This document shows, in pieces, positions 1-64,000 of a DNA stretch of 64,000 nucleotides. Origin of the DNA: Hyalangium ruber (GTDB lineage Bacteria; Myxococcota; Myxococcia; Myxococcales; Myxococcaceae); contig NZ_JAXIVS010000001.1 of the NCBI RefSeq assembly GCF_034259325.1, positions 992,001 to 1,056,000 on the forward strand. Reading direction: 5' to 3'. The translations under genes were made by a program, and so were the position numbers. The notes beneath the pieces are model-generated. The model did no database searches. It had not been told where the DNA came from and saw nothing but the letters and a program-made list of their open reading frames with translations. Positions within the stretch are counted from its first letter, which is position 1. Each line of letters opens with the position of its first letter.

Positions 1-524
1 CGCGCGCCGAGCCGATCGCACACGGTGAACATCTCTCGCGGCTGCAGCATCAGCACGTCGCTGAACTTGAAGCTCACCTGGCCACCGGCGCTGCGCGCCA
101 GCCGCTCCTCGAGCTTCCAGCGGACGATGTCCAGCACCTGCGGCCGCACCTCGCGCGTCAGCTTCACCGGCTTCTGCGGCATGTGGGCGCGCACGGCCTC
201 GGCCAGCACCGAGGGCAACGCGCGCAGCACCACTTCCACCAGCGCCCCACGCTCCTTCTGCAGGAGCGCCGCGAGCTTCTCCGGCTCGGCGCTCCAGAGC
301 TGCCCGCGCCGATCCTTCACCAGCCGCTTGATCTCCTGCACCAGCAGGGGAATGCGCTTCTCGCGCGGGATCTGCATGATCCCCTGCGCGCGGTGCTGCA
401 GCAGCTCGGCCTCTTCAGGCGCCAGCTGCTCCAGCGCGGCCACGCCCTCCTGACCGCCGAAGGTGATGGCGGTCAGCAGCAGCATCGTCTGCCGCTTGTT
501 GAGCGAGGTGAGTAGTTGATCCAA
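1..524 (-). CDS. FliG-like protein of the type III secretion cluster (partial, 3' end outside window)
   Basis: The frame runs off the left edge, so only the first 174 residues are visible. The start is TTG at 522-524, preceded by GAGGT about 7 nt upstream; there is no in-frame ATG between it and the in-frame stop at 579-581. Residues 14-60 read as a helical LLTAI..GGQEGVAALEQLAPEEAELL..RAQGI segment. Residues 83-115 (KLAALLQKERGALVEVVLRALP...AEAVRAHMP) resemble the FliG middle-domain pattern of stacked Leu-rich helices. Residues 150-172 (VSFKFSDVLMLQPREMFTVCDRL) resemble the FliG C-terminal signature in which F-x-FEDL-x-x-LDDR precedes a Leu-rich helix. It follows sctJ, the position held by fliG after fliF in flagellar operons and by sctK in injectisomes. 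The FliG assignment is by eye and could be a divergent SctK; a profile search would settle it. Confidence 0.6.
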   Translation of the reverse strand, partial: MDQLLTSLNKRQTMLLLTAITFGGQEGVAALEQLAPEEAELLQHRAQGIMQIPREKRIPLLVQEIKRLVKDRRGQLWSAEPEKLAALLQKERGALVEVVLRALPSVLAEAVRAHMPQKPVKLTREVRPQVLDIVRWKLEERLARSAGGQVSFKFSDVLMLQPREMFTVCDRLGA

Positions 525-589
525 CGCGCACCTCGCGGGCCTCAGGGCACCGGGATCGAGGAGGCTGCGGACACTCCGTCAGGAGCGTC

Positions 590-1402
590 TCAGGCCTCGG
601 AACGAGGCGGTCGCGCGCGGGCAGGCCGCGCCGCGCCACCGGAAGAGCCTCCGCGCATGAGCACCCAGGCCGACAGGGCAATCATGCCGAGGACGAAGAT
701 GGAGACCACCGCCACCAGCACGCGGAACTGACTGGCGCTGGCCGCCGTCATGCGCAGGCCGAACACGTCCTGCAGGCGGCTCTCGGGGTTGGTCTCCGCC
801 GCGGGCGCCAGCGCCGGGGTCAGCAGCACGGTGACGTTCTCCGGCTTGAGGTCCTGCACCGCCGAGGCGACGAACTGCTTCACTTCCTTCTCGCCCAGGG
901 GCGCCTTGCCCTCCAGGCTGGGCCGGTAGCGGATCATCACCGAGGACGAGGGCAGCGGCTTGTTCTCCGGCTGCGTCAGGTCGTTGTTCTCGGGGATGTT
1001 GACGATGACGTTGGCCTCGAGCACGCCGTCGATCTTGTTGAGGGCGTTGGAGACCTCGCCGCCGAGCGCCTTGAGCGTCATCGCGCGCTCTTCGGCGGCG
1101 GTGGGCACCATGCTGCCCTTGGCGAAGTGGTTGAAGCCCTTCTCCATCGGCCGGGGCAGCGAGTTGCTGCGCAGCAGCTCCGCCGCCTGCGCCGCGTCCG
1201 CCTTGGGCACGACGATGTTGAACTTCATGTCCTGCCCTTCGCCCTCCTTCACCTTGGTGGCGTTGATGCCGTTCTTGCTCAGCAGGACGTAGATTTCGTT
1301 GGCGTCCTGCTCCGTCAGGCCGTGCTGCAGATCAATGGAGCAGCCCGTCACGAGGACCAAGGCCAGGAGCGGGGCGACGCGGGCAAACGATCGGTAAGTC
1401 AT
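590..1402 (-). CDS. sctJ: Type III secretion inner-membrane ring lipoprotein SctJ (YscJ/FliF family)
   Basis: This 270-residue protein starts with a lipoprotein signal (LVLVTGC, lipidated Cys21). The periplasmic ring-building domains follow: residues about 25-85 (LTEQDANEIYVLLSKNGI) and 90-200, with the family's VxGVLEANVIVNIPE stretch. A single membrane helix lies near residues 222-244 (VLVAVVSIFVLGMIALSAWVLM), with a short basic tail. Length and layout match SctJ (YscJ, PrgK, EscJ), which forms the inner-membrane ring of the injectisome and is homologous to part of flagellar FliF. There is no clear ribosome binding site before the ATG. It lies about 130 nt downstream of sctI behind a terminator-like hairpin and is followed by the FliG-like frame. 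The family call is secure. Confidence 0.95.
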   Translation of the reverse strand: MTYRSFARVAPLLALVLVTGCSIDLQHGLTEQDANEIYVLLSKNGINATKVKEGEGQDMKFNIVVPKADAAQAAELLRSNSLPRPMEKGFNHFAKGSMVPTAAEERAMTLKALGGEVSNALNKIDGVLEANVIVNIPENNDLTQPENKPLPSSSVMIRYRPSLEGKAPLGEKEVKQFVASAVQDLKPENVTVLLTPALAPAAETNPESRLQDVFGLRMTAASASQFRVLVAVVSIFVLGMIALSAWVLMRGGSSGGAARPARARPPRSEA

Positions 1403-1462
1403 GTGCGGGGCCTAGCTTAGCGGCGCGAGCGCCCCGTTCCAACATGGGGCCCGGAAAACAGG

Positions 1463-1496
1463 AAGGGCGACCCCTCCACTCAGAGGGACCGCCCTT
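1463..1496 (-). terminator. Rho-independent terminator-like hairpin after sctI
   Basis: AAGGGCGACCCCTC at 1463-1476 pairs with GAGGGACCGCCCTT at 1483-1496 (14-bp stem with two mismatches, 6-nt loop). On the minus strand the stem is followed by a T-rich run containing TTTT. It sits between the sctI stop and the sctJ start, so it may end or attenuate the upstream transcript and limit sctJ expression. Confidence 0.6.
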
Positions 1497-1531
1497 GCCA
1501 GCGCCGCTCGAATGCAGAGCGGACGAGCGAG

Positions 1532-2098
1532 CTACACCTGGGTCTTGACGACGTCCTTGAGGCCGCTGGTGGCCTTCTCGACGACCTTGCTCGTCAGGTC
1601 CAGCTCCTGGGTGTACTTGTACATGGAGGCCTGGAGGCTGAGCAGCTCCGCGTTGGAGAACTGCTTGCCGGAGGCGCCCGCCTTCATGAGCTTCTCCAGG
1701 TTGCCCTGGCCCTTCTCCAGAGAGTCCAACATGGTGGTCATCATGTTGCCCTTCTGGGGCTCGGCCTTGGCGTTGACGGGCTCGGCGCCGCGCGCGGTCA
1801 GCGACTCGCTGTTAGCGCCGTTCACCTTGTTCAGGCCCGCCTTGTCCGTCTTGTTGACGGTCTCGACCTGGCGCACCTGGTCGGCCCGCTGGGTGGCCTG
1901 GGCCGCCTGAGCGGCCTGGGCCTTCTGGGCCGCCTGCGAGGCCTGGACCTGCTCGGGCCCACCCGCGCCCTGAGCCTTGTTAGCGAGAGCCCCGTCGAAC
2001 TTCGAGGGCCCCTGCTTGTTCACCTGCTGCGCGCCCTGATCCTGCAGCTTCTGCTGCGCGATCTGAGCGGCCGAGACGCCGGCCATCGGAGCCGCCAT
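1532..2098 (-). CDS. sctI: Type III secretion inner rod protein SctI (YscI/HrpB family)
   Basis: This gene encodes 188 residues. The ATG at 2098 was chosen because GGAGG lies 8 nt upstream; a longer frame from 2182 has no such site. The first 110 residues are Ala/Gln-rich and low in complexity. The C-terminal 75 residues carry the family signature: a TMLDSLEKGQGNLEKLM helix, then LLSLQASMYKYTQELDLTSKVVEKATSGLKDVVKTQ. That pattern (x-LQ-x-x-x-Y-x-x-x-x-DL-x-SKV-x-x-KA-x-x-G-x-x-x-x-x-K-x-Q) is typical of SctI, which forms the rod joining the inner ring to the needle. The start lies 119 nt inside the 3' end of the sigma-factor gene, so its ribosome binding site is within that coding region and translation may be coupled. 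The long N-terminal extension is unusual for SctI, which is usually 80-150 residues. Confidence 0.85.
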   Translation of the reverse strand: MAAPMAGVSAAQIAQQKLQDQGAQQVNKQGPSKFDGALANKAQGAGGPEQVQASQAAQKAQAAQAAQATQRADQVRQVETVNKTDKAGLNKVNGANSESLTARGAEPVNAKAEPQKGNMMTTMLDSLEKGQGNLEKLMKAGASGKQFSNAELLSLQASMYKYTQELDLTSKVVEKATSGLKDVVKTQV

Positions 2099-2813
2099 GT
2101 GACTGCCTCCTTGCATCGTCAGAGGAAGTGGGAACTTCCTCCTCGTCCAAAAGTTCCTTGAGCCGTTCGATGGCGCGCGCATGCAGCCGCGACGCCCAGC
2201 TCTTCGATTGTCCGATCTCCGCTCCCGCCTCTTCCAACGTCTTGCCGTGGAAGTAGTAGCCCTGCAGGAGCTGCCGCTCCTTGTCCGGGAGCTGATCGAT
2301 CGCCGCCCTTACCCGCCGCTTCAACTGCTCCATCTCCAACCGCTGATCCGCCGGCAGGGACTCATCCACGTACCCCGCCGCGTCCATCCCCTCCAGGCTG
2401 GTGGCCAGCACCATCGCCAGCCCCGTCACCGCGTTGGAGATGTCATTCACATCATCGTCGAATGACCCTCCGCGGTTGCCTCCGCCCTGCTCTCTGTCGG
2501 AAAGATTTCCGAGATAGGCCGCCGCGCGCTCCCCGGCATACGCCGTCCGGGAGTCCGAGCCGCGCAAGATGCCCATTTTCCTCAGGCCGTCGAAAATGGC
2601 GCCCTTGATGCGGTAGTGAGCAAATGTAAGGAAATTGGCGCCAACCTTGGGATCAAAGCGGTCGGCGGCCTCGAGGAGGCCAATCTGACCGTAGGCTACG
2701 AGCTCGTCGATCTCGAGCTGGGCGTTGAACTGCTTGCGGACAGTCGCCGCCAGCGAGCGCACATAGGGCCCGTACTTTTCGAGAATCGCCTTCTTGTCGT
2801 CCCCGAACCCCAA
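1980..2813 (-). CDS. FliA/WhiG-type (sigma-28 class) RNA polymerase sigma factor
   Basis: This is a 277-residue sigma-70 family protein of the group that includes FliA and WhiG. Region 2 is clear at residues about 20-80 (YGPYVRSLAATVRKQ, ELVAYGQIGLLEAADRFDP, FLTFAHYRIKGAIFDGLRKMG). Region 3 follows, and region 4 lies near residues 175-222 (LPDKERQLLQGYYFHGKTLEEAGAEIGQSKSWASRLHARAIERLKELL). The start is TTG at 2813, 8 nt after the upstream stop; GAGTGAG overlapping that stop can serve as ribosome binding site. After region 4 the frame continues about 55 residues (Arg/Gly/Ala-rich), of which the last 119 nt overlap the start of sctI in another frame. The tail may be non-conserved read-on. A sigma factor inside the secretion cluster suggests dedicated transcription of the system. 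Confidence 0.92.
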   Translation of the reverse strand: MGFGDDKKAILEKYGPYVRSLAATVRKQFNAQLEIDELVAYGQIGLLEAADRFDPKVGANFLTFAHYRIKGAIFDGLRKMGILRGSDSRTAYAGERAAAYLGNLSDREQGGGNRGGSFDDDVNDISNAVTGLAMVLATSLEGMDAAGYVDESLPADQRLEMEQLKRRVRAAIDQLPDKERQLLQGYYFHGKTLEEAGAEIGQSKSWASRLHARAIERLKELLDEEEVPTSSDDARRQSHGGSDGRRLGRSDRAAEAAGSGRAAGEQAGALEVRRGSR

Positions 2814-2820
2814 GCGCCGC

Positions 2821-3216
2821 TCACTCAGCCTTAGACCACAGCCGCTCTAGAACCTGGTTGAGTCGCGGGTCTTCCTGCAGCGCGTCGGCGATCTTCGACG
2901 AGAGCGCGGAAGACTTCATGTGCAGCTTCTCCTTGAGGACCTCGGCGACGAGCTGACGCGTCGCCTCTTCCTTGCTCTTGAAGCCCCCGTTCTTGAGCTG
3001 CTTGGCGATGGCCATCGCCTGCGAGGCGATGGGGTCCGCGGCCTGGGCTCCCTGAACGTTGGAAGAGCCCACCAGTCCCGACGGGCCTACGAGCGACTCG
3101 GCCTTGTCGACCTTGCCACCAAAACTGGCACCACCCGCGGGCGCCTTGCCAGACGCACCCTTGGCGCCACCTGCACGGCCCTTACCGCCCCCTCGTCCGA
3201 CTCCACCGACAGACAT
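2821..3216 (-). CDS. Small Gly-rich protein next to the sigma factor (unknown; possible sigma regulator)
   Basis: The product has 131 residues and begins at ATG 3216 with GGAGGAG upstream. Residues 1-45 are Gly/Lys/Ala-rich and probably disordered. Residues 60-131 are predicted helical (DPIASQAMAIAKQLKNGGF, ATRQLVAEVLKEKL, ALSSKIADALQEDPRLNQVLERLW). The gene ends 8 nt before the sigma-factor start, so the two are very likely translated from one message. No family was recognised. A disordered N-terminus with helical C-terminus beside a FliA-class sigma factor recalls the layout of FlgM-type anti-sigma factors, but I see no FlgM signature. A secreted or structural role in the type III system is equally possible. 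Confidence 0.75.
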   Translation of the reverse strand: MSVGGVGRGGGKGRAGGAKGASGKAPAGGASFGGKVDKAESLVGPSGLVGSSNVQGAQAADPIASQAMAIAKQLKNGGFKSKEEATRQLVAEVLKEKLHMKSSALSSKIADALQEDPRLNQVLERLWSKAE

Positions 3217-3248
3217 CGCCGCTCCTCCTTACCGCTGAACTGGTACCG

Positions 3249-3677
3249 CTACTTCTTCGGCGGAGGCAACGCCCCCGCTTCCTTGGCATCCATCAAGGCC
3301 TGAGCCAGCCGCGCCCCGTCACTGTCGGGCTCGATATCCATGGCCGCCTTCAGCTCCTTGACCGCCTCGGGCACCTTGCCCATGAACAGTAGCGCTTCGC
3401 CGGCATGCGCGCGCGGCAGCGAAGCCTCCGGAGCCAACCGCTGGGCCGCTCGGTAGGCCTGCAGCGCCTTGTCGTGGCGTCCCTGGGAGAACTCCAGCGC
3501 GCCCAGCGCCAGCTGCGGCACCTCGCTCTTGGGCATCAGGATCGCCGCGCCCGAGAAGACCTCCTTGGCCTTGTCGAACTTGCCCATGTCCAGCCAGATG
3601 TAGCCGGTCTCGAGCAGGATCATCGCCTGCTGCCGTGCGACTGGAACGATGCTGCCGGTGATCTCCGACTCCGCCAT
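3249..3677 (-). CDS. TPR type III secretion chaperone, LcrH/SycD-like
   Basis: The 142-residue product starts at ATG 3677 with AAGGAG about 10 nt upstream; the frame extends further upstream but without a better site. Three tetratricopeptide repeats cover residues about 20-125: ILLETGYIWLDMGKFDKAKEVFSGAAIL, PQLALGALEFSQGRHDKALQAYRAAQRL and PRAHAGEALLFMGKVPEAVKELKAAMDI. Length and repeat number match class II chaperones of type III secretion (LcrH/SycD), which hold translocator proteins before export, and also the SctG-type TPR proteins. The Gly/Ser-rich protein encoded just upstream is a likely client. The TPR fold is certain; the exact partner is inferred. Confidence 0.82.
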   Translation of the reverse strand: MAESEITGSIVPVARQQAMILLETGYIWLDMGKFDKAKEVFSGAAILMPKSEVPQLALGALEFSQGRHDKALQAYRAAQRLAPEASLPRAHAGEALLFMGKVPEAVKELKAAMDIEPDSDGARLAQALMDAKEAGALPPPKK

Positions 3678-3717
3678 GAGCGTGCTTCTCCTTTTTTCTT
3701 CCAGGTCCGAGAAGGAC

Positions 3718-3746
3718 GGAGGGCGGCACAACGGCCGCCCCCCCTC
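3718..3746 (-). terminator. GC-rich hairpin between the Gly/Ser-rich gene and the TPR chaperone
   Basis: GGGCGGC at 3721-3727 pairs exactly with GCCGCCC at 3734-3740 across a 6-nt loop, and flanking G and C runs can extend the stem. It sits directly after the stop of the minus-strand gene at 3782-4348, with only a weak pyrimidine tract following. It may be a partial terminator or a processing stem that sets different levels for the two genes. Confidence 0.4.
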
Positions 3747-3781
3747 CTGCTCCGAACCCGACTACCCGCTGGCCCGTGAGC

Positions 3782-4348
3782 TTAGCGGATGTTGCCGATC
3801 GAGTTCTTGATCGTATCGTGCCGCGTCTTCATCACGTTGGAAATGGCGGTGAAGCGCTGGCCCTCGTGCTGCAGCTGGGCCTGCATCTTCAGCAGGTTCT
3901 TCTGCTCCTGGAACATGCCGGACAGCTCACCGTTGAACTCGGTGCCCACCGTGCCGTTGGTGCTGCCAATCAGGTTGGTGGACGAGCCGCCCGAGCCACC
4001 CATGCCCGGGATGGCCACGCCGCCCGTGCCGCCCACGGTGGTGCTCAGCGAGGGCACGCCCGTGCCACCCGAGCCGCCGGCGCCGCCGGGCAGCGCGGTG
4101 GAGTACGGGGTGCTGGTGCTGCCCTGCACGCCCGAGGACAGCACGGACATCGAAGAAACCGCCGCCGAGACGATGCCCGAGCCGCTGAACATGCCCGTGG
4201 CCATGCCGACGCCGCTGGACACCGCGCCTGCCGCAGCGCCCACGCCCGCCTCCACTCGCGCGCCGAAGTCGCGCTTCTGCGTCTGGCGCTCCAGCGAGAG
4301 GTTGGTAGACATGCGCGGCTGAGGCCCCATCAATCCATCGACCTTCAT
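3782..4348 (-). CDS. Gly/Ser-rich candidate secreted protein of the type III system
   Basis: The gene encodes 188 residues from ATG 4348 with GGAGG 8 nt upstream. There is no signal peptide, as expected for a type III substrate. The first 30 residues are polar. Residues 34-75 are a small-residue, weakly hydrophobic stretch (AAAGAVSSGVGMATGMFSGSGIVSAAVSS). Residues 80-140 are Gly/Ser/Thr-rich. The last 45 residues form a helix (GMFQEQKNLLKMQAQLQHEGQRFTAISNVMKTRHDTIKNSIGNIR). A C-terminal helix of this kind occurs in needle, filament and translocator subunits, and the next gene downstream is a translocator-type chaperone. I infer a filament or translocator component; no family is recognised with certainty. 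A 10-bp inverted repeat lies in its leader. Confidence 0.7.
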   Translation of the reverse strand: MKVDGLMGPQPRMSTNLSLERQTQKRDFGARVEAGVGAAAGAVSSGVGMATGMFSGSGIVSAAVSSMSVLSSGVQGSTSTPYSTALPGGAGGSGGTGVPSLSTTVGGTGGVAIPGMGGSGGSSTNLIGSTNGTVGTEFNGELSGMFQEQKNLLKMQAQLQHEGQRFTAISNVMKTRHDTIKNSIGNIR

Positions 4349-4455
4349 GATTCTTCCTCCAGGGTTCGGACCATCAATGGTTTAGAGCCCGGCCATTCCG
4401 GCGCTCTCAACAGGGATTATCGCTGATCCAGGGCTCAGGTTGCCTCTACCCCATC

Positions 4456-4489
4456 ATTCCAGCGTCACGAAACTGGCACACGCTGGAAT
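4456..4489. other. 10-bp inverted repeat in the gap between two type III cluster genes
   Basis: ATTCCAGCGT at 4456-4465 is matched exactly by ACGCTGGAAT at 4480-4489, with a 14-nt spacer. It lies 18 nt past the stop of the 92-residue gene and about 110 nt before the start of the Gly/Ser-rich gene. It could be a terminator stem without a T tract, an attenuator, or a binding site. The sequence is less GC-rich than its surroundings. Confidence 0.45.
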
Positions 4490-4506
4490 TCCGGGCACTT
4501 ACGCGA

Positions 4507-4785
4507 TCAGCGACGCCCCTTGGGGCCCTTGGACTCGGCGATCAGACGCTCGCGGGTTTCCAGCAACAGGCCCAGCAGCTCCTCGGCGCTGGCCAACGCG
4601 GTCTGGATCTTCTTGCCCTGCTCGGCCCGGGGACCCTTGAGGGCGTTGAGGCCCTCCTTGATGGGGTTGAAGAGCGATTGGATTTCCTCCGGCGAGGCGT
4701 TCTCGATGAACGACTCCACGGCGGGATAGGAGGGCGTGGGCAGAGCCTCGGGCTCGGGGGCGGGCTGGGACTTGGGGGGAGGCAT
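4507..4785 (-). CDS. Small helical protein at the head of the type III cluster (unknown)
   Basis: The product has 92 residues and starts at ATG 4785 with AGGAGA about 11 nt upstream. The first 25 residues are Pro-rich (PPPKSQPAPEPEALPTPSYP). The rest is helical, with ESFIENASPEEIQSLFNPIKEGLNALKG and TALASAEELLGLLLETRERLIAESKG. Size and composition fit small cytosolic co-chaperones or needle-protein partners of type III systems (SctE/SctG class), but no signature was recognised. It is the first visible gene of the minus-strand run, and a 262-bp divergent intergenic region separates it from the plus-strand gene at 5048. Confidence 0.65.
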   Translation of the reverse strand: MPPPKSQPAPEPEALPTPSYPAVESFIENASPEEIQSLFNPIKEGLNALKGPRAEQGKKIQTALASAEELLGLLLETRERLIAESKGPKGRR

Positions 4786-4996
4786 CGTGGGAAGGGTCTC
4801 CTGTCAGGGCGCCGCTCGGGCAGCCGGCGCGATGAGGACCCCGGGACGCTAGGGGAAAAGCCCCTTGCTGTTCAAGCCGCGCCGCACCAGCCCCTCGGCA
4901 ATGTGGCCCGAAAGCGACGGCCGGGCAGCGAGCATGCACCCGGCATGGCCCAGGGAGAGGTGTCCCGTTCCCCCAGCGCACCTAGGTTTTTCCTGA

Positions 4997-5018
4997 CGGA
5001 GGTCACGCACCACCTCCG
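4997..5018. promoter_or_regulatory. Inverted repeat upstream of the secreted protein gene
   Basis: CGGAGGT at 4997-5003 is matched by ACCTCCG at 5012-5018 across 8 nt. It lies 30 nt before the ATG at 5048, in the divergent region between the type III cluster and the plus-strand gene. It could be an operator or a leader hairpin; the repeat alone cannot decide. Confidence 0.35.
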
Positions 5019-5047
5019 CCACATCACTCACATAGGGGGAGACTTCC

Positions 5048-5659
5048 ATGACGACCAAGAAGCTGATCGGAGTGTTCGCATCTGTGGCGCTGATGAGCTC
5101 TGGCATGGCGCTGGCGAATGGCGGCGAGGGGAAGAAGCACGACACGCAGCAGACGCAGCCCCAGGGCAGCACGGGGGGCTCCGGGAGCATGGGCGGCTCG
5201 GGCACGGTGACCGAGGGCAGCGCGAGCCAGATGAACCAAGGCGCCGGCCAACAGCTCAGCTCCAACGAGCTCATGGGCCGCGTGGTGAAGAGCAGCAAGA
5301 AGATGGTCTGGGTCGAGCACGCGGGCGCAGTCGTGCCGCTGACGATCAACAAGGACACGCAGTTCGCCGACCCGAACCTCAAGCGCGCCCAGGACTTCAA
5401 GGAAGGCGATGAGATCCGCGCCAGCTTCGAGGTGCGGAAGACGGACAACATCGCCACGAGCATCCAGAAGGCCGACAACGCCACGGGCGGCAGCGGGCTC
5501 AACCAGGACACCGACCTCCTGCCCCCGGCGCCGGTGGACCAGGACACCGGTGGCAGCGGCAGTGACCTGACGCCGCCGGACATCGGCGACAAGGGCACCA
5601 GCTCGGACCTCGGCTCTGATACGGGCGTGGACCCGGGCAACAAGACTGGCGACTACTAA
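5048..5659 (+). CDS. Small secreted protein with an OB-like core and acidic Gly/Asp-rich tail (unknown)
   Basis: This 203-residue protein starts at ATG 5048 behind GGGGGAGA. A Sec signal peptide covers residues 1-23 (KKLIGVFASVALMSSGMALA). Residues 25-75 are Gly/Gln/Ser-rich. Residues 78-135 form a compact beta-rich domain (ELMGRVVKSSKKMVWVEHAGAV, VPLTINKDTQF, FKEGDEIRASFEVR). This resembles the small domains of DUF5666-type proteins, where a metal- or charge-dependent parameter is kept 'in the range of an effect' only by analogy; no binding residues can be named. The tail is rich in Asp, Gly and Thr. It is monocistronic, ended by a strong hairpin at 5684-5712. Periplasmic or secreted location is well supported; function is unknown. 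Confidence 0.85.
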   Translation: MTTKKLIGVFASVALMSSGMALANGGEGKKHDTQQTQPQGSTGGSGSMGGSGTVTEGSASQMNQGAGQQLSSNELMGRVVKSSKKMVWVEHAGAVVPLTINKDTQFADPNLKRAQDFKEGDEIRASFEVRKTDNIATSIQKADNATGGSGLNQDTDLLPPAPVDQDTGGSGSDLTPPDIGDKGTSSDLGSDTGVDPGNKTGDY

Positions 5660-5683
5660 CGCCTTTCCAGGTTGTGCGGGGAA

Positions 5684-5712
5684 GCCCACGGTCCCTCACG
5701 GGGGCCGTGGGC
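5684..5712 (+). terminator. Strong terminator hairpin after the secreted protein gene
   Basis: GCCCACGGTCCC at 5684-5695 pairs with GGGGCCGTGGGC at 5701-5712: 12 pairs including one G-T, with a 5-nt loop, followed by GTTCTCTT. It lies 25 nt after the stop at 5659 and separates that gene from the transport operon. Confidence 0.75.
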
Positions 5713-5844
5713 GTTCTCTTACCGTAAAGGTGGACGTCACAGATCGGGGACATCCGCTCAGCCTGATTGAGCGTTGACGGGGTCCTGCCGAACCGGCTAG
5801 CTGCGCTCCGCGCCGGTTCCAGAAGTCCCGAAAGGACTCCCGAC

Positions 5845-6588
5845 ATGTCCACCGTCACAGAGCCCATCGTCTCCATCAACGACGTCACCAAGGACTACCA
5901 CCTGGGTAAGGTGGTGGTGCCCGCCCTGCGCGGCGTCTCGCTGCAGGTGTACCCCGGAGAATTCATCTCCATCGCCGGCCCGTCCGGCAGCGGCAAGACG
6001 ACGCTGCTCAACCTCATCGGCTGCGTGGACACCGCCACCGGTGGCGTGGTGAAGGTGGCCGGCCAGAACACCAAGGCGCTGTCGGAGCGGCGGCTCACCG
6101 ACCTGCGGCTGCACACCATCGGGTTCATCTTCCAGAGCTTCAACCTGGTGTCGGTGCTCAGCGTCTTCCAGAACGTGGAGTTCCCGCTGCTGTTGCAGAA
6201 GAAGTTCAGCGCGCACCAGCGGCGCGACCGCGTCATGGCGCTGCTGGAGCAGGTGGGCCTCGCGAACCACGCGAAGCACCGGCCCAGCGAGCTGTCCGGC
6301 GGCCAGCGCCAGCGCGTGGCGGTGGCCCGCGCCCTGGTGACTCAGCCGCAAATCATCCTGGCGGACGAGCCCACCGCGAACCTGGACTCGGTGACGGGCC
6401 AGCAGATCATCGACCTGATGAAGGAGATGAACCGCGAGCGCGGCACCACCTTCATCTTCTCTACGCACGACACCAAGGTGATGACCCACGCCAACGCCGT
6501 GGTGCGGCTCGCGGACGGGAAGATCCTCGACCGCGTCACCCCCGCCGAGGCGGGCATGGGCATGGCCTCCACCGCGGAGGCGCACTGA
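5845..6588 (+). CDS. ABC transporter ATP-binding protein, LolD/MacB type
   Basis: The 247-residue product starts at ATG 5845, behind AAAGGA; the frame is open further upstream but lacks a site there. All nucleotide-binding motifs are present: Walker A GPSGSGKT at residues 45-52, Q-loop Gln97, signature LSGGQ at 150-154, Walker B IILADE at 170-175, and the H-loop in FSTHD. Sequence and size match the LolD/MacB/FtsE class that works with FtsX-fold permeases and drives substrates across the periplasm mechanically rather than through a pore. It overlaps the next gene by 1 nt (TGATG). The operon continues with two permeases, a LolA-like protein and a barrel, so the likely role is moving a lipid or lipoprotein from inner to outer membrane. 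Confidence 0.95.
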   Translation: MSTVTEPIVSINDVTKDYHLGKVVVPALRGVSLQVYPGEFISIAGPSGSGKTTLLNLIGCVDTATGGVVKVAGQNTKALSERRLTDLRLHTIGFIFQSFNLVSVLSVFQNVEFPLLLQKKFSAHQRRDRVMALLEQVGLANHAKHRPSELSGGQRQRVAVARALVTQPQIILADEPTANLDSVTGQQIIDLMKEMNRERGTTFIFSTHDTKVMTHANAVVRLADGKILDRVTPAEAGMGMASTAEAH

Positions 6589-8696
6589 TGTCCACGCTCA
6601 CGCTGCTCTTGCAGGTGGCCTTCCGCAACCTGTTCAAGAGCTGGGTCAACCTCATCATCGGCGGCATCATCTTCTTCGCCACCTTCCTGGTGGTGTTCTT
6701 CGGCGCCCTGCTGGACAGCATCGACAACTCGATGAGCCGCTCGATCATCGGCTCCATCTCCGGGCACATCCAGGTCTACTCGGACAAGTCCAAGGAGGAG
6801 CTGTCGCTGTTCGGCGGCATGGGCGGTGAGACGGACATCGCCGCCGTCGACAGCTTCCTGCCCATCAAGACCGCGCTGGAGAAGCACCCCAACGTGCAGA
6901 CGGTGGTGCCCATGGGCACCAACAGCGCGCTCATCACCTCCGGCAACACGGTGGACCTCACGCTGGCGCGGCTGAGGGACCTGTACCGGAAGAACGCCGC
7001 CGAGGGTGAGACGCCCGAGCGGCGCGCGCAGATCGACAGCCTCAAGGCGCACGTGCGCCAGCTGGCCGAGCTGCTCCAGTCCGAGCTGAAGACGAGCAGC
7101 GCGCTGATGCGCGAGGAGGCGGTGGACCCCGCCGATGTCGAGGCGCTGGCTCGCGCGCGCTCGGACGCCTTCTGGGCGGACTTCGACAAGGATCCGCTCG
7201 CCTCGCTCGAGTTCCTGGAGAACCGGCTGGCGCCCCAGGTGGCCGACGGCGACCTGCTCTACGTCCGCTACGTGGGCACGGACCTGGACGCGTTCCAGAA
7301 GAGCTTCGATCGCATGCAGATCGTCGACGGGCAGGCGGTGCCCAGCGGCCAGCGCGGCATGCTGCTGTCCAAGTTCTTCTACGAGGAGTTCCTCAAGCTG
7401 AAGACGGCGCGCCGCATGGACCTCATCAAGGAGGCGCGCGACACGAACAAGAAGACGATCGCGCTCGACCCGCTGCTGCAGCGCTACGTGAAGGAGAACT
7501 CGACGCAGACGCGCGAGATCGTCTACCAGCTCGACCCCATCAAGACGAAGGAGGCCACGGCGCGGCTCCAGGCCATCCTCGGCAGCCAGGAGACGGACGT
7601 CGCGAAGCTGCTGAGCACGTTCCTCGCGGTGACGGACGAGAACTTCGACGAGCGCTACAAGCAGTTCTACGAGCAGCTCGTGCCGCTGCTGGACCTGTAC
7701 CGCCTGAAGATGGGTGACAGCATCACCATCACCGCCTTCACCCGCACCGGCTACGTGCAGAGCGTGAACGTGCCCGTCTACGGCACCTACCAGTTCAGCG
7801 GGCTGGAGAAGTCGCCGCTGGCGGGCGCGATGAACCTGATGGACCTGGTCTCCTTCCGCGACCTGTACGGCTACCTCACCGAGGACAAGCGGGCGGAGAT
7901 CGCCCAGCTCAAGAAGAAGAGCGGCGCGGCCGAGGTGAGCCGCGAGAACGCCGAGGAGGCCCTGTTCGGCGAGTCCGCGAGCAACACGCTGGTGGCCGAC
8001 GCCACCCCGGGACAAATCAACGAGAGCGAGCAGATCGACACCACCGGCGCCGCCGTGCGCTCCGAGGACCTGCTCAAGCGCGTCTACTCCAAGCAGGAGG
8101 TGGAACAGGGAATGGTGCTGAGCGCCGCCATCATCCTCAAGGACCCCGAGAAGCTGGACCAGACCTTGAAGGAGCTCCAGGCGTCCCAGGAGCTGAAGGA
8201 CCAGAAGCTGCGCGTGGTGAGCTGGCAGAAGGCCGCCGGCCTCATCGGTCAGTTCGCGCTGATGATGCGCATGGTGCTCTGGGGCATCATCGTCATCCTC
8301 TTCGTGGTGGTGCTGGCCATCATCAACAACGCGGTGATGATGGCCACCATCCAGCGCGTGCGCGAGGTGGGCACCATGCGGGCCATCGGCGCTCAGCGCA
8401 CCTTCATCCTGACGATGATCCTCCTGGAGACGGTGGTGCTGGGCATGGTGTTCGGCGGCCTGGGCGCGGGCGCCGGCAGCGCGCTCATCTCCTACCTGGG
8501 CAACGTGGGCATCCCCGCGGCCAGCGAGGAGCTGTACTTCTTCTTCAGCGGCCCGCGGCTGCTGCCTACCCTGGGCTTCGACAACCTCCTCACCGCCTTC
8601 TTCCTGGTGTTGGGCGTCTCGCTGTTCTCCACCCTCTACCCGGCGTTCATGGCCACCCGGGTGTCGCCGGTCACGGCGATGCAGACCGACGAGTGA
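6588..8696 (+). CDS. FtsX/LolE-type ABC permease with a very large periplasmic domain
   Basis: This 702-residue permease starts at the ATG that shares its A with the ATPase stop. The first membrane helix lies at residues about 22-42 (LIIGGIIFFATFLVVFFGALL). A periplasmic domain of about 510 residues follows. The FtsX-type core is C-terminal, with helices near 558-580, 600-635 and 665-690. LolC/LolE are about 400 residues and MacB permease parts are about 400, so the periplasmic domain is some 250-300 residues larger than usual. It contains a helical, Lys/Glu-rich stretch (residues 130-180, 260-350 and 430-470). The conserved REVGTMRAIGAQR loop between core helices is intact. It pairs with the permease at 8701. 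Confidence 0.92.
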   Translation: MSTLTLLLQVAFRNLFKSWVNLIIGGIIFFATFLVVFFGALLDSIDNSMSRSIIGSISGHIQVYSDKSKEELSLFGGMGGETDIAAVDSFLPIKTALEKHPNVQTVVPMGTNSALITSGNTVDLTLARLRDLYRKNAAEGETPERRAQIDSLKAHVRQLAELLQSELKTSSALMREEAVDPADVEALARARSDAFWADFDKDPLASLEFLENRLAPQVADGDLLYVRYVGTDLDAFQKSFDRMQIVDGQAVPSGQRGMLLSKFFYEEFLKLKTARRMDLIKEARDTNKKTIALDPLLQRYVKENSTQTREIVYQLDPIKTKEATARLQAILGSQETDVAKLLSTFLAVTDENFDERYKQFYEQLVPLLDLYRLKMGDSITITAFTRTGYVQSVNVPVYGTYQFSGLEKSPLAGAMNLMDLVSFRDLYGYLTEDKRAEIAQLKKKSGAAEVSRENAEEALFGESASNTLVADATPGQINESEQIDTTGAAVRSEDLLKRVYSKQEVEQGMVLSAAIILKDPEKLDQTLKELQASQELKDQKLRVVSWQKAAGLIGQFALMMRMVLWGIIVILFVVVLAIINNAVMMATIQRVREVGTMRAIGAQRTFILTMILLETVVLGMVFGGLGAGAGSALISYLGNVGIPAASEELYFFFSGPRLLPTLGFDNLLTAFFLVLGVSLFSTLYPAFMATRVSPVTAMQTDE

Positions 8697-8700
8697 ACCC

Positions 8701-10002
8701 ATGTCCCAGATCCTTCTGATCGCCTTCCGCAACCTGCTGGCGCACCGGCGGCGCACCCTGCTGCTGGGTGGCGCCATCGCCGGCGTCACCGCCGTGCTCA
8801 TCATCCTGATGGGCGTCACCAACGGGATGAAGTCCACCATGCTCGAGTCAGCCACCACGCTGATGAGCGGCCATGTGAACGTGGGCGGCTTCTACAAGGT
8901 GACGGCCGGCCAGGCCGCGCCCGTGGTCACCGGCTACCCGAAGCTCATCGAGTTCATCAAGAAAGAGGTCCCCGAGCTGGACTACGTCTCCCAGCGTGGC
9001 CGCGGCTGGGCCAAGCTCGTGTCCGACACGGGCTCGATGCAGGTGGGCGTGGGCGGCATCGACGTGGAGAGCGAGACGGGCTTCCGCAACGTCATCCAGG
9101 TGCGCTCCGGCAAGCTGGATGACCTGAAGGAGCCGGGCACCATCCTCATCTTCGAGGAGCAGGCCCGGAAGCTCGACGTGCGCGTGGGCGACGTGCTCAC
9201 GCTGTCCTCGCCCACCATGCGCGGCACCAACAACACGCTGGATGTGCGCGTGGTCGCCATCGCCGCCAACGTGGGCATGATGAGCTCGTTCAACACCTTC
9301 GTGCCCAGCAAGAGCCTGAGAGACCTCTACCAGCTCAAGGACGACACCACCGGCGCCGTGTACCTGTACCTCAAGGACATGCAGACCATCCCCGCGGTGC
9401 AGCAGCGGCTGCGCGAGAAGCTGCCGGCAGCCGGCTACACGCTGATGGACAATGACCCGCGCGCCTTCTGGATGAAGTTCGAGGTCGTCAACCGCGAGGG
9501 CTGGACGGGGCAGAAGCTGGACATCACCAACTGGGAGGACGAGATCTCCTTCGTGCGGTGGGTGGTGCAGGCCCTGGGCTTCATCACCGGCTTCCTGACC
9601 TTCGTGCTGCTGGTGATCATCGCCGTGGGCATCATGAACACGCTGTGGATCGCCATCCGCGAGCGCACCCGGGAGATCGGCACGCTCCGGGCCATCGGCA
9701 TGCAGCGCCGGCGCGTGCTGGTGATGTTCATGACCGAGGCGCTGATGCTCAGCCTCACCGCGACGCTGACCGGCGCCGCGACCGCCACCGCCCTCTGCCT
9801 GCTCGTCAACGCTCAGCAGGTGAAGGCGCCCGAGGTGGTGCAGGTGATGTTGCTGACCGAGCACTGGTTCCTGAAGGTGGAGCCCGGCTCCGTGGTGTTC
9901 GCTGTCGCGCTCATCACCGTGTGCGCGATGATCGTAAGCATCATTCCCTCGTTCCTCGCCGCGCGGATGAAGCCCGTGACGGCCATGCACCACATCGGGT
10001 GA
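8701..10002 (+). CDS. FtsX/LolC-type ABC permease
   Basis: The product has 433 residues, the normal size for LolC/LolE. One helix is at residues about 18-40 (LLLGGAIAGVTAVLIILMGVT), a periplasmic domain spans 45-285, and three helices lie in the C-terminal FtsX core (295-320, 340-370 and 395-425). The core loop TREIGTLRAIGMQRRRV is present, as in the partner permease. The gene starts 4 nt after the stop of the larger permease and ends 5 nt before the LolA-like gene, so it is in the same operon. Together with the 702-residue protein it should form an asymmetric permease like LolCE. Confidence 0.94.
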   Translation: MSQILLIAFRNLLAHRRRTLLLGGAIAGVTAVLIILMGVTNGMKSTMLESATTLMSGHVNVGGFYKVTAGQAAPVVTGYPKLIEFIKKEVPELDYVSQRGRGWAKLVSDTGSMQVGVGGIDVESETGFRNVIQVRSGKLDDLKEPGTILIFEEQARKLDVRVGDVLTLSSPTMRGTNNTLDVRVVAIAANVGMMSSFNTFVPSKSLRDLYQLKDDTTGAVYLYLKDMQTIPAVQQRLREKLPAAGYTLMDNDPRAFWMKFEVVNREGWTGQKLDITNWEDEISFVRWVVQALGFITGFLTFVLLVIIAVGIMNTLWIAIRERTREIGTLRAIGMQRRRVLVMFMTEALMLSLTATLTGAATATALCLLVNAQQVKAPEVVQVMLLTEHWFLKVEPGSVVFAVALITVCAMIVSIIPSFLAARMKPVTAMHHIG

Positions 10003-10007
10003 GCCCT

Positions 10008-10787
10008 ATGACGCCTCGAAACCTGCTGTCCGCCGCGCTCGCCGCGGTGCTGCTGACCGCTCCGGCGGCGTTCGCGCTGGATGCGGCCGAGATGAAGAAG
10101 ATCCTGGAGGTCATCGACGACCGCCAGCGCAACGGCGGCGACTACAAGTCGCTCGTCTATCTGGAGCAGAAGGAGAAGGACAAGGCGGACACCGTGCGCG
10201 AGGCGCTCGTCTACCGGCGCGACGCGGACGACAAGCTGATGATCCTCTTCACCAAGCCCAAGGGCGAGGCCGGCAAGGGCTACCTGCGCCTGGACAAGAA
10301 CCTGTGGAGCTACGATCCCAACGTGGGCAAGTGGGAGCGGCGCACCGAGCGCGAGCGCATCGCCGGCACCGACAGCCGCCGCGCCGACTTCGACGAGTCG
10401 CGCCTGGCCGAGGAGTATGAGCCCTCGTACGAGGGCGAGGAGGCGCTGGGCAAGTTCAAGGCGCACAAGCTGGCGCTCAAGGTAAAGCCCAACATCGACG
10501 CGGCCTACCCCGTCATCCACATGTGGGTGGACAAGGACACCAACAACATCCTCAAGCGCCAGGAGTTCGCCCTCTCCGGCCGGCTGATGCGCACGCTCTA
10601 CTATCCGCAGTGGCAGAAGCTCTTCAGCGAGTCCAAGGGCGCCGAGGTGTGGTACCCGCAGCAGATCCGCATCTACGACGAGGTGGAGAAGGCCAACTCC
10701 ACCATCATCCTCATCAAGACCGTGGACCTGCGCCCGCTCGAGGCCAACATCTTCACCAAGGCGTGGCTCGAGAGTAAGAGCCGATGA
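10008..10787 (+). CDS. Outer-membrane lipoprotein-sorting (LolA-like) periplasmic protein
   Basis: This 259-residue protein starts at ATG 10008 with a signal peptide at residues 1-23 (LLSAALAAVLLTAPAAFA). The frame is open far upstream inside the permease, but the signal peptide fixes the start. The mature part reads as the LolA-like family often annotated 'outer membrane lipoprotein-sorting protein': YLEQKEKDKADTVREALVYRRDADDKLMILFTKPKGEAGKGYLRLDKNLWSY is split by beta strands, then KWERRT and AYPVIHMWVDKDTNNILKRQEFALSGRLMRTLYY. The fold is a half-barrel that carries a lipid or acyl chain. In many bacteria this family sits beside RND (MMPL) or ABC exporters and an outer-membrane protein, as here. 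Its stop overlaps the next start by 4 nt (ATGA). Confidence 0.88.
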   Translation: MTPRNLLSAALAAVLLTAPAAFALDAAEMKKILEVIDDRQRNGGDYKSLVYLEQKEKDKADTVREALVYRRDADDKLMILFTKPKGEAGKGYLRLDKNLWSYDPNVGKWERRTERERIAGTDSRRADFDESRLAEEYEPSYEGEEALGKFKAHKLALKVKPNIDAAYPVIHMWVDKDTNNILKRQEFALSGRLMRTLYYPQWQKLFSESKGAEVWYPQQIRIYDEVEKANSTIILIKTVDLRPLEANIFTKAWLESKSR

Positions 10788-12457
10788 ACCCGCGCTCGCT
10801 CTCCGCCGCCGCGGCCCTGGCCGCGGCGCTCGCCACCCTGCCCGCCTCCGCGCAGTCTCGGCCCGACGAGGATGCCCTCTTCGGTGGCGGGCAGCAGGAG
10901 CAGCCGCCCACGCCGGCCTCCGCCGCGCAGCCCCCGGCCACTCCGGAGAAGACCCCGCCCTCCTCTCGCCCGAGCGAGGACAGCCTCTTCGGTGGCCCGT
11001 CCGAGGGGGAGCAGCCCTCCGGGGATGCGCCCACGCCCTCGGGCACGGTCAACCCGAGCGCTCCGCCCGCGCAGCCTCCAGGCGTGGACCAGGCCGGCCG
11101 GGAGGAGACGCGCGATGAACAGGCCCTCAGCGGCACACCGACCCAGGAGGCCCTGGGCTCGGAGGAGCACGCCGAGGATCCACTGAAGATCGGCGGCCAG
11201 TTCTACCTGCGCGCCCTGGCGCAGGGCAGCGAGGGTGTCTCCTTCGGCAGCACCACGTTCTCCGCCCCCACGCTCGTGGATGGCTACTTCGATGCCCGCC
11301 CCACGGACCGGCTGCGCGGCATGGTGGTGGGCCGGCTGACCTTCGATCCCACCCTCTCGTCCCAGGGCACGGGCTTTCTGGGCACCAACCCCGGCGATGG
11401 CAGTCCCAACACGCCCAGCGTCGCGGTCCCGCCCAACCCGCGCGTCCTGCTGGATCAGGCCTGGCTGCGCTTCGACATCGCGCGCACGGTGTTCGTCACC
11501 GCCGGCAAGCAGCACGTGAAGTGGGGCACCTCGCGCTTCTGGAACCCCACCGACTTCCTGTCTCCCCAGCGCAGGGATCCCCTCGCCATCTTCGATGCGC
11601 GCACGGGCGCCTCCATGGTGAAGCTCCATGTGCCCTGGGAGGACAAGGGGTGGAACTTCTACGGCATCGCCCTGCTGGACAACGCCGGGCCCTCCTCCAC
11701 GCTCGGCCGCATCGGTGGCGCCGCTCGCGCCGAGGTGGTGCTGGGCCAGGCGGAGATGGGCGCCAGCGCCGTGCTCCAGCGCGGCCGCAAGCCCCGCTTC
11801 GGGCTGGACCTCTCCTCGGCGCTCGGGCCCCTCGACGTCTATGCCGAGGCCGCCCTTCGGAAGGGCTCGGACACGCCCCTGTACCGGCTGCCCGAGGGCA
11901 TCACCTTCGAGCAGCTCATCGAGCAGGCCCAGGGTCTGGAGATCGACTCCCTGGACGATCTGCGGCAGTTGCCCATCGAGAGCTACTTCCCCGAGGGCCT
12001 CACGCCCCAGGTGTCCGGCGGCTTCACCTATACGTTCGCCTACAACGAGAACGACACCGCCACCGTGGGCGTCGAGTACTTCTACAACTCGACGGGCTAC
12101 AGCACGTCCATCGCCTACCCGTACCTCATCGCCCAGGGCCAGTATCAGCCCTTCTACGTGGGCAAGCACTACGGCGGCCTCTATACGGTGCTGGCCGGGC
12201 CGGGCTCCTGGGACAAGACGTCGTTCATCCTGTCCAACCTGGGCAACCTGTCGGACCGGTCCTTCACCTCGCGGCTCGACGTGCTCCACCGCGCGCTCTC
12301 GTACCTGAGCATCGAGGCGTACGTGGCCGTCAACTACGGCACCAAGGGCGGCGAGTTCCGCTTCGCCCTCGACTACCCGCCGTTCGAGGTCAATGGCCGG
12401 CCGCTGCTGCCCGCGCCCATCGTGCAGGTGGGTGGAGGCCTGCGCATCAACCTTTGA
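10784..12457 (+). CDS. Outer-membrane beta-barrel protein of the transport operon
   Basis: The 557-residue product starts in the ATGA overlap with the LolA-like gene. A signal peptide covers residues 1-24 (AAALAAALATLPASAQ). Residues 25-130 are Pro/Glu-rich, with two copies of the short motif DEDALFGG / SEDSLFGG. From residue 130 the chain shows alternating strands with aromatic belts (GQFYLRALAQG, LVDGYFDARPTDRLRGMVVGRLTFDP, VFVTAGKQHVKWGTSRFWNPTDFL, FTYTFAYNENDTATVGVEYFYNSTGY) and ends in RINL, as barrels do. The K-W-G-x-x-RFWNPTD stretch recalls DUF1302/porin-like barrels found with LolA-like proteins and MMPL or ABC exporters. It probably receives the substrate at the outer membrane. Confidence 0.85.
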   Translation: MNPRSLSAAAALAAALATLPASAQSRPDEDALFGGGQQEQPPTPASAAQPPATPEKTPPSSRPSEDSLFGGPSEGEQPSGDAPTPSGTVNPSAPPAQPPGVDQAGREETRDEQALSGTPTQEALGSEEHAEDPLKIGGQFYLRALAQGSEGVSFGSTTFSAPTLVDGYFDARPTDRLRGMVVGRLTFDPTLSSQGTGFLGTNPGDGSPNTPSVAVPPNPRVLLDQAWLRFDIARTVFVTAGKQHVKWGTSRFWNPTDFLSPQRRDPLAIFDARTGASMVKLHVPWEDKGWNFYGIALLDNAGPSSTLGRIGGAARAEVVLGQAEMGASAVLQRGRKPRFGLDLSSALGPLDVYAEAALRKGSDTPLYRLPEGITFEQLIEQAQGLEIDSLDDLRQLPIESYFPEGLTPQVSGGFTYTFAYNENDTATVGVEYFYNSTGYSTSIAYPYLIAQGQYQPFYVGKHYGGLYTVLAGPGSWDKTSFILSNLGNLSDRSFTSRLDVLHRALSYLSIEAYVAVNYGTKGGEFRFALDYPPFEVNGRPLLPAPIVQVGGGLRINL

Positions 12458-12491
12458 CGGATATGCCTGGGCTCTGGGCGCCGGCTCGAAC

Positions 12492-14228
12492 GTGAGCACT
12501 GAAACCGCAAATGCCGACCTGAGCCTGCTGGTCCTGCCACCCCATCGGGACGCCACCCTCGCACCGGAGGTGCCCCCGGGCTGGCGGCTGGTGGATATCG
12601 GGCACGACTTCCTCCGCCGCATCTCCGCGCCAGAGGCCATTGCCCAAGCGGTCGAGGAGCGCGCGACGAGCCCCGTGACGGCGCAGACGATGCGGGAGCT
12701 GATCCTGCTTCGCACCGCGCAGACGCTCCTGGAGCGGAGCAAAGCGGACGGACTCGCGCACCTGACAGCGCTCGACGCCGTGCTGAAGGCCCTGTCGGGG
12801 CCTCCCTCCGGAGTCCGGCTCCAGCTCGACACCCTGGAACTCGAGAGCGGCACCACGGAGCGGAGCACGGACGTTCTCCGAGTCGCCGGACGTCCCGTCC
12901 CCTATCTGGAAGAGCTGGCCCTGGCCACCGAGCGCATCGCCCAGGCGAAGCGCGTGCGCCTGTGGCTGGTGGGGCCCTCGCAGCTGCCGGCCGCGGTGTG
13001 GCTTGCTCGGGCCTGTCCCCCCACGGTGGCCCTGGAGCTGGCCGGTCCTTACGCGGTGGCCCACCGGAAAGTCCTTGGACGGCTCTCCGTGTTTCAGCCG
13101 GCCACGTTCCCCGAGGACGATGCGCCCCTGCGCTGGCGGGTGGTTCCGCCGGGGACAGCGCCAGGACCGGAGTCCCTCGTCTGGATCCCCGCCTGGCTGG
13201 GCCTGCAAGTGACCTCGCCACCCGACGAGCGCTGGGATGGCATCGATTGGATGCAGCTCGAACGCCCCTACCCTCGCAGCGCCCCTGGACGCCCCGGAGG
13301 ACACAGCCTCGGCAGCGCCTTGGCGGCGGACATCCGGAAGTTCACCGGGGGGGCCCCGTGGGCCGGGCACGTCCGTTTCCCCTCGCTGTACGAAGTGGAT
13401 GCCCTGGTGGAGAGCGGGTGCCGTCTGGCGGTGGTGGGCTTCTGCTTCATCCGCCACAACGGGTTGCTGGATCTGGACGGAGCCCAATGGCCCTGGAACC
13501 CACTGCGCGATGCGATGCGGCGCTTGCGCGAGGCGGGCGTACGGGTCGTCGCCGAGTGGTGGGTTGGCGCTCCACGCATCGGAGAAGCCGAGTTGGAGGC
13601 GACGCTGCGAGCGCTGGAGGCCGAGCCTCTCTTCGATTGGGTCGCGGGGGCGCATGCCTTCCATGCGGGGGCGGGACGCACACACGGAGACACTGGGGGT
13701 TGGCACCTGAAGTGGGGCGATCCCCCCGCGGACTTCGACCTCGCCCTGAGCCGGCGCTTCGATGCCCCTGGCACGGTGCCCCCCACGAGGCTCCCCGACG
13801 TTCTCCGCTCCCTTCAGCGTCGGCTCCTGCGCCAACAGCCCCTGAGCCCGGGACGTGTCGCGGGCGCCTACCTCCACGTGCCGCCAGCACGGGCGCCCAT
13901 GCCTCGGCCTCCTCCTACAGAGGAGGTCCAAGCAGAGGGGGTGCTCCCAGCGCCTCCCCGTCCTGCCTGGGTCCGCTTGGATCCGGACTCCGTGCTCGTG
14001 CAACTTCCGGCGTCGCTCGAGGGAGCCGCAGTGGCCACCTGGTACGTGACGAACCTGCGCACGGGGAGGATGCTCGCGGTCGATGCGCGGCTGGCGCCGG
14101 GGCTTGCTGACCTGCGTGAACCCACTCGGGTGGAGGTGGCCTTTGCCGGGCTGCCAGCGGCCGAGCGCGACGCGTGGCTCGAGAATCTGGTGGGCGAGTA
14201 CCTGGAGAGCGACACTCTCCCTCCGTAA
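12492..14228 (+). CDS. Unrecognised protein resembling a radical-SAM/B12 barrel without cluster cysteines
   Basis: The product has 578 residues. GTG 12492 was taken as start because upstream sequence in this frame lies inside the barrel gene; no good ribosome binding site is seen. Residues about 150-190 (VRLWLVGPSQLPAAVWLARA, VALELAGPYAVAHRKVLGRL) look like the B12-binding-like domain of radical-SAM enzymes. Residues about 295-395 (VRFPSLYEVDALVESGCRLAVVGFCFIRHNG, PLRDAMRRLREAGVRVVAEWWVGAPRIGEAELEATLRAL) look like the late strands of the radical-SAM barrel. No CxxxCxxC motif is present, so it should not carry the usual 4Fe-4S cluster. Function is unknown. It precedes a Ser/Thr kinase by 43 nt. 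The resemblance is my own reading and is uncertain. Confidence 0.75.
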   Translation: MSTETANADLSLLVLPPHRDATLAPEVPPGWRLVDIGHDFLRRISAPEAIAQAVEERATSPVTAQTMRELILLRTAQTLLERSKADGLAHLTALDAVLKALSGPPSGVRLQLDTLELESGTTERSTDVLRVAGRPVPYLEELALATERIAQAKRVRLWLVGPSQLPAAVWLARACPPTVALELAGPYAVAHRKVLGRLSVFQPATFPEDDAPLRWRVVPPGTAPGPESLVWIPAWLGLQVTSPPDERWDGIDWMQLERPYPRSAPGRPGGHSLGSALAADIRKFTGGAPWAGHVRFPSLYEVDALVESGCRLAVVGFCFIRHNGLLDLDGAQWPWNPLRDAMRRLREAGVRVVAEWWVGAPRIGEAELEATLRALEAEPLFDWVAGAHAFHAGAGRTHGDTGGWHLKWGDPPADFDLALSRRFDAPGTVPPTRLPDVLRSLQRRLLRQQPLSPGRVAGAYLHVPPARAPMPRPPPTEEVQAEGVLPAPPRPAWVRLDPDSVLVQLPASLEGAAVATWYVTNLRTGRMLAVDARLAPGLADLREPTRVEVAFAGLPAAERDAWLENLVGEYLESDTLPP

Positions 14229-14271
14229 TGCCCCAGCGCCCTGGCTCACGCAGGGGCCGCGGAGGACCGGG

Positions 14272-15360
14272 ATGATTGTCGTTGGCGATGTCAGTGGGAG
14301 TTCTTCGCAGGAGGTCGCCGAAGCTCTGGCAACGCGCATTGGCTACCCAGACGGCGCGCCACACCTGAAGGAGGCACTCGATGCGCTGGCACCGGGTGGA
14401 AACGGCAACGTGGGGCTGGGCGACCTTGCCCGGAAGGTGCAGGAGCTCCACGTCCCCACCGCGCTGAAGTTCGCCAAGAGCCAGTTCTACAAGGAGCAGC
14501 AAGCCAAGAAGAGCGTTGCTCCGCTCGTACAGCAACCCTCCGTGGTGTCCATTCCCGTCGTGGTCCCCGCTTCCAACCCCGGCGACATCGCCTTGAAGAA
14601 GCTGGGCCTCACCTGCATCCGGTTACTCGGCAAGGGTGGATTCGGGCAGGTCTATCTGGGCGAAGACGTGTCGAAGAATCGCTACGCGGTCAAACTGGCT
14701 GAAAGCCCCCAGGAAGCAAAGGCCGAATATGAGGTGATGCGGGCGCTCAGTCATCCGGGCATCCCCAAAGTGCGCCGTCAGTTCGAAGCCTCGCTGGTCA
14801 TGGACTTCATCGTCGGAAAAGAGGTCAAGAGCCTCATTCCAACGAGCGTCGGCCTTGCCTGCGAGGTGGGGGTCGCGGTGGCGAACATCCTGCTCTACAT
14901 GCACAAGGCAGAATATGTCCACGGCGACATCAAACCCGCCAACGTCATGATCGACCAGAAGGGCAAATACCTCCTCATCGACTACGGCGAGGCAAAGAAA
15001 CTCGCTGGGGACACGCAAGCACGCCAGGAGTTGATCGCCAAAGACGTTCGCATGCTGGGCAACCTGATCAGGCGCTGCCTCCTCGGCAACAACGTGGGCC
15101 ACACCGTTCCCTGGCCCAAACGCATTTCCTCCAACCTCCGCACGGTGATCGATCAAGCCCGGAAGGAGAACACACAAACCACGCTGCAGTGGTTCATCGT
15201 CACTCTCTCCCAGTACGCCCGGGAGGGGATGGAGCACGAAGGGGTGGTGGAAGAGTTCGAGGCGCTTTACGGAAGCGCCTCGGGCATCGACGATGACGAG
15301 ATTGCCGACAAGGTCAGGAGGCGGCTGAATCCCACCAAGCCCCCGTCCTACATCGCGTAG
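14272..15360 (+). CDS. Ser/Thr protein kinase with a drastically shortened activation segment
   Basis: This 362-residue protein starts at ATG 14272 behind GGAGG. Residues 1-105 are a separate helical/linker region of no known family. The kinase domain follows: Gly-rich loop GKGGFGQV at 120-127, AVK with Lys141, alphaC Glu in EYEVMRALSH, catalytic loop HGDIKPANV (Asp219, Lys221, Asn224), and DYG at 237-239 in place of DFG. Only about 18 residues separate DYG from the DVRMLG element (Asp258) of subdomain IX; the activation loop and the APE motif are absent. There is no membrane helix. Codons ending in A or T are more frequent than in neighbours, which hints at a different origin. Activity without activation-loop phosphorylation, or a scaffold role, are both possible. 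Confidence 0.9.
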   Translation: MIVVGDVSGSSSQEVAEALATRIGYPDGAPHLKEALDALAPGGNGNVGLGDLARKVQELHVPTALKFAKSQFYKEQQAKKSVAPLVQQPSVVSIPVVVPASNPGDIALKKLGLTCIRLLGKGGFGQVYLGEDVSKNRYAVKLAESPQEAKAEYEVMRALSHPGIPKVRRQFEASLVMDFIVGKEVKSLIPTSVGLACEVGVAVANILLYMHKAEYVHGDIKPANVMIDQKGKYLLIDYGEAKKLAGDTQARQELIAKDVRMLGNLIRRCLLGNNVGHTVPWPKRISSNLRTVIDQARKENTQTTLQWFIVTLSQYAREGMEHEGVVEEFEALYGSASGIDDDEIADKVRRRLNPTKPPSYIA

Positions 15361-15443
15361 GCCTTGCGGGGACGAATGTCTCGCGCGCGACGCCCTCCTG
15401 AATTCGGGATGGCCTGGCGGCGCGCTCCGGCACAGGAAGAGTC

Positions 15444-16757
15444 ATGGACCGCCGTTCCGATGTCATCGTCCTGGGCGCGGGCGCCGCTGGGCTCGCCGCC
15501 GCGGACCGCCTCACCCGTGCCGGCCTGCGCGTCACCGTCCTCGAGGCGCGAGACCGCGTGGGCGGCCGCGTCCACACCGTCGCGGATCCGCTCACCGGCA
15601 CACCGCTGGAGCTGGGCGCGGAGTTCCTCCACGGAAAGCCACCGCTGCTCCGCAAGCTCACCCACCGCGAGAAGCTCACGGTGCGCCCGTGCAATGACCG
15701 CCACGTGTTCTTCTGGCGCGGGCAACTGCACGAGTGGAGCGAGGACTTCGAGAGCACCCAAGCCCTGGCCGAGGCGGAGCCTCCGGACCGCCCCGTAGGA
15801 GAGCTGCTGCGTGAGCTCGCCCAAACCGAGCGGTGGCCTCCCGCCAAGGTCGCCCTCGCCCGCTCCTATGTGGAGGGCTTCTATGCGGCGTCCGCCGATA
15901 CAGCCAGCGCGGTGGCCATCGCCCAGATGGAGCAGGCCGCCGAGGCGCTCGGAGGCATCACCCCCTCTCGGGTCCTGGAGGGCTATGGCCGGGTGCTCGA
16001 GCCTCTGGCCGAAAAGCTCCTGAAGCGCCCAGGGACGCTCTGGCTCAACGCCGTGGCCGAGGAGATCCAATGGTCCCGAGGGCATGTGCGTGTCCGAGCG
16101 CGCAACCGCGAGGGCACACCCCTGGGCCTCTTCGACGCCAGGCGGGCCATCATCACCCTGCCCGTGGGCGTGCTGCGCGCCCGTCCTCCGCAACGGGGCG
16201 CCGTGCGCTTCACGCCACGCCTTCCGGCGAAGGAGCGCGCCTGGAGCCGCCTGGAGATGGGGCCGTTGATGAAGGTACTCCTGCGCTTCCGCTCCGACTT
16301 CTGGCGAGAGCTGCCGGCAACCCGCCGCTATGGCTTCTTCCATGCCCCGGCCCTGCCCATCCCCACCTGGTGGACGCTGGAGCCCCATCGCTCCCGGCAC
16401 CTCGTGGGCTGGGTCGGCGGCCCGGGAGCCCTGGAGCTCTCGCGACTGCCGGAGCAGCAGGTCCTCCTCAAGGCGCTGAAGACGCTCGCTCGCATCTTCA
16501 ACCTCCCGCTCCTGTCCATGCGCGCGGAGTTGGAGAGCTGGCGCGTCGTCAACTGGCAGAAAGAGCCCTTCACGCTGGGCGGCTACTGCGTCATCCCCTC
16601 GGGCGCCTTGGACGCCCTGGAGGAGATTGCCACGCCCGTCCAGGGCACCCTCTTCTTCGCCGGAGAGGCCACGAACACCGACGGCGAGGAGGGCACCGTC
16701 CACGGTGCCATGGAGACTGGCCTGCGCGCGGCCCGCCAGGTGCTCGAGCACCGCTGA
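15444..16757 (+). CDS. FAD-dependent amine oxidase (flavin monoamine oxidase family)
   Basis: The 437-residue product starts at ATG 15444 with AGGAAG upstream. The N-terminal Rossmann motif GAGAAG is at residues 11-16, Glu34 binds the FAD ribose, and ARDRVGGR at 35-42 is the family's second signature. The C-terminal FAD-binding segment FFAGEATNTDGEEGTVHGAMETGLRAAR is complete. This is the layout of monoamine oxidase, polyamine oxidase and related amino-acid oxidases. There is no signal peptide, so it should be cytoplasmic. The substrate cannot be read from sequence. It is convergent with the large repeat protein, with a shared hairpin between them. Confidence 0.92.
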   Translation: MDRRSDVIVLGAGAAGLAAADRLTRAGLRVTVLEARDRVGGRVHTVADPLTGTPLELGAEFLHGKPPLLRKLTHREKLTVRPCNDRHVFFWRGQLHEWSEDFESTQALAEAEPPDRPVGELLRELAQTERWPPAKVALARSYVEGFYAASADTASAVAIAQMEQAAEALGGITPSRVLEGYGRVLEPLAEKLLKRPGTLWLNAVAEEIQWSRGHVRVRARNREGTPLGLFDARRAIITLPVGVLRARPPQRGAVRFTPRLPAKERAWSRLEMGPLMKVLLRFRSDFWRELPATRRYGFFHAPALPIPTWWTLEPHRSRHLVGWVGGPGALELSRLPEQQVLLKALKTLARIFNLPLLSMRAELESWRVVNWQKEPFTLGGYCVIPSGALDALEEIATPVQGTLFFAGEATNTDGEEGTVHGAMETGLRAARQVLEHR

Positions 16758-16780
16758 GCTGCCAACACTGCCGGAACTAC

Positions 16781-16820
16781 CGCCCGAGCCCCTGGTCTCA
16801 CGTGGCCAGGGGCTCGGGCG
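16781..16820. terminator. Bidirectional terminator between the amine oxidase and the Ig-repeat gene
   Basis: CGCCCGAGCCCCTGG at 16781-16795 pairs exactly with CCAGGGGCTCGGGCG at 16806-16820 (15-bp perfect stem, 10-nt loop). It lies between the stops of two convergent genes, 24 nt after one and 8 nt before the other. Confidence 0.75.
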
Positions 16821-16827
16821 CATTGCT

Positions 16828-19800
16828 TTAGCGGCGCGACCGGCGGCGGATGGCCGCCACCACCATCATCGCCAGCCAGGCGGCCGGGAACGGCGCGGCG
16901 CTGCACCCGCCACCGCCGAACGAGCGCTCGGACCCAGAGCCCCCGCCCTCCGTCACCGTCCACTTGTGCTCGGCCGGCGTGGGGTCCACGTTGCCCGCGG
17001 CGTCGATCGCCCGGACCCTCAGGGTGTGCTCGCCCACCCCGACCGTGTACGAGTCCTCGCACGGACCGAAGGCCCCGCCGTCCAGGCTGCACTCGTAGCG
17101 GACGCCCGGCTCGTTCGAGGAGAACTCGAACTCCGCCTCCCTGCTGGTGGTGGAGGCAGGAGGACCGCGGGTGATGGTTGTCTCCGGCGGCACGGTGTCG
17201 ATCGTGATGGACACCGCGTTGGAGGGCGGGCTCGTGTTGCCCGCGCCATCGGTCTCCGTGGCCGTGATGGTGTGCGGCCCATCCGGCAGCGGCTGGCTCG
17301 GCTCGCAGCTCCAGTTCCCGCTCGCATCAGCCACCGCCGTGCAAACCGGCGTCGTCCCACCGTCGACGTACACGTTCACCGTGGAACCTGGCGTCGCCGT
17401 ACCGGTGATGGGCGGCGTGTTGTCGCCCACCACCTGGCCCGAGGTCGGACCCGTGATGACGGGCGCCGGCGGCAGGTTGGGCACCGAGGTGTCCACCGTG
17501 AAGGGGACCGTGTTGGAGGGCGGGCTCGTGTTGCCCGCCGGGTCGGTCGCGGTCGCGGTGACCGTGTGCGGTCCGTCCGGCAGCGCCGTGGTGGGCTCGC
17601 AGCTCCAGTTCCCGCTCGCATCGGCCACCGCCGTGCAGGCAGGAGTCGTGCTCCCGTCGATGTACACCGTCACCGTGGCGCCCGGCTCCGCGGTACCCGT
17701 GATGGTCGGGGTGTTGTCCCCCACCACCTGGCCCGAGGTCGGCCCCGTGATGACCGGCGCGGTAGGCGCCTCCGTGTCGATCGTGAACGGCACCGTGTTG
17801 GAGGGCGGGCTGGTGTTGCCCAGGCCATCGGTGGCGGTCGCCGTCACCGTGTGCGGGCCCTGGGACAGCGGCGTGCCCACGTCACAGCTCCACACGCCGC
17901 TGGCATTGGCCACCGCCGTGCACGCAGGCGTCGTGCTCCCGTCGATGTACACGTTCACCGTGTTGCCAGGCGTCGCCGTGCCAGTGATGGTCGGCGTGGT
18001 GTCCGTCAGCACCTGGTTCGGCGTCGGGCCCGTGATGACCGGCGTGGAGGGCAGCGAGGTGTCGATGGTGAAGGGAACCGCGCTGGTCGGCGGGCTCGTG
18101 TTGCCCGCGCCGTCCGTGGCGGTCGCCGTCACCGTGTGCGGGCCCTCGGGCAGCGGCGTGCCCACGTCGCAGCTCCACACGCCGCTGGAGTTGGCCACCG
18201 CCGTACAGGCAGGCGTCGTGCTCCCATCGATGTACACCGTCACCGTGGAGCCGGGCTCCGCAGTCCCCGTGATGGTCGGCGTGTTGTCCGTCAGCACTTG
18301 GTTCGGCGTCGGGCCCGTGATGGTGGGCGCCGTGGGCGCCTGGGTATCAATGGTGAAGGGAACCGTGTTGGACTGAGGGCTGGTATTGCCCGCCGTGTCC
18401 GTGGCGGTCGCCGTCACCGTGTGCGGGCCCTCGGCCAGCGCCGAGCCCACATCGCAGCTCCACACACCACTGGAGTTGGCCACCGCCGTACAGGCCGGCG
18501 TCGTGCTCCCGTCGATGTACACCGTCACCGTGGCACCAGCCTCCGCCGTGCCGGTGATGGTCGGCGTGGTGTCCGTCAGCACCTGGTTCGGCGTCGGGCC
18601 CGTGATGACGGGCGCCGCGGGCGCCTGGGTATCAATGCTGAAGGGGACCGTGTTGGAGGGCGGGCTGGTGTTGCCCCCCGCGTCCGTGGCGGTCGCCGTC
18701 ACCGTGTGCGGGCCCTGGGCGAGCGCCGTGCCCACGTCACAGCTCCACACACCGCTGGCGTTGGTCACCGCCGTACAAGCCGGAGTCGTGCTCCCGTCGA
18801 TGTACACCGTCACCGTGGAGCCAATCTCCGCCGTACCGGTGATGGTCGGCGTGGTGTCCGTCAGCACCTGGTTCGGCGTCGGACCCGTGATAACAGGCGC
18901 CGCGGGCGCGGAGATGTCGATCGTGAACGGCACCGGGCTGGTCGGCGGGCTCGTGTTGCCCAGATCATCCGTGGCGGTCGCCGTGACCGTGTGCGGACCC
19001 TCGGGCAACGGCGTGCCCACGTCACAGCTCCACACGCCGCTGGCGTTGGCCACCGCCGTGCAGGCCGGCGTCGTGCTCCCGTCGATGTACACCGTCACCG
19101 TGGAGCCGGGCTCCGCCGTGCCGGTGATGGTCGGCGTGGTGTCCGTCAGCACCTGGCCCGGAGTCGGACCCGTGATGGTGGGCGAGGGGGGCGCCGCGGT
19201 GTCAATGGTGAAGGGGACCGTGTTGGACTGCTGGCTGGTGTTGCCCGCCGTGTCCGTGGCGGTCGCCGTCACCGTGTGCGGGCCCTCGGGCAGCGCCGTG
19301 CCCACGTCACAGCTCCACACGCCGCTGGCATTGGTCACCGCCGTACAAGCCGGCGTCGTGCTCCCGTCGATGTACACCGTCACCGTGGAGCCAATCTCCG
19401 CCGTGCCGGTGATGGTCGGCGTGGTGTCCGTCAGCACCTGGTTCGGCGTCGGACCCGTGATGACGGGCGCCGCAGGAGGCACCGAGTCCAAGGTGAACGT
19501 CACGGGAGCAGAGGTCGCCGAGTTGCCCACGATGGTCGAGGTGGCCACGGCCGTGTGCGTCCCCTCGGACAGGCCCGGAGCGGGGCACGTGAACTGGCCC
19601 GACGCATCGGCCGTCACCGTACACAGAGGCGTGGTGCTTCCATCCAGGAAGACCTGCACGGAGGCGCCAGGGACGGCGGTACCACCGATCGTGGCTCCCG
19701 GACCGGTCGAGGTAGGAGTGCTCGTGATCACCGGCGTCTGCTGGCAGACCGAGATCGCATCCAGCCGGACGTTCACGGCGTTATCGCTGTTGTTGACCGA

Positions 19801-20712
19801 CGGGCAGTCCACGTCGATGAGCGCCAGGGACACGCTGCCGGACACCGCGTCGAAATCCCGGAACAGGGTGAAGCCCAGATTGATCGCATCATTCCGGTTG
19901 TCGAAGCCCAGGAGTGGAGGGTTGAACCCGATGGAGAACGCCTGGCCGCCGTCGTTGTTGGTGTAGTTGATGCCGATGATGCCGGGGTACCAGTTGGCAC
20001 CGCTCGAGTAGCTGACCGCACCCGAGACGTAGCGCACCCGGTAGCGGGCCGGCGTGCTCAGGGAGGGCTGCACCGCGCCCGGGGGCAGCGGGGGCGTCGG
20101 GAGGTTCTCGACCTGGGTGCAGTTCGCGATGCCGCGCCGGGTGAAGAAGGCGCTCACGGGAGGAGTCTGGCAGGTGGCGCCGGGCTCCACGGTACACGTC
20201 GCGGAGCAGCCATCGCCCGCGTTCGTGTTGCCGTCGTCACACGCCTCGGTCGAGGCCTTGATGCCATCGCCGCACGCCACCGCGCACACCGACGGATAAC
20301 CGGTGCAGCCATAGCCCGGCTCGATGGTGCAGCTGGCGCTGCAGCCATCTCCGGCGGTGGTGTTGCCATCGTCGCAAAGCTCGGCATCGACGAGCTGGCC
20401 ATCGCCGCAGACCGTGTTGCAGACGGACGGCGCGCCGCTGCAGACATACCCGACCTCGATAGCGCAGGTGGGGCTGCAGCCATCGCCCTGGACGGTGTTG
20501 CCGTCATCGCAGGTCTCTCCCGGGTCGAAGATGCCGTCGCCGCACACGGCGATCAGCAACTGGGACTCGGAGGAAGAGACCGGCTCCTGGATGTTCGTCC
20601 CGCAGCCAGCGGCGAGCAGGAGGAACAGCGCGAGCGCTGTCACGGGGTGGGCCCCACGTGAGGCCTGTCGGGTCGTTTTCAAGGAACAATCTAGGGGTAA
20701 ACGAGTGCTCAT
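16828..20712 (-). CDS. MYXO-CTERM surface lipoprotein with DUF4215 and eight Ig-like repeats
   Basis: This 1294-residue protein starts at ATG 20712, with GAAGTGAG upstream overlapping the previous stop. Residues 20-37 form a lipoprotein signal (LLLAAGC, Cys37). Three Cys-rich DUF4215 repeats follow (CGDGIFDPGETCDDGNT..GDGCSPTC pattern), then a domain of about 150 residues (DYGGQAFSIGFN-like strands). A divergent Ig-like unit and eight close copies of a 95-residue Ig-like unit come next (VITGPTPNQVLTDTTPTITGTA, TVYIDGSTTPACTAV, SGVWSCDVG, PHTVTATATD). Near the end are an Ig/fibronectin-type unit (SREAEFEFSSNEPGVRYECSLDGG) and a MYXO-CTERM tail: GGGGCSAAP, one hydrophobic helix and RRRSRR. It probably acts at the cell surface in adhesion. 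Having both a lipobox and a MYXO-CTERM is odd. Confidence 0.92.
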   Translation of the reverse strand: MSTRLPLDCSLKTTRQASRGAHPVTALALFLLLAAGCGTNIQEPVSSSESQLLIAVCGDGIFDPGETCDDGNTVQGDGCSPTCAIEVGYVCSGAPSVCNTVCGDGQLVDAELCDDGNTTAGDGCSASCTIEPGYGCTGYPSVCAVACGDGIKASTEACDDGNTNAGDGCSATCTVEPGATCQTPPVSAFFTRRGIANCTQVENLPTPPLPPGAVQPSLSTPARYRVRYVSGAVSYSSGANWYPGIIGINYTNNDGGQAFSIGFNPPLLGFDNRNDAINLGFTLFRDFDAVSGSVSLALIDVDCPSVNNSDNAVNVRLDAISVCQQTPVITSTPTSTGPGATIGGTAVPGASVQVFLDGSTTPLCTVTADASGQFTCPAPGLSEGTHTAVATSTIVGNSATSAPVTFTLDSVPPAAPVITGPTPNQVLTDTTPTITGTAEIGSTVTVYIDGSTTPACTAVTNASGVWSCDVGTALPEGPHTVTATATDTAGNTSQQSNTVPFTIDTAAPPSPTITGPTPGQVLTDTTPTITGTAEPGSTVTVYIDGSTTPACTAVANASGVWSCDVGTPLPEGPHTVTATATDDLGNTSPPTSPVPFTIDISAPAAPVITGPTPNQVLTDTTPTITGTAEIGSTVTVYIDGSTTPACTAVTNASGVWSCDVGTALAQGPHTVTATATDAGGNTSPPSNTVPFSIDTQAPAAPVITGPTPNQVLTDTTPTITGTAEAGATVTVYIDGSTTPACTAVANSSGVWSCDVGSALAEGPHTVTATATDTAGNTSPQSNTVPFTIDTQAPTAPTITGPTPNQVLTDNTPTITGTAEPGSTVTVYIDGSTTPACTAVANSSGVWSCDVGTPLPEGPHTVTATATDGAGNTSPPTSAVPFTIDTSLPSTPVITGPTPNQVLTDTTPTITGTATPGNTVNVYIDGSTTPACTAVANASGVWSCDVGTPLSQGPHTVTATATDGLGNTSPPSNTVPFTIDTEAPTAPVITGPTSGQVVGDNTPTITGTAEPGATVTVYIDGSTTPACTAVADASGNWSCEPTTALPDGPHTVTATATDPAGNTSPPSNTVPFTVDTSVPNLPPAPVITGPTSGQVVGDNTPPITGTATPGSTVNVYVDGGTTPVCTAVADASGNWSCEPSQPLPDGPHTITATETDGAGNTSPPSNAVSITIDTVPPETTITRGPPASTTSREAEFEFSSNEPGVRYECSLDGGAFGPCEDSYTVGVGEHTLRVRAIDAAGNVDPTPAEHKWTVTEGGGSGSERSFGGGGCSAAPFPAAWLAMMVVAAIRRRSRR
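17190..19475. repeat. Tandem array of Ig-domain repeats, 285-bp period
   Basis: The marker TCGATGTAC recurs at 17657, 17942, 18227, 18512, 18797, 19082 and 19367, a spacing of exactly 285 bp each time (95 codons). An eighth, more diverged copy has its marker (TCGACGTAC) at 17363, offset 294 bp by a 9-bp insertion. Neighbouring copies are nearly identical over long stretches. The array lies inside the MYXO-CTERM gene and keeps its frame. Confidence 0.93.
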
Positions 20713-20720
20713 GGTCGGTC

Positions 20721-22562
20721 TCACTTCTGAATGTTTTCGGGGTTGGGCGTGCCCTGGACGGGCTGCGCGTCCTCGGGGGCACCGGCGATCTTGAACTCCA
20801 CGCGGCGATTCTTCGAACGGCCTCGCTCCGTGACGTTGTCGGCGATGGGCTGCGTCTGCCCGAAGCCCTTGGGCTCCAGCCGCTCGCGTGCCACACCCCG
20901 GCTCACGAGGTACTTCACCACCGCCTCCGCGCGGCGCTGCGACAGATCGAGGTTGGCCGCCTCGTTGCCCTTGTTGTCGGTGTGCCCCTCGACGCGCACC
21001 TTCTCGATCTCGGGGTGCGACTTGAGGATGGACGCCACGTTGTCGAGCAGCTTGTGGCTGCGGCGCTGGATGATGTCCTTGCCCGTGTCGAAGTACACGG
21101 AGTCCATGATGCGGATGCGACCCGTGGTGATCTCCGCCAGCTGCTTCTCCTTGCAGCCGTTGTTCTTCACCGTGCCTGCCTCGTCCGGGCAGTTGTCGAG
21201 CCGGTCGACGATGGTGTCGCTGTCACGGTCCTTGTCGGGGCAGCCACGGTTCTCCGCGGGGCCGACCTCGTTCGGACAGGCGTCGGCCTGGTCGGCCACC
21301 CCGTCCTTGTCGTTGTCACGGTCCGGGCAGCCATCCGCGTCCTCGAAGCCGTCCTTGTCCTCCGCCTCGCGGGGGCAGCGGTCCTTCGAGTCGGAGATGC
21401 CGTCGCCGTCCGAGTCCGGATCATCCGGGCAGCCGTCGTCGTCCTGGAAGTTGTTGACGTTCTCCGCCTCGGAGGGGCAGCGGTCGGCCAGGTTGAGCAG
21501 GCCGTCCCCGTCGTCATCCTTGTCCGGACAGCCCTTCAGCTCGGCGAGCCCGGGCTGCGTGGGACATGCGTCGGCCGCGTTCTTCACCCCATCCCCATCC
21601 GCGTCGAGCTCGGGGCACACCTCCGGAGGCGCCGAAGAGCCCTCGACGCAGAGGTTCTTGGCCGCATCGGACCCGAACGCCACGCCCGCCAGCACGCGGA
21701 AGCTCGGCGTACCGGGCGTCCTGCCAAAGCCCGGGCCACCCAGCGCGTACAGCTCCACCGGGCCCACCGGGTAGCGCAGACCCAGCAGCACCTCCATGGA
21801 GGCGGGAGAACTGGCCAGCGGGAGCGTGCCACGCACCACCAGCTCCTCCCGCAGGCCCTCGCCGATGCTGGAGATGTTGAGGCCGCCGTTCAGCTCGGTG
21901 CCCAGCTCGTCTTTGGGATCCGTCACGCCCGGCGAGAGCGCATACGTCTCCGTGCGAACCAGCGCACCGACGTCCGCGCCCACGCGCCAGGAGTCGCTCA
22001 GCCGCTTGCCGAGCCCCAGGCGCGGCATGAAGACGATGTTCTTGTCCCGCGTGAGCGCCTCGCTGCTGCCCAGCGGCAGCCCCACCCCGAGGTGGACACC
22101 CAGGTCCAGCGCGCTCCCACCCTCCTCGGAGAGGAGCTTGGCGCGACCCTGGATCCATGGGGTGCCCAGCGCCGCCGACGACGGCTTGGTCAGCCCGATG
22201 GAGGACAGGTCGTTGGCCCACTGCAACACCACGGGCACCTGCGCGCCCAGCTCGAGCCAGTCCAGCAGGGCGTAGGCGCCGCTCAGGTGGAGCGTGGCCC
22301 GGTCCTTGACGACGACCTGGACCTCCTCATCCCCCTCGAAGAGGGCGAGCGGCTTGTGCTCCCAGTGCGCGGTGACGCCGAGGCGATAACGCCCTTGCTC
22401 GAGCAGATCGCCTGTCGATAGGACGAGGCTGTCTCGTGCGCCGGGGTTGAGTTGCAGCTTCTCGAGTTCGAAGCCCGGGATGCGCTGATCCTGAGCCAGC
22501 GCCGTTGTGGCCAGGAGCGCGAATGCTCCTCCTAGCCATCGTGAAAGATGTCGTGAAGACAA
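20721..22562 (-). CDS. OmpA-family outer-membrane protein with TSP3 calcium-binding repeats
   Basis: The start chosen is TTG 22562, preceded by GGAGAGGG at good spacing and followed by a signal peptide (LSRWLGGAFALLATTALA); an upstream GTG in the same frame has no site. The 613-residue product has an N-terminal beta-barrel of about 300 residues (VTAHWEHKPLALFEGD, LHLSGAYALLDWLELGAQVPVVL, LGVHLGVGLPLG). Five thrombospondin type-3 repeats follow (DADGDGVKNAADACP, DKDDDGDGLLNLADRCP and similar), which bind calcium. The C-terminal OmpA domain has VYFDTGKDII, VEGHTDNKGNEAANLDLSQRRAEAV and the peptidoglycan-contacting Asp/Arg set. It anchors the outer membrane to peptidoglycan. It ends 8 nt before the Ig-repeat gene and is probably co-transcribed with it. 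Confidence 0.93.
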   Translation of the reverse strand: MSSRHLSRWLGGAFALLATTALAQDQRIPGFELEKLQLNPGARDSLVLSTGDLLEQGRYRLGVTAHWEHKPLALFEGDEEVQVVVKDRATLHLSGAYALLDWLELGAQVPVVLQWANDLSSIGLTKPSSAALGTPWIQGRAKLLSEEGGSALDLGVHLGVGLPLGSSEALTRDKNIVFMPRLGLGKRLSDSWRVGADVGALVRTETYALSPGVTDPKDELGTELNGGLNISSIGEGLREELVVRGTLPLASSPASMEVLLGLRYPVGPVELYALGGPGFGRTPGTPSFRVLAGVAFGSDAAKNLCVEGSSAPPEVCPELDADGDGVKNAADACPTQPGLAELKGCPDKDDDGDGLLNLADRCPSEAENVNNFQDDDGCPDDPDSDGDGISDSKDRCPREAEDKDGFEDADGCPDRDNDKDGVADQADACPNEVGPAENRGCPDKDRDSDTIVDRLDNCPDEAGTVKNNGCKEKQLAEITTGRIRIMDSVYFDTGKDIIQRRSHKLLDNVASILKSHPEIEKVRVEGHTDNKGNEAANLDLSQRRAEAVVKYLVSRGVARERLEPKGFGQTQPIADNVTERGRSKNRRVEFKIAGAPEDAQPVQGTPNPENIQK

Positions 22563-22695
22563 AGTTCCCTCTCCAATGTCGTGGGAGCCAAGGAATGCCC
22601 CGGCGCCAAAGGAGCACGACTGCACATCTCACGCCAGAAAGAGACACTGGAGCGTCCTAGAGGGAACCCCATTGTTTGAAAGCGCTTGCATGTTT

Positions 22696-22742
22696 TGTCG
22701 ACAGGCCCACTGACATGTCAGAGAGCGTCACTGACATGTCAG
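22696..22742. promoter_or_regulatory. Tandem palindromic operator in a divergent intergenic region
   Basis: CACTGACATGTCAG occurs twice, at 22708-22721 and 22729-22742, exactly 21 bp apart (two helical turns). Each copy contains the perfect palindrome TGACATGTCA. A related palindrome, TGTCGACA, lies at 22696-22703. The sites lie between the divergent genes for the OmpA protein and the coiled-coil protein. This is the pattern of a dimeric repressor or activator binding cooperatively on one face. The regulator is not identified. Confidence 0.7.
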
Positions 22743-22849
22743 CGGAACGTTTCCGTGTCATCGCTTGCCCCGCCTGGAGGCCAAGGGGGGAGACGATCGG
22801 GAGCGCGCCCCGGTGGCGTGGCGTCCGGGAGTGAACAGCTTTCTGGGCG

Positions 22850-23692
22850 ATGACTCCTTGGCTCACGCTCTCCCTTGGTTTGTGGCTCGGGCAGTCGCCC
22901 GGGGTCACCCCTTCCCTGCCCCCTGACGCCGACACCCAGGATCCCGCCGCCCTCGAGCTGCGCGATGCCTGGCAGCGTGCCCTCGACGAAGCGGAGGCCA
23001 CCGACGAAGGCCAGGCCCAAGCGGCCGATGGCGTCCAGATGCCGGTGCTGGAGCTCGGGACGCCCGACTCTCCCCTCTCCGTCCCGGTTTCGGACGGGGC
23101 GGCCGTGAGCGGAGCCGCGCAACCGGAACAACCCGGAATCGGTGGGGCCGGTTCGGACACTGGCCAGGAGGAGACAGCCACCCCCGCCGCTCCCAGCCCT
23201 TCGGGCGACATGCGCGGCGAAATGGAGCGGCTGCGCACCCAGGTCCAGTCGCTGCGGACGCAGCTCGAGGCCCAGCAGGCGGAGTCCGCCGCCCGTACGG
23301 GGCTCCTCCAGGAGCAGTTCTCCGGCATGCAGGAGCGTGCCCAGGAGCAGGAGCGGCTGCGCACCCAACGCCTGGATCGGCTGGAAGACGCCGGAATCTG
23401 GCTGCTCGCCGCCGATCAAGCCCTCGCGGTGGGAGAGCTGGACGTGGGCGACGCGCTGGATGCGGCGGACACGGCGCTAGCGGAGGTGCTCCAGAACGCC
23501 ACCGAGGCCGGTCAGGGGCAGACCGTGCAGCTCATCGAGAGCGCCCGGTCCCGTATTGCCTACGCACTGGAGGCCGCGGGCCGCCGGGACTCCTACTTCG
23601 CCCGTGGCGCCCTCTACGAGGCCCACCTGGAACTGCGAGCGGCCCGCCGCCACGCCCTGGACCGGCAGGACACCGCCGTCCTGCCCCCGTGA
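22850..23692 (+). CDS. Secreted coiled-coil protein (unknown)
   Basis: This 280-residue protein starts at ATG 22850 with a probable signal peptide (WLTLSLGLWLGQSPGV). Residues 25-115 are acidic, Pro/Gly/Gln-rich and probably disordered. Residues 118-175 form a coiled coil (MRGEMERLRTQVQSLRTQLEAQQAES, GMQERAQEQERLRTQRLDRLED). Residues 180-275 are Ala-rich helices (ADQALAVGELDVGDALDAADTALAEVLQNA, ALYEAHLELRAARRHALDRQ), of TPR-like look. No family was recognised. It is divergent from the OmpA gene, with tandem palindromes between them, so the two may be co-regulated. Confidence 0.78.
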   Translation: MTPWLTLSLGLWLGQSPGVTPSLPPDADTQDPAALELRDAWQRALDEAEATDEGQAQAADGVQMPVLELGTPDSPLSVPVSDGAAVSGAAQPEQPGIGGAGSDTGQEETATPAAPSPSGDMRGEMERLRTQVQSLRTQLEAQQAESAARTGLLQEQFSGMQERAQEQERLRTQRLDRLEDAGIWLLAADQALAVGELDVGDALDAADTALAEVLQNATEAGQGQTVQLIESARSRIAYALEAAGRRDSYFARGALYEAHLELRAARRHALDRQDTAVLPP

Positions 23693-23707
23693 CGGACGGC
23701 GGCGCGC

Positions 23708-25165
23708 TCAGGGCTGCTCGCGCAGGATGACCAGGCCGCGAGACGTCTCCGCGACATAGAGGTACCCGTCCCCCGGGGCCTCCACGTCACTGGCGCCCTC
23801 GAAGAACGAGTTGCCGCGGCGGCCGTCCGACTCCCGCCACGTGTTGTAGTAGCCCAGCGGCTCGAGCGTGTCGGCCTCGGTCACGTTGAGGACGCGCAGG
23901 CCATCCTGGTAGTGCGCCACGTAGAGCTTCGTGCCCACCAGCGCCATGCTGCTCGGGGCGACCTCCGAGCGCAGCTTGAACTCCCCACCCTTGGTGATGA
24001 GCTCCGGCGAGCTCACGTTCAGCACCTTGAGGTGGGCGCCCCACCCCTCTCCCGCCTCGAAGGCGAGCGTGCGGAAGCCGAAGGTCCCCACCAGGGCCGT
24101 GCGCGTATCAGCCCCCGTGTACGCGTAGCGGCCCAGCAGCTTCGGCTGCCGGGGGTCAGCCACGTTGGACACCGCCAGCCCGTAGAAGCCATGGCTCACG
24201 TACAGCCGGCCACCGCTCACCGCCACGTCCCACGGCAGGTCCCCCAGCGACGGATCCGTCTCCTCGACGAAGTAGCGCTTGGCCACCACCGGCTCGCGCG
24301 GCTTGGTGAGGTCGAGGATCAGCACCTCGGCGTTGGGCGAGGGAGAGGCGGCGTAGAGGAAGTCTCCATCGATCGCCAGCGCGCGCACGTCCACGCCCGG
24401 CGTCGGATATCCCTTGGGAGAGACCGGATCCTTCGGATTCGTCAGATCGAACACCAGCACCCCGCGCTTGGAGCTGGCGACATACAGCGTCTGGTTCTTC
24501 ACCCAGACCTGGTGCCAGGCGTCGTTGTCGGTGGGGTTGAGCTCGAGCGCCTTCGCCAGGGTGGGCGCCTGGGGGTTCGAGATGTCGAAGATGTAGAGCC
24601 CCGCTTCCCGCGCCGCGACGTAGGCGTACCCACCCGCCAAGAAGATGTCCCGGGCGCTGCCGTTGGGCAGGGCGAGCTCCGAGACGAGCTCGACGCCGGA
24701 GGCCTCGGCCTCCCCTTCCCGGCGCAGCACGCGCTTGGCCTCGAAGGTGCCCTCCAGGTCCTTCTTGCCGCTGGTGCAGCGACGGAAGGTGCCCTGTACC
24801 TGCGTCGGCGCCGACGCGCGGCAGCCAGCAAAGAGGTAGCGCACGGTCCGGGGGACCTGCTCGACCGTCTGCACCTCACTGGTCAGCAGGAAGACGTCCG
24901 ACTCGACGCGCTTGTCGCTCATGGGCAGGCCGGCGATCTGCGGCTCCCCCGAGAAGCGGATGACTGCCGGGGCCGTGTCGCCCTCCGCGAAGGTGAGGTT
25001 CATGTTCCAGATGCCGTCGGCCTGGAGGGAGCCCAGGGTGGACGTGTCGCACTGGGTCAGGTCCAGATCCTCGTAATCACATTCGGCGGCGGGGGGCTCT
25101 TCGGTCTTCCCGCACCCCGTCACGAGCAGCAGGACTCCGGTGAACAATGCAAGGAGGCGAGTCAT
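23708..25165 (-). CDS. LVIVD-repeat beta-propeller lipoprotein
   Basis: The 485-residue product starts at ATG 25165; the lipoprotein signal TGVLLLVTGC (Cys18) fixes it. Residues 25-160 form an N-terminal domain with Cys pairs. From about residue 165 six LVIVD-type blades follow, each ending in a strand then N-P/D-P: LYIFDISNPQAPTLAKALE, VLVFDLTNPKDPVSPKGY, VLILDLTKPREPVVAKRY, LAVSNVADPRQPKLLGRY, LKVLNVSSPELITKGG and LRVLNVTEADTLEPLGYY. LVIVD proteins are extracellular propellers of unknown function, common in myxobacterial envelopes. It is divergent from the metallopeptidase fusion, 185 bp away. Confidence 0.9.
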   Translation of the reverse strand: MTRLLALFTGVLLLVTGCGKTEEPPAAECDYEDLDLTQCDTSTLGSLQADGIWNMNLTFAEGDTAPAVIRFSGEPQIAGLPMSDKRVESDVFLLTSEVQTVEQVPRTVRYLFAGCRASAPTQVQGTFRRCTSGKKDLEGTFEAKRVLRREGEAEASGVELVSELALPNGSARDIFLAGGYAYVAAREAGLYIFDISNPQAPTLAKALELNPTDNDAWHQVWVKNQTLYVASSKRGVLVFDLTNPKDPVSPKGYPTPGVDVRALAIDGDFLYAASPSPNAEVLILDLTKPREPVVAKRYFVEETDPSLGDLPWDVAVSGGRLYVSHGFYGLAVSNVADPRQPKLLGRYAYTGADTRTALVGTFGFRTLAFEAGEGWGAHLKVLNVSSPELITKGGEFKLRSEVAPSSMALVGTKLYVAHYQDGLRVLNVTEADTLEPLGYYNTWRESDGRRGNSFFEGASDVEAPGDGYLYVAETSRGLVILREQP

Positions 25166-25350
25166 GGCCTCTGCATATCGGGCACCAAGGCAGGACGAAA
25201 GCCCTACCGAAGGGGTGGCCGCAAGGGGGCTGGTCCGTACAGAGATGAGCAAAAGTCCACGTAACACTTGTGCCCGCCCCTCCCGAGAGCGAGCCTCCAT
25301 CACTACGTACGCTCCGTCGCCCGTCCCCCGAGACCCCCCGAGGTCGTACC

Positions 25351-28300
25351 GTGAATCGTCGCCCCGCCATCGCCGCCGCACTCCTGCTGCTGTTGCCAGG
25401 GGCCGCGTTGGCACAGGTGTTCGTCATTCCTCGCCGCGCCGAGAAGAGCGCCGTCAACACCTTCGATTTCGAGTGGCGCCACGTGGACATCCTCGTGGGC
25501 CCCGCCGCCCAGGGCGAAGCCAAGCCTCGGGACGGGACCGACCTGATGCCGCCCGGTGTTCCCGGAGGCCCGATCCCCTCGGCGCCCACCACGCCCCCGA
25601 ACATCGGCGGCCCGCAGACTCCAGGCTCCGAGCCGCCCCAGGAGACGAAGGAGCTCACCTCCGAGCCTCCCGGCAACGGGGTGGAGGCAACGGAGGTGGC
25701 CATCGCGGACGGCGGCATGGGCTCGCCGGATGGAGGCGTGGTGGCCTCGGACATGCCCCCGGTGCCCCTGCCCCCCTTGGTGGCGGCCCTGGGCGCTGAC
25801 GGCGGCACGGGCTCAGCGGACGCGGGGCCGAAGTACGCCACCTCGCTGGGCGCGGCCACCGGCGGCGTGCGCTTCTACTTCTACGAGCGCGAGCGCCTGG
25901 TGGCCGAGCGCGCCGCTCCCGTCATCGAGGACGCGTACCGCTACCTGGTGGATCAGTTCCACTACGTGCCCACGCAGACGTTCCCTTACATCCTCTACAA
26001 CAGCTACCAGGAGTTCCTGCAGACCAACGTCTTCTTCGTGCAGGAGGGCACGCTGGGTGTCACCAGCACCGAGGACCTGAAGCTCTCGCTGCCGTACCTG
26101 GGAGACCACAAGCTCTTCGAGGAGATCAGCACCCACGAGCTGGCCCACCAGTTCACCATCCAGAAGGTCCGCACCCTGGCGGAGAACAAGAAGTCGTTCG
26201 GGGATCCGCTGGGCAGCATCCCGCTGTGGTTCATCGAGGGCCTGGCCGAGTTCTACGCCAAGCGCGGGTTGGACCCGGAGGCGGAGATGCTGGTGCGGGA
26301 CCTGATGGTGAACCCGGACCTGATGCGCGGCTATGCCTACCTGGACTTCTTCTCCCCCGGGCCCTACGGCTACCTGTGGATCTACAAGATGGGCCAGGCG
26401 CGCGTGGCCTTCATGGAGGAGGCGTACGGCGCGGGCTTCACCCAGCGGGTGCTGGAGGAGTCCACCCGGCTGGTGGGCGGCAGCAAGGACGCGCCGTCGC
26501 TGAAGTTCGAGGAGCTGCTGGAGCGCCTCACCGGGGAGGAGCCGAAGAAGATCTCCGCCCGCTTCGAGAACTGGATCAAGCGGCGCGCCTTCAAGGACTA
26601 CCTGGCCGCGGAGCAGTCCGGGCCGGTGATGGAGCTGCTGGAGGAGCGCACCGGCATCACCACCGCGATGAACAGCTCGCCGGACGGGAAGGTCATCCTC
26701 TACCGCACCATCATGCCGGACACGGGCGAGAGCCGACTGTATCTGGTGGATCCGGAGGTGCCCGACAGCGCGCTGAAGGTCGCCAACGACGGGGAGCCGG
26801 GCACCGAATCGCTGCATCCGATCTTCGGGCGCAACTTCGCGCTGGCCAAGGACAAGCTGGCGTACGTGGCCGAGTCGAACGCACGAGACGTCATCTACGT
26901 GCAGGGCTACACACGCACCGCCGAGCAACGCGAGGAGCAGGGGCTGGTGCGCCGCAACGCCGTGCGTACCGGCCACCAGAAGCGGACGGTCTTCGCGGTG
27001 GACCTGGATCTGGGAGACCGCACCGCGTACCGGGTGGGCCAACACGCACTGCTGGGAGTGCCCGCGGTGGCCTTCTCCCCGGATGGGCAGTGGCTGGCCT
27101 TCATCGGCATCAACGACGCGGGCATCCGCGACGTGTACGCGCTGGCGCTGAAGGACGGTGAGGACGCCAAGCCGGTCAAGCTCACCGACGACATCTTCGC
27201 CGAGCGGCAGCTCACCTGGGGCCCCAGCGGCATCGTCTTCACCTCGGATGCGACCTCCCACCGCCACTTCAACCTCTTCCGCGTGAAGCCTGAAGCGCCT
27301 GGCGTCGTGGAGCGCCTCACCACGGGCGAGCGCGACGAGGCGGACCCGCTGGCCCTGGAGGATGGCCGCATCTTCTTCGTGGCCTACAACCAGAGCAGCT
27401 CGGAGCTGCACGAGCTGATGGCGGACGGCTCCGTTACGCGACGCACGGACGTCACCACGGGCGTCTTCGAGCCGGGTCCCGGGCCCGAGGGAGGGCTGTG
27501 GATGCTGCTCCACCAGTCCGGCGAGCGGCGGCCCGCGATGCTGCGCCCGCCGAAGATGCTGAGCCTGGCCACGGAGGCCTCTCCCCCGGCCGCGCCTCCC
27601 TCGCCGTTGGCGCTGCGACCGCTGACCGACTCCGAGGACTACCGGCCCTTTGCCCGACAGAACATCGAGGTGGGTCCCATCTTCGGCCTGGCCGGCGCGG
27701 GCAGCGGAGGCTTCTTCGGCCAGGTCTTCGCCATGGCGAGCGACAAGATGCGCGACCATGCCATGGTGCTCAACCTGGCGGTCTACGGCTCGTTCGAGCT
27801 GAGTGACGGCGTGCTGCTCTACGTCAACCAGGAGCATCGCTCGACATGGGGCACGGGCCTCTTCCAGTCGCTGCGCTTCCGGATCGACGACTCATTCCTG
27901 AGCGAGGGGGTCACCTTCTTCTCCGGTGAGCGCTACTTCGGCGCGGTGGGCAGCCTGCGCTACCCGTTCAACAGCTTCGTCTACCTGCAGGGAGACCTGA
28001 CGCTCGGCGGCGCCTCGTACTTCCTCGGCTCGGACACGGCCTTCCGCCTGAACAACCCCTCGTTCAACAACGCGGGCAGGGACCTGTATACGCCCTGGAT
28101 CGACGCCAACGACGACGTGCGCTTCCAGGCGGAGCTCACCGGGCAGCTGGGCTACAACGACATCCGCTACCACTACGCCACCGGCCCGCTCTCCGGCAGC
28201 TCGGCGCTGCTGGAGGCCACCGTGGGCACCCAGCCCTTCAACGACGAGGCCTACACCAACCTGCGGCTGGACCTCGAGCGCTACTTCCCCATCTACGGAC

Positions 28301-28809
28301 GCGCCAACATCTTCGTTCGCGCCGCGGGCGGCACCGCGTTCGGCGGCCGGTACGCGCGCTCCTACTTCCTGTCCAGCTTCGACACGCTGCGCGGGGTGAA
28401 CTTCGGCGACGAGGACTGGCTGCTCGGCCGCAACTTCGTCTACTCGACGATCGAGCTGCAGGTGCCGCTCAATGACCTCATCCGCGTGGCCTTCCTCAGC
28501 GACCTGGAGGCCATCGCCGGCGTGGACGCGGGCGGCGTGGGCAACACGGCCGATCGCCTGTGGGCCCGCAGGACCCTGGACCTGGTAGCGGGCTTCAACA
28601 TCGCGCTCGGACCGTTGCTCATGCGGCTGCACTTCGCCCGACCGATGGACATCGGCAACCGGAACGGCAAACCGGATGACGGCTGGGTGACCAACTTCTC
28701 GATCGGGCTGGCGGGGCTCAATGGCTTCTTCGACCATCGCGGCGACCGGCCCGTACGGCCGCCGAGCCTCGGCTCCGGCTTCACAAGTGGGACGCGACCG
28801 GGGCTTTAA
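25351..28809 (+). CDS. Secreted gluzincin metallopeptidase fused to a propeller and an outer-membrane barrel
   Basis: This 1152-residue protein starts at GTG 25351 behind GAGG and encodes a signal peptide (RPAIAAALLLLLPGAALA). Residues 25-165 are a Pro/Gly-rich variable region. Residues 170-340 are a peptidase-MA-type domain with HELAH (His262, Glu263, His266) and a likely third ligand, Glu296 in WFIEGLAEF. Residues about 400-740 are TolB/PD40-like propeller strands (TAMNSSPDGKVILYRTIMPD, AFSPDGQWLAFIGIND, LTWGPSGIVFTSD). The last 370 residues form a barrel like the bacterial surface antigen/Omp85 barrel (YFGAVGSLRYPFNSFVYLQGDL, LRGVNFGDEDWLLGRNFVYSTIELQVPL). All three parts are in one frame. 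It probably displays a protease at the outer membrane. Confidence 0.9.
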   Translation: MNRRPAIAAALLLLLPGAALAQVFVIPRRAEKSAVNTFDFEWRHVDILVGPAAQGEAKPRDGTDLMPPGVPGGPIPSAPTTPPNIGGPQTPGSEPPQETKELTSEPPGNGVEATEVAIADGGMGSPDGGVVASDMPPVPLPPLVAALGADGGTGSADAGPKYATSLGAATGGVRFYFYERERLVAERAAPVIEDAYRYLVDQFHYVPTQTFPYILYNSYQEFLQTNVFFVQEGTLGVTSTEDLKLSLPYLGDHKLFEEISTHELAHQFTIQKVRTLAENKKSFGDPLGSIPLWFIEGLAEFYAKRGLDPEAEMLVRDLMVNPDLMRGYAYLDFFSPGPYGYLWIYKMGQARVAFMEEAYGAGFTQRVLEESTRLVGGSKDAPSLKFEELLERLTGEEPKKISARFENWIKRRAFKDYLAAEQSGPVMELLEERTGITTAMNSSPDGKVILYRTIMPDTGESRLYLVDPEVPDSALKVANDGEPGTESLHPIFGRNFALAKDKLAYVAESNARDVIYVQGYTRTAEQREEQGLVRRNAVRTGHQKRTVFAVDLDLGDRTAYRVGQHALLGVPAVAFSPDGQWLAFIGINDAGIRDVYALALKDGEDAKPVKLTDDIFAERQLTWGPSGIVFTSDATSHRHFNLFRVKPEAPGVVERLTTGERDEADPLALEDGRIFFVAYNQSSSELHELMADGSVTRRTDVTTGVFEPGPGPEGGLWMLLHQSGERRPAMLRPPKMLSLATEASPPAAPPSPLALRPLTDSEDYRPFARQNIEVGPIFGLAGAGSGGFFGQVFAMASDKMRDHAMVLNLAVYGSFELSDGVLLYVNQEHRSTWGTGLFQSLRFRIDDSFLSEGVTFFSGERYFGAVGSLRYPFNSFVYLQGDLTLGGASYFLGSDTAFRLNNPSFNNAGRDLYTPWIDANDDVRFQAELTGQLGYNDIRYHYATGPLSGSSALLEATVGTQPFNDEAYTNLRLDLERYFPIYGRANIFVRAAGGTAFGGRYARSYFLSSFDTLRGVNFGDEDWLLGRNFVYSTIELQVPLNDLIRVAFLSDLEAIAGVDAGGVGNTADRLWARRTLDLVAGFNIALGPLLMRLHFARPMDIGNRNGKPDDGWVTNFSIGLAGLNGFFDHRGDRPVRPPSLGSGFTSGTRPGL

Positions 28810-28825
28810 CCACGCGGGAGCCGGC

Positions 28826-29299
28826 TCAGGACTGGGCGGCCACGAGCGCGGCGTTCGCGCGGGCCAGTGGCCCCCCGTCGTTCTTCGGGATGCGCTCGAA
28901 GTCCCCGCGCAGCGCCTTGAGGGCGAACTTCTCCAGGTCGATCTCCCGCCGTGAGCGCACGCCGCCCAGCACGCGCACCAGGCGGGACAGCGGCCCGAAG
29001 CCGAGCAGGCCATGCTGCAGCAGCAGCCCCGCGGCCACCCCTCCGAGCACTCGCCACCCTTTGCCGTCCCGGCGCGCCAGGGCCAGTCCGCCCACCGCCA
29101 CCAGCGAGCCCACCACCGTCACCGCCCGGTTGATGTCCCACTCCCGCTCAAGCTTCACGAGGTAGCGGCTGATCTCCGCCCGGTCCTGCTGGGCCATATG
29201 GCGCACGCACCGCTCCACTCGCTCATCGATCCGCTTGTTCACTTCAGCCGGAACGTGCGAGCGCATCGCATCCGTCGACGTCTGGTTCCAGGACTCCAT
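28826..29299 (-). CDS. DUF2892-type small membrane protein
   Basis: The 157-residue product starts at ATG 29299 with GAGGAGC upstream. Residues 50-105 carry the DUF2892 pattern: N-x-x-R-x-V-T-V-V-G-S-L-V-A-V-G-G-L-A-L, then WRVLGGVAAGLLLQHGLLGFGPLSRLVRVLG. This gives two membrane hairpin helices. The N-terminal 45 residues are charged and helical, and the C-terminus is soluble (EIDLEKFALKALRGDFERIP). The family is of unknown function and occurs in inner membranes. The gene is convergent with the metallopeptidase fusion, with 16 nt between stops. Confidence 0.85.
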   Translation of the reverse strand: MESWNQTSTDAMRSHVPAEVNKRIDERVERCVRHMAQQDRAEISRYLVKLEREWDINRAVTVVGSLVAVGGLALARRDGKGWRVLGGVAAGLLLQHGLLGFGPLSRLVRVLGGVRSRREIDLEKFALKALRGDFERIPKNDGGPLARANAALVAAQS

Positions 29300-29595
29300 C
29301 CGCGCTCCTCGCTGTCTCAGGTGCCTCCCAAAGGTAGGAGCGCCACCAGGACAGCGCCTCACCCCCCCGCTCCCTCCCCCGCTGCCTCGGCCCCCTCATC
29401 GGGGGGCAGGCAGGCAAGCGGTGGGGAAAACCGTTTCGCAGGTCATGTCGTCCTCTTCCCCTGATACGGCCACCTCGCGGCACGTCCGGGAAGCGCCGCG
29501 CACGTGCCTGACCGACACCTTTGCCTCTCTTAGGCTCGGATAGAGGAGCGGACCTCTTGTACGGCAGGGCATACGCCTTGCTGAACGGTTGCTCG

Positions 29596-31380
29596 ATGAA
29601 ACTCTCGCGACTGTTCCTGTCCGCTTGCCTGCCCCTCCTGTTTGCTTGCCAGGTCGGGGGCACGGGCGATGGCCCTCCTCTGACTGGTGATACGCCTCTG
29701 GTGGAAAACGAGGGGCCACCGGCTCCTCCCGAGGCGCCCAAGCCCCCCGCGGGCCCACCGCCCGTGGTCGATCCGCCCCCGGTGCCAGAAACGCCGCCTC
29801 CTCCTCCACCGCCGCCGCCTCCTCCTCCACCGCCGCCCGTTCCGGAGCTCGAGCAGCCCTTCAAGCTGCCCCCGGTACAGGCGTCGGTGCAGGAATACGA
29901 GCTCCTCATTCCCCCCGAGGCGATGCGGAAGTTCGAGCAGGACGTGTGGACCGAGGAACAGGACGCCGTCTTCAAGGCCGGAGGCACCAGCTACAACGTG
30001 AAAGTGCGCCTGCGCGGGGCCTCGGCGCGTTACTTCCCCAAGCGGAGCTGGAACGTGAGCTTCCCCAAGGGGACCAAGTTCGAGGGGCGTACCTCCCTCA
30101 ACCTCGTGGCGGAGTACGCCGACGCCTCGCTGCTGGCCGAAAAGCTCGCCTATGACGTGCTGGCCGCCATGCGCGTGCCCGCCCCACGCGCGAAGTTCGT
30201 CCGCATCCGGCTCAACGGCGTGTACCAGGGGCCGTTCCTCGACATCGAGCAGGTGAACAAGTCCTTCCTCGATGCGCACGACTTCGATGACGACGACGCA
30301 AGCATCTATCGCTGCGGTTGGAAGGACTCCGAGTTCAAGACGTGGAAGGTGCCCTACCAGGGCGACTGGGTGAAGAAGACGAACGAGAAGGAGCCGGACA
30401 CCGAGCTCCACAAGGTCCTGGACATCATCAACCACACCCCCGAGCCCGAGTTCGCCGCCACCCTGGGGGAGCACCTGGAGGTGGAGTGGCTGCTGCGCTC
30501 GATGGTGATGGACGCGCTGATGGCCAACAACTACGTGGAGGACTCGGAGAGCTACTTCATCCACGACCGGGTGACGGGGCGCTGGGCCTACGTGCCGTGG
30601 GACCTCAACAACGTGGATGCGCGCTGGTGGCACACCATTCCGCTGCAAGGCGCGGAGCCGCTCGTCGACCACCCGCTCTTCCCCTTCACCATCACCGATG
30701 GGTGGACGCAGACGATGTACAACCGGCGCAAGAACGAGTACCCGGGCTACCTGCCGGTGTTCTCCAACCTGGGCACTCGCGTGGTGATGAACCCGGAGCT
30801 GCGCGAGCGACTGGAGGCCCGTCTCCACAAGGCGCTGGACGAGCTCTTCAGGCCGGAGGTGATGCACCCGCACATCGACGCGCTCCACGCGCTGGTGGAT
30901 CCGCACATGAAGGGCGATCCGTTCATGAGCTACGAGAAGTTCCGGGCCGGCCGGACCTTCATGCGTGACTTCGTCACCCAGCGCCGCCAGTTCGTCCTCG
31001 CGGAGCTGAAGCGCTATGAGGCGCGCAAGCCGGGGCTCGTCATCGAGGAGTTCGACCCGCGCGCGGGCTTCATCGTCCTGGGCAACCGAGGCAATCAGCC
31101 CGTGTCCCTGGGCGGTAAGACGCTGACCACCAACCTGCGCGTGAGCCTGGCCTCACTGGTGGCGCAGCCCACGGGCGCCGTGCTCCCGAACGTGACGCTC
31201 GCGCCGAAACAGACCCTGCGCCTGATGGCGGCGGAGCTGGGCCTGAGGTTCCCGGAGAAGGGCGAGATTGGTGTGTTCGACGGGGTGGGCGTGGTGGGCG
31301 TCTTCGACCTGCTCTTCTACGGCCCCCTGCCGGCAGGACAGCGCTACGTTCGTGGCGAGCGGGAGTGGGAGGCCCGCTGA
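29596..31380 (+). CDS. CotH-kinase family lipoprotein with lamin-tail-like C-terminus
   Basis: The 594-residue product starts at ATG 29596; the lipobox LLFAC (Cys18) supports this choice, though the ribosome binding site is weak. Residues 25-95 are Pro-rich, including a run of Pro from 'ETPPPPPPPP' onward. Residues 105-480 match the CotH kinase fold: RLRGASARYFPKRSWNVSF, LNLVAEYADASLLAEKLAYDVL, VYQGPFLDIEQVNKSFL, NNYVEDSESYFIHD and YVPWDLNNVDARW with the catalytic/metal-binding Asp. CotH proteins phosphorylate secreted proteins (spore-coat protein in Bacillus). Residues 500-594 read like an LTD-type beta domain (VIEEFDPRAGFIVLGNRGNQPVSLGGKTL). Both parts fit an exported surface enzyme. The substrate is unknown. 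Confidence 0.9.
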   Translation: MKLSRLFLSACLPLLFACQVGGTGDGPPLTGDTPLVENEGPPAPPEAPKPPAGPPPVVDPPPVPETPPPPPPPPPPPPPPPVPELEQPFKLPPVQASVQEYELLIPPEAMRKFEQDVWTEEQDAVFKAGGTSYNVKVRLRGASARYFPKRSWNVSFPKGTKFEGRTSLNLVAEYADASLLAEKLAYDVLAAMRVPAPRAKFVRIRLNGVYQGPFLDIEQVNKSFLDAHDFDDDDASIYRCGWKDSEFKTWKVPYQGDWVKKTNEKEPDTELHKVLDIINHTPEPEFAATLGEHLEVEWLLRSMVMDALMANNYVEDSESYFIHDRVTGRWAYVPWDLNNVDARWWHTIPLQGAEPLVDHPLFPFTITDGWTQTMYNRRKNEYPGYLPVFSNLGTRVVMNPELRERLEARLHKALDELFRPEVMHPHIDALHALVDPHMKGDPFMSYEKFRAGRTFMRDFVTQRRQFVLAELKRYEARKPGLVIEEFDPRAGFIVLGNRGNQPVSLGGKTLTTNLRVSLASLVAQPTGAVLPNVTLAPKQTLRLMAAELGLRFPEKGEIGVFDGVGVVGVFDLLFYGPLPAGQRYVRGEREWEAR

Positions 31381-31397
31381 CACCCTGGAGAACACGC

Positions 31398-31835
31398 ATG
31401 CCCCCCAAGACGAAGCGCGCGCCCGCCAAGCCGACCCAGGGCTCGCAGACAGAGCCCGACGTCCCCACGTTCCTGCGCGCGCTGGATCATCCGATGAAGA
31501 AGGAGATCGAGGCGGTCCGGAAGATCATCCTCGGCATCAGTCCCGAGATCAGCGAAGGGATCAAATGGAACGCGCCGAGCTTCCGGACAACAGACCACTT
31601 CGCGACGTTCAACCTGCGCCCCCAGGACCGCGTCCGGCTCATCCTCCACACGGGCGCCAAGGTGAAGGACACCGCGAAGAAGGGGCTGAAGATCGAGGAT
31701 CCCGAGGGCCTGCTCGAGTGGCTCGCCAAGGATCGCTGTCTCGTGACCTTGGGGGACAGCAAGGACGTCAAGGCCAAGCGAGCGGCCTTGGAGGCCATCG
31801 TGCGCCAGTGGATCGGCGTCATGACAGAACCATGA
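31398..31835 (+). CDS. DUF1801 domain protein
   Basis: This 145-residue protein starts at ATG 31398 with GGAG upstream. After a basic, Pro-rich N-terminus the DUF1801 pattern runs from about residue 30 to 135: LDHPMKKEIEAVRKIILGI, SEGIKWNAPSFRTTDHFATFNL, VRLILHTGAKVKD. The family (also called YdhG-like) has a SufE/frataxin-like fold and no assigned reaction. It lies 17 nt after the CotH gene on the same strand. Confidence 0.85.
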   Translation: MPPKTKRAPAKPTQGSQTEPDVPTFLRALDHPMKKEIEAVRKIILGISPEISEGIKWNAPSFRTTDHFATFNLRPQDRVRLILHTGAKVKDTAKKGLKIEDPEGLLEWLAKDRCLVTLGDSKDVKAKRAALEAIVRQWIGVMTEP

Positions 31836-31920
31836 CAAAGAGATGAAGGCCTCATGGCCATTCCCACTCGGCTCACGCTGTAGGTTGGTCACCATCGCTC
31901 CCAGCCCAGGTGAACCTCCC

Positions 31921-32334
31921 ATGCGTGTCCTCACCTCCACCCTCCTCGTGGCCGCGGTTACGGAACTGTCCAAGGGCACCAAGCTGGTCCGGGCGAAGGA
32001 TGTCATCGCCTGGTGTGACCGGAACCGGGTGGACTACCAGGGAGCAGGACCCAAGCATCAGGCGCTCTGGGACGCGGACCTCGAGGAGGCACGCGGACAG
32101 CGCCGGCTGCTGAAGTTCAAGAGCGGGGAGTGCAAGCAGTCTCGGGTGGGCTGGGCGCTCATCGCTCACGGCGCCAAAGCACGCGAAGCCGCGGCGCGCC
32201 TGAACTGGCGCGAGCAGCTCTGGGAGGGAGAGAAATGGGACTGGCTCGGGGGCTGCGCGCCTGTCCCAGAGCGCCGCCCTGGGACGAATACAGACTCCCT
32301 CTTCGAGGTCACCAGAGCCTTGCGTACCGGCTGA
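31921..32334 (+). CDS. Hypothetical protein
   Basis: The product has 137 residues and starts at ATG 31921 behind AGGTGA. It is soluble and basic (KGTKLVRAKDVIAWCDRNRVDY, GPKHQALWDADLEEARGQRRLLKFKSGECKQSRVGWALI). The last 30 residues are polar. The layout (a helical N-terminus, then a strand-turn with a GWALI..G pattern) could be a small winged-helix or a single-domain enzyme, but no family is recognised. It lies 85 nt after the DUF1801 gene. Confidence 0.6.
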   Translation: MRVLTSTLLVAAVTELSKGTKLVRAKDVIAWCDRNRVDYQGAGPKHQALWDADLEEARGQRRLLKFKSGECKQSRVGWALIAHGAKAREAAARLNWREQLWEGEKWDWLGGCAPVPERRPGTNTDSLFEVTRALRTG

Positions 32335-32596
32335 CTGGAGCCGGCGTCCAATCCCTCTCAAAGACAATGTCCGCCGGCGCCCTGGGGCTCGCAAAGTGAA
32401 GTGAGCCTCATCCCCTCCCGGATGGGTCTTGTGAGTTGAGAAAACATAGACATTCGATGGGATGGAGAAGAGGCGATTTCCCTCGGCCCGCGAGTGCTAC
32501 GAATTGTCAGACCGATGCATCAGGGTGCTGTCTCGCCGCGACGAAAAGCTCAGCGGCGGACGGAGCACGCAGCTCCGACACTCTTGGAGATCAGCA

Positions 32597-33775
32597 TTGA
32601 ACCCTACGTTTGCGAAGACAGTGATGATGTCGTGCCTGACGGCCCTCGTGGCCTGTGGTCCCGAGATGGCCGGCGATGAGGAAGTGGTCCTGGAGTCCGC
32701 GGAGCCAGGACAGGAGTTCCAGGTGGCCCAGGAACCGCTGAACGAAGTGGAGCTGAGCGCCGCGGACTGTAGCTCCACCTATACGCTCTCCAACAACTCG
32801 TCGCGGACCGGGCTCGGAGTGGCGGATCAGGGTTGGTCCTGCATCTACACGATGGCCGTGCCCGCGGGAGCCACGAACCTGAAGTTCGAGACCACCGGCG
32901 GGACGGGTGACGCGGACCTGTATGTGAAGTTCGGCTCCACACCGACGAGCAGCGAGCATGACTGCAAGTCGGCGGGCGGCACCAGCGTCGAGACCTGCAG
33001 CCCCACCACCGTGCAGACCGGCACCTACTATGTGCGGCTCTACGGCTACACCGCATCTTCGGGCATCACCCTGAAGGGCTCGTACACCCCTGGCTCCCCG
33101 CCCCCGGCGAGCTGCACCACCACCTACAGCCTCTCCAATGGCGTGACGAGGACTGGCGTCACCACGGTGGCCGGCTATTGGTCCTGCATCTACACGCTGT
33201 CCGTGCCCACGGGGGCCACGGACCTGAAGTTCGAGACCACTGGAGGGACGGGTGATGCGGACCTGTATGTGAAGTTCGGCACCACACCGACGGAGAGCTC
33301 GCATGACTGCAAGTCCGCGGGCGGCACCAGCGCCGAGACCTGCACCATCGCCGCCCCGGTGACGGGTACCTACTACGTGCGGATGTATGGCTACGGCTCT
33401 TCGACGGGCATCAGCCTGAGGGGCTCGTACACCCCTAACTCTTCCCCGACGAGCTGCAACGTCACCGATACGCTCTCCAATGGCACTCCCAAGACCGGGG
33501 TCAGCGCGGCGTCTCAGGCCTGGAGCTGCATCTACAAGCTGACCGTGCCCGCCGGGATGTCGAGCGTGACGTTCCAGACCACCGGCGGAACGGGTGACGC
33601 GGACCTGTATGTGCGCTCCGGCTACACGCCGACCGAGGCCATGCATGACTGCAAGTCCGCGGGCAATACCAACACCGAGGTCTGCACCATCTACTCTCCG
33701 GCGGCGGGCACCTACTACGTGCGGCTCTACGGCTACGCCGCGGCGTCGGGGATTACCCTGACGGGCCGATACTGA
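32597..33775 (+). CDS. Lipoprotein with three PPC (pre-peptidase C-terminal) domains
   Basis: The start is TTG 32597: GGAGA lies upstream and a lipoprotein signal follows (MMSCLTALVAC, Cys20); the longer frame has neither. The 392-residue product contains three PPC-type repeats of about 105 residues each. Each has SC/TC-x-x-TYTLSN, WSCIYT-x-x-VP-x-G, a T-GGTGDADLYVKFG strand pair, HDCKSAG(G)T and TGTYYVRLYGY-x-x-SSGI. PPC domains usually trail secreted proteases and bind polymers or are cleaved off. Here there is no catalytic domain, so it is a stand-alone binding lipoprotein. The repeat has four conserved Cys that probably form disulfides. Confidence 0.9.
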   Translation: MNPTFAKTVMMSCLTALVACGPEMAGDEEVVLESAEPGQEFQVAQEPLNEVELSAADCSSTYTLSNNSSRTGLGVADQGWSCIYTMAVPAGATNLKFETTGGTGDADLYVKFGSTPTSSEHDCKSAGGTSVETCSPTTVQTGTYYVRLYGYTASSGITLKGSYTPGSPPPASCTTTYSLSNGVTRTGVTTVAGYWSCIYTLSVPTGATDLKFETTGGTGDADLYVKFGTTPTESSHDCKSAGGTSAETCTIAAPVTGTYYVRMYGYGSSTGISLRGSYTPNSSPTSCNVTDTLSNGTPKTGVSAASQAWSCIYKLTVPAGMSSVTFQTTGGTGDADLYVRSGYTPTEAMHDCKSAGNTNTEVCTIYSPAAGTYYVRLYGYAAASGITLTGRY

Positions 33776-33818
33776 GCCGAACTCTCGGGTTGTAAATCAA
33801 TAGCCGCGCAGGTTGGCC

Positions 33819-33858
33819 GGGACCGGAGGCCGCTGGGATTCCAGCGGCCTCCGGTTCC
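33819..33858 (+). terminator. Strong terminator after the PPC lipoprotein
   Basis: ACCGGAGGCCGCTGG at 33822-33836 pairs perfectly with CCAGCGGCCTCCGGT at 33841-33855 over a GATT loop; three more pairs (one G-T) extend the stem to 33819-33858. It lies 44 nt after the stop at 33775. There is no T tract on the plus strand. Confidence 0.65.
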
Positions 33859-34045
33859 GATGGAAGCGCGAGCCAAGGGCCGCCTCCAGCAACCGACCAC
33901 CCTCTCCATTGGCAGCGCGCCGATGCGCCTCTCCGTCCTCAGGAGCGCCTGCCCTCTCAGAAGGAGCCCGACTTTATAGCGCCAGGGGGGTGTTACACCT
34001 TCATCGTAGGGACGCGGCCAACGGGTCACCGAGGGTGAGGCACGC

Positions 34046-36781
34046 ATGAGGACCGCCAACATGCATGGGAGCGAGGCATCGCATGATGGTCCCCTCTCGC
34101 CTGACGCCTCTCACGCTGCCCTCCCCCCCTTTCCCGAGACGCTCCTGCAGGTAGGCACCTCCCTCCACGCCACGTTGATTGTCGACCGTCACCAGCGCAT
34201 CGCCCGAGTGGATGAAGCACTGACGCTCGCCAGCGGGTGGACCGGCAAGGCCCCTCAAGGACGCTCTGCCAAGGAAGTGCTTGGCACGCTCCCCTGGCTC
34301 CTGGAAGCACTCGACATCGCCCTCACTGGCAAGGCGGCAGTGGGCATGACCGCTCAGGTGAGAGCCCCCGTCCTTCCTGTTTTCGGAGAGGGAGGCCAGC
34401 TCCTGGGGGCCTGTGCCTGCCTGAGCACGGACGAGAACTCGAAGACAGGCCCCGCCCTCCGCGAGGAGCTGGCCCTGGAGTTCACCCAGCTCCAGCAGCG
34501 GTACGAGGAGCTCATCGACACCTTCGATGGCGTCGTCTGGGAAGCCGTTGCCAGCAACTTCCGCATCACCTTCATCAGCCAGCAGGCCGAGCGCCTCCTC
34601 GGCTATCCCTCCGAGCAGTGGAGGCGGGAGCCGGACTTCTGGGTGAATCACCTCCACCCGGAGGATCGGGATTGGGTCAAAGCATCCTGTCAGAAGGGGA
34701 CCCGCGAGGGCAGGGCCTATGCGCTCGAATACCGCATGGTGGCCGCCGACGGCGGCACCGTCTGGGTACGCAACACCATCAAGGTACTCGCCGAGGAAGG
34801 CCACCCCACCCGACTCCGGGGCCTTCTGGTGGACATCACCGAACAACGCCGGGCCCTGGAGCAGCAGGAGCGCACCGTCTCCCTGCTCCGCACCACGCTC
34901 GATTCGATCACGGATGGCGTGTTCGTGGTGGACAGGAACCTGCGAATCACCGCCTACAACAAGCAGTTCCAGGAGATCTGGGGCTTCCCCGACGAGGTGC
35001 TGCAAGGGGAGCCGCACCTCGAGAAGCCCCTCGGTCTCGCACTCCCCCTGGTCAAGGATCCGGAGGGCTTCACCGCGCGAGTCCGCGAAATCTACGCGGA
35101 TCCCGAGCTGGAGGGGATCGACCTCGTCGAGCTCCGCAACGGGCGCATCCTCGAGCGCATCACGCGGCCCCAGCGGCTGGGGGACACCATCATCGGCCGC
35201 ATCTGTAGCTACCGCGACATCACGGCGGAGCGCCAGGCCCGGGAGAAGCAGGAGCAGACGGTCTCGCTGCTGCGCGCCACGTTCGACTCCACCGCGGATG
35301 GCGTGGTCGCGGTGGATCGGGACGGACGGATCAACACCTACAACAAGCGGTTCCAGCGGCTCTGGGGACTCCCCGATGACCTCCTGCTCACGGGCCTCGA
35401 CGCCATGGCATCGGTCACCGCCGCCGCGCCCCTCGTGAAGGAGCCGGAGCGGTTCGTCGCGCAGCTCCAGGAGATGTTCAAGGTCTCCGACCAGGAGTAT
35501 GTCGACACGATCGAGTTCCGTGACGGGCGCATCCTCGAGCGCACCTCGCTGCCCCAACGGTTGGGAGACACCATCATCGGCCGCGTCTGGAGCTACCGAG
35601 ACGTGACCGAGGAGCGCCATGCCAAAGCGGCGCAGGAGCGGTTGCTGGAGGCCGAGCAGCGGGCACGCGCGCAGCTGGAGGAGTCCTTCGCCCTGCTCGA
35701 CACCTTCCTGAACAACGCGCCCATGGGCATGGGCTTCCTCGACCGCGACCTGCGTTACATCCGGCTCAACGACGCCCTGGCCGGGCTCCACGGCCACCGC
35801 CGAGAGGAGGAGCTGGGTCGAACGCTCCGCGAGATGACGCCGCACGTGGCGGCCGCCGTCGAGCCCCTCATGCGCCAGGTCCTGGAGACTGGCCAGCCCA
35901 TCATCGGACTGGACCTGACAGGAGAAGTCCCCGCCACTCCGGGCGCACTTCGCTTCTGGCGTGTCAGCTACTACCCCATCCGGACTCCGCGCGGCGGAAT
36001 CGTGGGCGTGGGCGCCGTGGTGGTCGAGGTGACGGAGGAGCGACGCGCGCAGGAGGAGCGCGAGCGGCTGTTGCGCGAGGCGCACGAGGCCATCCAGATC
36101 CGGGACGACTTCCTCTCCATCGCCTCGCACGAGCTGAAGACTCCCCTCACTCCCCTCAAGATCCACCTGCAAGTGCTCAAGCAGCGGTGCGCTTCGGGGC
36201 ACCCCGTCCCGCCCCAGCTCGCGGAGAAGGCGCTCTCCCAGGTGGCCCGGCTCTCGGGGCTCATCTCCGATCTACTGGACGCCTCCCAGGTCGAAGCGGG
36301 ACAGCTGTCGGTGGTGCGCGGGCCCATGCCCCTCCGGGCGCTCGTCCGCGAGGTCCTGGCGGAGTTCCGTCCGCCCTCCAGCCACCACCGGCTGGTACAC
36401 GAGGAGTGGCCGGAGGAGCTCCTCGTCGAAGGAGACCGCAGACGCATCGCCCAGGTGCTGACGAACCTGCTGGAGAACGCCCTCAAGTACAGCCCTCAGG
36501 GAGGTCCCATCCACGTGGCGCTCACGCGAACCGGCTCCGAGGCGATCGTCTCGGTCTCGGACTCCGGTATCGGCATCCCGGCGGATCAGCAGGCGCAGCT
36601 CTTCGAGCGCTTCTTCCGGGCGCGCAACGCTCCCATCTCGGGCTTCGGAGGGCTGGGCCTGGGGCTCTACATCTGCCGGGACATCATCGAACGCCATGGC
36701 GGACGCATCTGGGTGGAGAGCGAGCTGGGCCACGGCGCCACCTTCCGCTTCAGTCTTCCGCTGAGCCATTCCCTCCCGTAG
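34046..36781 (+). CDS. Cytoplasmic multi-PAS sensor histidine kinase
   Basis: This 911-residue protein starts at ATG 34046 (GTGAGG upstream). It has no membrane helix. PAS domains are visible in series: residues about 40-125 (divergent), 155-270 (LIDTFDGVVWEAV, WRREPDFWVNHLHPEDR, EYRMVAADGGTVWVRN), 285-390, 410-525 and 550-670. The repeats at 285-390 and 410-525 are closely related (DSI/TADGV-x-VDR, LRNGRILERITRPQRLGDTIIGRI-x-SYRDIT). Kinase parts follow: HisKA with phospho-acceptor His695 in ASHELKTPLTPLK, N-box NLLENALKYSP, G1 DSGIGIP, F-box and G2 GLGLGLY. No receiver domain follows, so it should be a standalone sensor kinase. No response regulator gene lies beside it, so it is an orphan. 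Confidence 0.95.
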   Translation: MRTANMHGSEASHDGPLSPDASHAALPPFPETLLQVGTSLHATLIVDRHQRIARVDEALTLASGWTGKAPQGRSAKEVLGTLPWLLEALDIALTGKAAVGMTAQVRAPVLPVFGEGGQLLGACACLSTDENSKTGPALREELALEFTQLQQRYEELIDTFDGVVWEAVASNFRITFISQQAERLLGYPSEQWRREPDFWVNHLHPEDRDWVKASCQKGTREGRAYALEYRMVAADGGTVWVRNTIKVLAEEGHPTRLRGLLVDITEQRRALEQQERTVSLLRTTLDSITDGVFVVDRNLRITAYNKQFQEIWGFPDEVLQGEPHLEKPLGLALPLVKDPEGFTARVREIYADPELEGIDLVELRNGRILERITRPQRLGDTIIGRICSYRDITAERQAREKQEQTVSLLRATFDSTADGVVAVDRDGRINTYNKRFQRLWGLPDDLLLTGLDAMASVTAAAPLVKEPERFVAQLQEMFKVSDQEYVDTIEFRDGRILERTSLPQRLGDTIIGRVWSYRDVTEERHAKAAQERLLEAEQRARAQLEESFALLDTFLNNAPMGMGFLDRDLRYIRLNDALAGLHGHRREEELGRTLREMTPHVAAAVEPLMRQVLETGQPIIGLDLTGEVPATPGALRFWRVSYYPIRTPRGGIVGVGAVVVEVTEERRAQEERERLLREAHEAIQIRDDFLSIASHELKTPLTPLKIHLQVLKQRCASGHPVPPQLAEKALSQVARLSGLISDLLDASQVEAGQLSVVRGPMPLRALVREVLAEFRPPSSHHRLVHEEWPEELLVEGDRRRIAQVLTNLLENALKYSPQGGPIHVALTRTGSEAIVSVSDSGIGIPADQQAQLFERFFRARNAPISGFGGLGLGLYICRDIIERHGGRIWVESELGHGATFRFSLPLSHSLP

Positions 36782-36801
36782 GTCAGAGTGACTGGAAGAA
36801 G

Positions 36802-36856
36802 AGGTTGTCGCACGGAGAGTGTTTGTCCTACTTTCCGGCGATTCCAGCGACAACCT
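36802..36856 (+). other. 10-bp inverted repeat in the leader of the NlpC/P60 gene
   Basis: AGGTTGTCGC at 36802-36811 is matched exactly by GCGACAACCT at 36847-36856 (35-nt spacer). It is the main feature of the 92-bp gap between the histidine kinase and the NlpC/P60-like gene, and ends 17 nt before that ATG. It may be a leader hairpin or a terminator for the kinase. Confidence 0.45.
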
Positions 36857-36873
36857 GTTCCCCGGGAGCACGC

Positions 36874-37716
36874 ATGGGCAGCAATCTCCTGAAGTGTCTG
36901 GCGGTCCTGTCCCTCATCGCAGCCGGTTGCGGCGGCGCCGAGTCCTCGGTGGACAGCGTCGAGCTGAAGGGCGTGGATGAGACGCTCGCCACGAGTGAGA
37001 GCGCCCTCACCGGGTGCCTGGGCTACAAGTCCATGCTGTCCACCACGGCCACCAGCCTGAACCTGCGCTCCGGGCCGGCGACGAGCTACGGCATCATCGC
37101 GGTGATGCCGCAGGGCTCCTCCGTCATCACCTGGGACAACCCGAGCTGCGACAGCGGCGGCTGGTACCGGGTGTATTGGGGCGGCGTGGTGGGCTGGGCC
37201 TCGGGCACCTACCTCAGCGTGGTGACGCAGACGGCCTCGGTGCGCAATGAGGCCATCGCCCGCGCCGAGGGCGGCACGAAGGGCGCTCCCGGAGGCGTGG
37301 GCTTCTCCTACTGGTGGGGCCACGGCGCCTGGAAGCCGAACCAGGCCGCGGGCTCGTGCTCGGGCAACTGCGGCAGTTGCACGCACACCGGCAGCTATGG
37401 CGCGGACTGCTCCGGCTTCCTGGCCAAGGTGTGGCAGGTGCCCAGCAGCAACACCAACGTCGCCACCGACTCCCACCCCTACGGCACCATCCACTTCAAC
37501 GTCGACAGCAGCCAGTGGTCCACCATCTCCCGCGACAGCCTGCTGAAGGCGGACGCCCTCGTCTACAACGACGGCTCGGCCGGCCACACCTTCGTCTACG
37601 AGTCCGGTGATGGCTGGGGCAACATCCTGGCGCACGAGTGCAAGGGCTGCGCGTACGGCTGCGTGAAGAACAGCCGCACGGCCACCACCGCCTACCACGC
37701 CATCCGCCACTTCTAG
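36874..37716 (+). CDS. SH3b plus NlpC/P60-like peptidase lipoprotein
   Basis: The 280-residue product starts at ATG 36874; the lipobox LIAAGC (Cys19) confirms it. Residues 45-125 form an SH3b domain (TATSLNLRSGPATSYGIIAVMPQGSSV, WYRVYWGGVVGWASGTYLSV). Residues 130-280 look like an NlpC/P60 catalytic domain: Cys179 in YGADCSGF and His238 in GHTFVYES match the Cys-His dyad. Two extra Cys-rich stretches (SCSGNCGSCTH and ECKGCAYGC) are unusual and probably form disulfides. These enzymes cut peptide cross-bridges in peptidoglycan. It ends in CTAG, shared with the convergent gene. Confidence 0.88.
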   Translation: MGSNLLKCLAVLSLIAAGCGGAESSVDSVELKGVDETLATSESALTGCLGYKSMLSTTATSLNLRSGPATSYGIIAVMPQGSSVITWDNPSCDSGGWYRVYWGGVVGWASGTYLSVVTQTASVRNEAIARAEGGTKGAPGGVGFSYWWGHGAWKPNQAAGSCSGNCGSCTHTGSYGADCSGFLAKVWQVPSSNTNVATDSHPYGTIHFNVDSSQWSTISRDSLLKADALVYNDGSAGHTFVYESGDGWGNILAHECKGCAYGCVKNSRTATTAYHAIRHF

Positions 37717-38870
37717 CGGCAGCTCGCCCGCATCAGCGTGACGCCGGCCTCGGTGATGTGGCGGTAGAGCACGCCGCCCTCATCCAGCACGGCCAAGTCT
37801 CGGAAAGTCTCCTCGGGCATGGCGTTGATGGGCAGATCCGTCTGCCCGAGCACCTTGCCGTCCAGCTGCTCGAGGCAGAAGACGCGCAGGCCGAGCTGGG
37901 AGGCGGGCTCGGCCTTCCCGGTGGGTAGCTCTCCCGTAACGCCCAGGTAGATGACGCCGGAGAGATCCGAGTCGAGCAAGGCGATGGTCAGCAGCGGAAA
38001 GCGGAGCCGGAACTCCCGCGTGTAGCGGTGCTGACCGCTCTGGCGGTCGACGGCGTTGACGAAGACGCGCCCCTCGCGCCTATCGATGATGCCGGCCAGC
38101 AGGTAGGAGCGCCCATCGCGGGTGGGGCGGCCGGGGATCTCCGGGCGCTCGGCGTCGGCCCGGCCCGAGGTGTCGCCGATGCGGATCAGCGCGCCGTGCT
38201 CCCGCTCGACATAGACCGAGTCCCCATCCACGAACGTGCCGGTGACCAGGCCCGGCTCGTCGATGCCCTTGCCCTCCACGGGCAGCTCGCCTCGCAGCGC
38301 GCCCGTGGCCGGGTCCAGGATGGCCACCGTCTTGTCCCTCAGCCGGTCGAGCACCACCAGGGTGCCATCCCTGGCCACGGCGATGTCCTGCGGCGTCTGC
38401 TGGGTGAGGGGGAAGGTGCCCTGGACCTTGCCCTCCGAGTCCATGCGCAGGAGCCGGCCATTGACCTGATCCAGCACCATGACGTTGCCGAACGGATCCA
38501 CCGTCATGGACATGGGCGCTTCGGGGTTGCCCTCCTGCAGGCGCTCTCGCCCGAGCTGGGAAGGACCGCTGCCCCAGCCCAGCTCCGCCAGGTTCTCTGG
38601 CTTGCGAGGCCCCGTGGCCGGCGTGGACGGCGCCCTGCCCTTGTCTTGTGGAGAGCCAGCGGGGGCCCCTGCCTTCAGCCCGCCCTGGCTCTGCCCCGCC
38701 GTGCTGGCCGCCGCCCCTGTGTTGCGCTCGGCGGCTTCCGCGCCTTCACTCCCTCCCGAGCGCCTCAGGAAGAACACGAGGGCGAGCACGGCGAGCGTAC
38801 CGACTCCCAGGAGGATGAGGCGCGCTCGCGCCTTCAGGGTCTGGGGGCGCGGAGGAGTTGGGGACGACAT
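37713..38870 (-). CDS. Membrane-anchored NHL-like beta-propeller protein
   Basis: The 385-residue product has a single membrane helix at residues about 17-37 (LILLGVGTLAVLALVFFL), then a Gly/Ala-rich linker to residue 100. A propeller domain follows with NHL/SMP-30-like blades: MSMTVDPFGNVMVLDQVNGRLLRMD, PQDIAVARDGTLVVLDRLRDKTVAIL, DSDLSGVIYLGV and FRDLAVLDEGGVLYRHI. The chain ends in CR after SC. It lies downstream of the SDR gene on the minus strand with a 30-bp gap. Its stop codon overlaps the stop of the NlpC/P60-like gene within CTAG at 37713-37716. The substrate or partner is unknown. Confidence 0.85.
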   Translation of the reverse strand: MSSPTPPRPQTLKARARLILLGVGTLAVLALVFFLRRSGGSEGAEAAERNTGAAASTAGQSQGGLKAGAPAGSPQDKGRAPSTPATGPRKPENLAELGWGSGPSQLGRERLQEGNPEAPMSMTVDPFGNVMVLDQVNGRLLRMDSEGKVQGTFPLTQQTPQDIAVARDGTLVVLDRLRDKTVAILDPATGALRGELPVEGKGIDEPGLVTGTFVDGDSVYVEREHGALIRIGDTSGRADAERPEIPGRPTRDGRSYLLAGIIDRREGRVFVNAVDRQSGQHRYTREFRLRFPLLTIALLDSDLSGVIYLGVTGELPTGKAEPASQLGLRVFCLEQLDGKVLGQTDLPINAMPEETFRDLAVLDEGGVLYRHITEAGVTLMRASCR

Positions 38871-38900
38871 GAGCGCGACAGGTTACACGCGCTCGACACC

Positions 38901-39653
38901 TCAGGCGATGTAACCACCGTCGATGGTCAGGCTCGAGCCGGTCACGAAGGCCGCCTCGGGACTGGCCAGGTACGCCACCATGCCGGCGATCTCTTCAGCC
39001 CCCCCCAGCCGGCGCACCGGCATCATGCCCTTGACGGCCTCCAAGTACGGCGCATCCTCGGGGTTCATGTCCGTGGCTGTCGGGCCGGGCTGCACGTTGT
39101 TCACGGTGATGCCGCGCGGTGCCAGATCGATCGCCAGGCCGCGCACCATGCCCGCCACCGCCGACTTCGTCATCGAATAGACGCTGGAGCCTGGGAAGGC
39201 CGCACGCACCGCGGAGATGCTCCCAATCGTGATGATGCGCCCGCCCCGGGTCATGTGCCTCGCGGCGGCCTGTGCCGCGACGAACACCGCGCGCACGTTG
39301 ACCGCCACCATGCGATCGAAGTCCTCGAGCGAATACTCATCGACGGTGCCCAGGCGCAGGATGCCCGCGTTGTTCGCCAGCACATCCAGGCGGCCGAACT
39401 TTCGCACGGTCTCATCCACCGCCGCTTGGACCGCCTTGGCATCGGCGCTGTCGGCGCGGATCGCCAGGGCCTTGCCCCCAGCGGCCTGGACCTCACGCAC
39501 CACCTCTTCCGCCTTTTCTGGCGATGACGAATAGGTGAAGGCCACCGCCGCGCCGTCTTTTGCCAGCCGACGCACGATTGCCGCGCCGATGCCGCGTGAA
39601 CCACCCGTGACGAGCGCGACGGTGCCTGAATGGGAGGGAGCTTCAGGGTTCAT
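38901..39653 (-). CDS. Short-chain dehydrogenase/reductase (FabG-like oxidoreductase)
   Basis: This 250-residue protein starts at ATG 39653 with AAGGAGA upstream. The classical SDR motifs are all present: cofactor loop TGGSRGIG at residues 16-23, NNAG at 94-97, catalytic Ser in SIS near 145-147, and Tyr159-x-x-x-Lys163 in VYSMTK. The end matches the family (TGSSLTIDGGYIA). No substrate can be named. A palindrome similar to one upstream of the neighbouring TetR gene lies 14 bp upstream of the start, so it is probably repressed by that TetR protein. Confidence 0.95.
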   Translation of the reverse strand: MNPEAPSHSGTVALVTGGSRGIGAAIVRRLAKDGAAVAFTYSSSPEKAEEVVREVQAAGGKALAIRADSADAKAVQAAVDETVRKFGRLDVLANNAGILRLGTVDEYSLEDFDRMVAVNVRAVFVAAQAAARHMTRGGRIITIGSISAVRAAFPGSSVYSMTKSAVAGMVRGLAIDLAPRGITVNNVQPGPTATDMNPEDAPYLEAVKGMMPVRRLGGAEEIAGMVAYLASPEAAFVTGSSLTIDGGYIA

Positions 39654-39666
39654 GTCTTTCTCCTTT

Positions 39667-39684
39667 TTGGATTAATCAGTCCAG
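39667..39684. promoter_or_regulatory. Candidate TetR operator before the SDR gene
   Basis: TTGGAT-N6-GTCCAG at 39667-39684 is an imperfect palindrome with the same half-site and 6-bp spacer as CTGGAC-N6-GTCCAG at 40330-40347 upstream of the TetR gene. It sits 14 bp before the SDR start, just upstream of the ribosome binding site, the usual place for a repressor site. Confidence 0.65.
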
Positions 39685-39692
39685 AACAACTC

Positions 39693-39720
39693 AAAAAAAG
39701 AGCCCGGCGCTGTGCCGGGC
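39693..39720 (-). terminator. Rho-independent terminator after the TetR gene
   Basis: GCCCGGC at 39702-39708 pairs exactly with GCCGGGC at 39714-39720 (7 pairs, 5-nt loop). On the minus strand the stem is followed by seven T (39693-39699). It ends the TetR transcript before the SDR promoter. Confidence 0.85.
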
Positions 39721-39726
39721 CTGCTG

Positions 39727-40311
39727 TCACGCGCCCTTCAGGCCCGCGATGGCGAACGAGGCGATGTCGCGAAGCGCTTCACGGCTTGCTCCTGCCTTCG
39801 CGCTGACACGCAGCCCTCGGATCGTCGAATGGATGAAGCGCGCCGCCGCCCGTTCATCCACCGCCGAGCCCACTTCGCCCTTCTTCTTGGCCTCTTGCAC
39901 CACCCGAGCGAACACCGCCTCGCAGTGCGTGGTGCCGGCGTCGATCAGCATCGCGACCTCGGGATCCACCCGGCCGAACTCCGTGGCCGCGTTGACGGCC
40001 AGGCAGCCACGCATGCGCTCGGCCGGGGAGCCGTTCGAGATAGCCACCAGGAATTCCCGAAGCTCCGCCAATGGTGACGCGGAGGCTCGGAACCGCTCGA
40101 ACAGCTCGATCTGCCCATCCGTCTGGTATCGCTGCAGCGCTTCCAGGTAGAGCCGGTGCTTGTCGCCGAAGGTGTCGTACATGCTCTGGCGGCCAATGCC
40201 CATCGCTCGCAACAGGTCGTCGGTCGAGGTGGCCTCGTAGCCCTTCTCCCAGAAGACGGCCATCGCGCGCTTCACCGCCTCATCGCGGTCGAATTCCTTG
40301 GACCTCGCCAT
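39727..40311 (-). CDS. TetR/AcrR-family transcriptional regulator
   Basis: The 194-residue product has the N-terminal TetR helix-turn-helix at residues about 8-55 (DRDEAVKRAMAVFWEKGYEATSTDDLLRAMGIGRQSMYDTFGDKHRLYLEAL). The C-terminal ligand domain is helical, with a WAVV-like hydrophobic core (GCLAVNAATEFGR, FARVVQEAKKKGEVGSAVDERAAARFIHSTIRGLRV). The gene lies just upstream of the SDR and downstream of a MAPEG gene. A matching palindrome is found in front of both this gene and the SDR, so it should repress itself and the SDR. The ligand is unknown. Confidence 0.93.
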   Translation of the reverse strand: MARSKEFDRDEAVKRAMAVFWEKGYEATSTDDLLRAMGIGRQSMYDTFGDKHRLYLEALQRYQTDGQIELFERFRASASPLAELREFLVAISNGSPAERMRGCLAVNAATEFGRVDPEVAMLIDAGTTHCEAVFARVVQEAKKKGEVGSAVDERAAARFIHSTIRGLRVSAKAGASREALRDIASFAIAGLKGA

Positions 40312-40329
40312 GCTGGAAACCTAATGATT

Positions 40330-40347
40330 CTGGACTGCCCTGTCCAG
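40330..40347. promoter_or_regulatory. Candidate TetR autoregulatory operator
   Basis: CTGGAC-N6-GTCCAG at 40330-40347 is a perfect 6-bp-arm palindrome located 18 bp upstream of the TetR start at 40311. The same design is found before the SDR gene at 39667-39684, which makes both more believable as sites for the TetR protein. Confidence 0.7.
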
Positions 40348-40374
40348 CAAATCGGAATGTGTCGGGGCCCCAGG

Positions 40375-40791
40375 TCAGCCCCAGGGACGAAGCACCAGGG
40401 CGTAGATCGCCAGGCCCGCCTCGATGAGGTACGTCCCCAGCGCGCCAGAGATCTGTGCCGCCTGGATGCTCCCCATCAGACCGCCCGCATGGAGCAGCCG
40501 CGCCACCACCACCGCCCCACCGAAGATGTGGAGCACCGTCGAAGACCCCCCGCACAGCTCGGCGACCAGCAGCAGGATCAACATCAGCGGCACGTGCTCC
40601 GTGGCGTTGCCGTGCGCGCGGATGGCCCCTTGCAGCTCCACATGCCCTCCGTCACCGCGGAACGTCTTGTACTTGCCTCGCACGCGGCTGACGTTGATGC
40701 CCAGCGCCACCAAGATCAGGGCACTGAAGGCTCCGTAGAGCGCGGTCACCGGGACGGACATCAGCGTCGTTCCTAGAATCGGATTGGCCAT
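40375..40791 (-). CDS. MAPEG-family membrane protein
   Basis: The 138-residue product starts at ATG 40791, with GGAGG 9 nt upstream; a GTG nine bases earlier is the alternative. Four membrane helices are visible, at residues about 7-30, 60-80, 83-102 and 112-133. The MAPEG pattern is in GKYKTFRGDGGHVELQGAIRAHGNATEHVPLML, where the RAH-x-N-x-x-E motif binds glutathione in the family (leukotriene C4 synthase, microsomal GST, bacterial YecN). The role here is unknown; detoxification is plausible given the family and the neighbouring TetR-SDR pair. Confidence 0.92.
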   Translation of the reverse strand: MANPILGTTLMSVPVTALYGAFSALILVALGINVSRVRGKYKTFRGDGGHVELQGAIRAHGNATEHVPLMLILLLVAELCGGSSTVLHIFGGAVVVARLLHAGGLMGSIQAAQISGALGTYLIEAGLAIYALVLRPWG

Positions 40792-40816
40792 CGTCTTCAC
40801 CTCCTCCAGCAGGGTA

Positions 40817-40842
40817 GCGCCGGACCATAGACCATCCGGCGC
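40817..40842. promoter_or_regulatory. Palindrome in the divergent region between MAPEG and DUF2378 genes
   Basis: GCGCCGGA at 40817-40824 is matched exactly by TCCGGCGC at 40835-40842 with a 10-bp spacer. It lies in the 103-bp gap between divergent genes, where both promoters must sit, so it could be a shared operator. The spacer carries a direct repeat, ACCA. Confidence 0.45.
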
Positions 40843-40894
40843 ATCCCGCAGCCAAGCCTTGACAGCCCGGAACCCGACTCACCAGCATTCCCCC

Positions 40895-41497
40895 ATGGCG
40901 GCCTCTCCCCAGAACGAGCCCGTGGTCTTCAGCCAGATGCTGGAGGCGCTCATCGTCTACGCCATGCAGGGGCGGCTCAATGACGCGGCCCTGCGGCGCA
41001 TCGAGGCCGCGGGGATCGACCTGAGCCAGTCCCTCATGGTCGCCTACCCCCTCACCGTCTGGTACGACGTCGTGCTGGCCTGCTCGGAGCTGCTCTTCCC
41101 GGACCAGCCCCAGACCGAGGCCCTGTACGCCATCGGCAAGAAGATCGCCCACGGCTACGCCCACACCAACATGGGCAAGGCGCTCTTCGCCAACCTCCGG
41201 GTGCAGGGCTGGCAGCGCGCGGTGGGCAACCTGGCGAGAGCCCTCCGCACGGGCGGCAACTTCCTGGCGGCTCACGCCAACGAGTTGCCCGGTGGGGGCT
41301 TCGAGGTGAGCGTCGAGATCCTCCCGGAGTTCCACGCCGCCCTGGGCGGCCACCCCGGCGTGGATTCGAACTTCATGCGCGGCTTCCTGGATGCGTCGGC
41401 GGAGCTCATTCGCGGCGCGCAGAGCCCCACCTTCACGCTCACCGGCGTCGACCGTCAGGCCCGCCGCGCCACCTACCTCGTCCGCGAGTCCGCCTGA
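40895..41497 (+). CDS. DUF2378-family protein (TIGR02265, myxobacterial)
   Basis: The 200-residue product starts at ATG 40895. It reads like the DUF2378 family, which is nearly confined to Myxococcales: FSQMLEALIVYAMQGRLNDAALRRIEAAGIDLSQSLMVAYPLTVWYDVV, ALYAIGKKIAHGYAHTNMGKAL, RALRTGGNFLAAHANELPGGGFEV and GVDSNFMRGFLDASAELI. The family has no assigned function; members occur in many copies per genome and are soluble. The gene has no operon partner: the next gene is convergent, 3 bp away. Confidence 0.85.
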   Translation: MAASPQNEPVVFSQMLEALIVYAMQGRLNDAALRRIEAAGIDLSQSLMVAYPLTVWYDVVLACSELLFPDQPQTEALYAIGKKIAHGYAHTNMGKALFANLRVQGWQRAVGNLARALRTGGNFLAAHANELPGGGFEVSVEILPEFHAALGGHPGVDSNFMRGFLDASAELIRGAQSPTFTLTGVDRQARRATYLVRESA

Positions 41498-41500
41498 GCC

Positions 41501-43873
41501 TCAGCGACGCTGGCGTACCACCAGCAGCCGCCGAGAGCTGAGACCCCGGTCATCGGACACGAGGATCTCATGCGTGCCGGGTGCGGGCGTCCACCACAGC
41601 CGCTCGTCCGCGCGGGCCTTGCCCAGGAAGCTCCCGTTGACGAACCACGTCAGCTCCCGGTCATGCGCGGCCTCGGCCTCCAGCGGTACCTCCTGCTGCT
41701 CTGGAGAAACGCCGGGGATGAGGAGCGCCACCTGCCCCTCGGCCGGGGAGAGGATCTCCGGCGGGTGCTCGGCGCCGCCCGGCTCGCACCCGGGCGCGTA
41801 GGCGGGAGGCGTGGGCAGGCTGCGGTGCTGCTCCGTCAGCCAGCGGCGGATGCTCGCCGGCCACGTGAGGTACATCCGCTCCTCCACCTCGCGTCCGGCC
41901 CGGCACACAGGGCTCACCGCCAGCCCCGTCCTCGCGTCCACCTCCACCTTCTGATGATAGGGGCAGGGCTGCGTGGGCACCGCCGAGCGCCGCGCGAACA
42001 CCTCCCGTCGGTCGGAGCACGCGTCCGTGGGCAGGTGCCCCGAGTAGGCGCACACCTCCACCCGGGCCAGGTCCGACGGAGGCACCGAGTCCTCGCTCTC
42101 CGAGGCCTTCCCACGAGGCCCCACCGCCTCCAGGAGGTCGAAGAGGATCGGCCCCGCCGCATCCGCGCCCACCAGGTGTACGCTGGGTGAGCTGTCGAAG
42201 TTGCCCAGCCACACCACCGCCGTGTGCCGAGGCCCCGAGCCCGCCGCCCACGCGTCCCGGTGGCCAAAGCTCGTCCCCGTCTTCCAATGCACCTGCGCGG
42301 GCATGCCCGTGAGCTTGCGCCGCGAGGGGAAGTCCGGCCGGTCCCTCAGCGCCAGCGCCCGCCGGGTGAGCCAGGCCGCCCCGGGGGTGAACAGCTCGCG
42401 GGGCTCGGTGTCCGGCTTGCCGTCCTCCAGCACCTTCAGCGGGCGGGAGCGCCCATCCTGCGCCAGCGCCACGTACAGCCCGGCCAGCTCCAGCGGCGTC
42501 ACCTCCAAGCCTCCCACCGCCGCGGAGAGGCCGTAGTAGCCCGGCTCGGGCCGCAGGCTGTCCACGCCCGCCATCCGCAGCGTGCCCAGGAAGCGCTCCA
42601 CGCCCAGGCTCCGCAGCAGCCGCACGAAGGGGATGTTGAGCGACTGGGACAGCGCGTACTCCATGCGCACCAGCCCCATGAAGCGCCCGTCGAAGTTGCG
42701 CGGCATGTAGCCGCCGTAGGACTCGGGGATGTCCGCCACCAGGTACTCCGGCAGCGCCACGCCCCGGTCGATCGCCATGGAATAGAGCAGCGGCTTGAGC
42801 GCCGAGCCGGGCGAGCGCGGCGTGGCGAAGCCGATGATCTGCCCGCCGTGCCGTTTGTCGAAGAAGTCGAAGCTGCCCACCAGCGCCAGCACCTCCGCAC
42901 GCTCGTGGTCCACCACCACCGCCACCCCGTTGTGGACGCCCCGCGTGGCCAGCTCCGCCGCCGCGTCTCGCATCTGCCGCTCGGCCAGCCGCTGCGTGCC
43001 CGCATCCAGCGTGGTCCGCAGCCGGGACTCGTCCGGCCGCTGTGCCCGCAGCCACATGGCCGCGTGAGGCGCCTCCCGGGGAAAGGCCGTCAGGGTCTTC
43101 GGCACGGAAGTGGAGCGCACCTCGGCCAGCACCGCCTCGGGGGCCGCCGCCGCTCCCGTGGGCCCCAGCGGCAGCGCACCCTCCTCCAGGAGCCGCCGCG
43201 CCACCTCGTCCCGCGCCGCCTTCAGCCGCGCCGCGTTCTCCGGCGTGGGGAAGCGCCGGTTCGGGTTCTGCGGCACCGCCAGCAAGGTGGCGATCTCCGC
43301 GGGGCTCAGGTTCGTGGCGCGGTGCCCGAAGTAGGCCAGCGCCGCGGCCTCCACCCCCTCCACGTTGCGCCCGTAGGGGACGAACTGGAGGTAGGCCGCG
43401 AGCAGGTCCTCCTTGGACATGCGCAGCTCGAGCTGCATCGCCCGGAAGGATTCGATCACCTTGGAGGTGAGCGTGCGAGGCCGGGGCTCCAGCACACGCA
43501 CCAACTGCATGGTGAGCGTGGAGGCCCCCGACACCCGGCGGCCCTTCATCACGTTGGACACCACCGCGCGCCCCACGGCCAACGGATCCACCCCGGGGTG
43601 CCAGGGGAAGCGCTTGTCCTCCAGGGCCAGCAGCGCCCGGAGGTACGCAGGGTCAACGTCCTGCGTCCGGGTGGGCACGCGCCAGCGCTCGTCCGGCGCG
43701 AGGAACACGTGCGCGGGCGTGCCGTCCCGGTACTCGATGACGACCGAGTGCGATGACGACAACCGTGCGGGCAGCGGCACGAGCCACGCCGCTGCCAGCC
43801 CCACCCCAACCAGGGTGAGGAGGAGCATCAGCCCCACGGCAAGCCGTCTCTTCGTGATGCGAGGAAGACGCAT
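41501..43873 (-). CDS. pbpC: Penicillin-binding protein 1C
   Basis: The 790-residue product has a membrane helix at residues 11-32. The transglycosylase domain has the catalytic Glu85 in EDKRFPWHPGVD and GASTLTMQLVR near 115-125. The transpeptidase domain has SxxK Ser357-Ala-Leu-Lys360, SxN Ser411-Leu-Asn413 and KTG at 531-533. The C-terminal 150 residues fit the PBP1C-specific domain (BiPBP_C), with Cys in CSDRRE, CPY and VCRAG. PBP1C is a peptidoglycan polymerase often found with a bacterial alpha-2-macroglobulin; that gene is directly upstream, 9 nt away. The link is thought to couple wall repair to protease defence. Confidence 0.97.
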   Translation of the reverse strand: MRLPRITKRRLAVGLMLLLTLVGVGLAAAWLVPLPARLSSSHSVVIEYRDGTPAHVFLAPDERWRVPTRTQDVDPAYLRALLALEDKRFPWHPGVDPLAVGRAVVSNVMKGRRVSGASTLTMQLVRVLEPRPRTLTSKVIESFRAMQLELRMSKEDLLAAYLQFVPYGRNVEGVEAAALAYFGHRATNLSPAEIATLLAVPQNPNRRFPTPENAARLKAARDEVARRLLEEGALPLGPTGAAAAPEAVLAEVRSTSVPKTLTAFPREAPHAAMWLRAQRPDESRLRTTLDAGTQRLAERQMRDAAAELATRGVHNGVAVVVDHERAEVLALVGSFDFFDKRHGGQIIGFATPRSPGSALKPLLYSMAIDRGVALPEYLVADIPESYGGYMPRNFDGRFMGLVRMEYALSQSLNIPFVRLLRSLGVERFLGTLRMAGVDSLRPEPGYYGLSAAVGGLEVTPLELAGLYVALAQDGRSRPLKVLEDGKPDTEPRELFTPGAAWLTRRALALRDRPDFPSRRKLTGMPAQVHWKTGTSFGHRDAWAAGSGPRHTAVVWLGNFDSSPSVHLVGADAAGPILFDLLEAVGPRGKASESEDSVPPSDLARVEVCAYSGHLPTDACSDRREVFARRSAVPTQPCPYHQKVEVDARTGLAVSPVCRAGREVEERMYLTWPASIRRWLTEQHRSLPTPPAYAPGCEPGGAEHPPEILSPAEGQVALLIPGVSPEQQEVPLEAEAAHDRELTWFVNGSFLGKARADERLWWTPAPGTHEILVSDDRGLSSRRLLVVRQRR

Positions 43874-43882
43874 GGGTTCGCG

Positions 43883-46800
43883 CTACAGCAGGTAGTCCTT
43901 CCAGGGGCCGGACACTTCCACCGACTGGCCCGCATCACGCGCCCAGATGCGGGGGTCGTACATCGCCTCCGCCTCCACCGCCGGCAGCGTGAACTTGCCC
44001 GCCGTCACCGCGCGCACCGCGTACACCACCTTCTTCGTCTCGCCCGACTCCAGGCTGCCGAAGACCTCCATCCGGTCATCGCGGATGTTCACGTAGTCGG
44101 CGCTCCACATCTCATCGGCGCTCGCCCACTCCACGCTGCCCCCACGGCCCAGGCGCGCGTTCTCGATCTCCCAGCCGGCCGGCAGCCGGTCCACCAGCGC
44201 GATGTTCTGGACGCGCTCGCCGGTGGTGTTCTTGATGGAGATCTCCACGTAGACCATGTCCGCCAGGTTCACCGCATCGCCCACGCCGAAGGTCGAGCCG
44301 TCGAGCTTGCGGTACGAGCGGCTGATCGCCAGTCCCTGCCCGCCCGTCTTCACGGTGCTGTTCGTGCGCACGCCGTCGCTGTTGACGATGAGGTAGAGCT
44401 TGCCCTCGCCCTTCTCCTTCAGATCCAGGGTGAGCCCCTTGCGCTCGCTGGCGCGGGCCAGCGCCCACGTGCGGTCGGAGGCCCGGGCCGTCTTCGCGTT
44501 CTCCTTCACCTGGGCCGCCACCTCCTTGCCGTCCGCCATGAGCGTGGGCGGCGTGAAGCTGGAGGCCGCGCCGGACACGCGCTTGCCCAGGCCGGTGATG
44601 CCCCACACCAGCTCCTGCGTGGTGTACCAGTAGCTGGAGTGCCCCTGGAGCGCCTGCGCCACCTGGTTGGCCAGCGGCTCTCCCGCCGCGTCGTTGCCGA
44701 ACAGGTCCTGGAAGGTGCTCAGCATGAGCCCCCGGCGGCGGCGGTCCGAGTAGAACGACCAGTTGTTGCGCCGCTCGTCGGTGACGGGCGAGAGGTCCGG
44801 CGTGCGCAGCTCCTTCTCATAGCGCCGGTCTCCGGCCAGGTAGAGCGCGGCCTTGAGCATGTGGTCGTGCTCGCGCTCCTCGCCCTCGAGCGTCTTCTTC
44901 GCCGCCAGCCCGTCGATGAGCTTCTGCACCCGCGCCTTGCGGCCCTTGCCGGACATCGCCAGCACGTAGTGCATGTAGGGCTCGGCCTCGTGGCCGTAAT
45001 AGTTGTCCTTGACGCCGCCCTCCTTGCGGTTGAGCTCCTGGCCCATCCACGCCAGCGCGTCGTCCAGCCGGTCCTGCGGCACGGGGTACTTGAGCTTCTG
45101 GGCATCCAGGAGCATGTGCGTGGCGTAGGCGGTGCCCCAGGCCACCGGCTCGGTGTTGCCGGGCCAGTAGGCGAAACCACCCGAGGGCGTCTGCATGGAG
45201 AGCAGGCGGTTGATGCCCGCCATCACCATGTCCTCCACCTTCTTGTTGGCCGTCACCGTCGGGTCCACGTTGTCCATGAGCTGCGAGACGAACAGCAGCG
45301 GGCGTGTGGAGGACGTCGTCTGCTCGATGCAGCCGTAGGGGTAGCGCACCAGGTAGCTCAGGTGCTGCATGGACTCGGCGTAGGGGTTGGTCGTCACCCA
45401 GAACGTGCTGCGCTCGGTGGTGGGCACCCAGCCCTGGAGGTACTGCGCCAGATCCGTGCGGCCCTGGGCCAGCTCGATGCGCTGCACCAGGCGCTCACGC
45501 GGGCCCGCCGGCAGCATGGGCACGTCGAGCTGCTCGAACGCCGTGTGCCCGCCGCCCTCGGCCGTCACCTTCAGCCGCGCCGCGCCCACCGCCGTGGCCG
45601 CCCGCGCCTGGAAGACGAGCGTGGTGGCCTTGCCGTCCTCCAGCCGCACCCGGCCCTCGCTCTTGCCCAGCATCTGCAGCGGCGAGCTCATGGCGCCCGC
45701 CGGCATCGCCAGGCCCGGCACCGGGAGGTTCTCCGCCGTGAGCGTCACCTTCACGTCCTGCGCGCTGCCCGACAGGTTGGTGAGGAACACGGGGATCTGG
45801 ATCTCGTCGTTCTGCGTGAGGAAGCGCGGCAGCGTGGCCTGGAGCACCAGCGGGTCCTTCACCACCACCTGGGCGCTGGCCTTGCCCACGCGCTTGGGGC
45901 TCGTGGTGACGGCCATCACCCGCACCGCGCCGCGGTACAACGGAAGCTGGAAGGGAATGCTCACCTTGCCGCTGGCCGGCACCGCCACCACGCCGCTCCA
46001 CAGCGCCACCGGCTTGACCGGCTGCACCCGGCCCGCCGCGCCGCCCTCGTCACCACCCGTGGAGCGCGAGTTGCCTCCTGGCGGCACCAGCAGCGTCCAG
46101 CCGATGGTCTCGTACGTCTCCACGCCCAGGGCGCGCTTGGCGAACAGCTCCTTGAGCGGATCCGGGCTCTGGAAGCGCGTGAGCGAGAGGATGCCCTCGT
46201 CCACCACCGCCACCGTGGCGAAGGTGGGGCCCTCCACCGGGCCCAGGTCCAGGTTCACAGTGAGGGCGCTGTTGGAGCGGACCTCCTTGGGCACGTCCAT
46301 CTTCACCGCCTGGGTGAACTCGGTGGGCTCCAGCATGACGTTGCCCACGCCGAAGGCCCGGTCCGGCATGAAGGCCTCGGCCGACTCGAGGTGCGGATCC
46401 TTCACCAGGAAGGCGCTCACGTAGACGTTGGGAGCGAAGGCCTTGGGCGTGAAGCTCCACGTCACCTCGCCCGGCTCCACCGCCTTCCACTCGGCGGCGA
46501 TGATCTGGTCCGTCTCCGCGGTGAGCAGCACCCGGCCCCGGTGCGGAGCCTTGAACTTCACGCTCACGGCCTCGCCCACCTTGCCCAGGCGCGGCAGCTC
46601 CAGGGCGATGGAGGAGGGCTTGAGCGGGCGCGGCGTCTGGTCCACGCGCGCCTCGCCCTCGCCGTACCAGTAATAGCGACCCTGGCCCTCGAGCTGGAGG
46701 TCCGTCTGCGCCCCGCCGGAGCGCACCCGGACGATGTAGCCCGCGGCGTCCTGCGCCGGCGTCACCTGGAGCTGGAACTTGCCGCCCTCCACCTTCGCGA

Positions 46801-49624
46801 CGCCGCGGCCCTCGCGCACCGGGCGCAGGTAGCGCTGGTAGCGCTCATAGCCCTCCGACTCGTCATAGTAGTAGCCGTACTCCTCCTCCAGCCGCAGGTA
46901 CTCCACGTCCAGCGGCTTGACGCTCTTGGCGTCGATGACGGGCCGGCCCTCCCAGTCCACCACCACGCCGGTGACGGTGAAGGGCTTGCCCGCGGTCACC
47001 TTCTGCACGCCGGACTGGAGCCCCACGTAGTAGGCCTCCGGGTGCATGGGCACCGTGGCCTCGCCGAACGTGGAGCGGCCGCTGCCCGCCTCGAAGACGC
47101 TGACCTGCGCCACCAGCTTCGCCGGGCCCTTGAAGCCACCCGTGGCCTGCTGCGCCGGACAGTCCAGCAGCCCCTGCCCCTTGGCATCCAGGTCCGCCTT
47201 CACCTGGCCCAGGGTGACGGCCTTGGCCTCGGTGGCCTTCTGCCGCCACACGCCGTAGGTGAAGTTCGCGTTCTCCTTCGGCTTGAAGTCGGAGGGCTCC
47301 AGCCGGCACGTCACCTCCACCGGGCTGCCCTCGGCCGAGCCGCCGAACAGGTACGCCGCCTCCACCTTCACCGGCACCGGAGCGCCCTGCGCGTAGCCGG
47401 GCTTGTCCACGCTCGCCGTCACCTTCATGCGCTCGGGGACGAACTCCTCCACCTGCAGCCCGTAGAAGGCCACCTCGCGGTCCGCCACGCGCAGCGACAC
47501 ACGGTAGCTGCCCGTGTCCTGGAAGGCCTCGAAGGGCACATCCAGCGCCACCAGGCCCGCCTCGTTCGTCTTCACCGTCACCTTCTTGAACTCGCGCTCA
47601 CGCGGATCAATCACGCGCAGCTCCACCGGCATGCCGGACGCCGGCGCCTTGTTCTCCGCGTCGCGCAGCACCGCCGCCACGTGGGCGGTGTCCCCCGGCC
47701 GGTACACGCCCCGGTCCGAGTAGATGGAGGCGCGGTAGGCCGCCTGGGCGCGGTACGGCTCGCCCTGCACGTCCGAGTTGGCGATCTCCGTCTTCAGCTC
47801 GCTGTACTTCAGGTACGTGAGCTCCTCGTCCTTGCGCGCGATGAGGGCGAACGGGGCGCTCGCGTCCACCGTCTGCGCGGGGACCTGGAGCTGGCATCCA
47901 TCCGCGCCGCTGGTGGTGCAGCGGGCCACCACCTGCCCGCTCTTCTTCACCGCCGTCACCTCCACGCCCGACAGCGGCTCGGTGGACTCCATGCCGAGCG
48001 CCCACACGCGGATCTCCTCCTGCGGCTGGGAACCGGTGACGATTCCTCCACGCTTGGCCACCAGGCTCAGGTTGGTGAGCAGAATGCGCGCGCCGGCCTT
48101 CGCCTCGTCCCGGCTGACGGAGATATCCACCACACCCTTGGTGGTGGCCGGCACCATGCTGGCCACGTCCAGGTAGGTGGTGGTCAGCGTGTCATCGGCG
48201 CCCTTGAGGGGGATCGTCTTCTTGATGAGGACGTTGGAGGTGCGCTCGTCGGCGGCCTCCCGGTTGTCGTCGCTCATCCAGAAGACGAGGTTCTCGGGCG
48301 GCACGTGGCGGATGACGAGCTCCGCCGAGTCCACGTTGAGGTGCGTCAGCGGCAGGTTGCGCCAGGCGTTGCGCGGCAGGTAGCGGCCGGCGGAGGTGAA
48401 GCCCACCTGCGGCTTGCGCGGGCTGATGGAGTAGCGGTTCTCGAAGTTGGAGAGCAGCCGGCCCCCACCCTCCGAGAGGGTGCCCGCGGCGAGCTTCATC
48501 GTGTACGTGCCGCGCTTGAAGTCTCCGAAGATGCGGAAGCCGCGCCGCGACGGGGAGGTGGAGAACTTCACGGCCGGGGTGAAGCGGATGGCGTCGGCGG
48601 CCACGCCATCATCCAGGGTGCAACCCTGGTTGCTGTTGTCGTAGTAGTAGTCGTCGTACTCGTCCTGGTCCGGGCTGGGCGGCGCTTCCATCTCCACGTC
48701 GCGGCAGCTCACCTCCAGGTAGAAGCCGGTGTTGCCCTCGCTGACGGCGACGCCGGTGATGTCCAGGCGCTTGCCTCCCAGCAGCTCGAAGGTGTCCTCG
48801 GCCGCGGGCGCCTTACCTCCACCCTTGGGCGAGGTCAGCCCCGGCTTGAGCGCGAAGCGCACGGTAGCGCCCGGGCGCAGCTGCGAATTGGAGAGCTGCG
48901 CGTTGATGATGTAGCGGCTGTTGGCGTGGGTGCTGAACTTCACGTCGGAGAGGGGCTTGCCCTCCACCTGGAAGCTGCCGAAGCGCTTCACGGCGGCCAC
49001 GTCCACCGGGCCGGAGAAGACGAGCTCCACGGACACCTGGCCCTTGACGGTGTCCACCTGCTGCGGGGCCATCCGGACGAAGGCGAAGTTCGGGGTGGTG
49101 AAGGTGTGGCGCCACGCCTCGGGAGAGGGAGCCTTCACCAGGCCCGAGGGCGTCTCCACGGACTCGAGGGTGACGGTGTACGTCTTGCCCAGCTCGAAGC
49201 TGTCCGTGGGCTTGAAGACGAGCACGGAGGCGGTGCGGTAGTGCTCGATCCGGCCCGAGACCTCGGGCGAGAAGGTGATGACGGTGCCCTTCTTCCCCTC
49301 GCCGTCGGAGTAGTCGACGTTGCGGGTGAACTCGAACACCACCTGCTCGGGGACGACACCCTCGGGGCCCAGTTCCTTGATGGAGGGGGTGAACGACTCG
49401 GGCTTGGGGGGCTCCACGCTCGCCTGCGGCCCCTGGGGGGTGCTCCCGCTGGGCGCGGGGGGCGTGGACGTGGAAGTGCCCGGAGTGGGCGTTGCGGGGG
49501 TGGAGCCCCCTGGCTCTTCCTTCTTACAACCGGCGAGCGCGGTGCCCACCAACAGCGCCGCGACCAGCCACCGCGCACGGGCGGAGCGAAGCGGACTCGG
49601 CGTCACGACTGACTGCGGACCCAT
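43883..49624 (-). CDS. Bacterial alpha-2-macroglobulin lipoprotein (YfhM family)
   Basis: This 1913-residue protein starts at ATG 49624, where GGAGGAAAC lies directly upstream; two earlier in-frame ATGs have no such site. The lipobox LAGC (Cys33) follows a typical signal. A Pro/Ser/Thr-rich linker leads to repeated macroglobulin domains (residues 90-1000). The thioester motif is GCIEQ (Cys1432, Gln1435), within PYGCIEQTTSSTRPLLF. The C-terminus has the receptor-like and helical thioester domains. Such proteins trap attacking proteases in the periplasm. Bacterial versions pair with PBP1C, as here. The thioester is intact, so it is the trapping type. The region is 5.7 kb and frame-consistent. 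Confidence 0.97.
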   Translation of the reverse strand: MGPQSVVTPSPLRSARARWLVAALLVGTALAGCKKEEPGGSTPATPTPGTSTSTPPAPSGSTPQGPQASVEPPKPESFTPSIKELGPEGVVPEQVVFEFTRNVDYSDGEGKKGTVITFSPEVSGRIEHYRTASVLVFKPTDSFELGKTYTVTLESVETPSGLVKAPSPEAWRHTFTTPNFAFVRMAPQQVDTVKGQVSVELVFSGPVDVAAVKRFGSFQVEGKPLSDVKFSTHANSRYIINAQLSNSQLRPGATVRFALKPGLTSPKGGGKAPAAEDTFELLGGKRLDITGVAVSEGNTGFYLEVSCRDVEMEAPPSPDQDEYDDYYYDNSNQGCTLDDGVAADAIRFTPAVKFSTSPSRRGFRIFGDFKRGTYTMKLAAGTLSEGGGRLLSNFENRYSISPRKPQVGFTSAGRYLPRNAWRNLPLTHLNVDSAELVIRHVPPENLVFWMSDDNREAADERTSNVLIKKTIPLKGADDTLTTTYLDVASMVPATTKGVVDISVSRDEAKAGARILLTNLSLVAKRGGIVTGSQPQEEIRVWALGMESTEPLSGVEVTAVKKSGQVVARCTTSGADGCQLQVPAQTVDASAPFALIARKDEELTYLKYSELKTEIANSDVQGEPYRAQAAYRASIYSDRGVYRPGDTAHVAAVLRDAENKAPASGMPVELRVIDPREREFKKVTVKTNEAGLVALDVPFEAFQDTGSYRVSLRVADREVAFYGLQVEEFVPERMKVTASVDKPGYAQGAPVPVKVEAAYLFGGSAEGSPVEVTCRLEPSDFKPKENANFTYGVWRQKATEAKAVTLGQVKADLDAKGQGLLDCPAQQATGGFKGPAKLVAQVSVFEAGSGRSTFGEATVPMHPEAYYVGLQSGVQKVTAGKPFTVTGVVVDWEGRPVIDAKSVKPLDVEYLRLEEEYGYYYDESEGYERYQRYLRPVREGRGVAKVEGGKFQLQVTPAQDAAGYIVRVRSGGAQTDLQLEGQGRYYWYGEGEARVDQTPRPLKPSSIALELPRLGKVGEAVSVKFKAPHRGRVLLTAETDQIIAAEWKAVEPGEVTWSFTPKAFAPNVYVSAFLVKDPHLESAEAFMPDRAFGVGNVMLEPTEFTQAVKMDVPKEVRSNSALTVNLDLGPVEGPTFATVAVVDEGILSLTRFQSPDPLKELFAKRALGVETYETIGWTLLVPPGGNSRSTGGDEGGAAGRVQPVKPVALWSGVVAVPASGKVSIPFQLPLYRGAVRVMAVTTSPKRVGKASAQVVVKDPLVLQATLPRFLTQNDEIQIPVFLTNLSGSAQDVKVTLTAENLPVPGLAMPAGAMSSPLQMLGKSEGRVRLEDGKATTLVFQARAATAVGAARLKVTAEGGGHTAFEQLDVPMLPAGPRERLVQRIELAQGRTDLAQYLQGWVPTTERSTFWVTTNPYAESMQHLSYLVRYPYGCIEQTTSSTRPLLFVSQLMDNVDPTVTANKKVEDMVMAGINRLLSMQTPSGGFAYWPGNTEPVAWGTAYATHMLLDAQKLKYPVPQDRLDDALAWMGQELNRKEGGVKDNYYGHEAEPYMHYVLAMSGKGRKARVQKLIDGLAAKKTLEGEEREHDHMLKAALYLAGDRRYEKELRTPDLSPVTDERRNNWSFYSDRRRRGLMLSTFQDLFGNDAAGEPLANQVAQALQGHSSYWYTTQELVWGITGLGKRVSGAASSFTPPTLMADGKEVAAQVKENAKTARASDRTWALARASERKGLTLDLKEKGEGKLYLIVNSDGVRTNSTVKTGGQGLAISRSYRKLDGSTFGVGDAVNLADMVYVEISIKNTTGERVQNIALVDRLPAGWEIENARLGRGGSVEWASADEMWSADYVNIRDDRMEVFGSLESGETKKVVYAVRAVTAGKFTLPAVEAEAMYDPRIWARDAGQSVEVSGPWKDYLL

Positions 49625-49867
49625 GTTTCCTCCGAAGGACGTCATCGACTTTTCACGCCGCGTGCCGGAGGCCCGGCGCCGCGAGCGAGGGGAAGGTGTG
49701 GCCACATGCCCACGGCCCGAGGGCGCCCCCCGCGCGTCTCAGGGCCCGCACGGTGTCTGGGGAGCCACACACAGCCCCCCACCCCGCTCGGGCGATGACC
49801 GGCGGCGGACGCTAGGCGCCCGTACTGCCAGTGGTCAACCGGGCACACCGGGTAGGCGCGCTGAGGG

Positions 49868-50584
49868 CTACCTCAGGGGAAGTTCGCGGAAGACGACGTC
49901 CTGCGCGTCGCCCAAGCTTCGCACCGCCTCCACGAAGCGCTCCGTGCCGATGATCATCGTCAGGAAGCCCGCCAGCCGGAACACATCCAGGTCCTGGGGT
50001 AGCGAGGCTGCGTCGAGAATGGGCTCTTCTGGAAGATTGAGACCGTCCCGCTCACACTTCTCGCATGGAGGTGGACGATCCGAGGGCAGGCAGTCCCGAT
50101 GTAGCCAACCCCGAGGGAGCAGCTCCAGCTCCAACAACTCAGGTGGGCTCTTCTTGCGGAAGCGCAGCTCCGTGCGGATGCCCTTGAGACCTCGCACACC
50201 CTCCGCTTGGAGGTGCTCCAGTGCCTCGCGCCGCATCAACAGTTCCCACGGATTGTGCAGGAGGATGGAACCGACTTCCCCCTGGGCAGTGCCCACCATG
50301 GGACCGAACTTGGTTCCCGGCCAGAGGTGGACGCCCTGAGGCACCAACGGCCGCACCTGCTCGCGCAGCCGCTCGAACTCCGCATAATCCTCCTCCAACC
50401 GCGCTGCGTACTTCTCTGAGCCGGGCAAGTGGGACAAGTCCACGGAAGGGTAGGCATCTCCAGCCATGGACCAGGTGCCCTCACACCTGGGGCAATGCAC
50501 CCCGGGCAGGCCCCACTTGTGCCTGGCGGTATAGGAGGCCGAGTAGCGTCGAGCCTGGACATCACGCAGCCAGAAGAATCGCAT
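49868..50584 (-). CDS. SitI6-like double-CXXCG immunity protein
   Basis: This 238-residue protein starts at ATG 50584, with GAGGAG overlapping the stop of the upstream toxin gene. It has two CxxC pairs: Cys31/Cys34 in CPRCEG and Cys174/Cys177 in CEKCER, likely a zinc-binding site. This layout matches the double-CXXCG family (TIGR02264) that NCBI names SitI6 family immunity proteins. In Myxococcus, SitI proteins neutralise SitA lipoprotein toxins passed between kin through outer membrane exchange. The 6-nt spacing to the toxin gene supports a cassette. There is no signal peptide, fitting a cytoplasmic immunity protein. Confidence 0.88.
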   Translation of the reverse strand: MRFFWLRDVQARRYSASYTARHKWGLPGVHCPRCEGTWSMAGDAYPSVDLSHLPGSEKYAARLEEDYAEFERLREQVRPLVPQGVHLWPGTKFGPMVGTAQGEVGSILLHNPWELLMRREALEHLQAEGVRGLKGIRTELRFRKKSPPELLELELLPRGWLHRDCLPSDRPPPCEKCERDGLNLPEEPILDAASLPQDLDVFRLAGFLTMIIGTERFVEAVRSLGDAQDVVFRELPLR

Positions 50585-50590
50585 CGCTCC

Positions 50591-51298
50591 TCAGTACCCT
50601 CCGACGGCCGGGGGCGGAATCCCCCGAGGCCTGTACGGAACGACCACGCCGAACAGCTCGAACTCGTAGATGAGCTGACCCGCGTATTTCATGACGTCGG
50701 GTTTCAATGCACCCTGGTTTTTCTCGACGTACCTCCTCCACGCCGCATTCCACGGCCCACCTTGCGCGCCTCGGTGGATGTCTCTGTGCTTCTCGACTTC
50801 CAGCGGCAGCGTGTACTGGTCGATGTCGATGCCCCGCTCCTCGAACCACTCCTCGAACTCCCTCGGGAAGATGTGGTGCCTTTCGTAGACTTGGGTGCGC
50901 TTTGTCTTCGTGTCCTCCTGCAGCAGCTTCTGCCCTGGAGACAGCTCCTGCTGAGATCTCGGACCCCACGGGATGATGAACACCGCCTGTGTGTTCTTCA
51001 GCGGCCCTTGCGCGCTCCCCCAATACCTGTTGGCCAAGCCCGAGCCTCGGCCAAAGCCCGTCCCCCTTGCGCGCACCACCCGGCCCGACAGCGGTTCCTC
51101 GGCCACGTCCCGGCACCGGTACACCGCGCATTGCTCCGCGCCGCATACCGCCAGCAGACTCCCCTCTTCCCCGCACGCCTCCTCGAAGGAGAGAAGCGGA
51201 ACTGACGCTTCGCCCCCTTCATCCACGAGAGGCTGCGTCGTCGCACAAGCAACTAACGCGCCGCATACCAACGGCCACAGGCGATGGAGCTTGCTCAT
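50591..51298 (-). CDS. SitA6-like polymorphic toxin lipoprotein with HNH-type nuclease domain
   Basis: The 235-residue product starts at ATG 51298, chosen because a lipobox follows (LVAC, Cys18 of GALVACATT); no clear ribosome binding site is seen. Residues 20-135 are a variable domain with Cys pairs (ACGEEGSLLAVCGAEQCAVYRC). Residues 140-190 form the toxin domain: RHHIFPREF with His141 and His142, WFEERGIDIDQYTLPL, EKHRDIH with His171 and His175, and GGPWNAAW. This set fits an HNH-type metal-dependent nuclease found at the ends of polymorphic toxins (DUF2380/TIGR02269 group). SitA proteins are delivered by TraA-mediated outer membrane exchange. The SitI-like gene follows by 6 nt. Confidence 0.86.
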   Translation of the reverse strand: MSKLHRLWPLVCGALVACATTQPLVDEGGEASVPLLSFEEACGEEGSLLAVCGAEQCAVYRCRDVAEEPLSGRVVRARGTGFGRGSGLANRYWGSAQGPLKNTQAVFIIPWGPRSQQELSPGQKLLQEDTKTKRTQVYERHHIFPREFEEWFEERGIDIDQYTLPLEVEKHRDIHRGAQGGPWNAAWRRYVEKNQGALKPDVMKYAGQLIYEFELFGVVVPYRPRGIPPPAVGGY

Positions 51299-51337
51299 AG
51301 GCAGCCGAACGTAACACTCTGCCCAGGCGAGCAATCC

Positions 51338-52060
51338 ATGGTGCTGCCCATCCGCTTCATCCTCATGCGTCCGCGCAACGCGGAGAACCTTGGCGCCGCC
51401 GCGCGGGCGATGAAGAACTGTGGCCTGGCCGAGTGGACCTGGGTACGGCCCGAAGCAGAAGACCTGGGCCCGGCACGGCGTCTGGCGGTCCACGCGGAGA
51501 ACGTGCTGGACGGCGCTGGACGGGCGGACACGTTGGACGCAGCGGTGGCCGACTGTGTGTGGGTGGTGGGAACGAGCTCGCGCAAGGTGGAGGGCAAGCG
51601 GCGGCTGTCACCCCGGGCAGTAGGAGAAGAGCTGGTGTCCCGCGCGGCCCAGGGCCCCGTGGCGGTCGTCTTCGGGGATGAGCGCAGCGGGCTGACGAAC
51701 GCGGAGGTGGAGCGGTGCCACGATCTGTCTGCGGTGCCGACGGACCCTTCGCAGCCGTCCATCAACCTGGCCCAGGCGGTGCTGCTGTACGCCTATGAGG
51801 TGCGGATGGCCTCCCTCGCGGCGGCGCCTCCACCTCCGGCACCGCTGCCGGTAGCTGCCTCGGACACAGAGCTGGCGCGGGTGGAGGAGACACTGTCGGA
51901 AACGCTGAAGGCCGGAGGCTTCCTGGTCGACGAACACCCGGGACGGACAGGGTTGAGGGACCTGTTCGCCCCGCTGCGGCGCTCACGATTGACGCGCAAC
52001 GAGGCCCGGCTGTGGCTGGCGGCACTCCACACCCTGCGCAAGCGCCTGACCTCGGGCTGA
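51338..52060 (+). CDS. trmJ: TrmJ-like tRNA 2'-O-methyltransferase (SPOUT family)
   Basis: The product has 240 residues and starts at ATG 51338. SPOUT/TrmH motifs are clear: motif 1 MRPRNAENLGAAARAMKN (residues 10-27), motif 2 VVFGDERSGLTN with the knot Gly, and motif 3 PSINLAQAVLLYAYE. The C-terminal 60 residues extend as in TrmJ (LTRNEARLWLAALHTLRKRL). TrmJ methylates ribose 2'-O at position 32 of tRNA anticodon loops. It starts 39 bp from the divergent toxin gene. Confidence 0.93.
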   Translation: MVLPIRFILMRPRNAENLGAAARAMKNCGLAEWTWVRPEAEDLGPARRLAVHAENVLDGAGRADTLDAAVADCVWVVGTSSRKVEGKRRLSPRAVGEELVSRAAQGPVAVVFGDERSGLTNAEVERCHDLSAVPTDPSQPSINLAQAVLLYAYEVRMASLAAAPPPPAPLPVAASDTELARVEETLSETLKAGGFLVDEHPGRTGLRDLFAPLRRSRLTRNEARLWLAALHTLRKRLTSG

Positions 52061-52064
52061 CCGC

Positions 52065-53060
52065 CTACTTCTTGCCCGGAGTTCCTGAGCCCGTCAGCCG
52101 GGACATCAGCTTTGGGTCGTCCGGCAAGAGCCCCGCCTTGGGCAGACGCATGAGCAGCTCGCGCCAGCGCGCGTCCATCTTGAACGTCTTCTGGAAGAGC
52201 GGCAGCGACTCGTCCACCCGGCCTACGTTAACGAGTGAGACGGCGTGCCAGAACACCATCTCCGCGTTGCCCGGAGCCAGCGCCTCGGCGGCGGAGTAGG
52301 CCTCCAAGGCGGCCTTCGTGTCGTTGCGCTCGATGGCGAGGTCTCCCTCGTTCATCAGGTTGTAGGCCCGCTGGAGCGTGAGCAACCGCTTCAGCTCCTC
52401 CAGGGGCTTGGGGTGATCATCCACGCGAAGGTCGAACTTGCGATCCACCCAGGCCTTCCCCGTGGACTTGCCCGAGACGACGATGAGGGCCGCGGACTGC
52501 TTGCCACGAATGTCCCCTCCTGCGGCCTCGGCGGCCTCGAGCGCGGCCATCATGCGCGCCGCGAGGTCTCCCTTCGTCTCCCGGAACGCCTTGGCCATGG
52601 CCGGCCACACGGTGTCCTTGTCCATCATGTTCGCCTGCACGGAGAAGTTCTCCCCGGCGATGTGGCCAGCGGCGACGATGCAGCGCTCACCCGTGTGGGC
52701 TGCCACGCGGCCCTGGGCGTCGATCATCGCCACCTGCCGCACGGCGCTGCCGCTGTCCGCCACGAGCAACCCCTTGAGCGCATCCGGCGCCGCCCGGCCC
52801 AGGCGCATCAACTCCAGTCCGAGCTTTCCGTAGGACGGATCCACGAAGGACTGAGTAGCCACGGCCCCCACTCCAGCCTCGGCCCACGGAACGACAGCGC
52901 CCACGGAGAACCAGTGGGACTGCACCGCGACGCCCAGCTCCCCTGTCGCGGGATCCCTCGCCACGATGGAGTAGGTGTTGACGGGACGGCGAGGCAGGGG
53001 CGGCTCGGAGGCGAGCGCCGGAACAGCCATCAGGGCGAGCAAGAGAGCAAGGCGCGACAT
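52065..53060 (-). CDS. DUF1028 Ntn-hydrolase-like protein with C-terminal TPR
   Basis: The 331-residue product starts at ATG 53060 with GGGAGA upstream and a signal peptide (RLALLLALMAVPALA). Residues 25-235 match DUF1028: NTYSIVARDPATGELGVAVQSHWFSVGAVVPWAEAGVGAVATQSFVDPSYG, then GRVAAHTGERCIVAAGHIAGENFSVQANMM and ALIVVSGK. The family is related to Ntn hydrolases (putative peptidoglycan or amide hydrolase). A TPR-like tail follows at 245-310. It is convergent with trmJ, with 4 nt between stops. Confidence 0.9.
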   Translation of the reverse strand: MSRLALLLALMAVPALASEPPLPRRPVNTYSIVARDPATGELGVAVQSHWFSVGAVVPWAEAGVGAVATQSFVDPSYGKLGLELMRLGRAAPDALKGLLVADSGSAVRQVAMIDAQGRVAAHTGERCIVAAGHIAGENFSVQANMMDKDTVWPAMAKAFRETKGDLAARMMAALEAAEAAGGDIRGKQSAALIVVSGKSTGKAWVDRKFDLRVDDHPKPLEELKRLLTLQRAYNLMNEGDLAIERNDTKAALEAYSAAEALAPGNAEMVFWHAVSLVNVGRVDESLPLFQKTFKMDARWRELLMRLPKAGLLPDDPKLMSRLTGSGTPGKK

Positions 53061-53221
53061 GGTTTCTCCCAGGGCAACAAGGGCCCGGAGGCTGCTCGAC
53101 CCACTCAGCCGCCGCAAGCCCTTCCCTCCATGTCCCCTCAGCAGGCAGGGAGGCCGCACCGGACCGCCATCCCGGCGGGGAGACCTACCTTGGAGGAAGC
53201 GCTTTCCACGAGGACCACGAC

Positions 53222-53440
53222 ATGGACCACATGCCTTACGAGCACACGGGCCTGGAAGCCCACCAGGACGAGCACCATCCGAAGCGAGAGGAGCCCATGC
53301 GCGAGATGCCGAGCCGCACGCCCCACTCCGCCGAGGGCCCCGACAAGGAGCGCAAGGTGCCCGGCGGTGAGCCCGGAAAGACGCCCGGCTCGGCCGAGGG
53401 CGAGGACTTCAGCATCGTCTCCGAGCCTCCCAGGCACTGA
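53222..53440 (+). CDS. Small hydrophilic protein (unknown)
   Basis: The 72-residue product starts at ATG 53222 with GAGGA about 8 nt upstream. It is rich in Glu, His, Pro, Lys and Gly (YEHTGLEAHQDEHHPKREEP, AEGPDKERKVPGGEPGKT) with no hydrophobic core, so probably disordered. It fits no family. It lies just before a pseudouridine synthase (44 nt), with divergent promoter space from the DUF1028 gene. Codon use matches neighbours, which favours a real gene, but size makes this uncertain. Confidence 0.5.
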   Translation: MDHMPYEHTGLEAHQDEHHPKREEPMREMPSRTPHSAEGPDKERKVPGGEPGKTPGSAEGEDFSIVSEPPRH

Positions 53441-53483
53441 CGCGCTTCCCCTGCGCGCCACGGCAGGTACAGTGCCCTGTCCC

Positions 53484-54332
53484 ATGCCCCGCAAGCCCCC
53501 TGCCCGCCGGTCTCCGGCCTCTCACGACAAGCCCCCGAGCCGGAGCCGATGGGAGGGCAAGGCGAAGCCCGACTGGCTGTCCCGGGCGCTCGCCCGAGCC
53601 GGTGTCCTCCCCCAGCCCGAGGCGGAGGAGGCCATCCGCGAGGGCCGCGTCACCGTCAACGGGCGCCAGGTGCGCCAGCCGCTCGCCCCGGTGCCCGAGG
53701 GCGCCGTGCTCCGCGTGGACGGCATCGAGGTCCAGCGCGAGCCGGAGACGCGGGTGCTGGCCTTCAACAAGCCAGCGGACCTGCTCACCTCCACCGTGGG
53801 CCAGCACCGCACCAACACGGTGTACGACGTGCTCCTGCCCCAGCTGCCCGACGACCTCGCCCGCTACACCTGGCACGCCATCGGCCGGTTGGATCGAGGC
53901 ACCACGGGGCTGCTGCTCTTCACCAATGACGAGAAGCTGGTAGCCCACGCCACGTCCCCGGAGACGCACCTGCCCAAACGCTACGTGGCCACCGTGCAGG
54001 GCACCGCCGACGAGGAGAAGGTGGAGCCGCTGCGCAAAGGCGTGACGCTGGAGGACGGCCCCACCCGGCCCGCCAAGGTACACGTACGCGACGCCCACAC
54101 CGTGGAGGTCACCGTCACCGAGGGTCGCCACCACCAGGTGAAACGCATGCTCGGTGCGGTCGGGCTGCCCGTACGCGCGCTACACCGCGAGGCGGTGGGC
54201 GGCGTGGAGCTCGATGTGCCGGAGAGCGGCTTCCGCCTGCTCACCCCCGAGGAGGTAGCTCAGGGGCTGCGCTACACGGGGCGGCACACGGCCTCGGAGC
54301 AGGCGACCTCCTCCTCCGAGCACGAGGCCTGA
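53484..54332 (+). CDS. RsuA/RluB-family pseudouridine synthase
   Basis: The 282-residue product starts at ATG 53484. After a basic tail of about 25 residues an S4 domain follows at 28-75 (KPDWLSRALARAGVLPQPEAEEAIREGRVTVNGRQVRQPLAPVPEG). The catalytic motif is GRLDRGTTGLLLFTND with Asp137. The end has EGRHHQVKRMLGAVGLPVRALHRE, typical of the RsuA/RluB/RluE branch. These enzymes modify uridines in 16S or 23S rRNA; the target cannot be told from sequence. Confidence 0.94.
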   Translation: MPRKPPARRSPASHDKPPSRSRWEGKAKPDWLSRALARAGVLPQPEAEEAIREGRVTVNGRQVRQPLAPVPEGAVLRVDGIEVQREPETRVLAFNKPADLLTSTVGQHRTNTVYDVLLPQLPDDLARYTWHAIGRLDRGTTGLLLFTNDEKLVAHATSPETHLPKRYVATVQGTADEEKVEPLRKGVTLEDGPTRPAKVHVRDAHTVEVTVTEGRHHQVKRMLGAVGLPVRALHREAVGGVELDVPESGFRLLTPEEVAQGLRYTGRHTASEQATSSSEHEA

Positions 54333-54389
54333 TCACGGCACCACGGGCAGGAAACTTGTGCGGCTACGGGCCTGTATCACCATGGAGCC

Positions 54390-54680
54390 ATGCTCCGTTC
54401 CCGCTCCGCCCGTAACGCGCGCCACCTCCCGCTTCTGCTCGGAAACCGCCTCCCCGGCCACACCGCTGATGTCTCCGCGACCGGCTTCAGCATGGAGGCG
54501 CCCTTCGTCTTCCTGCCCGGCTCGCTGCTCCACGGAAGCTTCGAGGTGGACGGCCGCACGCTGAGCTTCCGCGGCGAGGTGGTATGGGCCCAGCCCGCCA
54601 GCCAGCCGCAGGCATCGAGCCGCATGGGGGTGCGCTTCACCGAGGTGGCTCCCGAGGCGAGCGGCTTCCTCCAGGCGTAG
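54390..54680 (+). CDS. PilZ-domain protein (likely c-di-GMP receptor)
   Basis: The 96-residue product consists of one PilZ domain. The DxSxxG motif is Asp27-Val-Ser-Ala-Thr-Gly32. The upstream part is basic (RSRSARNARHLP) and could supply the RxxxR motif. The late strands are FEVDGRTLSFRGEVVWAQ and SRMGVRFTEVAPE. PilZ domains bind cyclic di-GMP and control motility, exopolysaccharide and predation genes in myxobacteria. The gene overlaps the 3' end of the convergent gene by 44 nt. Confidence 0.83.
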   Translation: MLRSRSARNARHLPLLLGNRLPGHTADVSATGFSMEAPFVFLPGSLLHGSFEVDGRTLSFRGEVVWAQPASQPQASSRMGVRFTEVAPEASGFLQA

Positions 54681-55326
54681 AAGCCTCCGTCCACCAGTCC
54701 AGCGAATGCTCCGTGATGGCCTCCTGATGCACATGCCGTGCATCTTCGGAGCACGAGAGCAGGAAGCGCGTTCCTTCGCGCTCCAGTTCGAAGTCCACGG
54801 GTTCGCACTCCATCTCGAAGTCCACGGGTTCGCGCTCCGGCGCGAAGTCCACGGACATCGGCGCCCCACAGACCGGGCAGGAGAAGGACTCCACCTCCGA
54901 GAGCGGACAGCCCGCGATGATTCGATCGAGCATCGCGGAGACCGCCTGCTTCCGGCGCTGCTTCACCTCGAGGAGCTCTCGCGTGCTCCACTCCTCGGAC
55001 CGCAAGAGGAACTCGCCGCTGGCAGGCACATAGCGCACGGCGGTGCGGCAGGACTCGCGTTCCCAGAGCCGCCAGCCGCGCCACCAGCTACACACCACGT
55101 CGAAGTGATTCTTCACGGCGCTGTTCGGCCCCATGTGCTTCTCGGCGGGATAGGCCCCCCGGACCACACAGCGCACTCCCCAGGCGCCCTCCGGAACCTT
55201 GCCGTGCAGGCGCTTCTCCATGAACCGCGCCAGCTTCCCCCGCCAGGCACGATCCGCGAGCCTGACGTGGTAGCGCGTCCACAACAGGGGCCACACCCGA
55301 AGTCTCAGCCGCTCCTTGCGTGACAT
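54637..55326 (-). CDS. Hypothetical protein with a zinc-ribbon-like pair and a 9-residue tandem repeat
   Basis: The 229-residue product starts at ATG 55326 without a clear ribosome binding site. It is soluble, with many Arg and Trp in the N-terminal half (LRLRVWPLLWTRYHVRLADRAWRGKLARFMEK, VCSWWRGWRLWERESC). A CPVCGAP pair occurs near residue 165. Three tandem copies of a 9-residue unit follow (VDFAPEREP, VDFEMECEP, VDFELEREG). The tail is Arg/Pro/Ser-rich. It has no recognised family. The stop lies 44 nt inside the 3' end of the convergent PilZ gene. Confidence 0.7.
   Translation of the reverse strand: MSRKERLRLRVWPLLWTRYHVRLADRAWRGKLARFMEKRLHGKVPEGAWGVRCVVRGAYPAEKHMGPNSAVKNHFDVVCSWWRGWRLWERESCRTAVRYVPASGEFLLRSEEWSTRELLEVKQRRKQAVSAMLDRIIAGCPLSEVESFSCPVCGAPMSVDFAPEREPVDFEMECEPVDFELEREGTRFLLSCSEDARHVHQEAITEHSLDWWTEASTPGGSRSPREPPR
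54789..54868. repeat. 27-bp tandem repeat, three copies
   Basis: CGAAGTCCACGG recurs at 54789, 54816 and 54843, exactly 27 bp apart, coding (minus strand) for three 9-residue units VDF.PEREP-like. The third copy is the most diverged. Confidence 0.75.
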
Positions 55327-55517
55327 CACCGCGTGGCACTGCAAACCCCACACCACGGGGCCTCTCCCTGCGGACACTCGGGGCCGTGCGACAAAATGGC
55401 AGAACGCTCCGGGGACAACAGGGCAGCAAGTCGCGCGGATGCGTCGCTGGACAGGTGCCGGTCCTGCTGGGCTATGCCTCCGCCGTTCCCCGCCCGCCTT
55501 CCCCGAGGAGCCAGACG

Positions 55518-57305
55518 ATGCGGAGGCCTCACCACTTCTCCTTTCTCTCCCTGCTCGGAGCGCTCGTCCTCGCTGCACCCGCGCTCGCTGCCAGTACTCC
55601 TGATTCCCACCTCCCCGAGCTGCAACGGCTCACCGCCTACGACGCCCAACAGCCGCTGGACGTCAAAGAGGTGCGCTCGGAGCGGCGTGGCGACGTCACC
55701 GTCACCGAGTTGACCTACGCGAGCCCCCTCGGAGGCCCTGTCCCCGCCTGGCTCGTGCTCCCGCCGGGCCGGGGCCCCTTCCCCGCCGTCCTCTTCCAGC
55801 ACTGGGGAGAGGGCACCAAGAACGAGTTCCTCGACGAGGCAACCTCCCTGGCCCGCGCGGGCGTGGTGAGCCTGCTGGTGGACGCGCCCTTCGTCCGACC
55901 CGAACCCTGGCGCCGGCCGATGGTCGGTCCGCAGATGGGCGACACCTGGCGACAGGCGATCATCGACCTGCGACGCGGGGTGGACGTGCTCACCCGGCGC
56001 CCGGAGGTGGACGACCAGCGCCTGGCCTACGTGGGACACAGCTTCGGCGCGAGCATCGGCGGTGGGCTGTCCGGCGTGGAGCCCCGCTTGCGCGCCTTCG
56101 TGCTGATGGCGGGCATGGGCGACTTCACGCACGGCATGCGCCATGGCACCGGCCCGATGGAGACGGCGTGGCGGAAGAGCACCCCACCGGAAGAGCTTGA
56201 GGAGTTCCTCGCCTCCATCGAACCGCTCGACGGCATCGTCGGAGTCCGCAACGCCTCCGCCGCCTTCCTCTTCCAGTACCCGCGAGGGGACCAATATGTC
56301 CCCTATGAGCGGACGCGGAAGTACTTCGAGGCAGCGCCCCCAGCCAAGCTCCTCAAGATCTACGAGGGTGGTCACGAGCTGAACGAGGCCGCGCGCCGAG
56401 ACCGGGCCCAGTGGCTCCGCACGCACCTGGGCTTTGCCTCGGTACCCACGATGGGCCTCCCCATGGTCGCCGACTCACCCATCTCGAGTCCGGAGTGGAA
56501 GGCTGCCCAGCCTCCAGAGTTCTCGAAGCTGCGCCCTGTCCTCACCATCCCCGGAATGGAGGAGATCGAAGTCCGCAAGGACCTCGTCTACAAGCGCGCG
56601 GGCAATCGCGACCTCAAGCTCGACCTCTACATCCCGGAAGTGGCGAAGCGGCGCGCCGTGCCGGCGGTGGTGCTGGTCCACGGCCTGGTGCCGCCGGCCC
56701 ATGCCCCCTTCCTCAAGGACACCACCGCCTTTGCCGGCGAGGCGCGCTGGCTGGCGGCCCACGGACTCATCGTGGTGATGCCAGAGCTGGGCTCCCCCGC
56801 CCGAGGCCCCCAACCCGAGCAGTGGTTCGCCGGCACGCAGGACCTGGTAGCGAACGTCGAGGACGCCATCGCTTTCGTGCGCCGCGAGGCGACCACCCAT
56901 GCCATCGATCCGGAGAAGCTGTGCCTCATGGTGTTCTCCGGCGGCGGGCTCTGGGGCCTGAAGCCCGTGCTGAGCAACCCGCCGCCGTATCTCAAGTGCG
57001 CGGTGGCCTACTACCCCATGCTCGCCACCCAGCCCGCGCAGCCCAAGGAGCTGGTGCCCCTGGAGCTGCTGCGCGCCTCCCGCAAGCCCCTGCCCCTGCT
57101 CCTGGTGCGTGCGGGCCGGGACAACCCCGCCCTCAATGCCAGCATCGACGCCTTCGTGAAGGAGGCCAGGCGCAAGAAGGCGCCGCTCACCCTCATCGAG
57201 CTGCCGGAAGCGCACCACGCCTTCGAGTTCACCGACGATGTGGAGAGCAGCCGGGACGCCATGCGCCGCACGGGGGCCTTCCTCAATCAGCAGCTTGGCC
57301 CCTGA
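55518..57305 (+). CDS. Tandem two-domain alpha/beta-hydrolase, secreted
   Basis: The 595-residue product starts at ATG 55518 with GAGGAG upstream and a signal peptide (LLGALVLAAPALAA). Domain 1 (residues about 40-320) is a dienelactone-hydrolase-like fold: PAVLFQHWGEGTKNE, GHSFGASIGGG as nucleophile elbow and YEGGHELNE as His. Domain 2 (about 340-595) has VLVHGLVPPAHAP, an elbow FSGGGLWG that departs from GxSxG at its first Gly, LLVRAGRDNPALN with the acid, and EAHHAFEF for His. Both halves could be active. The fold is firm; the substrate, and whether it acts as an esterase, peptidase or lipase, is unknown. Confidence 0.87.
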   Translation: MRRPHHFSFLSLLGALVLAAPALAASTPDSHLPELQRLTAYDAQQPLDVKEVRSERRGDVTVTELTYASPLGGPVPAWLVLPPGRGPFPAVLFQHWGEGTKNEFLDEATSLARAGVVSLLVDAPFVRPEPWRRPMVGPQMGDTWRQAIIDLRRGVDVLTRRPEVDDQRLAYVGHSFGASIGGGLSGVEPRLRAFVLMAGMGDFTHGMRHGTGPMETAWRKSTPPEELEEFLASIEPLDGIVGVRNASAAFLFQYPRGDQYVPYERTRKYFEAAPPAKLLKIYEGGHELNEAARRDRAQWLRTHLGFASVPTMGLPMVADSPISSPEWKAAQPPEFSKLRPVLTIPGMEEIEVRKDLVYKRAGNRDLKLDLYIPEVAKRRAVPAVVLVHGLVPPAHAPFLKDTTAFAGEARWLAAHGLIVVMPELGSPARGPQPEQWFAGTQDLVANVEDAIAFVRREATTHAIDPEKLCLMVFSGGGLWGLKPVLSNPPPYLKCAVAYYPMLATQPAQPKELVPLELLRASRKPLPLLLVRAGRDNPALNASIDAFVKEARRKKAPLTLIELPEAHHAFEFTDDVESSRDAMRRTGAFLNQQLGP

Positions 57306-57380
57306 CACCCACCGCGAGCGCTTCAAAGCCCGGCGCCACTCGCGTACCTTGCGCTCGCGCACGGGAGGAGAGCGTCGGGA

Positions 57381-58781
57381 ATGGCTGACTTCGATCTGGT
57401 GGTGATTGGCTCCGGGCCGGCGGGCGAGCAGGGCGCGGTGCAGGCCGCGCGGCTGGGCAAGCGGGTGGTGGTGGTGGAGCGCGAGCCCGTGCTGGGTGGC
57501 ACCGCCGCCAACACCGGCACCCTGCCCTCCAAGACGCTGCGCGAGACGGCGCTCTACCTGTCCGGCTACCGCGCGCGCGGCCTCTACGGCGTGGAGAGCA
57601 GCCTGCGCCGCGAGGCCACGGTGTCCGACTTCCTCTACCGCGAGCGCCGGGTGAAGGAGCAGGAGCGCCTGCGCATCGCCCAGAACCTCCAGCGCCACGG
57701 CGTGGAGGTCATCCAGGGCAAGGGCGCGCTCGCGGACGCGCACACGGTGGTGGTGCGCGCGGAAGGCCTGCCCGAGCGCCGGCTCACGACCCACCACGTC
57801 CTCATCGCCACGGGCTCCACGCCCTTCCGGCCGCCGCTCTACCCGTTCGGCGATCCGCGCGTACACGACTCGGACGAGATCCTCGATCTACACGCGCTGC
57901 CGAGCGCCATGGTGGTGGTGGGCGGCGGCGTCATCGGCTGTGAGTACGCCTGCATGTTCGCCGCGCTGGGCATCCCCGTGACGCTGGTGGAGGTGAAGAA
58001 GGAGCTGTTGTCCTTCCTGGATGACGAGTTCTCCGCCCTGCTGGGCCAGCGCATGGAGGCGCTCGGCGTGCGGATGCGCTTCGGACACACGGTGGAGACC
58101 GTCCAGGTGCCGGAGCAGCAATCCGAGCCCATCCGGCTGACGATCTCGGGCGGAGAGCAGCTGGAGGTGGACCAGGTGCTGGTGGCCTCGGGCCGCTCCG
58201 CCAACACCGCCGGCCTGGGGCTGGAGACGCTCGGGGTGAAGCTCGGCGCCCGAGGGCAGGTGGAGGTGGGCCGCACCTACCAGACGTCCGTGCCACACAT
58301 CTACGCGGTGGGGGACGTCATCGGCTTTCCCGCGCTGGCCTCCACCTCCATGGAGCAGGCGCGCGTGGCGGTGCTGCACGCCTTTGGAGATCCCCACACG
58401 CCCTCGCCGGTGCTGCCCTATGGCATCTACACCATCCCCGAGGTCTCCATGGCCGGGGAGACGGAGGAGGGGCTGCGCACCCGGGGCGTGCCGTACGTGG
58501 CGGGCCGCGCCTCGTTCTCCACCAACCCGCGCGGGCAGATCATCGGCGAGACGCACGGGCTGCTGAAGCTGCTCTTCCACCGCGAGAGCCAGAAGCTGCT
58601 GGGGGTCCACGTGCTGGGCGAGCAGGCCTCGGAGCTGGTCCACGTGGGCCTCACGGCCCTGGTGGCCGGGGCGGGCGCCTCGCTCTTCGTGGAGACGTGC
58701 TTCAACTACCCGACGCTGTCGGAGACCTACAAGGCGGCCACCTACGACGCGCTGCACCAGCTCAAGGCCTGGACGCGCTGA
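57381..58781 (+). CDS. sthA: Si-specific NAD(P)+ transhydrogenase (SthA-like)
   Basis: The 466-residue product starts at ATG 57381 with GGAGGAG upstream. The FAD motif GSGPAG is at residues 10-15, followed by GGTAANTGTLPSKTLRETALYL, which lacks the redox Cys pair of dihydrolipoamide dehydrogenase and glutathione reductase. The NAD-binding motif is MVVVGGGVIGCEYACMFAALGIPVTLVE, and the C-terminal dimer domain is complete (ETCFNYPTLSETYKAATYDAL). This agrees with soluble pyridine nucleotide transhydrogenase, which balances NADPH and NADH. The surrounding genes do not suggest a pathway. Confidence 0.93.
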   Translation: MADFDLVVIGSGPAGEQGAVQAARLGKRVVVVEREPVLGGTAANTGTLPSKTLRETALYLSGYRARGLYGVESSLRREATVSDFLYRERRVKEQERLRIAQNLQRHGVEVIQGKGALADAHTVVVRAEGLPERRLTTHHVLIATGSTPFRPPLYPFGDPRVHDSDEILDLHALPSAMVVVGGGVIGCEYACMFAALGIPVTLVEVKKELLSFLDDEFSALLGQRMEALGVRMRFGHTVETVQVPEQQSEPIRLTISGGEQLEVDQVLVASGRSANTAGLGLETLGVKLGARGQVEVGRTYQTSVPHIYAVGDVIGFPALASTSMEQARVAVLHAFGDPHTPSPVLPYGIYTIPEVSMAGETEEGLRTRGVPYVAGRASFSTNPRGQIIGETHGLLKLLFHRESQKLLGVHVLGEQASELVHVGLTALVAGAGASLFVETCFNYPTLSETYKAATYDALHQLKAWTR

Positions 58782-58793
58782 GCGGCGCGCGGC

Positions 58794-59105
58794 TCAGCGG
58801 GACTGCTTGAGGCTGCCCACCGTGAGCCCCGTCGTGAGCGGGGCCACGCGGTTGATGCCATCCGCCGAGGAGCGGGCCAGCAGGGGGGCGGCGGCGGACG
58901 TGGAAGGGCTGGGAGGAGCGGCACTGCCCGAGGCACCGCGCAGCAGCTCGCGCGCGCGCTCCCAGCGCACCTTCTCCTCGGCGATGAGCTGGATGAGCTC
59001 CTCGCGCGCGACCGGGTCCGTCAGCTCGCTGGCCGCGGCCGCCACCTTGTCCAGGAACGGCATCAGGTAGCCAAAGTCCTTGTCGAACGCGCCAGGGTTC
59101 GCCAC
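58794..59105 (-). CDS. Small helical protein (unknown)
   Basis: The start is GTG 59105 with GGAGG 5 nt upstream. The product has 103 residues. The first half is helical and charged (NPGAFDKDFGYLMPFLDKVAAAASELTDPVAREELIQLIAEEKVRWERARELL). The second half is Ala/Ser/Pro-rich (GSAAPPSPSTSAAAPLLARS). There is no signal or membrane helix. No family was recognised. It lies 37 nt downstream of the DUF2156 gene on the same strand, so it may be co-transcribed with it, and is convergent with sthA (12 nt between stops). Confidence 0.65.
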   Translation of the reverse strand: MANPGAFDKDFGYLMPFLDKVAAAASELTDPVAREELIQLIAEEKVRWERARELLRGASGSAAPPSPSTSAAAPLLARSSADGINRVAPLTTGLTVGSLKQSR

Positions 59106-59142
59106 GAGTGCCTCCACGCAACAGTCGCCTCGGCACCCTACC

Positions 59143-60132
59143 CTACTCGGAAATACTTCGGCGGAGGATCTCCGAGAAAGGGACACGGCAGGCACGCAAC
59201 AGTGCGACCAGGGTCGTCACGGCCAATGGCGAGGGGGTGACGAAGTAGCGCTGGGGCGTCAGCCCGGGAAACTCGCCCTTGATCTCCCGGAGCCGTGCCA
59301 AGTACCCGACCCCCGCGAGCTGGCGTTCCAGCCAGCGCACCTGGCGGGCCAGCACGGGCGAGCAGCCCTCCGTGTCCACGTCCACCAACGGACAGAACCC
59401 CAGGGAGAGCTGCCGGACGCCTTCGGCTCGCAGGCGCGAGGCGAGCGTGGCGACCGCCGAGTAGTACACCCCCCACAGCCGTGTCGGCTCGAAGCGGATG
59501 AGGTTCAGCAGATAACCCTGGATGCGGCCACCGTCGAAGTACGGGTCCAGCACCGCATAGCCGAAAACGCGGGCCTCCTCGCCCTGCCGCAGGACGAACA
59601 TCCGCGCGAGCCCATCGTCGTCGAAGGAGAGCGGGCGGTTGAGGAAGTGCATCTCCACGGGTACCGCGCTCTTGCGCAGATAGGCCCGGGTGATGGCCCC
59701 GAGCCGCTCGCGCTCCGAAGCGCTCAGCTCCGAGGGACGCACCTCGAGCACCTCGAAGCCCGCCCGGGCGGCCTTCTTGAGCGCACCGCGCACCTTGGCG
59801 CTGGCCTCTCGCTCCGGCGCATCGAGCGCCATCACCTTGTCCACGCCCATGCCACTGACGCGAAAACGTCGCTCCTCCAGCCCGGCTGCGAGCATCGCGA
59901 CATCGCGGGGGAGGTAGAAGAAGAGCGGGCGCCTGCTGTCCCGGAGGAAGCGCTGGAGCAGCTCCGCCCGATCGCCGCTGGCACAGACGGGAGGACCCAG
60001 GGTCAGCTCGAACCCGAAGGCACGCTGGTAGGCGACGTAGCCAAAGGAGGTCTCGAAATAGGAGAGCCCCCCCTGGAGCGTCGAATACGAGATGGGATCC
60101 GAGCCGTAGGCCCGTACCAGGTCGTGCTTCAC
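59143..60132 (-). CDS. DUF2156 acyltransferase (GNAT fold, MprF C-terminal-like)
   Basis: The 329-residue product starts at ATG 60132. It reads like the DUF2156 family, the cytosolic domain that in MprF transfers amino acids from aminoacyl-tRNA to phosphatidylglycerol. Matches are the central VSGMGVDKVMALDAPE, the KVRGALKKAARAGFEVLEV region and the end GVRQLSLGFCPLVDVDTEG, a counterpart of the family's LGMAPL segment. There is no membrane domain, unlike MprF, so it is a stand-alone enzyme. It is divergent from a B12-dependent radical-SAM gene with only 27 bp between starts. The acyl donor and acceptor are unknown. Confidence 0.86.
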   Translation of the reverse strand: MKHDLVRAYGSDPISYSTLQGGLSYFETSFGYVAYQRAFGFELTLGPPVCASGDRAELLQRFLRDSRRPLFFYLPRDVAMLAAGLEERRFRVSGMGVDKVMALDAPEREASAKVRGALKKAARAGFEVLEVRPSELSASERERLGAITRAYLRKSAVPVEMHFLNRPLSFDDDGLARMFVLRQGEEARVFGYAVLDPYFDGGRIQGYLLNLIRFEPTRLWGVYYSAVATLASRLRAEGVRQLSLGFCPLVDVDTEGCSPVLARQVRWLERQLAGVGYLARLREIKGEFPGLTPQRYFVTPSPLAVTTLVALLRACRVPFSEILRRSISE

Positions 60133-60159
60133 GCCTCCACGTTACGGTATTTTCGAGCG

Positions 60160-61749
60160 GTGAACCGTCTCAAGGTCGGCGTCGTGGAGCTGTTGGCGCA
60201 CTCGGTCACCACGCCACTCCTGCGCCGCCGCGTCATCGCGCCCGGGACGGCGTCGGTGATGCCGCAGGCCGTGGCGGTCTGGGCGGAGGAGCTCGGCTGC
60301 GAGGTCCACTATGCCGTCTGGACGGCACAGGAAGACCTCGTGCGCCTGCTCCCGGACGGTCTGGACGTCGTGTTCATCTCCGCGTTCACCCGGGCCTCTT
60401 TCGTGGCGTACGCGCTCTCCTGCTCCCTCCGCGCGCGAGGCGTAGTGACCGTCCTCGGAGGTCCACACGCCCAGTCGTTCGCGGAGCACGCGCGCGAGCA
60501 CTTCGACTACATCTGCCAGACCACGGACCGCGCATTGATCGCCGGGCTCCTCGGAGCGCCCGAGCGGCAGGCGCGGGGTGTCATCCTCTCCGCCAAGGAA
60601 GGGCCCACCACGCTCCCCAGCGTCGCCCAGCGCGCGCGGTTCATCGAGCACTGCCTCCAGAAGGGTACCCACGTCCTACGGCTGGTGCCCATGCTGGGCA
60701 GCCTGGGCTGTCCGTACACCTGCAGCTTCTGCGTGGACGCCCCCACGCGGTGGCAGGGCCTGCCCGTGGAGCCGCTCATCGAGGACCTGCGCTTCATCGA
60801 GCGCCGCTGGGGGGCCGACACGCTGGTGGGGTGGCACGATCCAAACTTCGGCGTCCGCTTCGATGAATACCTGGGCGCCATCGAGAACTCGGGCACACGC
60901 CTGGTGCATTGCGCCCACATGAGCCTGTCCTTGATGAGCGCCGCGAACGTCCGCCGGCTGGGCAAGGCCCGCTTCGGGCTGCTGGGGCCTGGCATCGAGT
61001 CATGGTTCGACTTCTCCGACAAGTCGGGGCGCGCGCGGCTGCTGGGAGAGGCCAAGGTCCAGCACGTGGCGCAGGCCCTGAACGTCGTCCAGGCCGAGGT
61101 GCAGCACATCCAGACGAACATGATCGTCGGGCTGGACACGGACCAGGGAGACCTGCCCTGGGAGCTGACGAAGCGGCTCGTGGAACTCTCCCCCGGCATC
61201 TACCCGACCTACTTCCTGGTGACGAACTTCTACAACGCGCCGCTCAGCCGCGAGCTGCATGCCTCCGGACGCACGCTGGCCATGCCGTTCTCGCTGCTCG
61301 ACACCAACTGCTTCGGCAACGTGCGCCCTCTGCACTACTCCCCTGTCGAGCTCTACGACCGGCTCATCGGGCTCTACGAATTCGCCTACTCGTGGCGCGC
61401 CGTCCTCCGCCGCACGCGGGTGACTCCCGGGGGTTGGGGAAAGCTGGTGAACTTCGGCCGCAGCGTGGACGAAGGACGAGGCTTCATCGACTTCCACAAG
61501 CGCACCCGCGCTCGACTGGAGGAAGACCGCGAGCTGCGCGCGTTCTACGAAGGTGAGCGCGAGGCGCCGCCCACCTCCTTCATGGACGAGGTGAAGACCC
61601 AGCTCGGCCCCTACCAGGAGCTGCTGCCCGAAGCGCTCCTCTCCCCCGAGCGCTACGCCGAGTCCTTCCGCGCCTCCGCCGAAGCCGCCGTGCTCACGCT
61701 CCGCGAGCCCGTCGCCGGAGCCGTGCCCCGGGAGCGCGTGGCCTCCTGA
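60160..61749 (+). CDS. B12-binding-type radical-SAM enzyme
   Basis: The 529-residue product starts at GTG 60160; the frame is open further upstream inside the divergent gene, so GTG is the first fitting start, though its ribosome binding site is weak. Residues about 1-150 form a B12-binding-like domain (GVVELLAHSVTTPLLRRRVIAPGTASVMPQAVAVWAEELGCEVHY, VVFISAFTRASFVAYALSCSLRARGVVTVLGGPHAQSF). The 4Fe-4S motif is Cys184-x3-Cys188-x2-Cys191 in CPYTCSFC. The barrel continues to about 400 (HIQTNMIVGLDTDQGDLPW). The tail is helical. Such enzymes perform methylations or other radical reactions on lipids or peptides. It is divergent from the DUF2156 gene. Confidence 0.9.
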   Translation: MNRLKVGVVELLAHSVTTPLLRRRVIAPGTASVMPQAVAVWAEELGCEVHYAVWTAQEDLVRLLPDGLDVVFISAFTRASFVAYALSCSLRARGVVTVLGGPHAQSFAEHAREHFDYICQTTDRALIAGLLGAPERQARGVILSAKEGPTTLPSVAQRARFIEHCLQKGTHVLRLVPMLGSLGCPYTCSFCVDAPTRWQGLPVEPLIEDLRFIERRWGADTLVGWHDPNFGVRFDEYLGAIENSGTRLVHCAHMSLSLMSAANVRRLGKARFGLLGPGIESWFDFSDKSGRARLLGEAKVQHVAQALNVVQAEVQHIQTNMIVGLDTDQGDLPWELTKRLVELSPGIYPTYFLVTNFYNAPLSRELHASGRTLAMPFSLLDTNCFGNVRPLHYSPVELYDRLIGLYEFAYSWRAVLRRTRVTPGGWGKLVNFGRSVDEGRGFIDFHKRTRARLEEDRELRAFYEGEREAPPTSFMDEVKTQLGPYQELLPEALLSPERYAESFRASAEAAVLTLREPVAGAVPRERVAS

Positions 61750-61774
61750 AGGAGGCCCGCCACTCCGGGAGCGT

Positions 61775-63733
61775 CTACCCCACCGCCGCCTTGCGCACGG
61801 CGAGCTGCGAGGGGCTCGGAAGCTGCGAGAGCAGCCATTGGGCGGTGTCCGCCGTGATGGTCACGTGGGGGTCGTTCGCCGAGCCAATCCAGGCATCGAG
61901 GTCCGACGGCGTCTGCGTGACGTTCTGCACCAACTGCGTGGCGCTGTACACACTGAGCGAGCTCATCGACAGCGCGCTGATGGTCGGCACGAAGCACCCG
62001 TTCGCATACTGCATCGTGGCGTCGTAGCCGGCCTGGCTCACCGCGCTCGAGATGGTCTGGAAGAAGGCCGAGGTTCCACCGGGCGCGGAGTCGTAGGCGG
62101 GGGACTGCCCTCCCCAGGAGACGTAGTCGACCCAGCCCGCGACCTGGGTGGCGAAGACCACATAGTTCTCGCCCGAGCCGCCGGCCTGCGAGTCATAAAT
62201 GCCCGGCGAGGTGGCGATGTAGAACTGGAAGAACGGATCATTGACCTCGTACACCGGTTGGGACGCGGGCGGGGTGCCGTTGAGCGTCCCATCCGTCGCT
62301 CCGTTGGAGACGCCCAGCAGCTTGGGCTGCTTGGGGAACCCGCCCAGCGCGCTCAGGTTGGCGAGGAAGTTAGTGCGCAGCGGAGAGATCTCCTGGCTCG
62401 AGGAGGGACCCGGCACCCAGGAGATGAGCATCTCCTGCGCCGCCTTGCTGAGGAGCAGCTGGGAAGGCTGCTGGAGCCCGGCGCTCTGCGTCTTCTCCCA
62501 GAGCACCTGGACGAAGTACTGCACCCCGACGGGGACGTTCGCCCCGAGGTGCGGGGTGTCGTAGGAGACGTAGTGCGTCGTCTGGTGCGGCAGGTTGTTC
62601 TGCTCCATGTAGGCCAGGGCATAGCGCGCTACCAGCCCGCCCATGCTCGCGCCGCCGACGACGAGGTTCGTGCTCGAGGACGTCTGGGAGATGGCCTGCT
62701 GGATGGCGGCGATCATCACCCCGGCGTTGGCCTCCAGGTAGTTGGTGCCATCATCGAAGCCCACCAGCACCAGGTCGTAGCCCATCGCCAACAGGTTGGT
62801 GGCGAGGTTCTGCTCGTTGAAGATGTTCCAGAGCGTGTCGAGCGAATATCCCCCCGGGAAGCCCTCGGCCATGATGAGGGGGTTGGTGAGCTGGGTGTGG
62901 CCAGCCCCGTAGAGGACGTAGGCGTAGCCGGTCGCGGTCACGTTCTGGAAGGAGATGGGCGAGGAGAGCGCCCAGATGTCACTGGCGCCCGGAGCCGACG
63001 CCTCGGCCACCGTGAGGCGGCAGCTCGCGGCGAGGGCGGGCTGCTCCGGCCGGGCGCGAACGCGAATCACCTTGTCCCCGGCCGACGAATAGGTGACCGC
63101 GATGGGCTGGTCGAGTGTCACCGGCCGATAGCCGCCGCCGTCGCCGAAGTCGATCTCCACCGCCACGGGAGCAGCGCCGGGGTTGGTGAGCACCAGGTCG
63201 GAAGGCACGAGGTAGCGCACGGTCCGGCCGTAATTCACGTGCGGCAGCAGCTCGAGGACGCGGTACTCGTCCTTGCAGAGCGGAGAGGCGAAGAACGCCG
63301 TCTGCTCCTCCAGCCCTCCTCCGGGCTGGGAGAACTCCGCCTCGGGGAACTGTCCGCCCTCCCGGACGTAGGTACCCATGACGGCAGCGAGCTGCTTGCC
63401 CGGCGCCTGGTAGCGAAAGTGGCCCAGCGCGAGCGGGATGACGCCCTGCTCCCGGTGGCGGGCCGCCCGCGCCTCGACCTCCGACAGCGGCGGCAGCGTC
63501 GTGCCCGGAAGCGCGCCCTGGGTCAGCTCCATGTAGAACTGCTTCCACTGGGGCTGACTCAGGACGGGCGCGGCGCCGCCCTCACTCTGGCCGAGACGCA
63601 ACGGGGACAGTGTGGCCCCGTAGAGGATGCCGGTCGGCACGGTGGTCGGACTGGCCAGCTGCTTCAACCGCTGCTGGAGCTGCTGGATGCGCGTGGCGTT
63701 CTGGCGTGCGTTCTGAAGTGTCGTGCTCGTCAT
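61775..63733 (-). CDS. Lipase/esterase-like alpha/beta-hydrolase, no signal peptide
   Basis: The 652-residue product starts at ATG 63733 with GAGGA about 8 nt upstream. The first 40 residues are Gln-rich helices. Residues 130-230 form a beta-rich domain (NYGRTVRYLVPSDLVLTNPGAAPVAVEIDFGDGGGYRPVTL) like a PKD/Ig fold. The hydrolase core follows: PLIMAEGFPGGYSLDTLW, YDLVLVGFDDGTNYL with the strand-Asp, nucleophile Ser363 in GGASMGGLVARYAL and HYVSYDTPHLGANVPVG. The fold is that of lipases and PGAP1-like hydrolases (DUF676-like). There is no Sec signal, so it may be cytosolic or exported by another route. It follows the partial gene at 63767, 33 nt away, on the same strand. Confidence 0.85.
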   Translation of the reverse strand: MTSTTLQNARQNATRIQQLQQRLKQLASPTTVPTGILYGATLSPLRLGQSEGGAAPVLSQPQWKQFYMELTQGALPGTTLPPLSEVEARAARHREQGVIPLALGHFRYQAPGKQLAAVMGTYVREGGQFPEAEFSQPGGGLEEQTAFFASPLCKDEYRVLELLPHVNYGRTVRYLVPSDLVLTNPGAAPVAVEIDFGDGGGYRPVTLDQPIAVTYSSAGDKVIRVRARPEQPALAASCRLTVAEASAPGASDIWALSSPISFQNVTATGYAYVLYGAGHTQLTNPLIMAEGFPGGYSLDTLWNIFNEQNLATNLLAMGYDLVLVGFDDGTNYLEANAGVMIAAIQQAISQTSSSTNLVVGGASMGGLVARYALAYMEQNNLPHQTTHYVSYDTPHLGANVPVGVQYFVQVLWEKTQSAGLQQPSQLLLSKAAQEMLISWVPGPSSSQEISPLRTNFLANLSALGGFPKQPKLLGVSNGATDGTLNGTPPASQPVYEVNDPFFQFYIATSPGIYDSQAGGSGENYVVFATQVAGWVDYVSWGGQSPAYDSAPGGTSAFFQTISSAVSQAGYDATMQYANGCFVPTISALSMSSLSVYSATQLVQNVTQTPSDLDAWIGSANDPHVTITADTAQWLLSQLPSPSQLAVRKAAVG

Positions 63734-63766
63734 GGGAGTCCTCGAACGGGGCTGGGGCTGTTCGGG

Positions 63767-64000
63767 CTAGCGCGCCTGGAGGGCCTGACGAGGAGCCTGA
63801 CGACGACTCACGTTGCGCTGCGAGCGGGCCGCCACCTTGGCCGAGTCACTCGACATGTTCTCGAAGCAGAACGCCTGGCCGTTGGAGAGCTGGAACTCCA
63901 CCCCCTGGTACCAGAGGGCGCTCGAGCCGAACGGCGTCTGCACGAGCTTCCAACCATCGTTCAGCGCGTAGGTCACCTGCGTGTAGTCCCCATCCTGCGT
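63767..64000 (-). CDS. Protein running off the right edge (partial, 5' end missing)
   Basis: The C-terminal 77 residues are visible; the frame is open to the window edge (TQDGDYTQVTYALNDGWKL). The part ahead of the end is beta-rich (VQTPFGSSALWYQGVEFQLSNGQAFCFENMSS), then a basic tail rich in Arg and Gln (SQRNVSRRQAPRQALQAR). It is upstream of the lipase-like gene and probably in the same operon. No family can be given from this fragment. Confidence 0.7.
   Translation of the reverse strand, partial: TQDGDYTQVTYALNDGWKLVQTPFGSSALWYQGVEFQLSNGQAFCFENMSSDSAKVAARSQRNVSRRQAPRQALQAR

Follow-up and report, generated by a model that had tools for sequence, protein, structure and literature searches.

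A type III secretion locus in the window, which is the whole 64 000-nucleotide stretch analysed here (C1:992001-1056000 of a 10.8 Mb myxobacterial genome), appears to encode a non-rotating, FliG-based C-ring in the SctK position, together with an operon-borne sigma factor that would drive sigma-28-type promoters of its own operon and of needle-like genes; we put the probability of this reading at roughly three in four. The locus is a 'long' myxobacterial non-flagellar type III system and its genes, compared with the published list and their order, identify it as the system named T3SS* in M. xanthus, where it functions in prey lysis (PMC12075869, PMC10433427). In published accounts this system has no FliE, FliG, SctF or needle (PMC3459982, PMC12075869, PMC10433427), and it has been described as restricted to the Cystobacterineae and devoid of FliG, SctF and secretin (PMC3459982; PMC10433427; PMC12075869). 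With the published T3SS* (MXAN_2434-2464) the locus shares SctD, J, I, Q, R-V, N and L and the LcrH-type chaperones, in the same order as far as published. What is new here is a FliG homologue, a dedicated sigma factor with sigma-28-type promoters, SctF-like genes and a range beyond the Cystobacterineae; FliO was known earlier from this system (PMC12248157).

Gene content and order

All features of the cluster in the window lie on the minus strand. The small gene p92 (4507..4785), whose position is conserved and for which a family search gave no match, is followed by a sigma-28-type promoter (GCAAC-N16-CGATAAT, 4416..4443) 68 bp upstream of p188 (3782..4348); p188, which opens the operon of the sigma gene, encodes a protein rich in Gly, Ser and Ala whose C-terminal helix is needle-like. 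Next come a TPR chaperone of the LcrH/SycD type (3249..3731, start likely near 3680; TIGR02552 LcrH_SycD 48.5 bits, short of the cut-off of 104.8), the small conserved neighbour p131 (2821..3216) immediately upstream of the sigma gene, and the FliA/WhiG-family sigma factor itself (1980..2813), which overlaps the open reading frame of the inner-rod-like sctI (1532..2182; true start likely further in, near 2098). The match of the latter to NCBIfam T3SS_SctI is weak (15.2 bits, E 0.017), and its place in the order is kept. The inner-ring lipoprotein gene sctJ (590..1402; PF01514 80.6 bits, TIGR02544 145 bits) precedes the FliG-like frame, of which the first 174 residues occupy 3..524 and which runs on past the window's left edge to C1:990605, for a full length of 639 aa (C1:990605-992524). 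The first-pass annotation, which had placed sctI, sctJ and a FliG-like frame on one strand with the sigma gene two genes upstream of sctJ, was thus accurate in its layout.

In the neighbouring 40 kb on the left, the FliG-like gene is followed by sctL, sctN, sctO, sctP, sctQ, fliO, sctR, S, T and U, and beyond sctU lie a stand-alone FlhB C-terminal domain, more small and TPR genes, and sctV; an FHA protein near sctV is a weak SctD match, and the needle-like genes of the cluster are on the opposite strand. Of the genes that the annotation had proposed looking for beyond the edge, sctL, sctN and sctQ are present, and a secretin was not found among the genes of the 45-kb stretch examined; the core sct genes and conserved order are those of the long myxobacterial system. 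The source genome has a second, 'short' T3SS on contig C6, in which no FliG-like gene follows sctJ.

The FliG-like gene was found in 50 named loci, all myxobacterial except for mislabelled or MAG records and including that of M. xanthus (L039). The order p92-p188-TPR-p131-sigma-sctI-sctJ-FliG-like-sctL-sctN-sctO-sctP-sctQ-fliO-sctR-S-T-U is kept as far as each contig reaches, and sctJ and sctL flank the FliG-like gene in every locus with both flanks present; this recurrence across 50 loci excludes a chance association. By sequence, the locus is nearest to those of Hyalangium versicolor and other Myxococcales. The block sigma-sctI-sctJ-FliG-like also occurs in three further families (f11, f23 and f25), and the system extends beyond the Cystobacterineae; the FliG-like proteins of these families are 345-368 aa in length and have no disordered tail.

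The protein following SctJ is a FliG homologue

The protein encoded between sctJ and sctL, with ~310 folded residues ahead of a P/S/R-rich tail, is a divergent homologue of FliG. FliG_C (PF01706) matched residues 151-232 at 26.0 bits (Pfam cut-off 23.3), a cut-off also passed by the orthologues from M. xanthus and loci L071, L124 and L127. Pfam did not list FliG_M (PF14841) among the query's domains; this domain was aligned in both hhalign and the PDB profile search, the latter placing it at residues 78-144; two relatives that adjoin sctJ in other Myxococcota families (L119, L120) score above both cut-offs. The stretches singled out as FliG-like in the first-pass annotation, residues 83-115 and 150-172, coincide with these two placements. 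A source-genome-wide FliG_C search at E 0.001 returned no match even though the Pfam cut-off is passed, which makes the protein borderline for a single-domain model, and profile-profile comparison was therefore needed. Compared in hhalign with 28 flagellar FliG of Myxococcota, the family reached 97.4% (98.2% with three divergent relatives added) in an alignment co-linear across all three FliG domains, while ten other families of the cluster, used as controls, gave at most 2%. A profile of 33 orthologues searched against 177 635 PDB sequences had FliG as its top five matches (best E 2.6e-5), spanning the FliG middle and C-terminal domains. Structures predicted by AlphaFold for the orthologue from M. 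xanthus (pLDDT 87; 92 for the C-terminal part alone) were searched with Foldseek, which placed FliG in the first 13 positions for the full-length model, none individually significant (best E 0.043, TM ~0.2), and first for the C-terminal domain alone (best E 0.14); since these E-values are weak, the rankings serve as support only. Each single test of the query is borderline, and it is the Pfam, profile-profile, PDB profile and structure-search results, taken together with the divergent relatives, that settle the homology.

The Pfam SctK profiles (YscK, HrpB4) did not match the full-length protein, a phylum-wide check of the locus gave no YscK match, and past the window's edge the frame continues to its end without an unrelated folded domain, so neither outcome that would have spoken against the original FliG reading was seen. 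Like flagellar FliG, the protein has co-linear N, middle and C-terminal domains and a gene slot after FliF/SctJ and before FliH/SctL; unlike it, it has a ~75-residue insertion before the last helix, shortened linkers and, in Myxococcales, a long disordered P/S/R tail. Anaeromyxobacter-type FliG_C proteins of 495-516 aa (54-80 bits) were considered as bridging forms and set aside, as there are no T3SS genes nearby.

A dedicated sigma factor and its promoters

The sigma factor had been called FliA-class on first inspection, and this holds at the level of the FliA/WhiG family (TIGR02479, 114.5 bits, E 5.8e-33) but not for FliA proper: the score is below the family cut-off of 189.6 bits, a T3SS-linked relative in another genome (G081) scores 160 bits on the same model, and in a tree limited to Myxococcota sequences it groups with T3SS-linked and related sigma factors in a clade set apart from the 24 flagellar FliA (100/100 support). 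The phylogeny that the annotation had suggested thus places the protein in a clade that is dedicated to the T3SS and sister to flagellar FliA. The only other such match in the source genome lies within a 734-aa frame, which is probably the housekeeping sigma. The neighbouring p131 was considered as a FlgM-type anti-sigma factor and rejected (hhalign 10%, no Pfam match).

FliA promoters have the form xAAA-N15-GCCGATAA. In the cluster, sigma-28-type promoters (xxAA-N15-xCCGATAA) stand before two gene classes, the sigma operon and tandem genes encoding proteins of 71-75 aa. A search of the window found the promoter at 4416-4443 only, with no match in 100 shuffles. Across loci, GCAAC/GAAAC-N15/16-CGATAAT lies upstream of p188 in 29 of the 38 named loci, mostly 57-85 bp before the start (offsets vary where the start is over-called), and other matches number five in 1.54 Mb of strand sequence. 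A search of ten genomes (~100 Mb) for the variant GGAAACT-N13/20-SATAATC gave 24 exact matches, 23 of which lead a 71-75-aa needle-like gene by 46-64 bp and one of which is at a contig end; its reversed control had no match in the same ten genomes. In two loci of other families (L271, L277) the motif is found ahead of sctI. A relaxed pattern gave two matches inside the sigma coding sequence (L062, L069), which probably reflect coding conservation and were discarded.

Because the -10 box CCGATAA with its 15-bp spacer has the sigma-28 form, these promoters are likely to be recognized by the cluster's own sigma factor; the box GATAAT could also be a site for a housekeeping sigma. If the former is correct, M. 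xanthus transcripts of the p188 operon and of the needle-like genes should start just after CCGATAAT. The resemblance to flagellar FliA would then extend from family membership to promoters placed ahead of filament-type genes, as with flagellin, whereas the cluster sigma differs in belonging to a clade apart from the sampled flagellar FliA, in having no recognized FlgM and, should this regulon be right, in controlling a secretion system without a flagellum.

Needle-like proteins

The tandem genes occur in 2-5 copies, often identical inside one genome and ~30% identical across genera. Their profile found a T3SS needle chain as its best PDB match (E 1.4e-4; next 0.36), and T3SS_needle_F (PF09392) matches 6 of 13 members (best E 4.9e-5), above the cut-off in two genomes (G112, G002) and below it in the source genome. 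The same model matches 8 of 12 members of the p188 family (best E 0.0026), is the commonest Pfam family in both sets, and, when run on six-frame translations of whole Myxococcaceae genomes, hits p188 or the tandem genes time and again; hhalign relates the tandem proteins to the p188 C-terminus at 96.8%. At least two tandem copies lie beside sctU in M. xanthus, which also has p188; in Archangium violaceum the tandem genes were looked for and not found. These similarities make it probable that subunits resembling those of a needle exist in the 'needleless' system, from which we infer assembly of a needle. Length, the C-terminal helix motif and the best PDB match are shared with SctF (MxiH, YscF, SsaG, EscF), while the tandem, often identical copies, the sub-threshold Pfam scores in the source genome and the lack of a known secretin for the system set these proteins apart. 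On these grounds the label 'needleless' deserves re-examination.

Ancestry and relation to SctK

The FliG-like protein and the sigma factor may have come down from a flagellum-like ancestor and not have been acquired anew. The FliG-like gene sits in the same slot as injectisome sctK (YscK, HrpB4, NolU), with fliF-fliG-fliH corresponding to sctJ-X-sctL, and its product presumably does the same job of adapting the ring to SctQ. A FliG-like role for SctK has been proposed on functional grounds without sequence evidence (PMC4045390). It is possible, if somewhat doubtful, that SctK descended from FliG and that the protein described here is a surviving intermediate: the family's similarity is strong to FliG and weak to rhizobial SctK, the rhizobial profile reaching 83%, or 38% once its Bradyrhizobium member is removed. 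This second link varies with the alignment (0.5-83%), vanishes for the deep-branching set alone and for HrpB4 (0.5%), and no SctK appears among the Foldseek matches listed; a comparison of SctK with true FliG does not exceed 2.7%. Since the 83% signal fell after deep-branching members were added, we count it only as a lead, and descent of SctK from FliG is only suggested.

A capture of both genes from a flagellum by a T3SS that already existed would fit those Myxococcota (e.g. G049, G081, G119) that hold a flagellar FliG as well as a T3SS FliG-like protein. We consider it unlikely, as the pair sits with SctJ at the same place in separate families (f1, f2, f11, f23, f25) and the sigma factors group in one clade that excludes the flagellar FliA sampled.

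That the protein is just an SctK that has diverged far, without any particular kinship to FliG, seems very improbable. Rhizobial systems (NolU) and those of Mycetohabitans (HrpB4) do carry sctK in the slot between sctJ and sctL, and the rhizobial SctK profile aligns at 35-83% and beats 650 shuffles (best shuffle 32.9 vs 45.5), yet this signal falls to 22-43% with deep members added and to ~2% or less from deep members alone, whereas FliG is matched at 97-98% and deep-branching members pass the FliG_M and FliG_C cut-offs. A FliG_M-type domain and the absence of any SctK Pfam match further separate the protein from SctK, to which it shows weak, alignment-dependent profile similarity.

Loss of motor charges

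The torque positions, in the torque helix, are 264, 281, 288 and 289 in E. coli numbering. True FliG has K264, R281, D/E288 and D/E289 in 28 of 28 sequences, whereas the FliG-like proteins have A at 264 (33/33), D at 281 (32/33), K/R at 288 (33/33) and A/S at 289 (33/33), two of the four changes being charge reversals; the deep-branching relatives likewise have no motor charges. The FliM signature LGGxG..R.LTxIE is kept in 39 of 42 of the SctQ proteins, and SctQ of this cluster is FliM/FliN-like. The simplest reading of these substitutions is a FliG-derived structural adaptor that would hold SctQ and be unable to engage MotA. The description 'switch-like' in the first-pass annotation should be amended; because the torque charges are systematically replaced, 'FliG-derived adaptor' fits better. 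That the protein still passes torque in a rotating machine, for which the presence of both FliG_M and FliG_C and the FliM motif of SctQ might speak, is hardly credible given these replacements and a source genome in which no flagellar rod proteins were found.

SctJ has one C-terminal transmembrane segment followed by a cytoplasmic tail of only ~9-28 residues, and so differs from FliF in having no C-terminal FliG-binding helices, a point against the adaptor reading; by analogy with SctK, the cytoplasmic domain of SctD is the obvious candidate for the membrane partner of the adaptor.

Proposed mechanism and significance

Every step of the following scheme beyond gene content is inference. Prey contact or starvation would lead to expression of the cluster, and the sigma factor would amplify its own operon and the needle-like genes, placing filament subunits under flagellum-like control. 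A FliG-SctQ ring would be anchored to the inner-membrane rings SctJ/SctD, as by SctK in injectisomes, with the FliG-like middle domain holding the FliM/FliN-like SctQ and transmitting no torque. Across the inner membrane, SctN/SctL would drive the export of both needle-like subunits and effectors; the Kil/Tad system, which has been proposed for this step in M. xanthus (PMC12075869), might serve for passage through the outer membrane. The cluster would act in prey lysis.

The transition from flagellum to injectisome is an open question, and the myxobacterial system has been given a basal place in the injectisome tree on the assumption that both FliG and a needle are missing (PMC3459982). The FliG homologue with its replaced torque charges, the dedicated FliA-like sigma and the SctF-like genes alter that assumption. 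One tentative broader view is that Myxococcota keep a living flagellum-injectisome intermediate, secretin-less, with a FliG-FliM/N ring, a FliG whose missing motor charges foreshadow SctK, and a FliA-like sigma factor expressing needle subunits in the manner of flagellin. The locus offers handles on the ring-to-SctQ linker, on the origin of SctK from FliG and on what T3SS* delivers into or onto prey, and its conserved promoter is a ready reporter for the timing of machine building.

Other components of the T3SS cluster

The small conserved protein p131 (window 2821-3216) is encoded directly upstream of the FliA/WhiG-family sigma factor gene, a position immediately 5′ of sigma that it holds in most related loci. 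It is a candidate regulator, and was not recognisable as FlgM when compared with this flagellar anti-sigma factor. A stand-alone FlhB C-terminal domain of 93 amino acids, encoded after sctU (L003:9697-9978), is likewise kept in related loci; it is similar to the additional FlhB-related proteins that certain flagella possess.

The FliG-like protein ends in a disordered P/S/R-rich tail (L004:5605-6570) of variable length (whole protein 345-768 amino acids), often terminating in GRGPRGGTR.

Related proteins and loci

Other Myxococcota families encode SctJ-like and FliG-like proteins (the latter 338-339 amino acids) as gene pairs (L119:10142-12585 and L120:9792-12173); roughly 8-10 kb of surrounding sequence showed no further recognisable T3SS genes. 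Large proteins (495-627 amino acids) of loci L109-L113, around which the markers used revealed no flagellar or T3SS cluster, also carry a FliG_C domain (54-80 bits).

In a second, 'short' T3SS (C6:330950-339775; L028/L005), sctJ is not followed by a FliG-like gene, and no sigma-28-type promoter was found; this system contains a FliO-like position and its own p188-type gene (155 amino acids).

Left of the window, on the strand opposite the T3SS operon, lies a tandem array of needle-like genes (L003:2567-7281; C1:974567-979281), comprising four identical 75-amino-acid genes and one divergent copy. Two near-identical tandem genes of ~650 amino acids (L026:4753-8840; C1:956753-960840) also lie left of the T3SS cluster.

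What the first reader, a model, noticed from the sequence alone, without database searches (positions are those of the whole stretch)
59143..61749. Divergent DUF2156 acyltransferase and B12-radical-SAM pair with a 27-bp gap
Seen: starts at 60132 and 60160 face away with 27 bp between them, so at least one promoter must lie inside coding DNA. A small helical protein follows the DUF2156 gene. Known: DUF2156 domains transfer amino acids from tRNA to lipids, and B12-radical-SAM enzymes methylate or rearrange unactivated carbons. Inference: both may build one modified lipid or peptide. The link is by position only.
Basis: partly seen in the sequence, partly recalled or inferred. Interest (0 to 1): 0.55.

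Follow-up and report, generated by a model that had tools for sequence, protein, structure and literature searches.

The report
Mobile tRNA-dependent lipid-type biosynthesis cassette
Two enzyme genes that sit back to back in a soil bacterium turn out to be the edge of a small, apparently movable gene set, found in a few relatives, that may build an amino-acid-bearing small molecule or lipid.

Summary
Confirmed: a DUF2156 gene (59143-60132, -) and a radical-SAM gene (60160-61749, +), 27 bp apart. The "small helical protein" is EncD and not part of the pair: a sister genome has encD next to its usual neighbours, whereas here about 17.2 kb, starting at the DUF2156 stop, is inserted. The sister's cassette site is cassette-free here. 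Beyond the window DUF2156 faces an operon: SDR, R2-like diiron protein, 205-aa helical protein, acyltransferase, HemN-like radical SAM. The HemN-like gene occurs in 6 of 96 family genomes, all six with DUF2156. The first radical SAM is accessory: beside DUF2156 in 3 of 7. The tight gap is local (69 and 171 bp in two relatives). Best reading: a relocatable biosynthetic cassette in which DUF2156 adds an amino acid from tRNA to an acyl-containing acceptor that radical-SAM and diiron enzymes tailor. Product and chemistry are inferred. "B12" is uncertain: Pfam scores are under cut-off and the nearest solved fold is AprD4, a dehydratase.

The parts
58794..59117 (-). encD, encapsulin cargo ferric reductase (flank of the insertion, not part of the cassette)
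   Evidence: NCBIfam NF058680 161.9 bits over cut-off 120; start by a codon model
59116..59143 (.). left junction of the ~17.2-kb insertion (right junction near window coordinate 76379, beyond the window)
   Evidence: homology with the uninserted site of G088 fades here and resumes at L072 17380
59143..60132 (-). P0002, stand-alone DUF2156/LPG_synthase_C transferase, 329 aa
   Evidence: PF09924 95.6 bits; 7 of 96 family genomes; dN/dS 0.13-0.25
60133..60159 (.). 27-bp divergent gap, shorter than in relatives (69 bp in G088, 171 bp in G087); the GGAGG before the radical-SAM start of G088 has no counterpart here
60160..61749 (+). P0001, radical SAM protein with a B12-type N-terminal domain, 529 aa
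   Evidence: CxxxCxxC invariant in 13 of 13; sub-cut-off Pfam hits; fold nearest AprD4 Z 18.9, then MgmA, TsrM, CysS, OxsB, TokK
61775..63733 (-). 652-aa alpha/beta hydrolase (lipase/esterase-like), in the island but not in the cassette of G087 and G088
   Evidence: PF05057 24.7 bits over 20.3; gene maps
63767..64000 (-). C-terminal part of a 184-aa protein of unknown function that runs to 64321 beyond the window
   Evidence: L072 4768-5322

Best explanation
The pair is the left edge of a relocatable biosynthetic cassette. Shown: DUF2156 faces an operon encoding an R2-like diiron protein, a 205-aa helical protein, a PlsC-type acyltransferase and a HemN-like radical SAM enzyme (with an SDR in two genomes); the set was found in six genomes of the family, at three kinds of chromosomal site; the second radical SAM (P0001) is part of it in 3 of those 6. 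Inferred: the acyltransferase makes or uses an acylated acceptor, DUF2156 takes an amino acid from an aminoacyl-tRNA and puts it on that acceptor, the diiron protein oxidises it, and the radical SAM enzymes tailor unactivated carbons (methylation, cyclisation or, given P0001's AprD4-like fold, radical dehydration). The product would be an amino-acid-bearing lipid or small molecule. encD is only the neighbour at the insertion point, though the insertion puts encD 25 bp behind DUF2156 on the same strand, so read-through is possible (inferred).
For: DUF2156 in 7 of 96 family genomes and 7 of 195 phylum genomes; HemN-like gene in 6 of 96, all six with DUF2156, chance 7.6e-9 if independent, with the query genome counted and relatedness ignored; the close 205-aa gene in the same six of 147. 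Gene maps (G114 lacks the diiron gene). Sites: encD/EF-G in G000; RsmI-YraN side in G087 and G088; UbiA-DprE1 side in G108 and G114. Cassette-free counterpart sites in G088 and G000. Diiron ligand pattern E74, E104xxH107, E153, E199xxH202, invariant in 5 of 5. The DUF2156 fold family uses aminoacyl-tRNA (PMC2922099, PMC12945691, PMC9379638; passages). Purifying selection.
Against: P0001 unmatched in 4 of 7 DUF2156 genomes; DUF2156 without the other genes in G005 (58% identical, on an 11.6-kb contig); P0001 relatives without DUF2156 in G010 and G058. No diiron gene in the G114 cassette. Only six genomes, from three genera, so few independent events. No aminoacyl-tRNA synthetase, transporter or carrier protein appears among the island genes scanned. 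In this genome the P0001 start lacks the Shine-Dalgarno seen in G088, the acyltransferase start reads GTA where G087 has GTG, and the match to the second 205-aa copy holds a TGA: the local copy may be partly decayed. No chemistry was tested.
Confidence: 0.55

Rival explanations
1. P0002 is an aminoacyl-phosphatidylglycerol synthase without flippase (MprF-like) that changes membrane charge; the other genes remodel the same lipids.
For: PF09924 membership; weak profile matches to LpiA/MprF structures (7f47 E 6.6e-5, 6lv0 0.014, 4v34 0.059, 5vrv 0.33, 4v36 0.36); the Arg equivalent to R742 is invariant (R213) in 7 of 7; an acyltransferase in the cassette.
Against: No flippase part; NCBIfam MprF 24.9 bits against cut-off 600; the S684 position is Thr in 6 of 7 and Asn in 1 of 7; it falls outside the two MprF-like rows in a small tree with long branches; the genome has a second PF09924 protein, C4:806583-807440.
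Confidence: 0.2
2. The cassette is a VlmA-type azoxy or hydrazine pathway: DUF2156 as VlmA, the diiron protein as VlmB.
For: VlmA is PF09924 and VlmB/Ady8 is ferritin-like (PMC9379638, passages); VlmO and VlmB act together (PMC11705231, passages); P0002 hits, at 26.5%, a DUF2156 protein in a Streptomyces plasmid stretch with acyl-CoA dehydrogenase, flavin reductase and MmgE/PrpD genes.
Against: No VlmH/VlmR-type flavin N-hydroxylase and no VlmO-like (DUF4260) membrane protein among the 8 island proteins scanned; the diiron protein was not compared with VlmB itself.
Confidence: 0.1
3. P0001 has nothing to do with DUF2156: a stand-alone radical SAM gene landed in the divergent region between DUF2156 and the operon once and was inherited by three genomes.
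For: Its wider family shows no constant neighbour; unmatched in 4 of 7; G108 and G109 have DUF2156 directly opposite the diiron gene.
Against: Beside DUF2156 in 3 of 3 genomes with close copies, at two chromosomal sites; 9 bp upstream of the operon in G088; dN/dS 0.17-0.20.
Confidence: 0.3
4. The pair belongs with encD and iron storage.
For: encD lies 25 bp downstream of DUF2156 on the same strand.
Against: In the five other genomes with matches to both DUF2156 and EncD the two lie on different contigs, 5 of 5; among the 30 best encD loci (of 62 matches, own included) a SnoaL-like gene lies within 1.5 kb in 22 and EF-G in 26; G088 has the site without the insertion.
Confidence: 0.02

Closest known systems
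VlmA-type aminoacyl-tRNA transferases of azoxy pathways (valanimycin, azodyrecin)
   Same: PF09924 stand-alone transferase in a biosynthetic cluster, with a ferritin-like diiron protein nearby (PMC9379638, passages)
   Different: No VlmH/VlmR/VlmO equivalents among the 8 island proteins scanned; P0002 only 26.5% identical to a VlmA-like Streptomyces protein; two radical SAM enzymes and an acyltransferase instead
MprF / LpiA aminoacyl-phosphatidylglycerol synthases
   Same: Same catalytic domain family; invariant Arg equivalent to R742
   Different: No flippase domain; Ser684 position is Thr or Asn; patchy distribution within a gene cassette
Stand-alone DUF2156 proteins on plasmids of Rhizobium, Pararhizobium and Aureimonas
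   Same: Among 13 plasmid records matched, seven of the ten listed are of this kind, 28-32% identical; they share the EMxFLNRP-like motif
   Different: Divergent to an NAD(P)/FAD-dependent oxidoreductase in 3 of 3 looked at. The listed neighbours include an SDR in two and a ferritin-like protein in the Pararhizobium record, not compared with the cassette proteins; no radical SAM or acyltransferase is listed in the three stretches
AprD4, and the cobalamin radical SAM enzymes MgmA, TsrM, CysS, OxsB, TokK
   Same: Same N-terminal Rossmann plus radical SAM barrel architecture (Z 15.6-18.9, rmsd 3.0-4.1, 341-380 residues aligned)
   Different: 12-16% identity; AprD4, the nearest, is a diol dehydratase; MiaB and RimO, methylthiotransferases, follow at Z 15.2 and 14.4, so the fold alone does not tell the cofactor or the reaction

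Membership tests
LPG_synthase_C (PF09924, formerly DUF2156) | profile score over the curated cut-off | tested here: met
   95.6 bits, cut-off 27.5
MprF aminoacyl-PG synthase | N-terminal transmembrane flippase domain | tested here: not met
   P0002 is a 329-aa single domain; NF033480 24.9 bits, cut-off 600
MprF aminoacyl-PG synthase | Ser684 and Arg742 (B. licheniformis numbering; PMC11630815, passages) | tested here: not met
   Arg is R213, invariant; Ser is T148 in 6 of 7, Asn in 1 of 7. The equivalence rests on a weak profile alignment and the 58-residue spacing
VlmA-type azoxy cluster | VlmH/VlmR two-component hydroxylase and VlmO (DUF4260) beside VlmA | tested here: not met
   none among 8 island proteins; the 1456-aa and 280-aa proteins at the far end were not scanned
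VlmA-type azoxy cluster | VlmB-like ferritin-like diiron protein | tested here: inconclusive
   an R2-like diiron protein is present; no comparison with VlmB was made
Cobalamin-dependent radical SAM enzymes | CxxxCxxC cluster motif | tested here: met
   C184, C188, C191, invariant in 13 of 13
Cobalamin-dependent radical SAM enzymes | B12-binding domain that binds cobalamin | tested here: inconclusive
   PF02310 23.3 bits under cut-off 32.1; 12 of 13 relatives match at E 0.01; fold present but nearest is AprD4; binding not testable here
AurF N-oxygenase (PF11583), for the diiron protein | profile score over cut-off | tested here: met
   30.2 bits, cut-off 29.6: marginal
AurF N-oxygenase (PF11583), for the diiron protein | additional His ligand four residues before the last ExxH (recalled, from no call) | tested here: not met
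   residue 195 is Val in this genome, not His
EncD encapsulin cargo | NF058680 over the curated cut-off | tested here: met
   161.9 bits, cut-off 120

The most novel reading that the evidence does not exclude
The cassette makes an undescribed class of tRNA-derived aminoacyl lipid or small molecule in a few myxobacteria, assembled by an unusual team: a stand-alone MprF/VlmA-type transferase, an acyltransferase, an R2-like diiron oxygenase, two different radical SAM enzymes and a helical protein family for which no fold relative was detected.
Probability: 0.45. Interest if true: 0.65.

Novelty: new variant of a known kind. Interest (0 to 1): 0.48.

Why it matters
Aminoacyl-tRNA-dependent transferases of this fold mark pathways that divert charged tRNA into lipids and antibiotics. 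A compact set that keeps together at different chromosomal sites, with two radical SAM enzymes and a diiron protein, is a tractable target for finding a new compound class in myxobacteria.

Tried and rejected
Shared promoter as a conserved feature: rejected, gap lengths are 27, 69 and 171 bp in the three genomes with the pair. EncD as part of the system: rejected. A general partner of the radical-SAM family in other phyla: none found. In one search (93 loci: 13 from relatives and the own genome, 80 of 209 from the scan, many on short contigs) the widest clusters were the gene itself (90 loci) and overlapping-frame shadows of it (70, 68 and 45); the next occurred in 17 loci at scattered distances and orientations. 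A cluster that looks like a response regulator (by eye) occurred in 13 loci, always on the same strand, mostly 1.2-4.6 kb upstream: the nearest thing to a constant neighbour, not followed up. RNA families in 58000-64000: none over the gathering score. tRNA genes in L072: none. GC content of the island 0.678 against 0.696 (left flank) and 0.653 (right flank): no sign of foreign make-up. Fold of the 205-aa protein: model pLDDT 80, no Foldseek match at E 0.001 or below and best Z 3.2 in the second look; absence from these lists does not show a new fold. The 205-aa protein has no plasmid match and its alignment no PDB sequence match. Paper searches: DUF2156 with radical SAM, 0 papers; phosphatidylglycerol, aminoacyl-tRNA, lipid, radical SAM, biosynthetic gene cluster and acyltransferase together, 0 papers; the listings showed nothing on this cassette. 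The library is partial, so this is no proof of novelty. Names of flanking genes (SthA, EF-G, SnoaL-like, RsmI, YraN, trmD) are recognised by eye from the translations, not by a family search.
Full report
Observation. The two genes lie as described: P0002 59143-60132 (-) and P0001 60160-61749 (+), 27 bp apart. P0002 is a clear LPG_synthase_C (DUF2156) protein (95.6 bits, cut-off 27.5). P0001 matches the B12-binding and radical SAM models only under their cut-offs, but the CxxxCxxC cysteines are invariant in 13 of 13 aligned relatives and a model with mean pLDDT 79 (the cluster loop, residues 182-190, is under 50) has the Rossmann-plus-barrel architecture of this group: AprD4 Z 18.9, MgmA 17.1, TsrM 16.5, CysS 16.2, OxsB 16.2, TokK 15.6, but also MiaB 15.2 and RimO 14.4 (Foldseek ranks AprD4 first as well). 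AprD4 is a radical SAM diol dehydratase with an NADPH-dependent reductase partner (PMC5461906, passages), so neither cobalamin nor methylation may be assumed. Both genes are under purifying selection (dN/dS 0.13-0.25 for P0002, 0.17-0.20 for P0001 among G000, G088 and G087).

The small helical protein. It is EncD (NF058680, 161.9 bits, cut-off 120), the encapsulin-packaged ferric reductase (PMC12693112, passages). EncD matches occur in 61 of 96 family genomes, 58 of them over the cut-off. Among the 30 best encD loci (of 62 matches, own included), a gene that looks SnoaL-like (c30) lies within 1.5 kb in 22 and EF-G in 26; the four without EF-G are the own locus and three of genus g15. In the sister genome G088 encD and c30 are about 50-70 bp apart; in the window's genome the homology to that site ends at 59116-59143, at the DUF2156 stop codon, and resumes about 17.2 kb further on, near window coordinate 76379. 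The pair is therefore the left edge of an insertion. The other way round, the RsmI-YraN / trmD-side site that holds the cassette in G087 and G088 holds different genes in the window's genome. The simplest reading is that the cassette has moved; separate gains at each site are not excluded.

The gap. Relatives with both genes have 69 bp (G088) and 171 bp (G087) between the same starts. Compared with G088, this genome lacks about 42 bp that include GGAGG before the radical SAM start. No sigma-70-like site was found in 59900-60400. The tight gap is a local loss, not a conserved regulatory device.

The cassette. Reading on from the window (L072 = G000:C1:1051000-1070900): P0002 (-), P0001 (+), a 652-aa hydrolase (-), a 184-aa protein (-), a second copy of the 205-aa family (-), SDR (+), R2-like diiron protein (+), 205-aa protein (+), PlsC-type acyltransferase (+), HemN-like radical SAM (+). 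The diiron and 205-aa genes overlap by one base, the acyltransferase and HemN-like genes by four. G087 has the same order without the hydrolase pair; G088 has P0002, P0001, diiron, 205-aa, PlsC, HemN, with P0001 9 bp upstream of the diiron gene on the same strand; G108 and G109 have P0002 directly opposite diiron, 205-aa, PlsC, HemN and no P0001; G114 the same without the diiron gene; G005 has P0002 without these genes, on an 11.6-kb contig.

Distribution. P0002: 7 of 96 family genomes, 7 of 195 in the phylum with a profile. HemN-like protein: 6 of 96 at E 1e-40, all carrying P0002; chance of that 7.6e-9 if independent, with the query genome counted and without correction for relatedness. Close 205-aa protein (74% or more): the same six of 147; five more genomes have distant matches, read: in three of them the matching part is the end of a 343-376 aa protein, in one (G055) the gene is cut by the contig end, and in G041 no called gene matched. 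P0001: 4 of 96 at E 1e-30 and 6 of 145 in the order at E 1e-40, three of them beside P0002. Of the other three, G010 and G058 gave no P0002 match, and in G126 the gene lies on a 5.4-kb contig without it. Protein identities of the cassette genes between G000 and the other five genomes (69-88%, leaving out the second 205-aa copy and the SDR) resemble those of SthA (76-86% in four genomes), so vertical descent with losses and relocation is as possible as transfer within the family.

What P0002 may do. The family uses aminoacyl-tRNA to modify lipids (MprF) or small molecules (VlmA) (PMC2922099, PMC12945691, PMC9379638; passages). P0002 keeps the Arg equivalent to R742 of B. licheniformis MprF (R213, 7 of 7) but has Thr (6 of 7) or Asn (1 of 7) at the S684 position that PMC11630815 (passages) ties to aminoacyl-PG synthesis. 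In a 13-row tree its seven sequences form their own clade (99/99), nearest to stand-alone DUF2156 proteins of Rhizobium-type plasmids (83/82), away from the two MprF-like rows; several branches are long, so this is weak. The genome has a second PF09924 protein elsewhere. So P0002 is more likely a dedicated biosynthetic transferase than a general lipid lysyltransferase (inference).

Mechanism. The diiron protein has a complete R2-type ligand pattern (E74, E104xxH107, E153, E199xxH202) and scores just over the AurF cut-off (30.2 against 29.6), without AurF's extra His (that His is recalled); its best PDB profile match is a ribonucleotide reductase small subunit at E 0.013. The HemN-like protein has the CxxxCxxC motif and scores best against STM4012- and HemN-type models, under their cut-offs. 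The proposal is: the acyltransferase makes or uses the acyl acceptor, P0002 adds an amino acid from tRNA, the diiron and radical SAM enzymes tailor the product. Shown: gene content, co-occurrence, different sites, selection, folds. Inferred: every reaction and the product. The azoxy variant is disfavoured: no VlmH/VlmR/VlmO equivalents among 8 island proteins scanned.

Verdict. A local oddity (gap, EncD neighbour) on top of a real cassette for which I found no description. The paper searches that failed to find one were made; the library is partial.

Noticed in passing
58794-59117: EncD, encapsulin cargo ferric reductase; its usual upstream neighbours (SnoaL-like gene, EF-G, named by eye) lie 17 kb away here, and it now lies 25 bp behind DUF2156 on the same strand, so its expression may have changed.
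   Followed up: partly
L072:5446-6006 and L072:8340-8409 (beyond the window): Signs of decay in this genome's cassette: the match to the second 205-aa copy spans one TGA, and the acyltransferase start reads GTA where G087 has GTG.
   Followed up: partly
L072:12117-16487 (beyond the window): A 1456-aa protein that looks like a large helicase with a nuclease-like end (by eye, no family search), with lower GC3 (0.813) than its surroundings, lies in the same insertion.
   Followed up: no
L166, L167, L170: The 205-aa family also occurs as the end of 343-376 aa proteins that look membrane-bound at the N-terminus (by eye), each overlapping by four bases the gene before it, in three other myxobacterial genomes.
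   Followed up: partly
L183, L184, L185: Stand-alone DUF2156 genes on three alphaproteobacterial plasmids each lie divergent to an NAD(P)/FAD-dependent oxidoreductase: another possible functional pair.
   Followed up: no
L062 3928-8706, L064 4256-9034: In G108 and G114 the cassette lies next to UbiA/HAD, DprE1-like and SDR genes (an arabinan-type precursor set; only the L062 copies of UbiA and DprE1 were scanned).
   Followed up: no
13 of 93 loci: A response-regulator-like gene (by eye) lies on the same strand as relatives of P0001, mostly 1.2-4.6 kb upstream.
   Followed up: no
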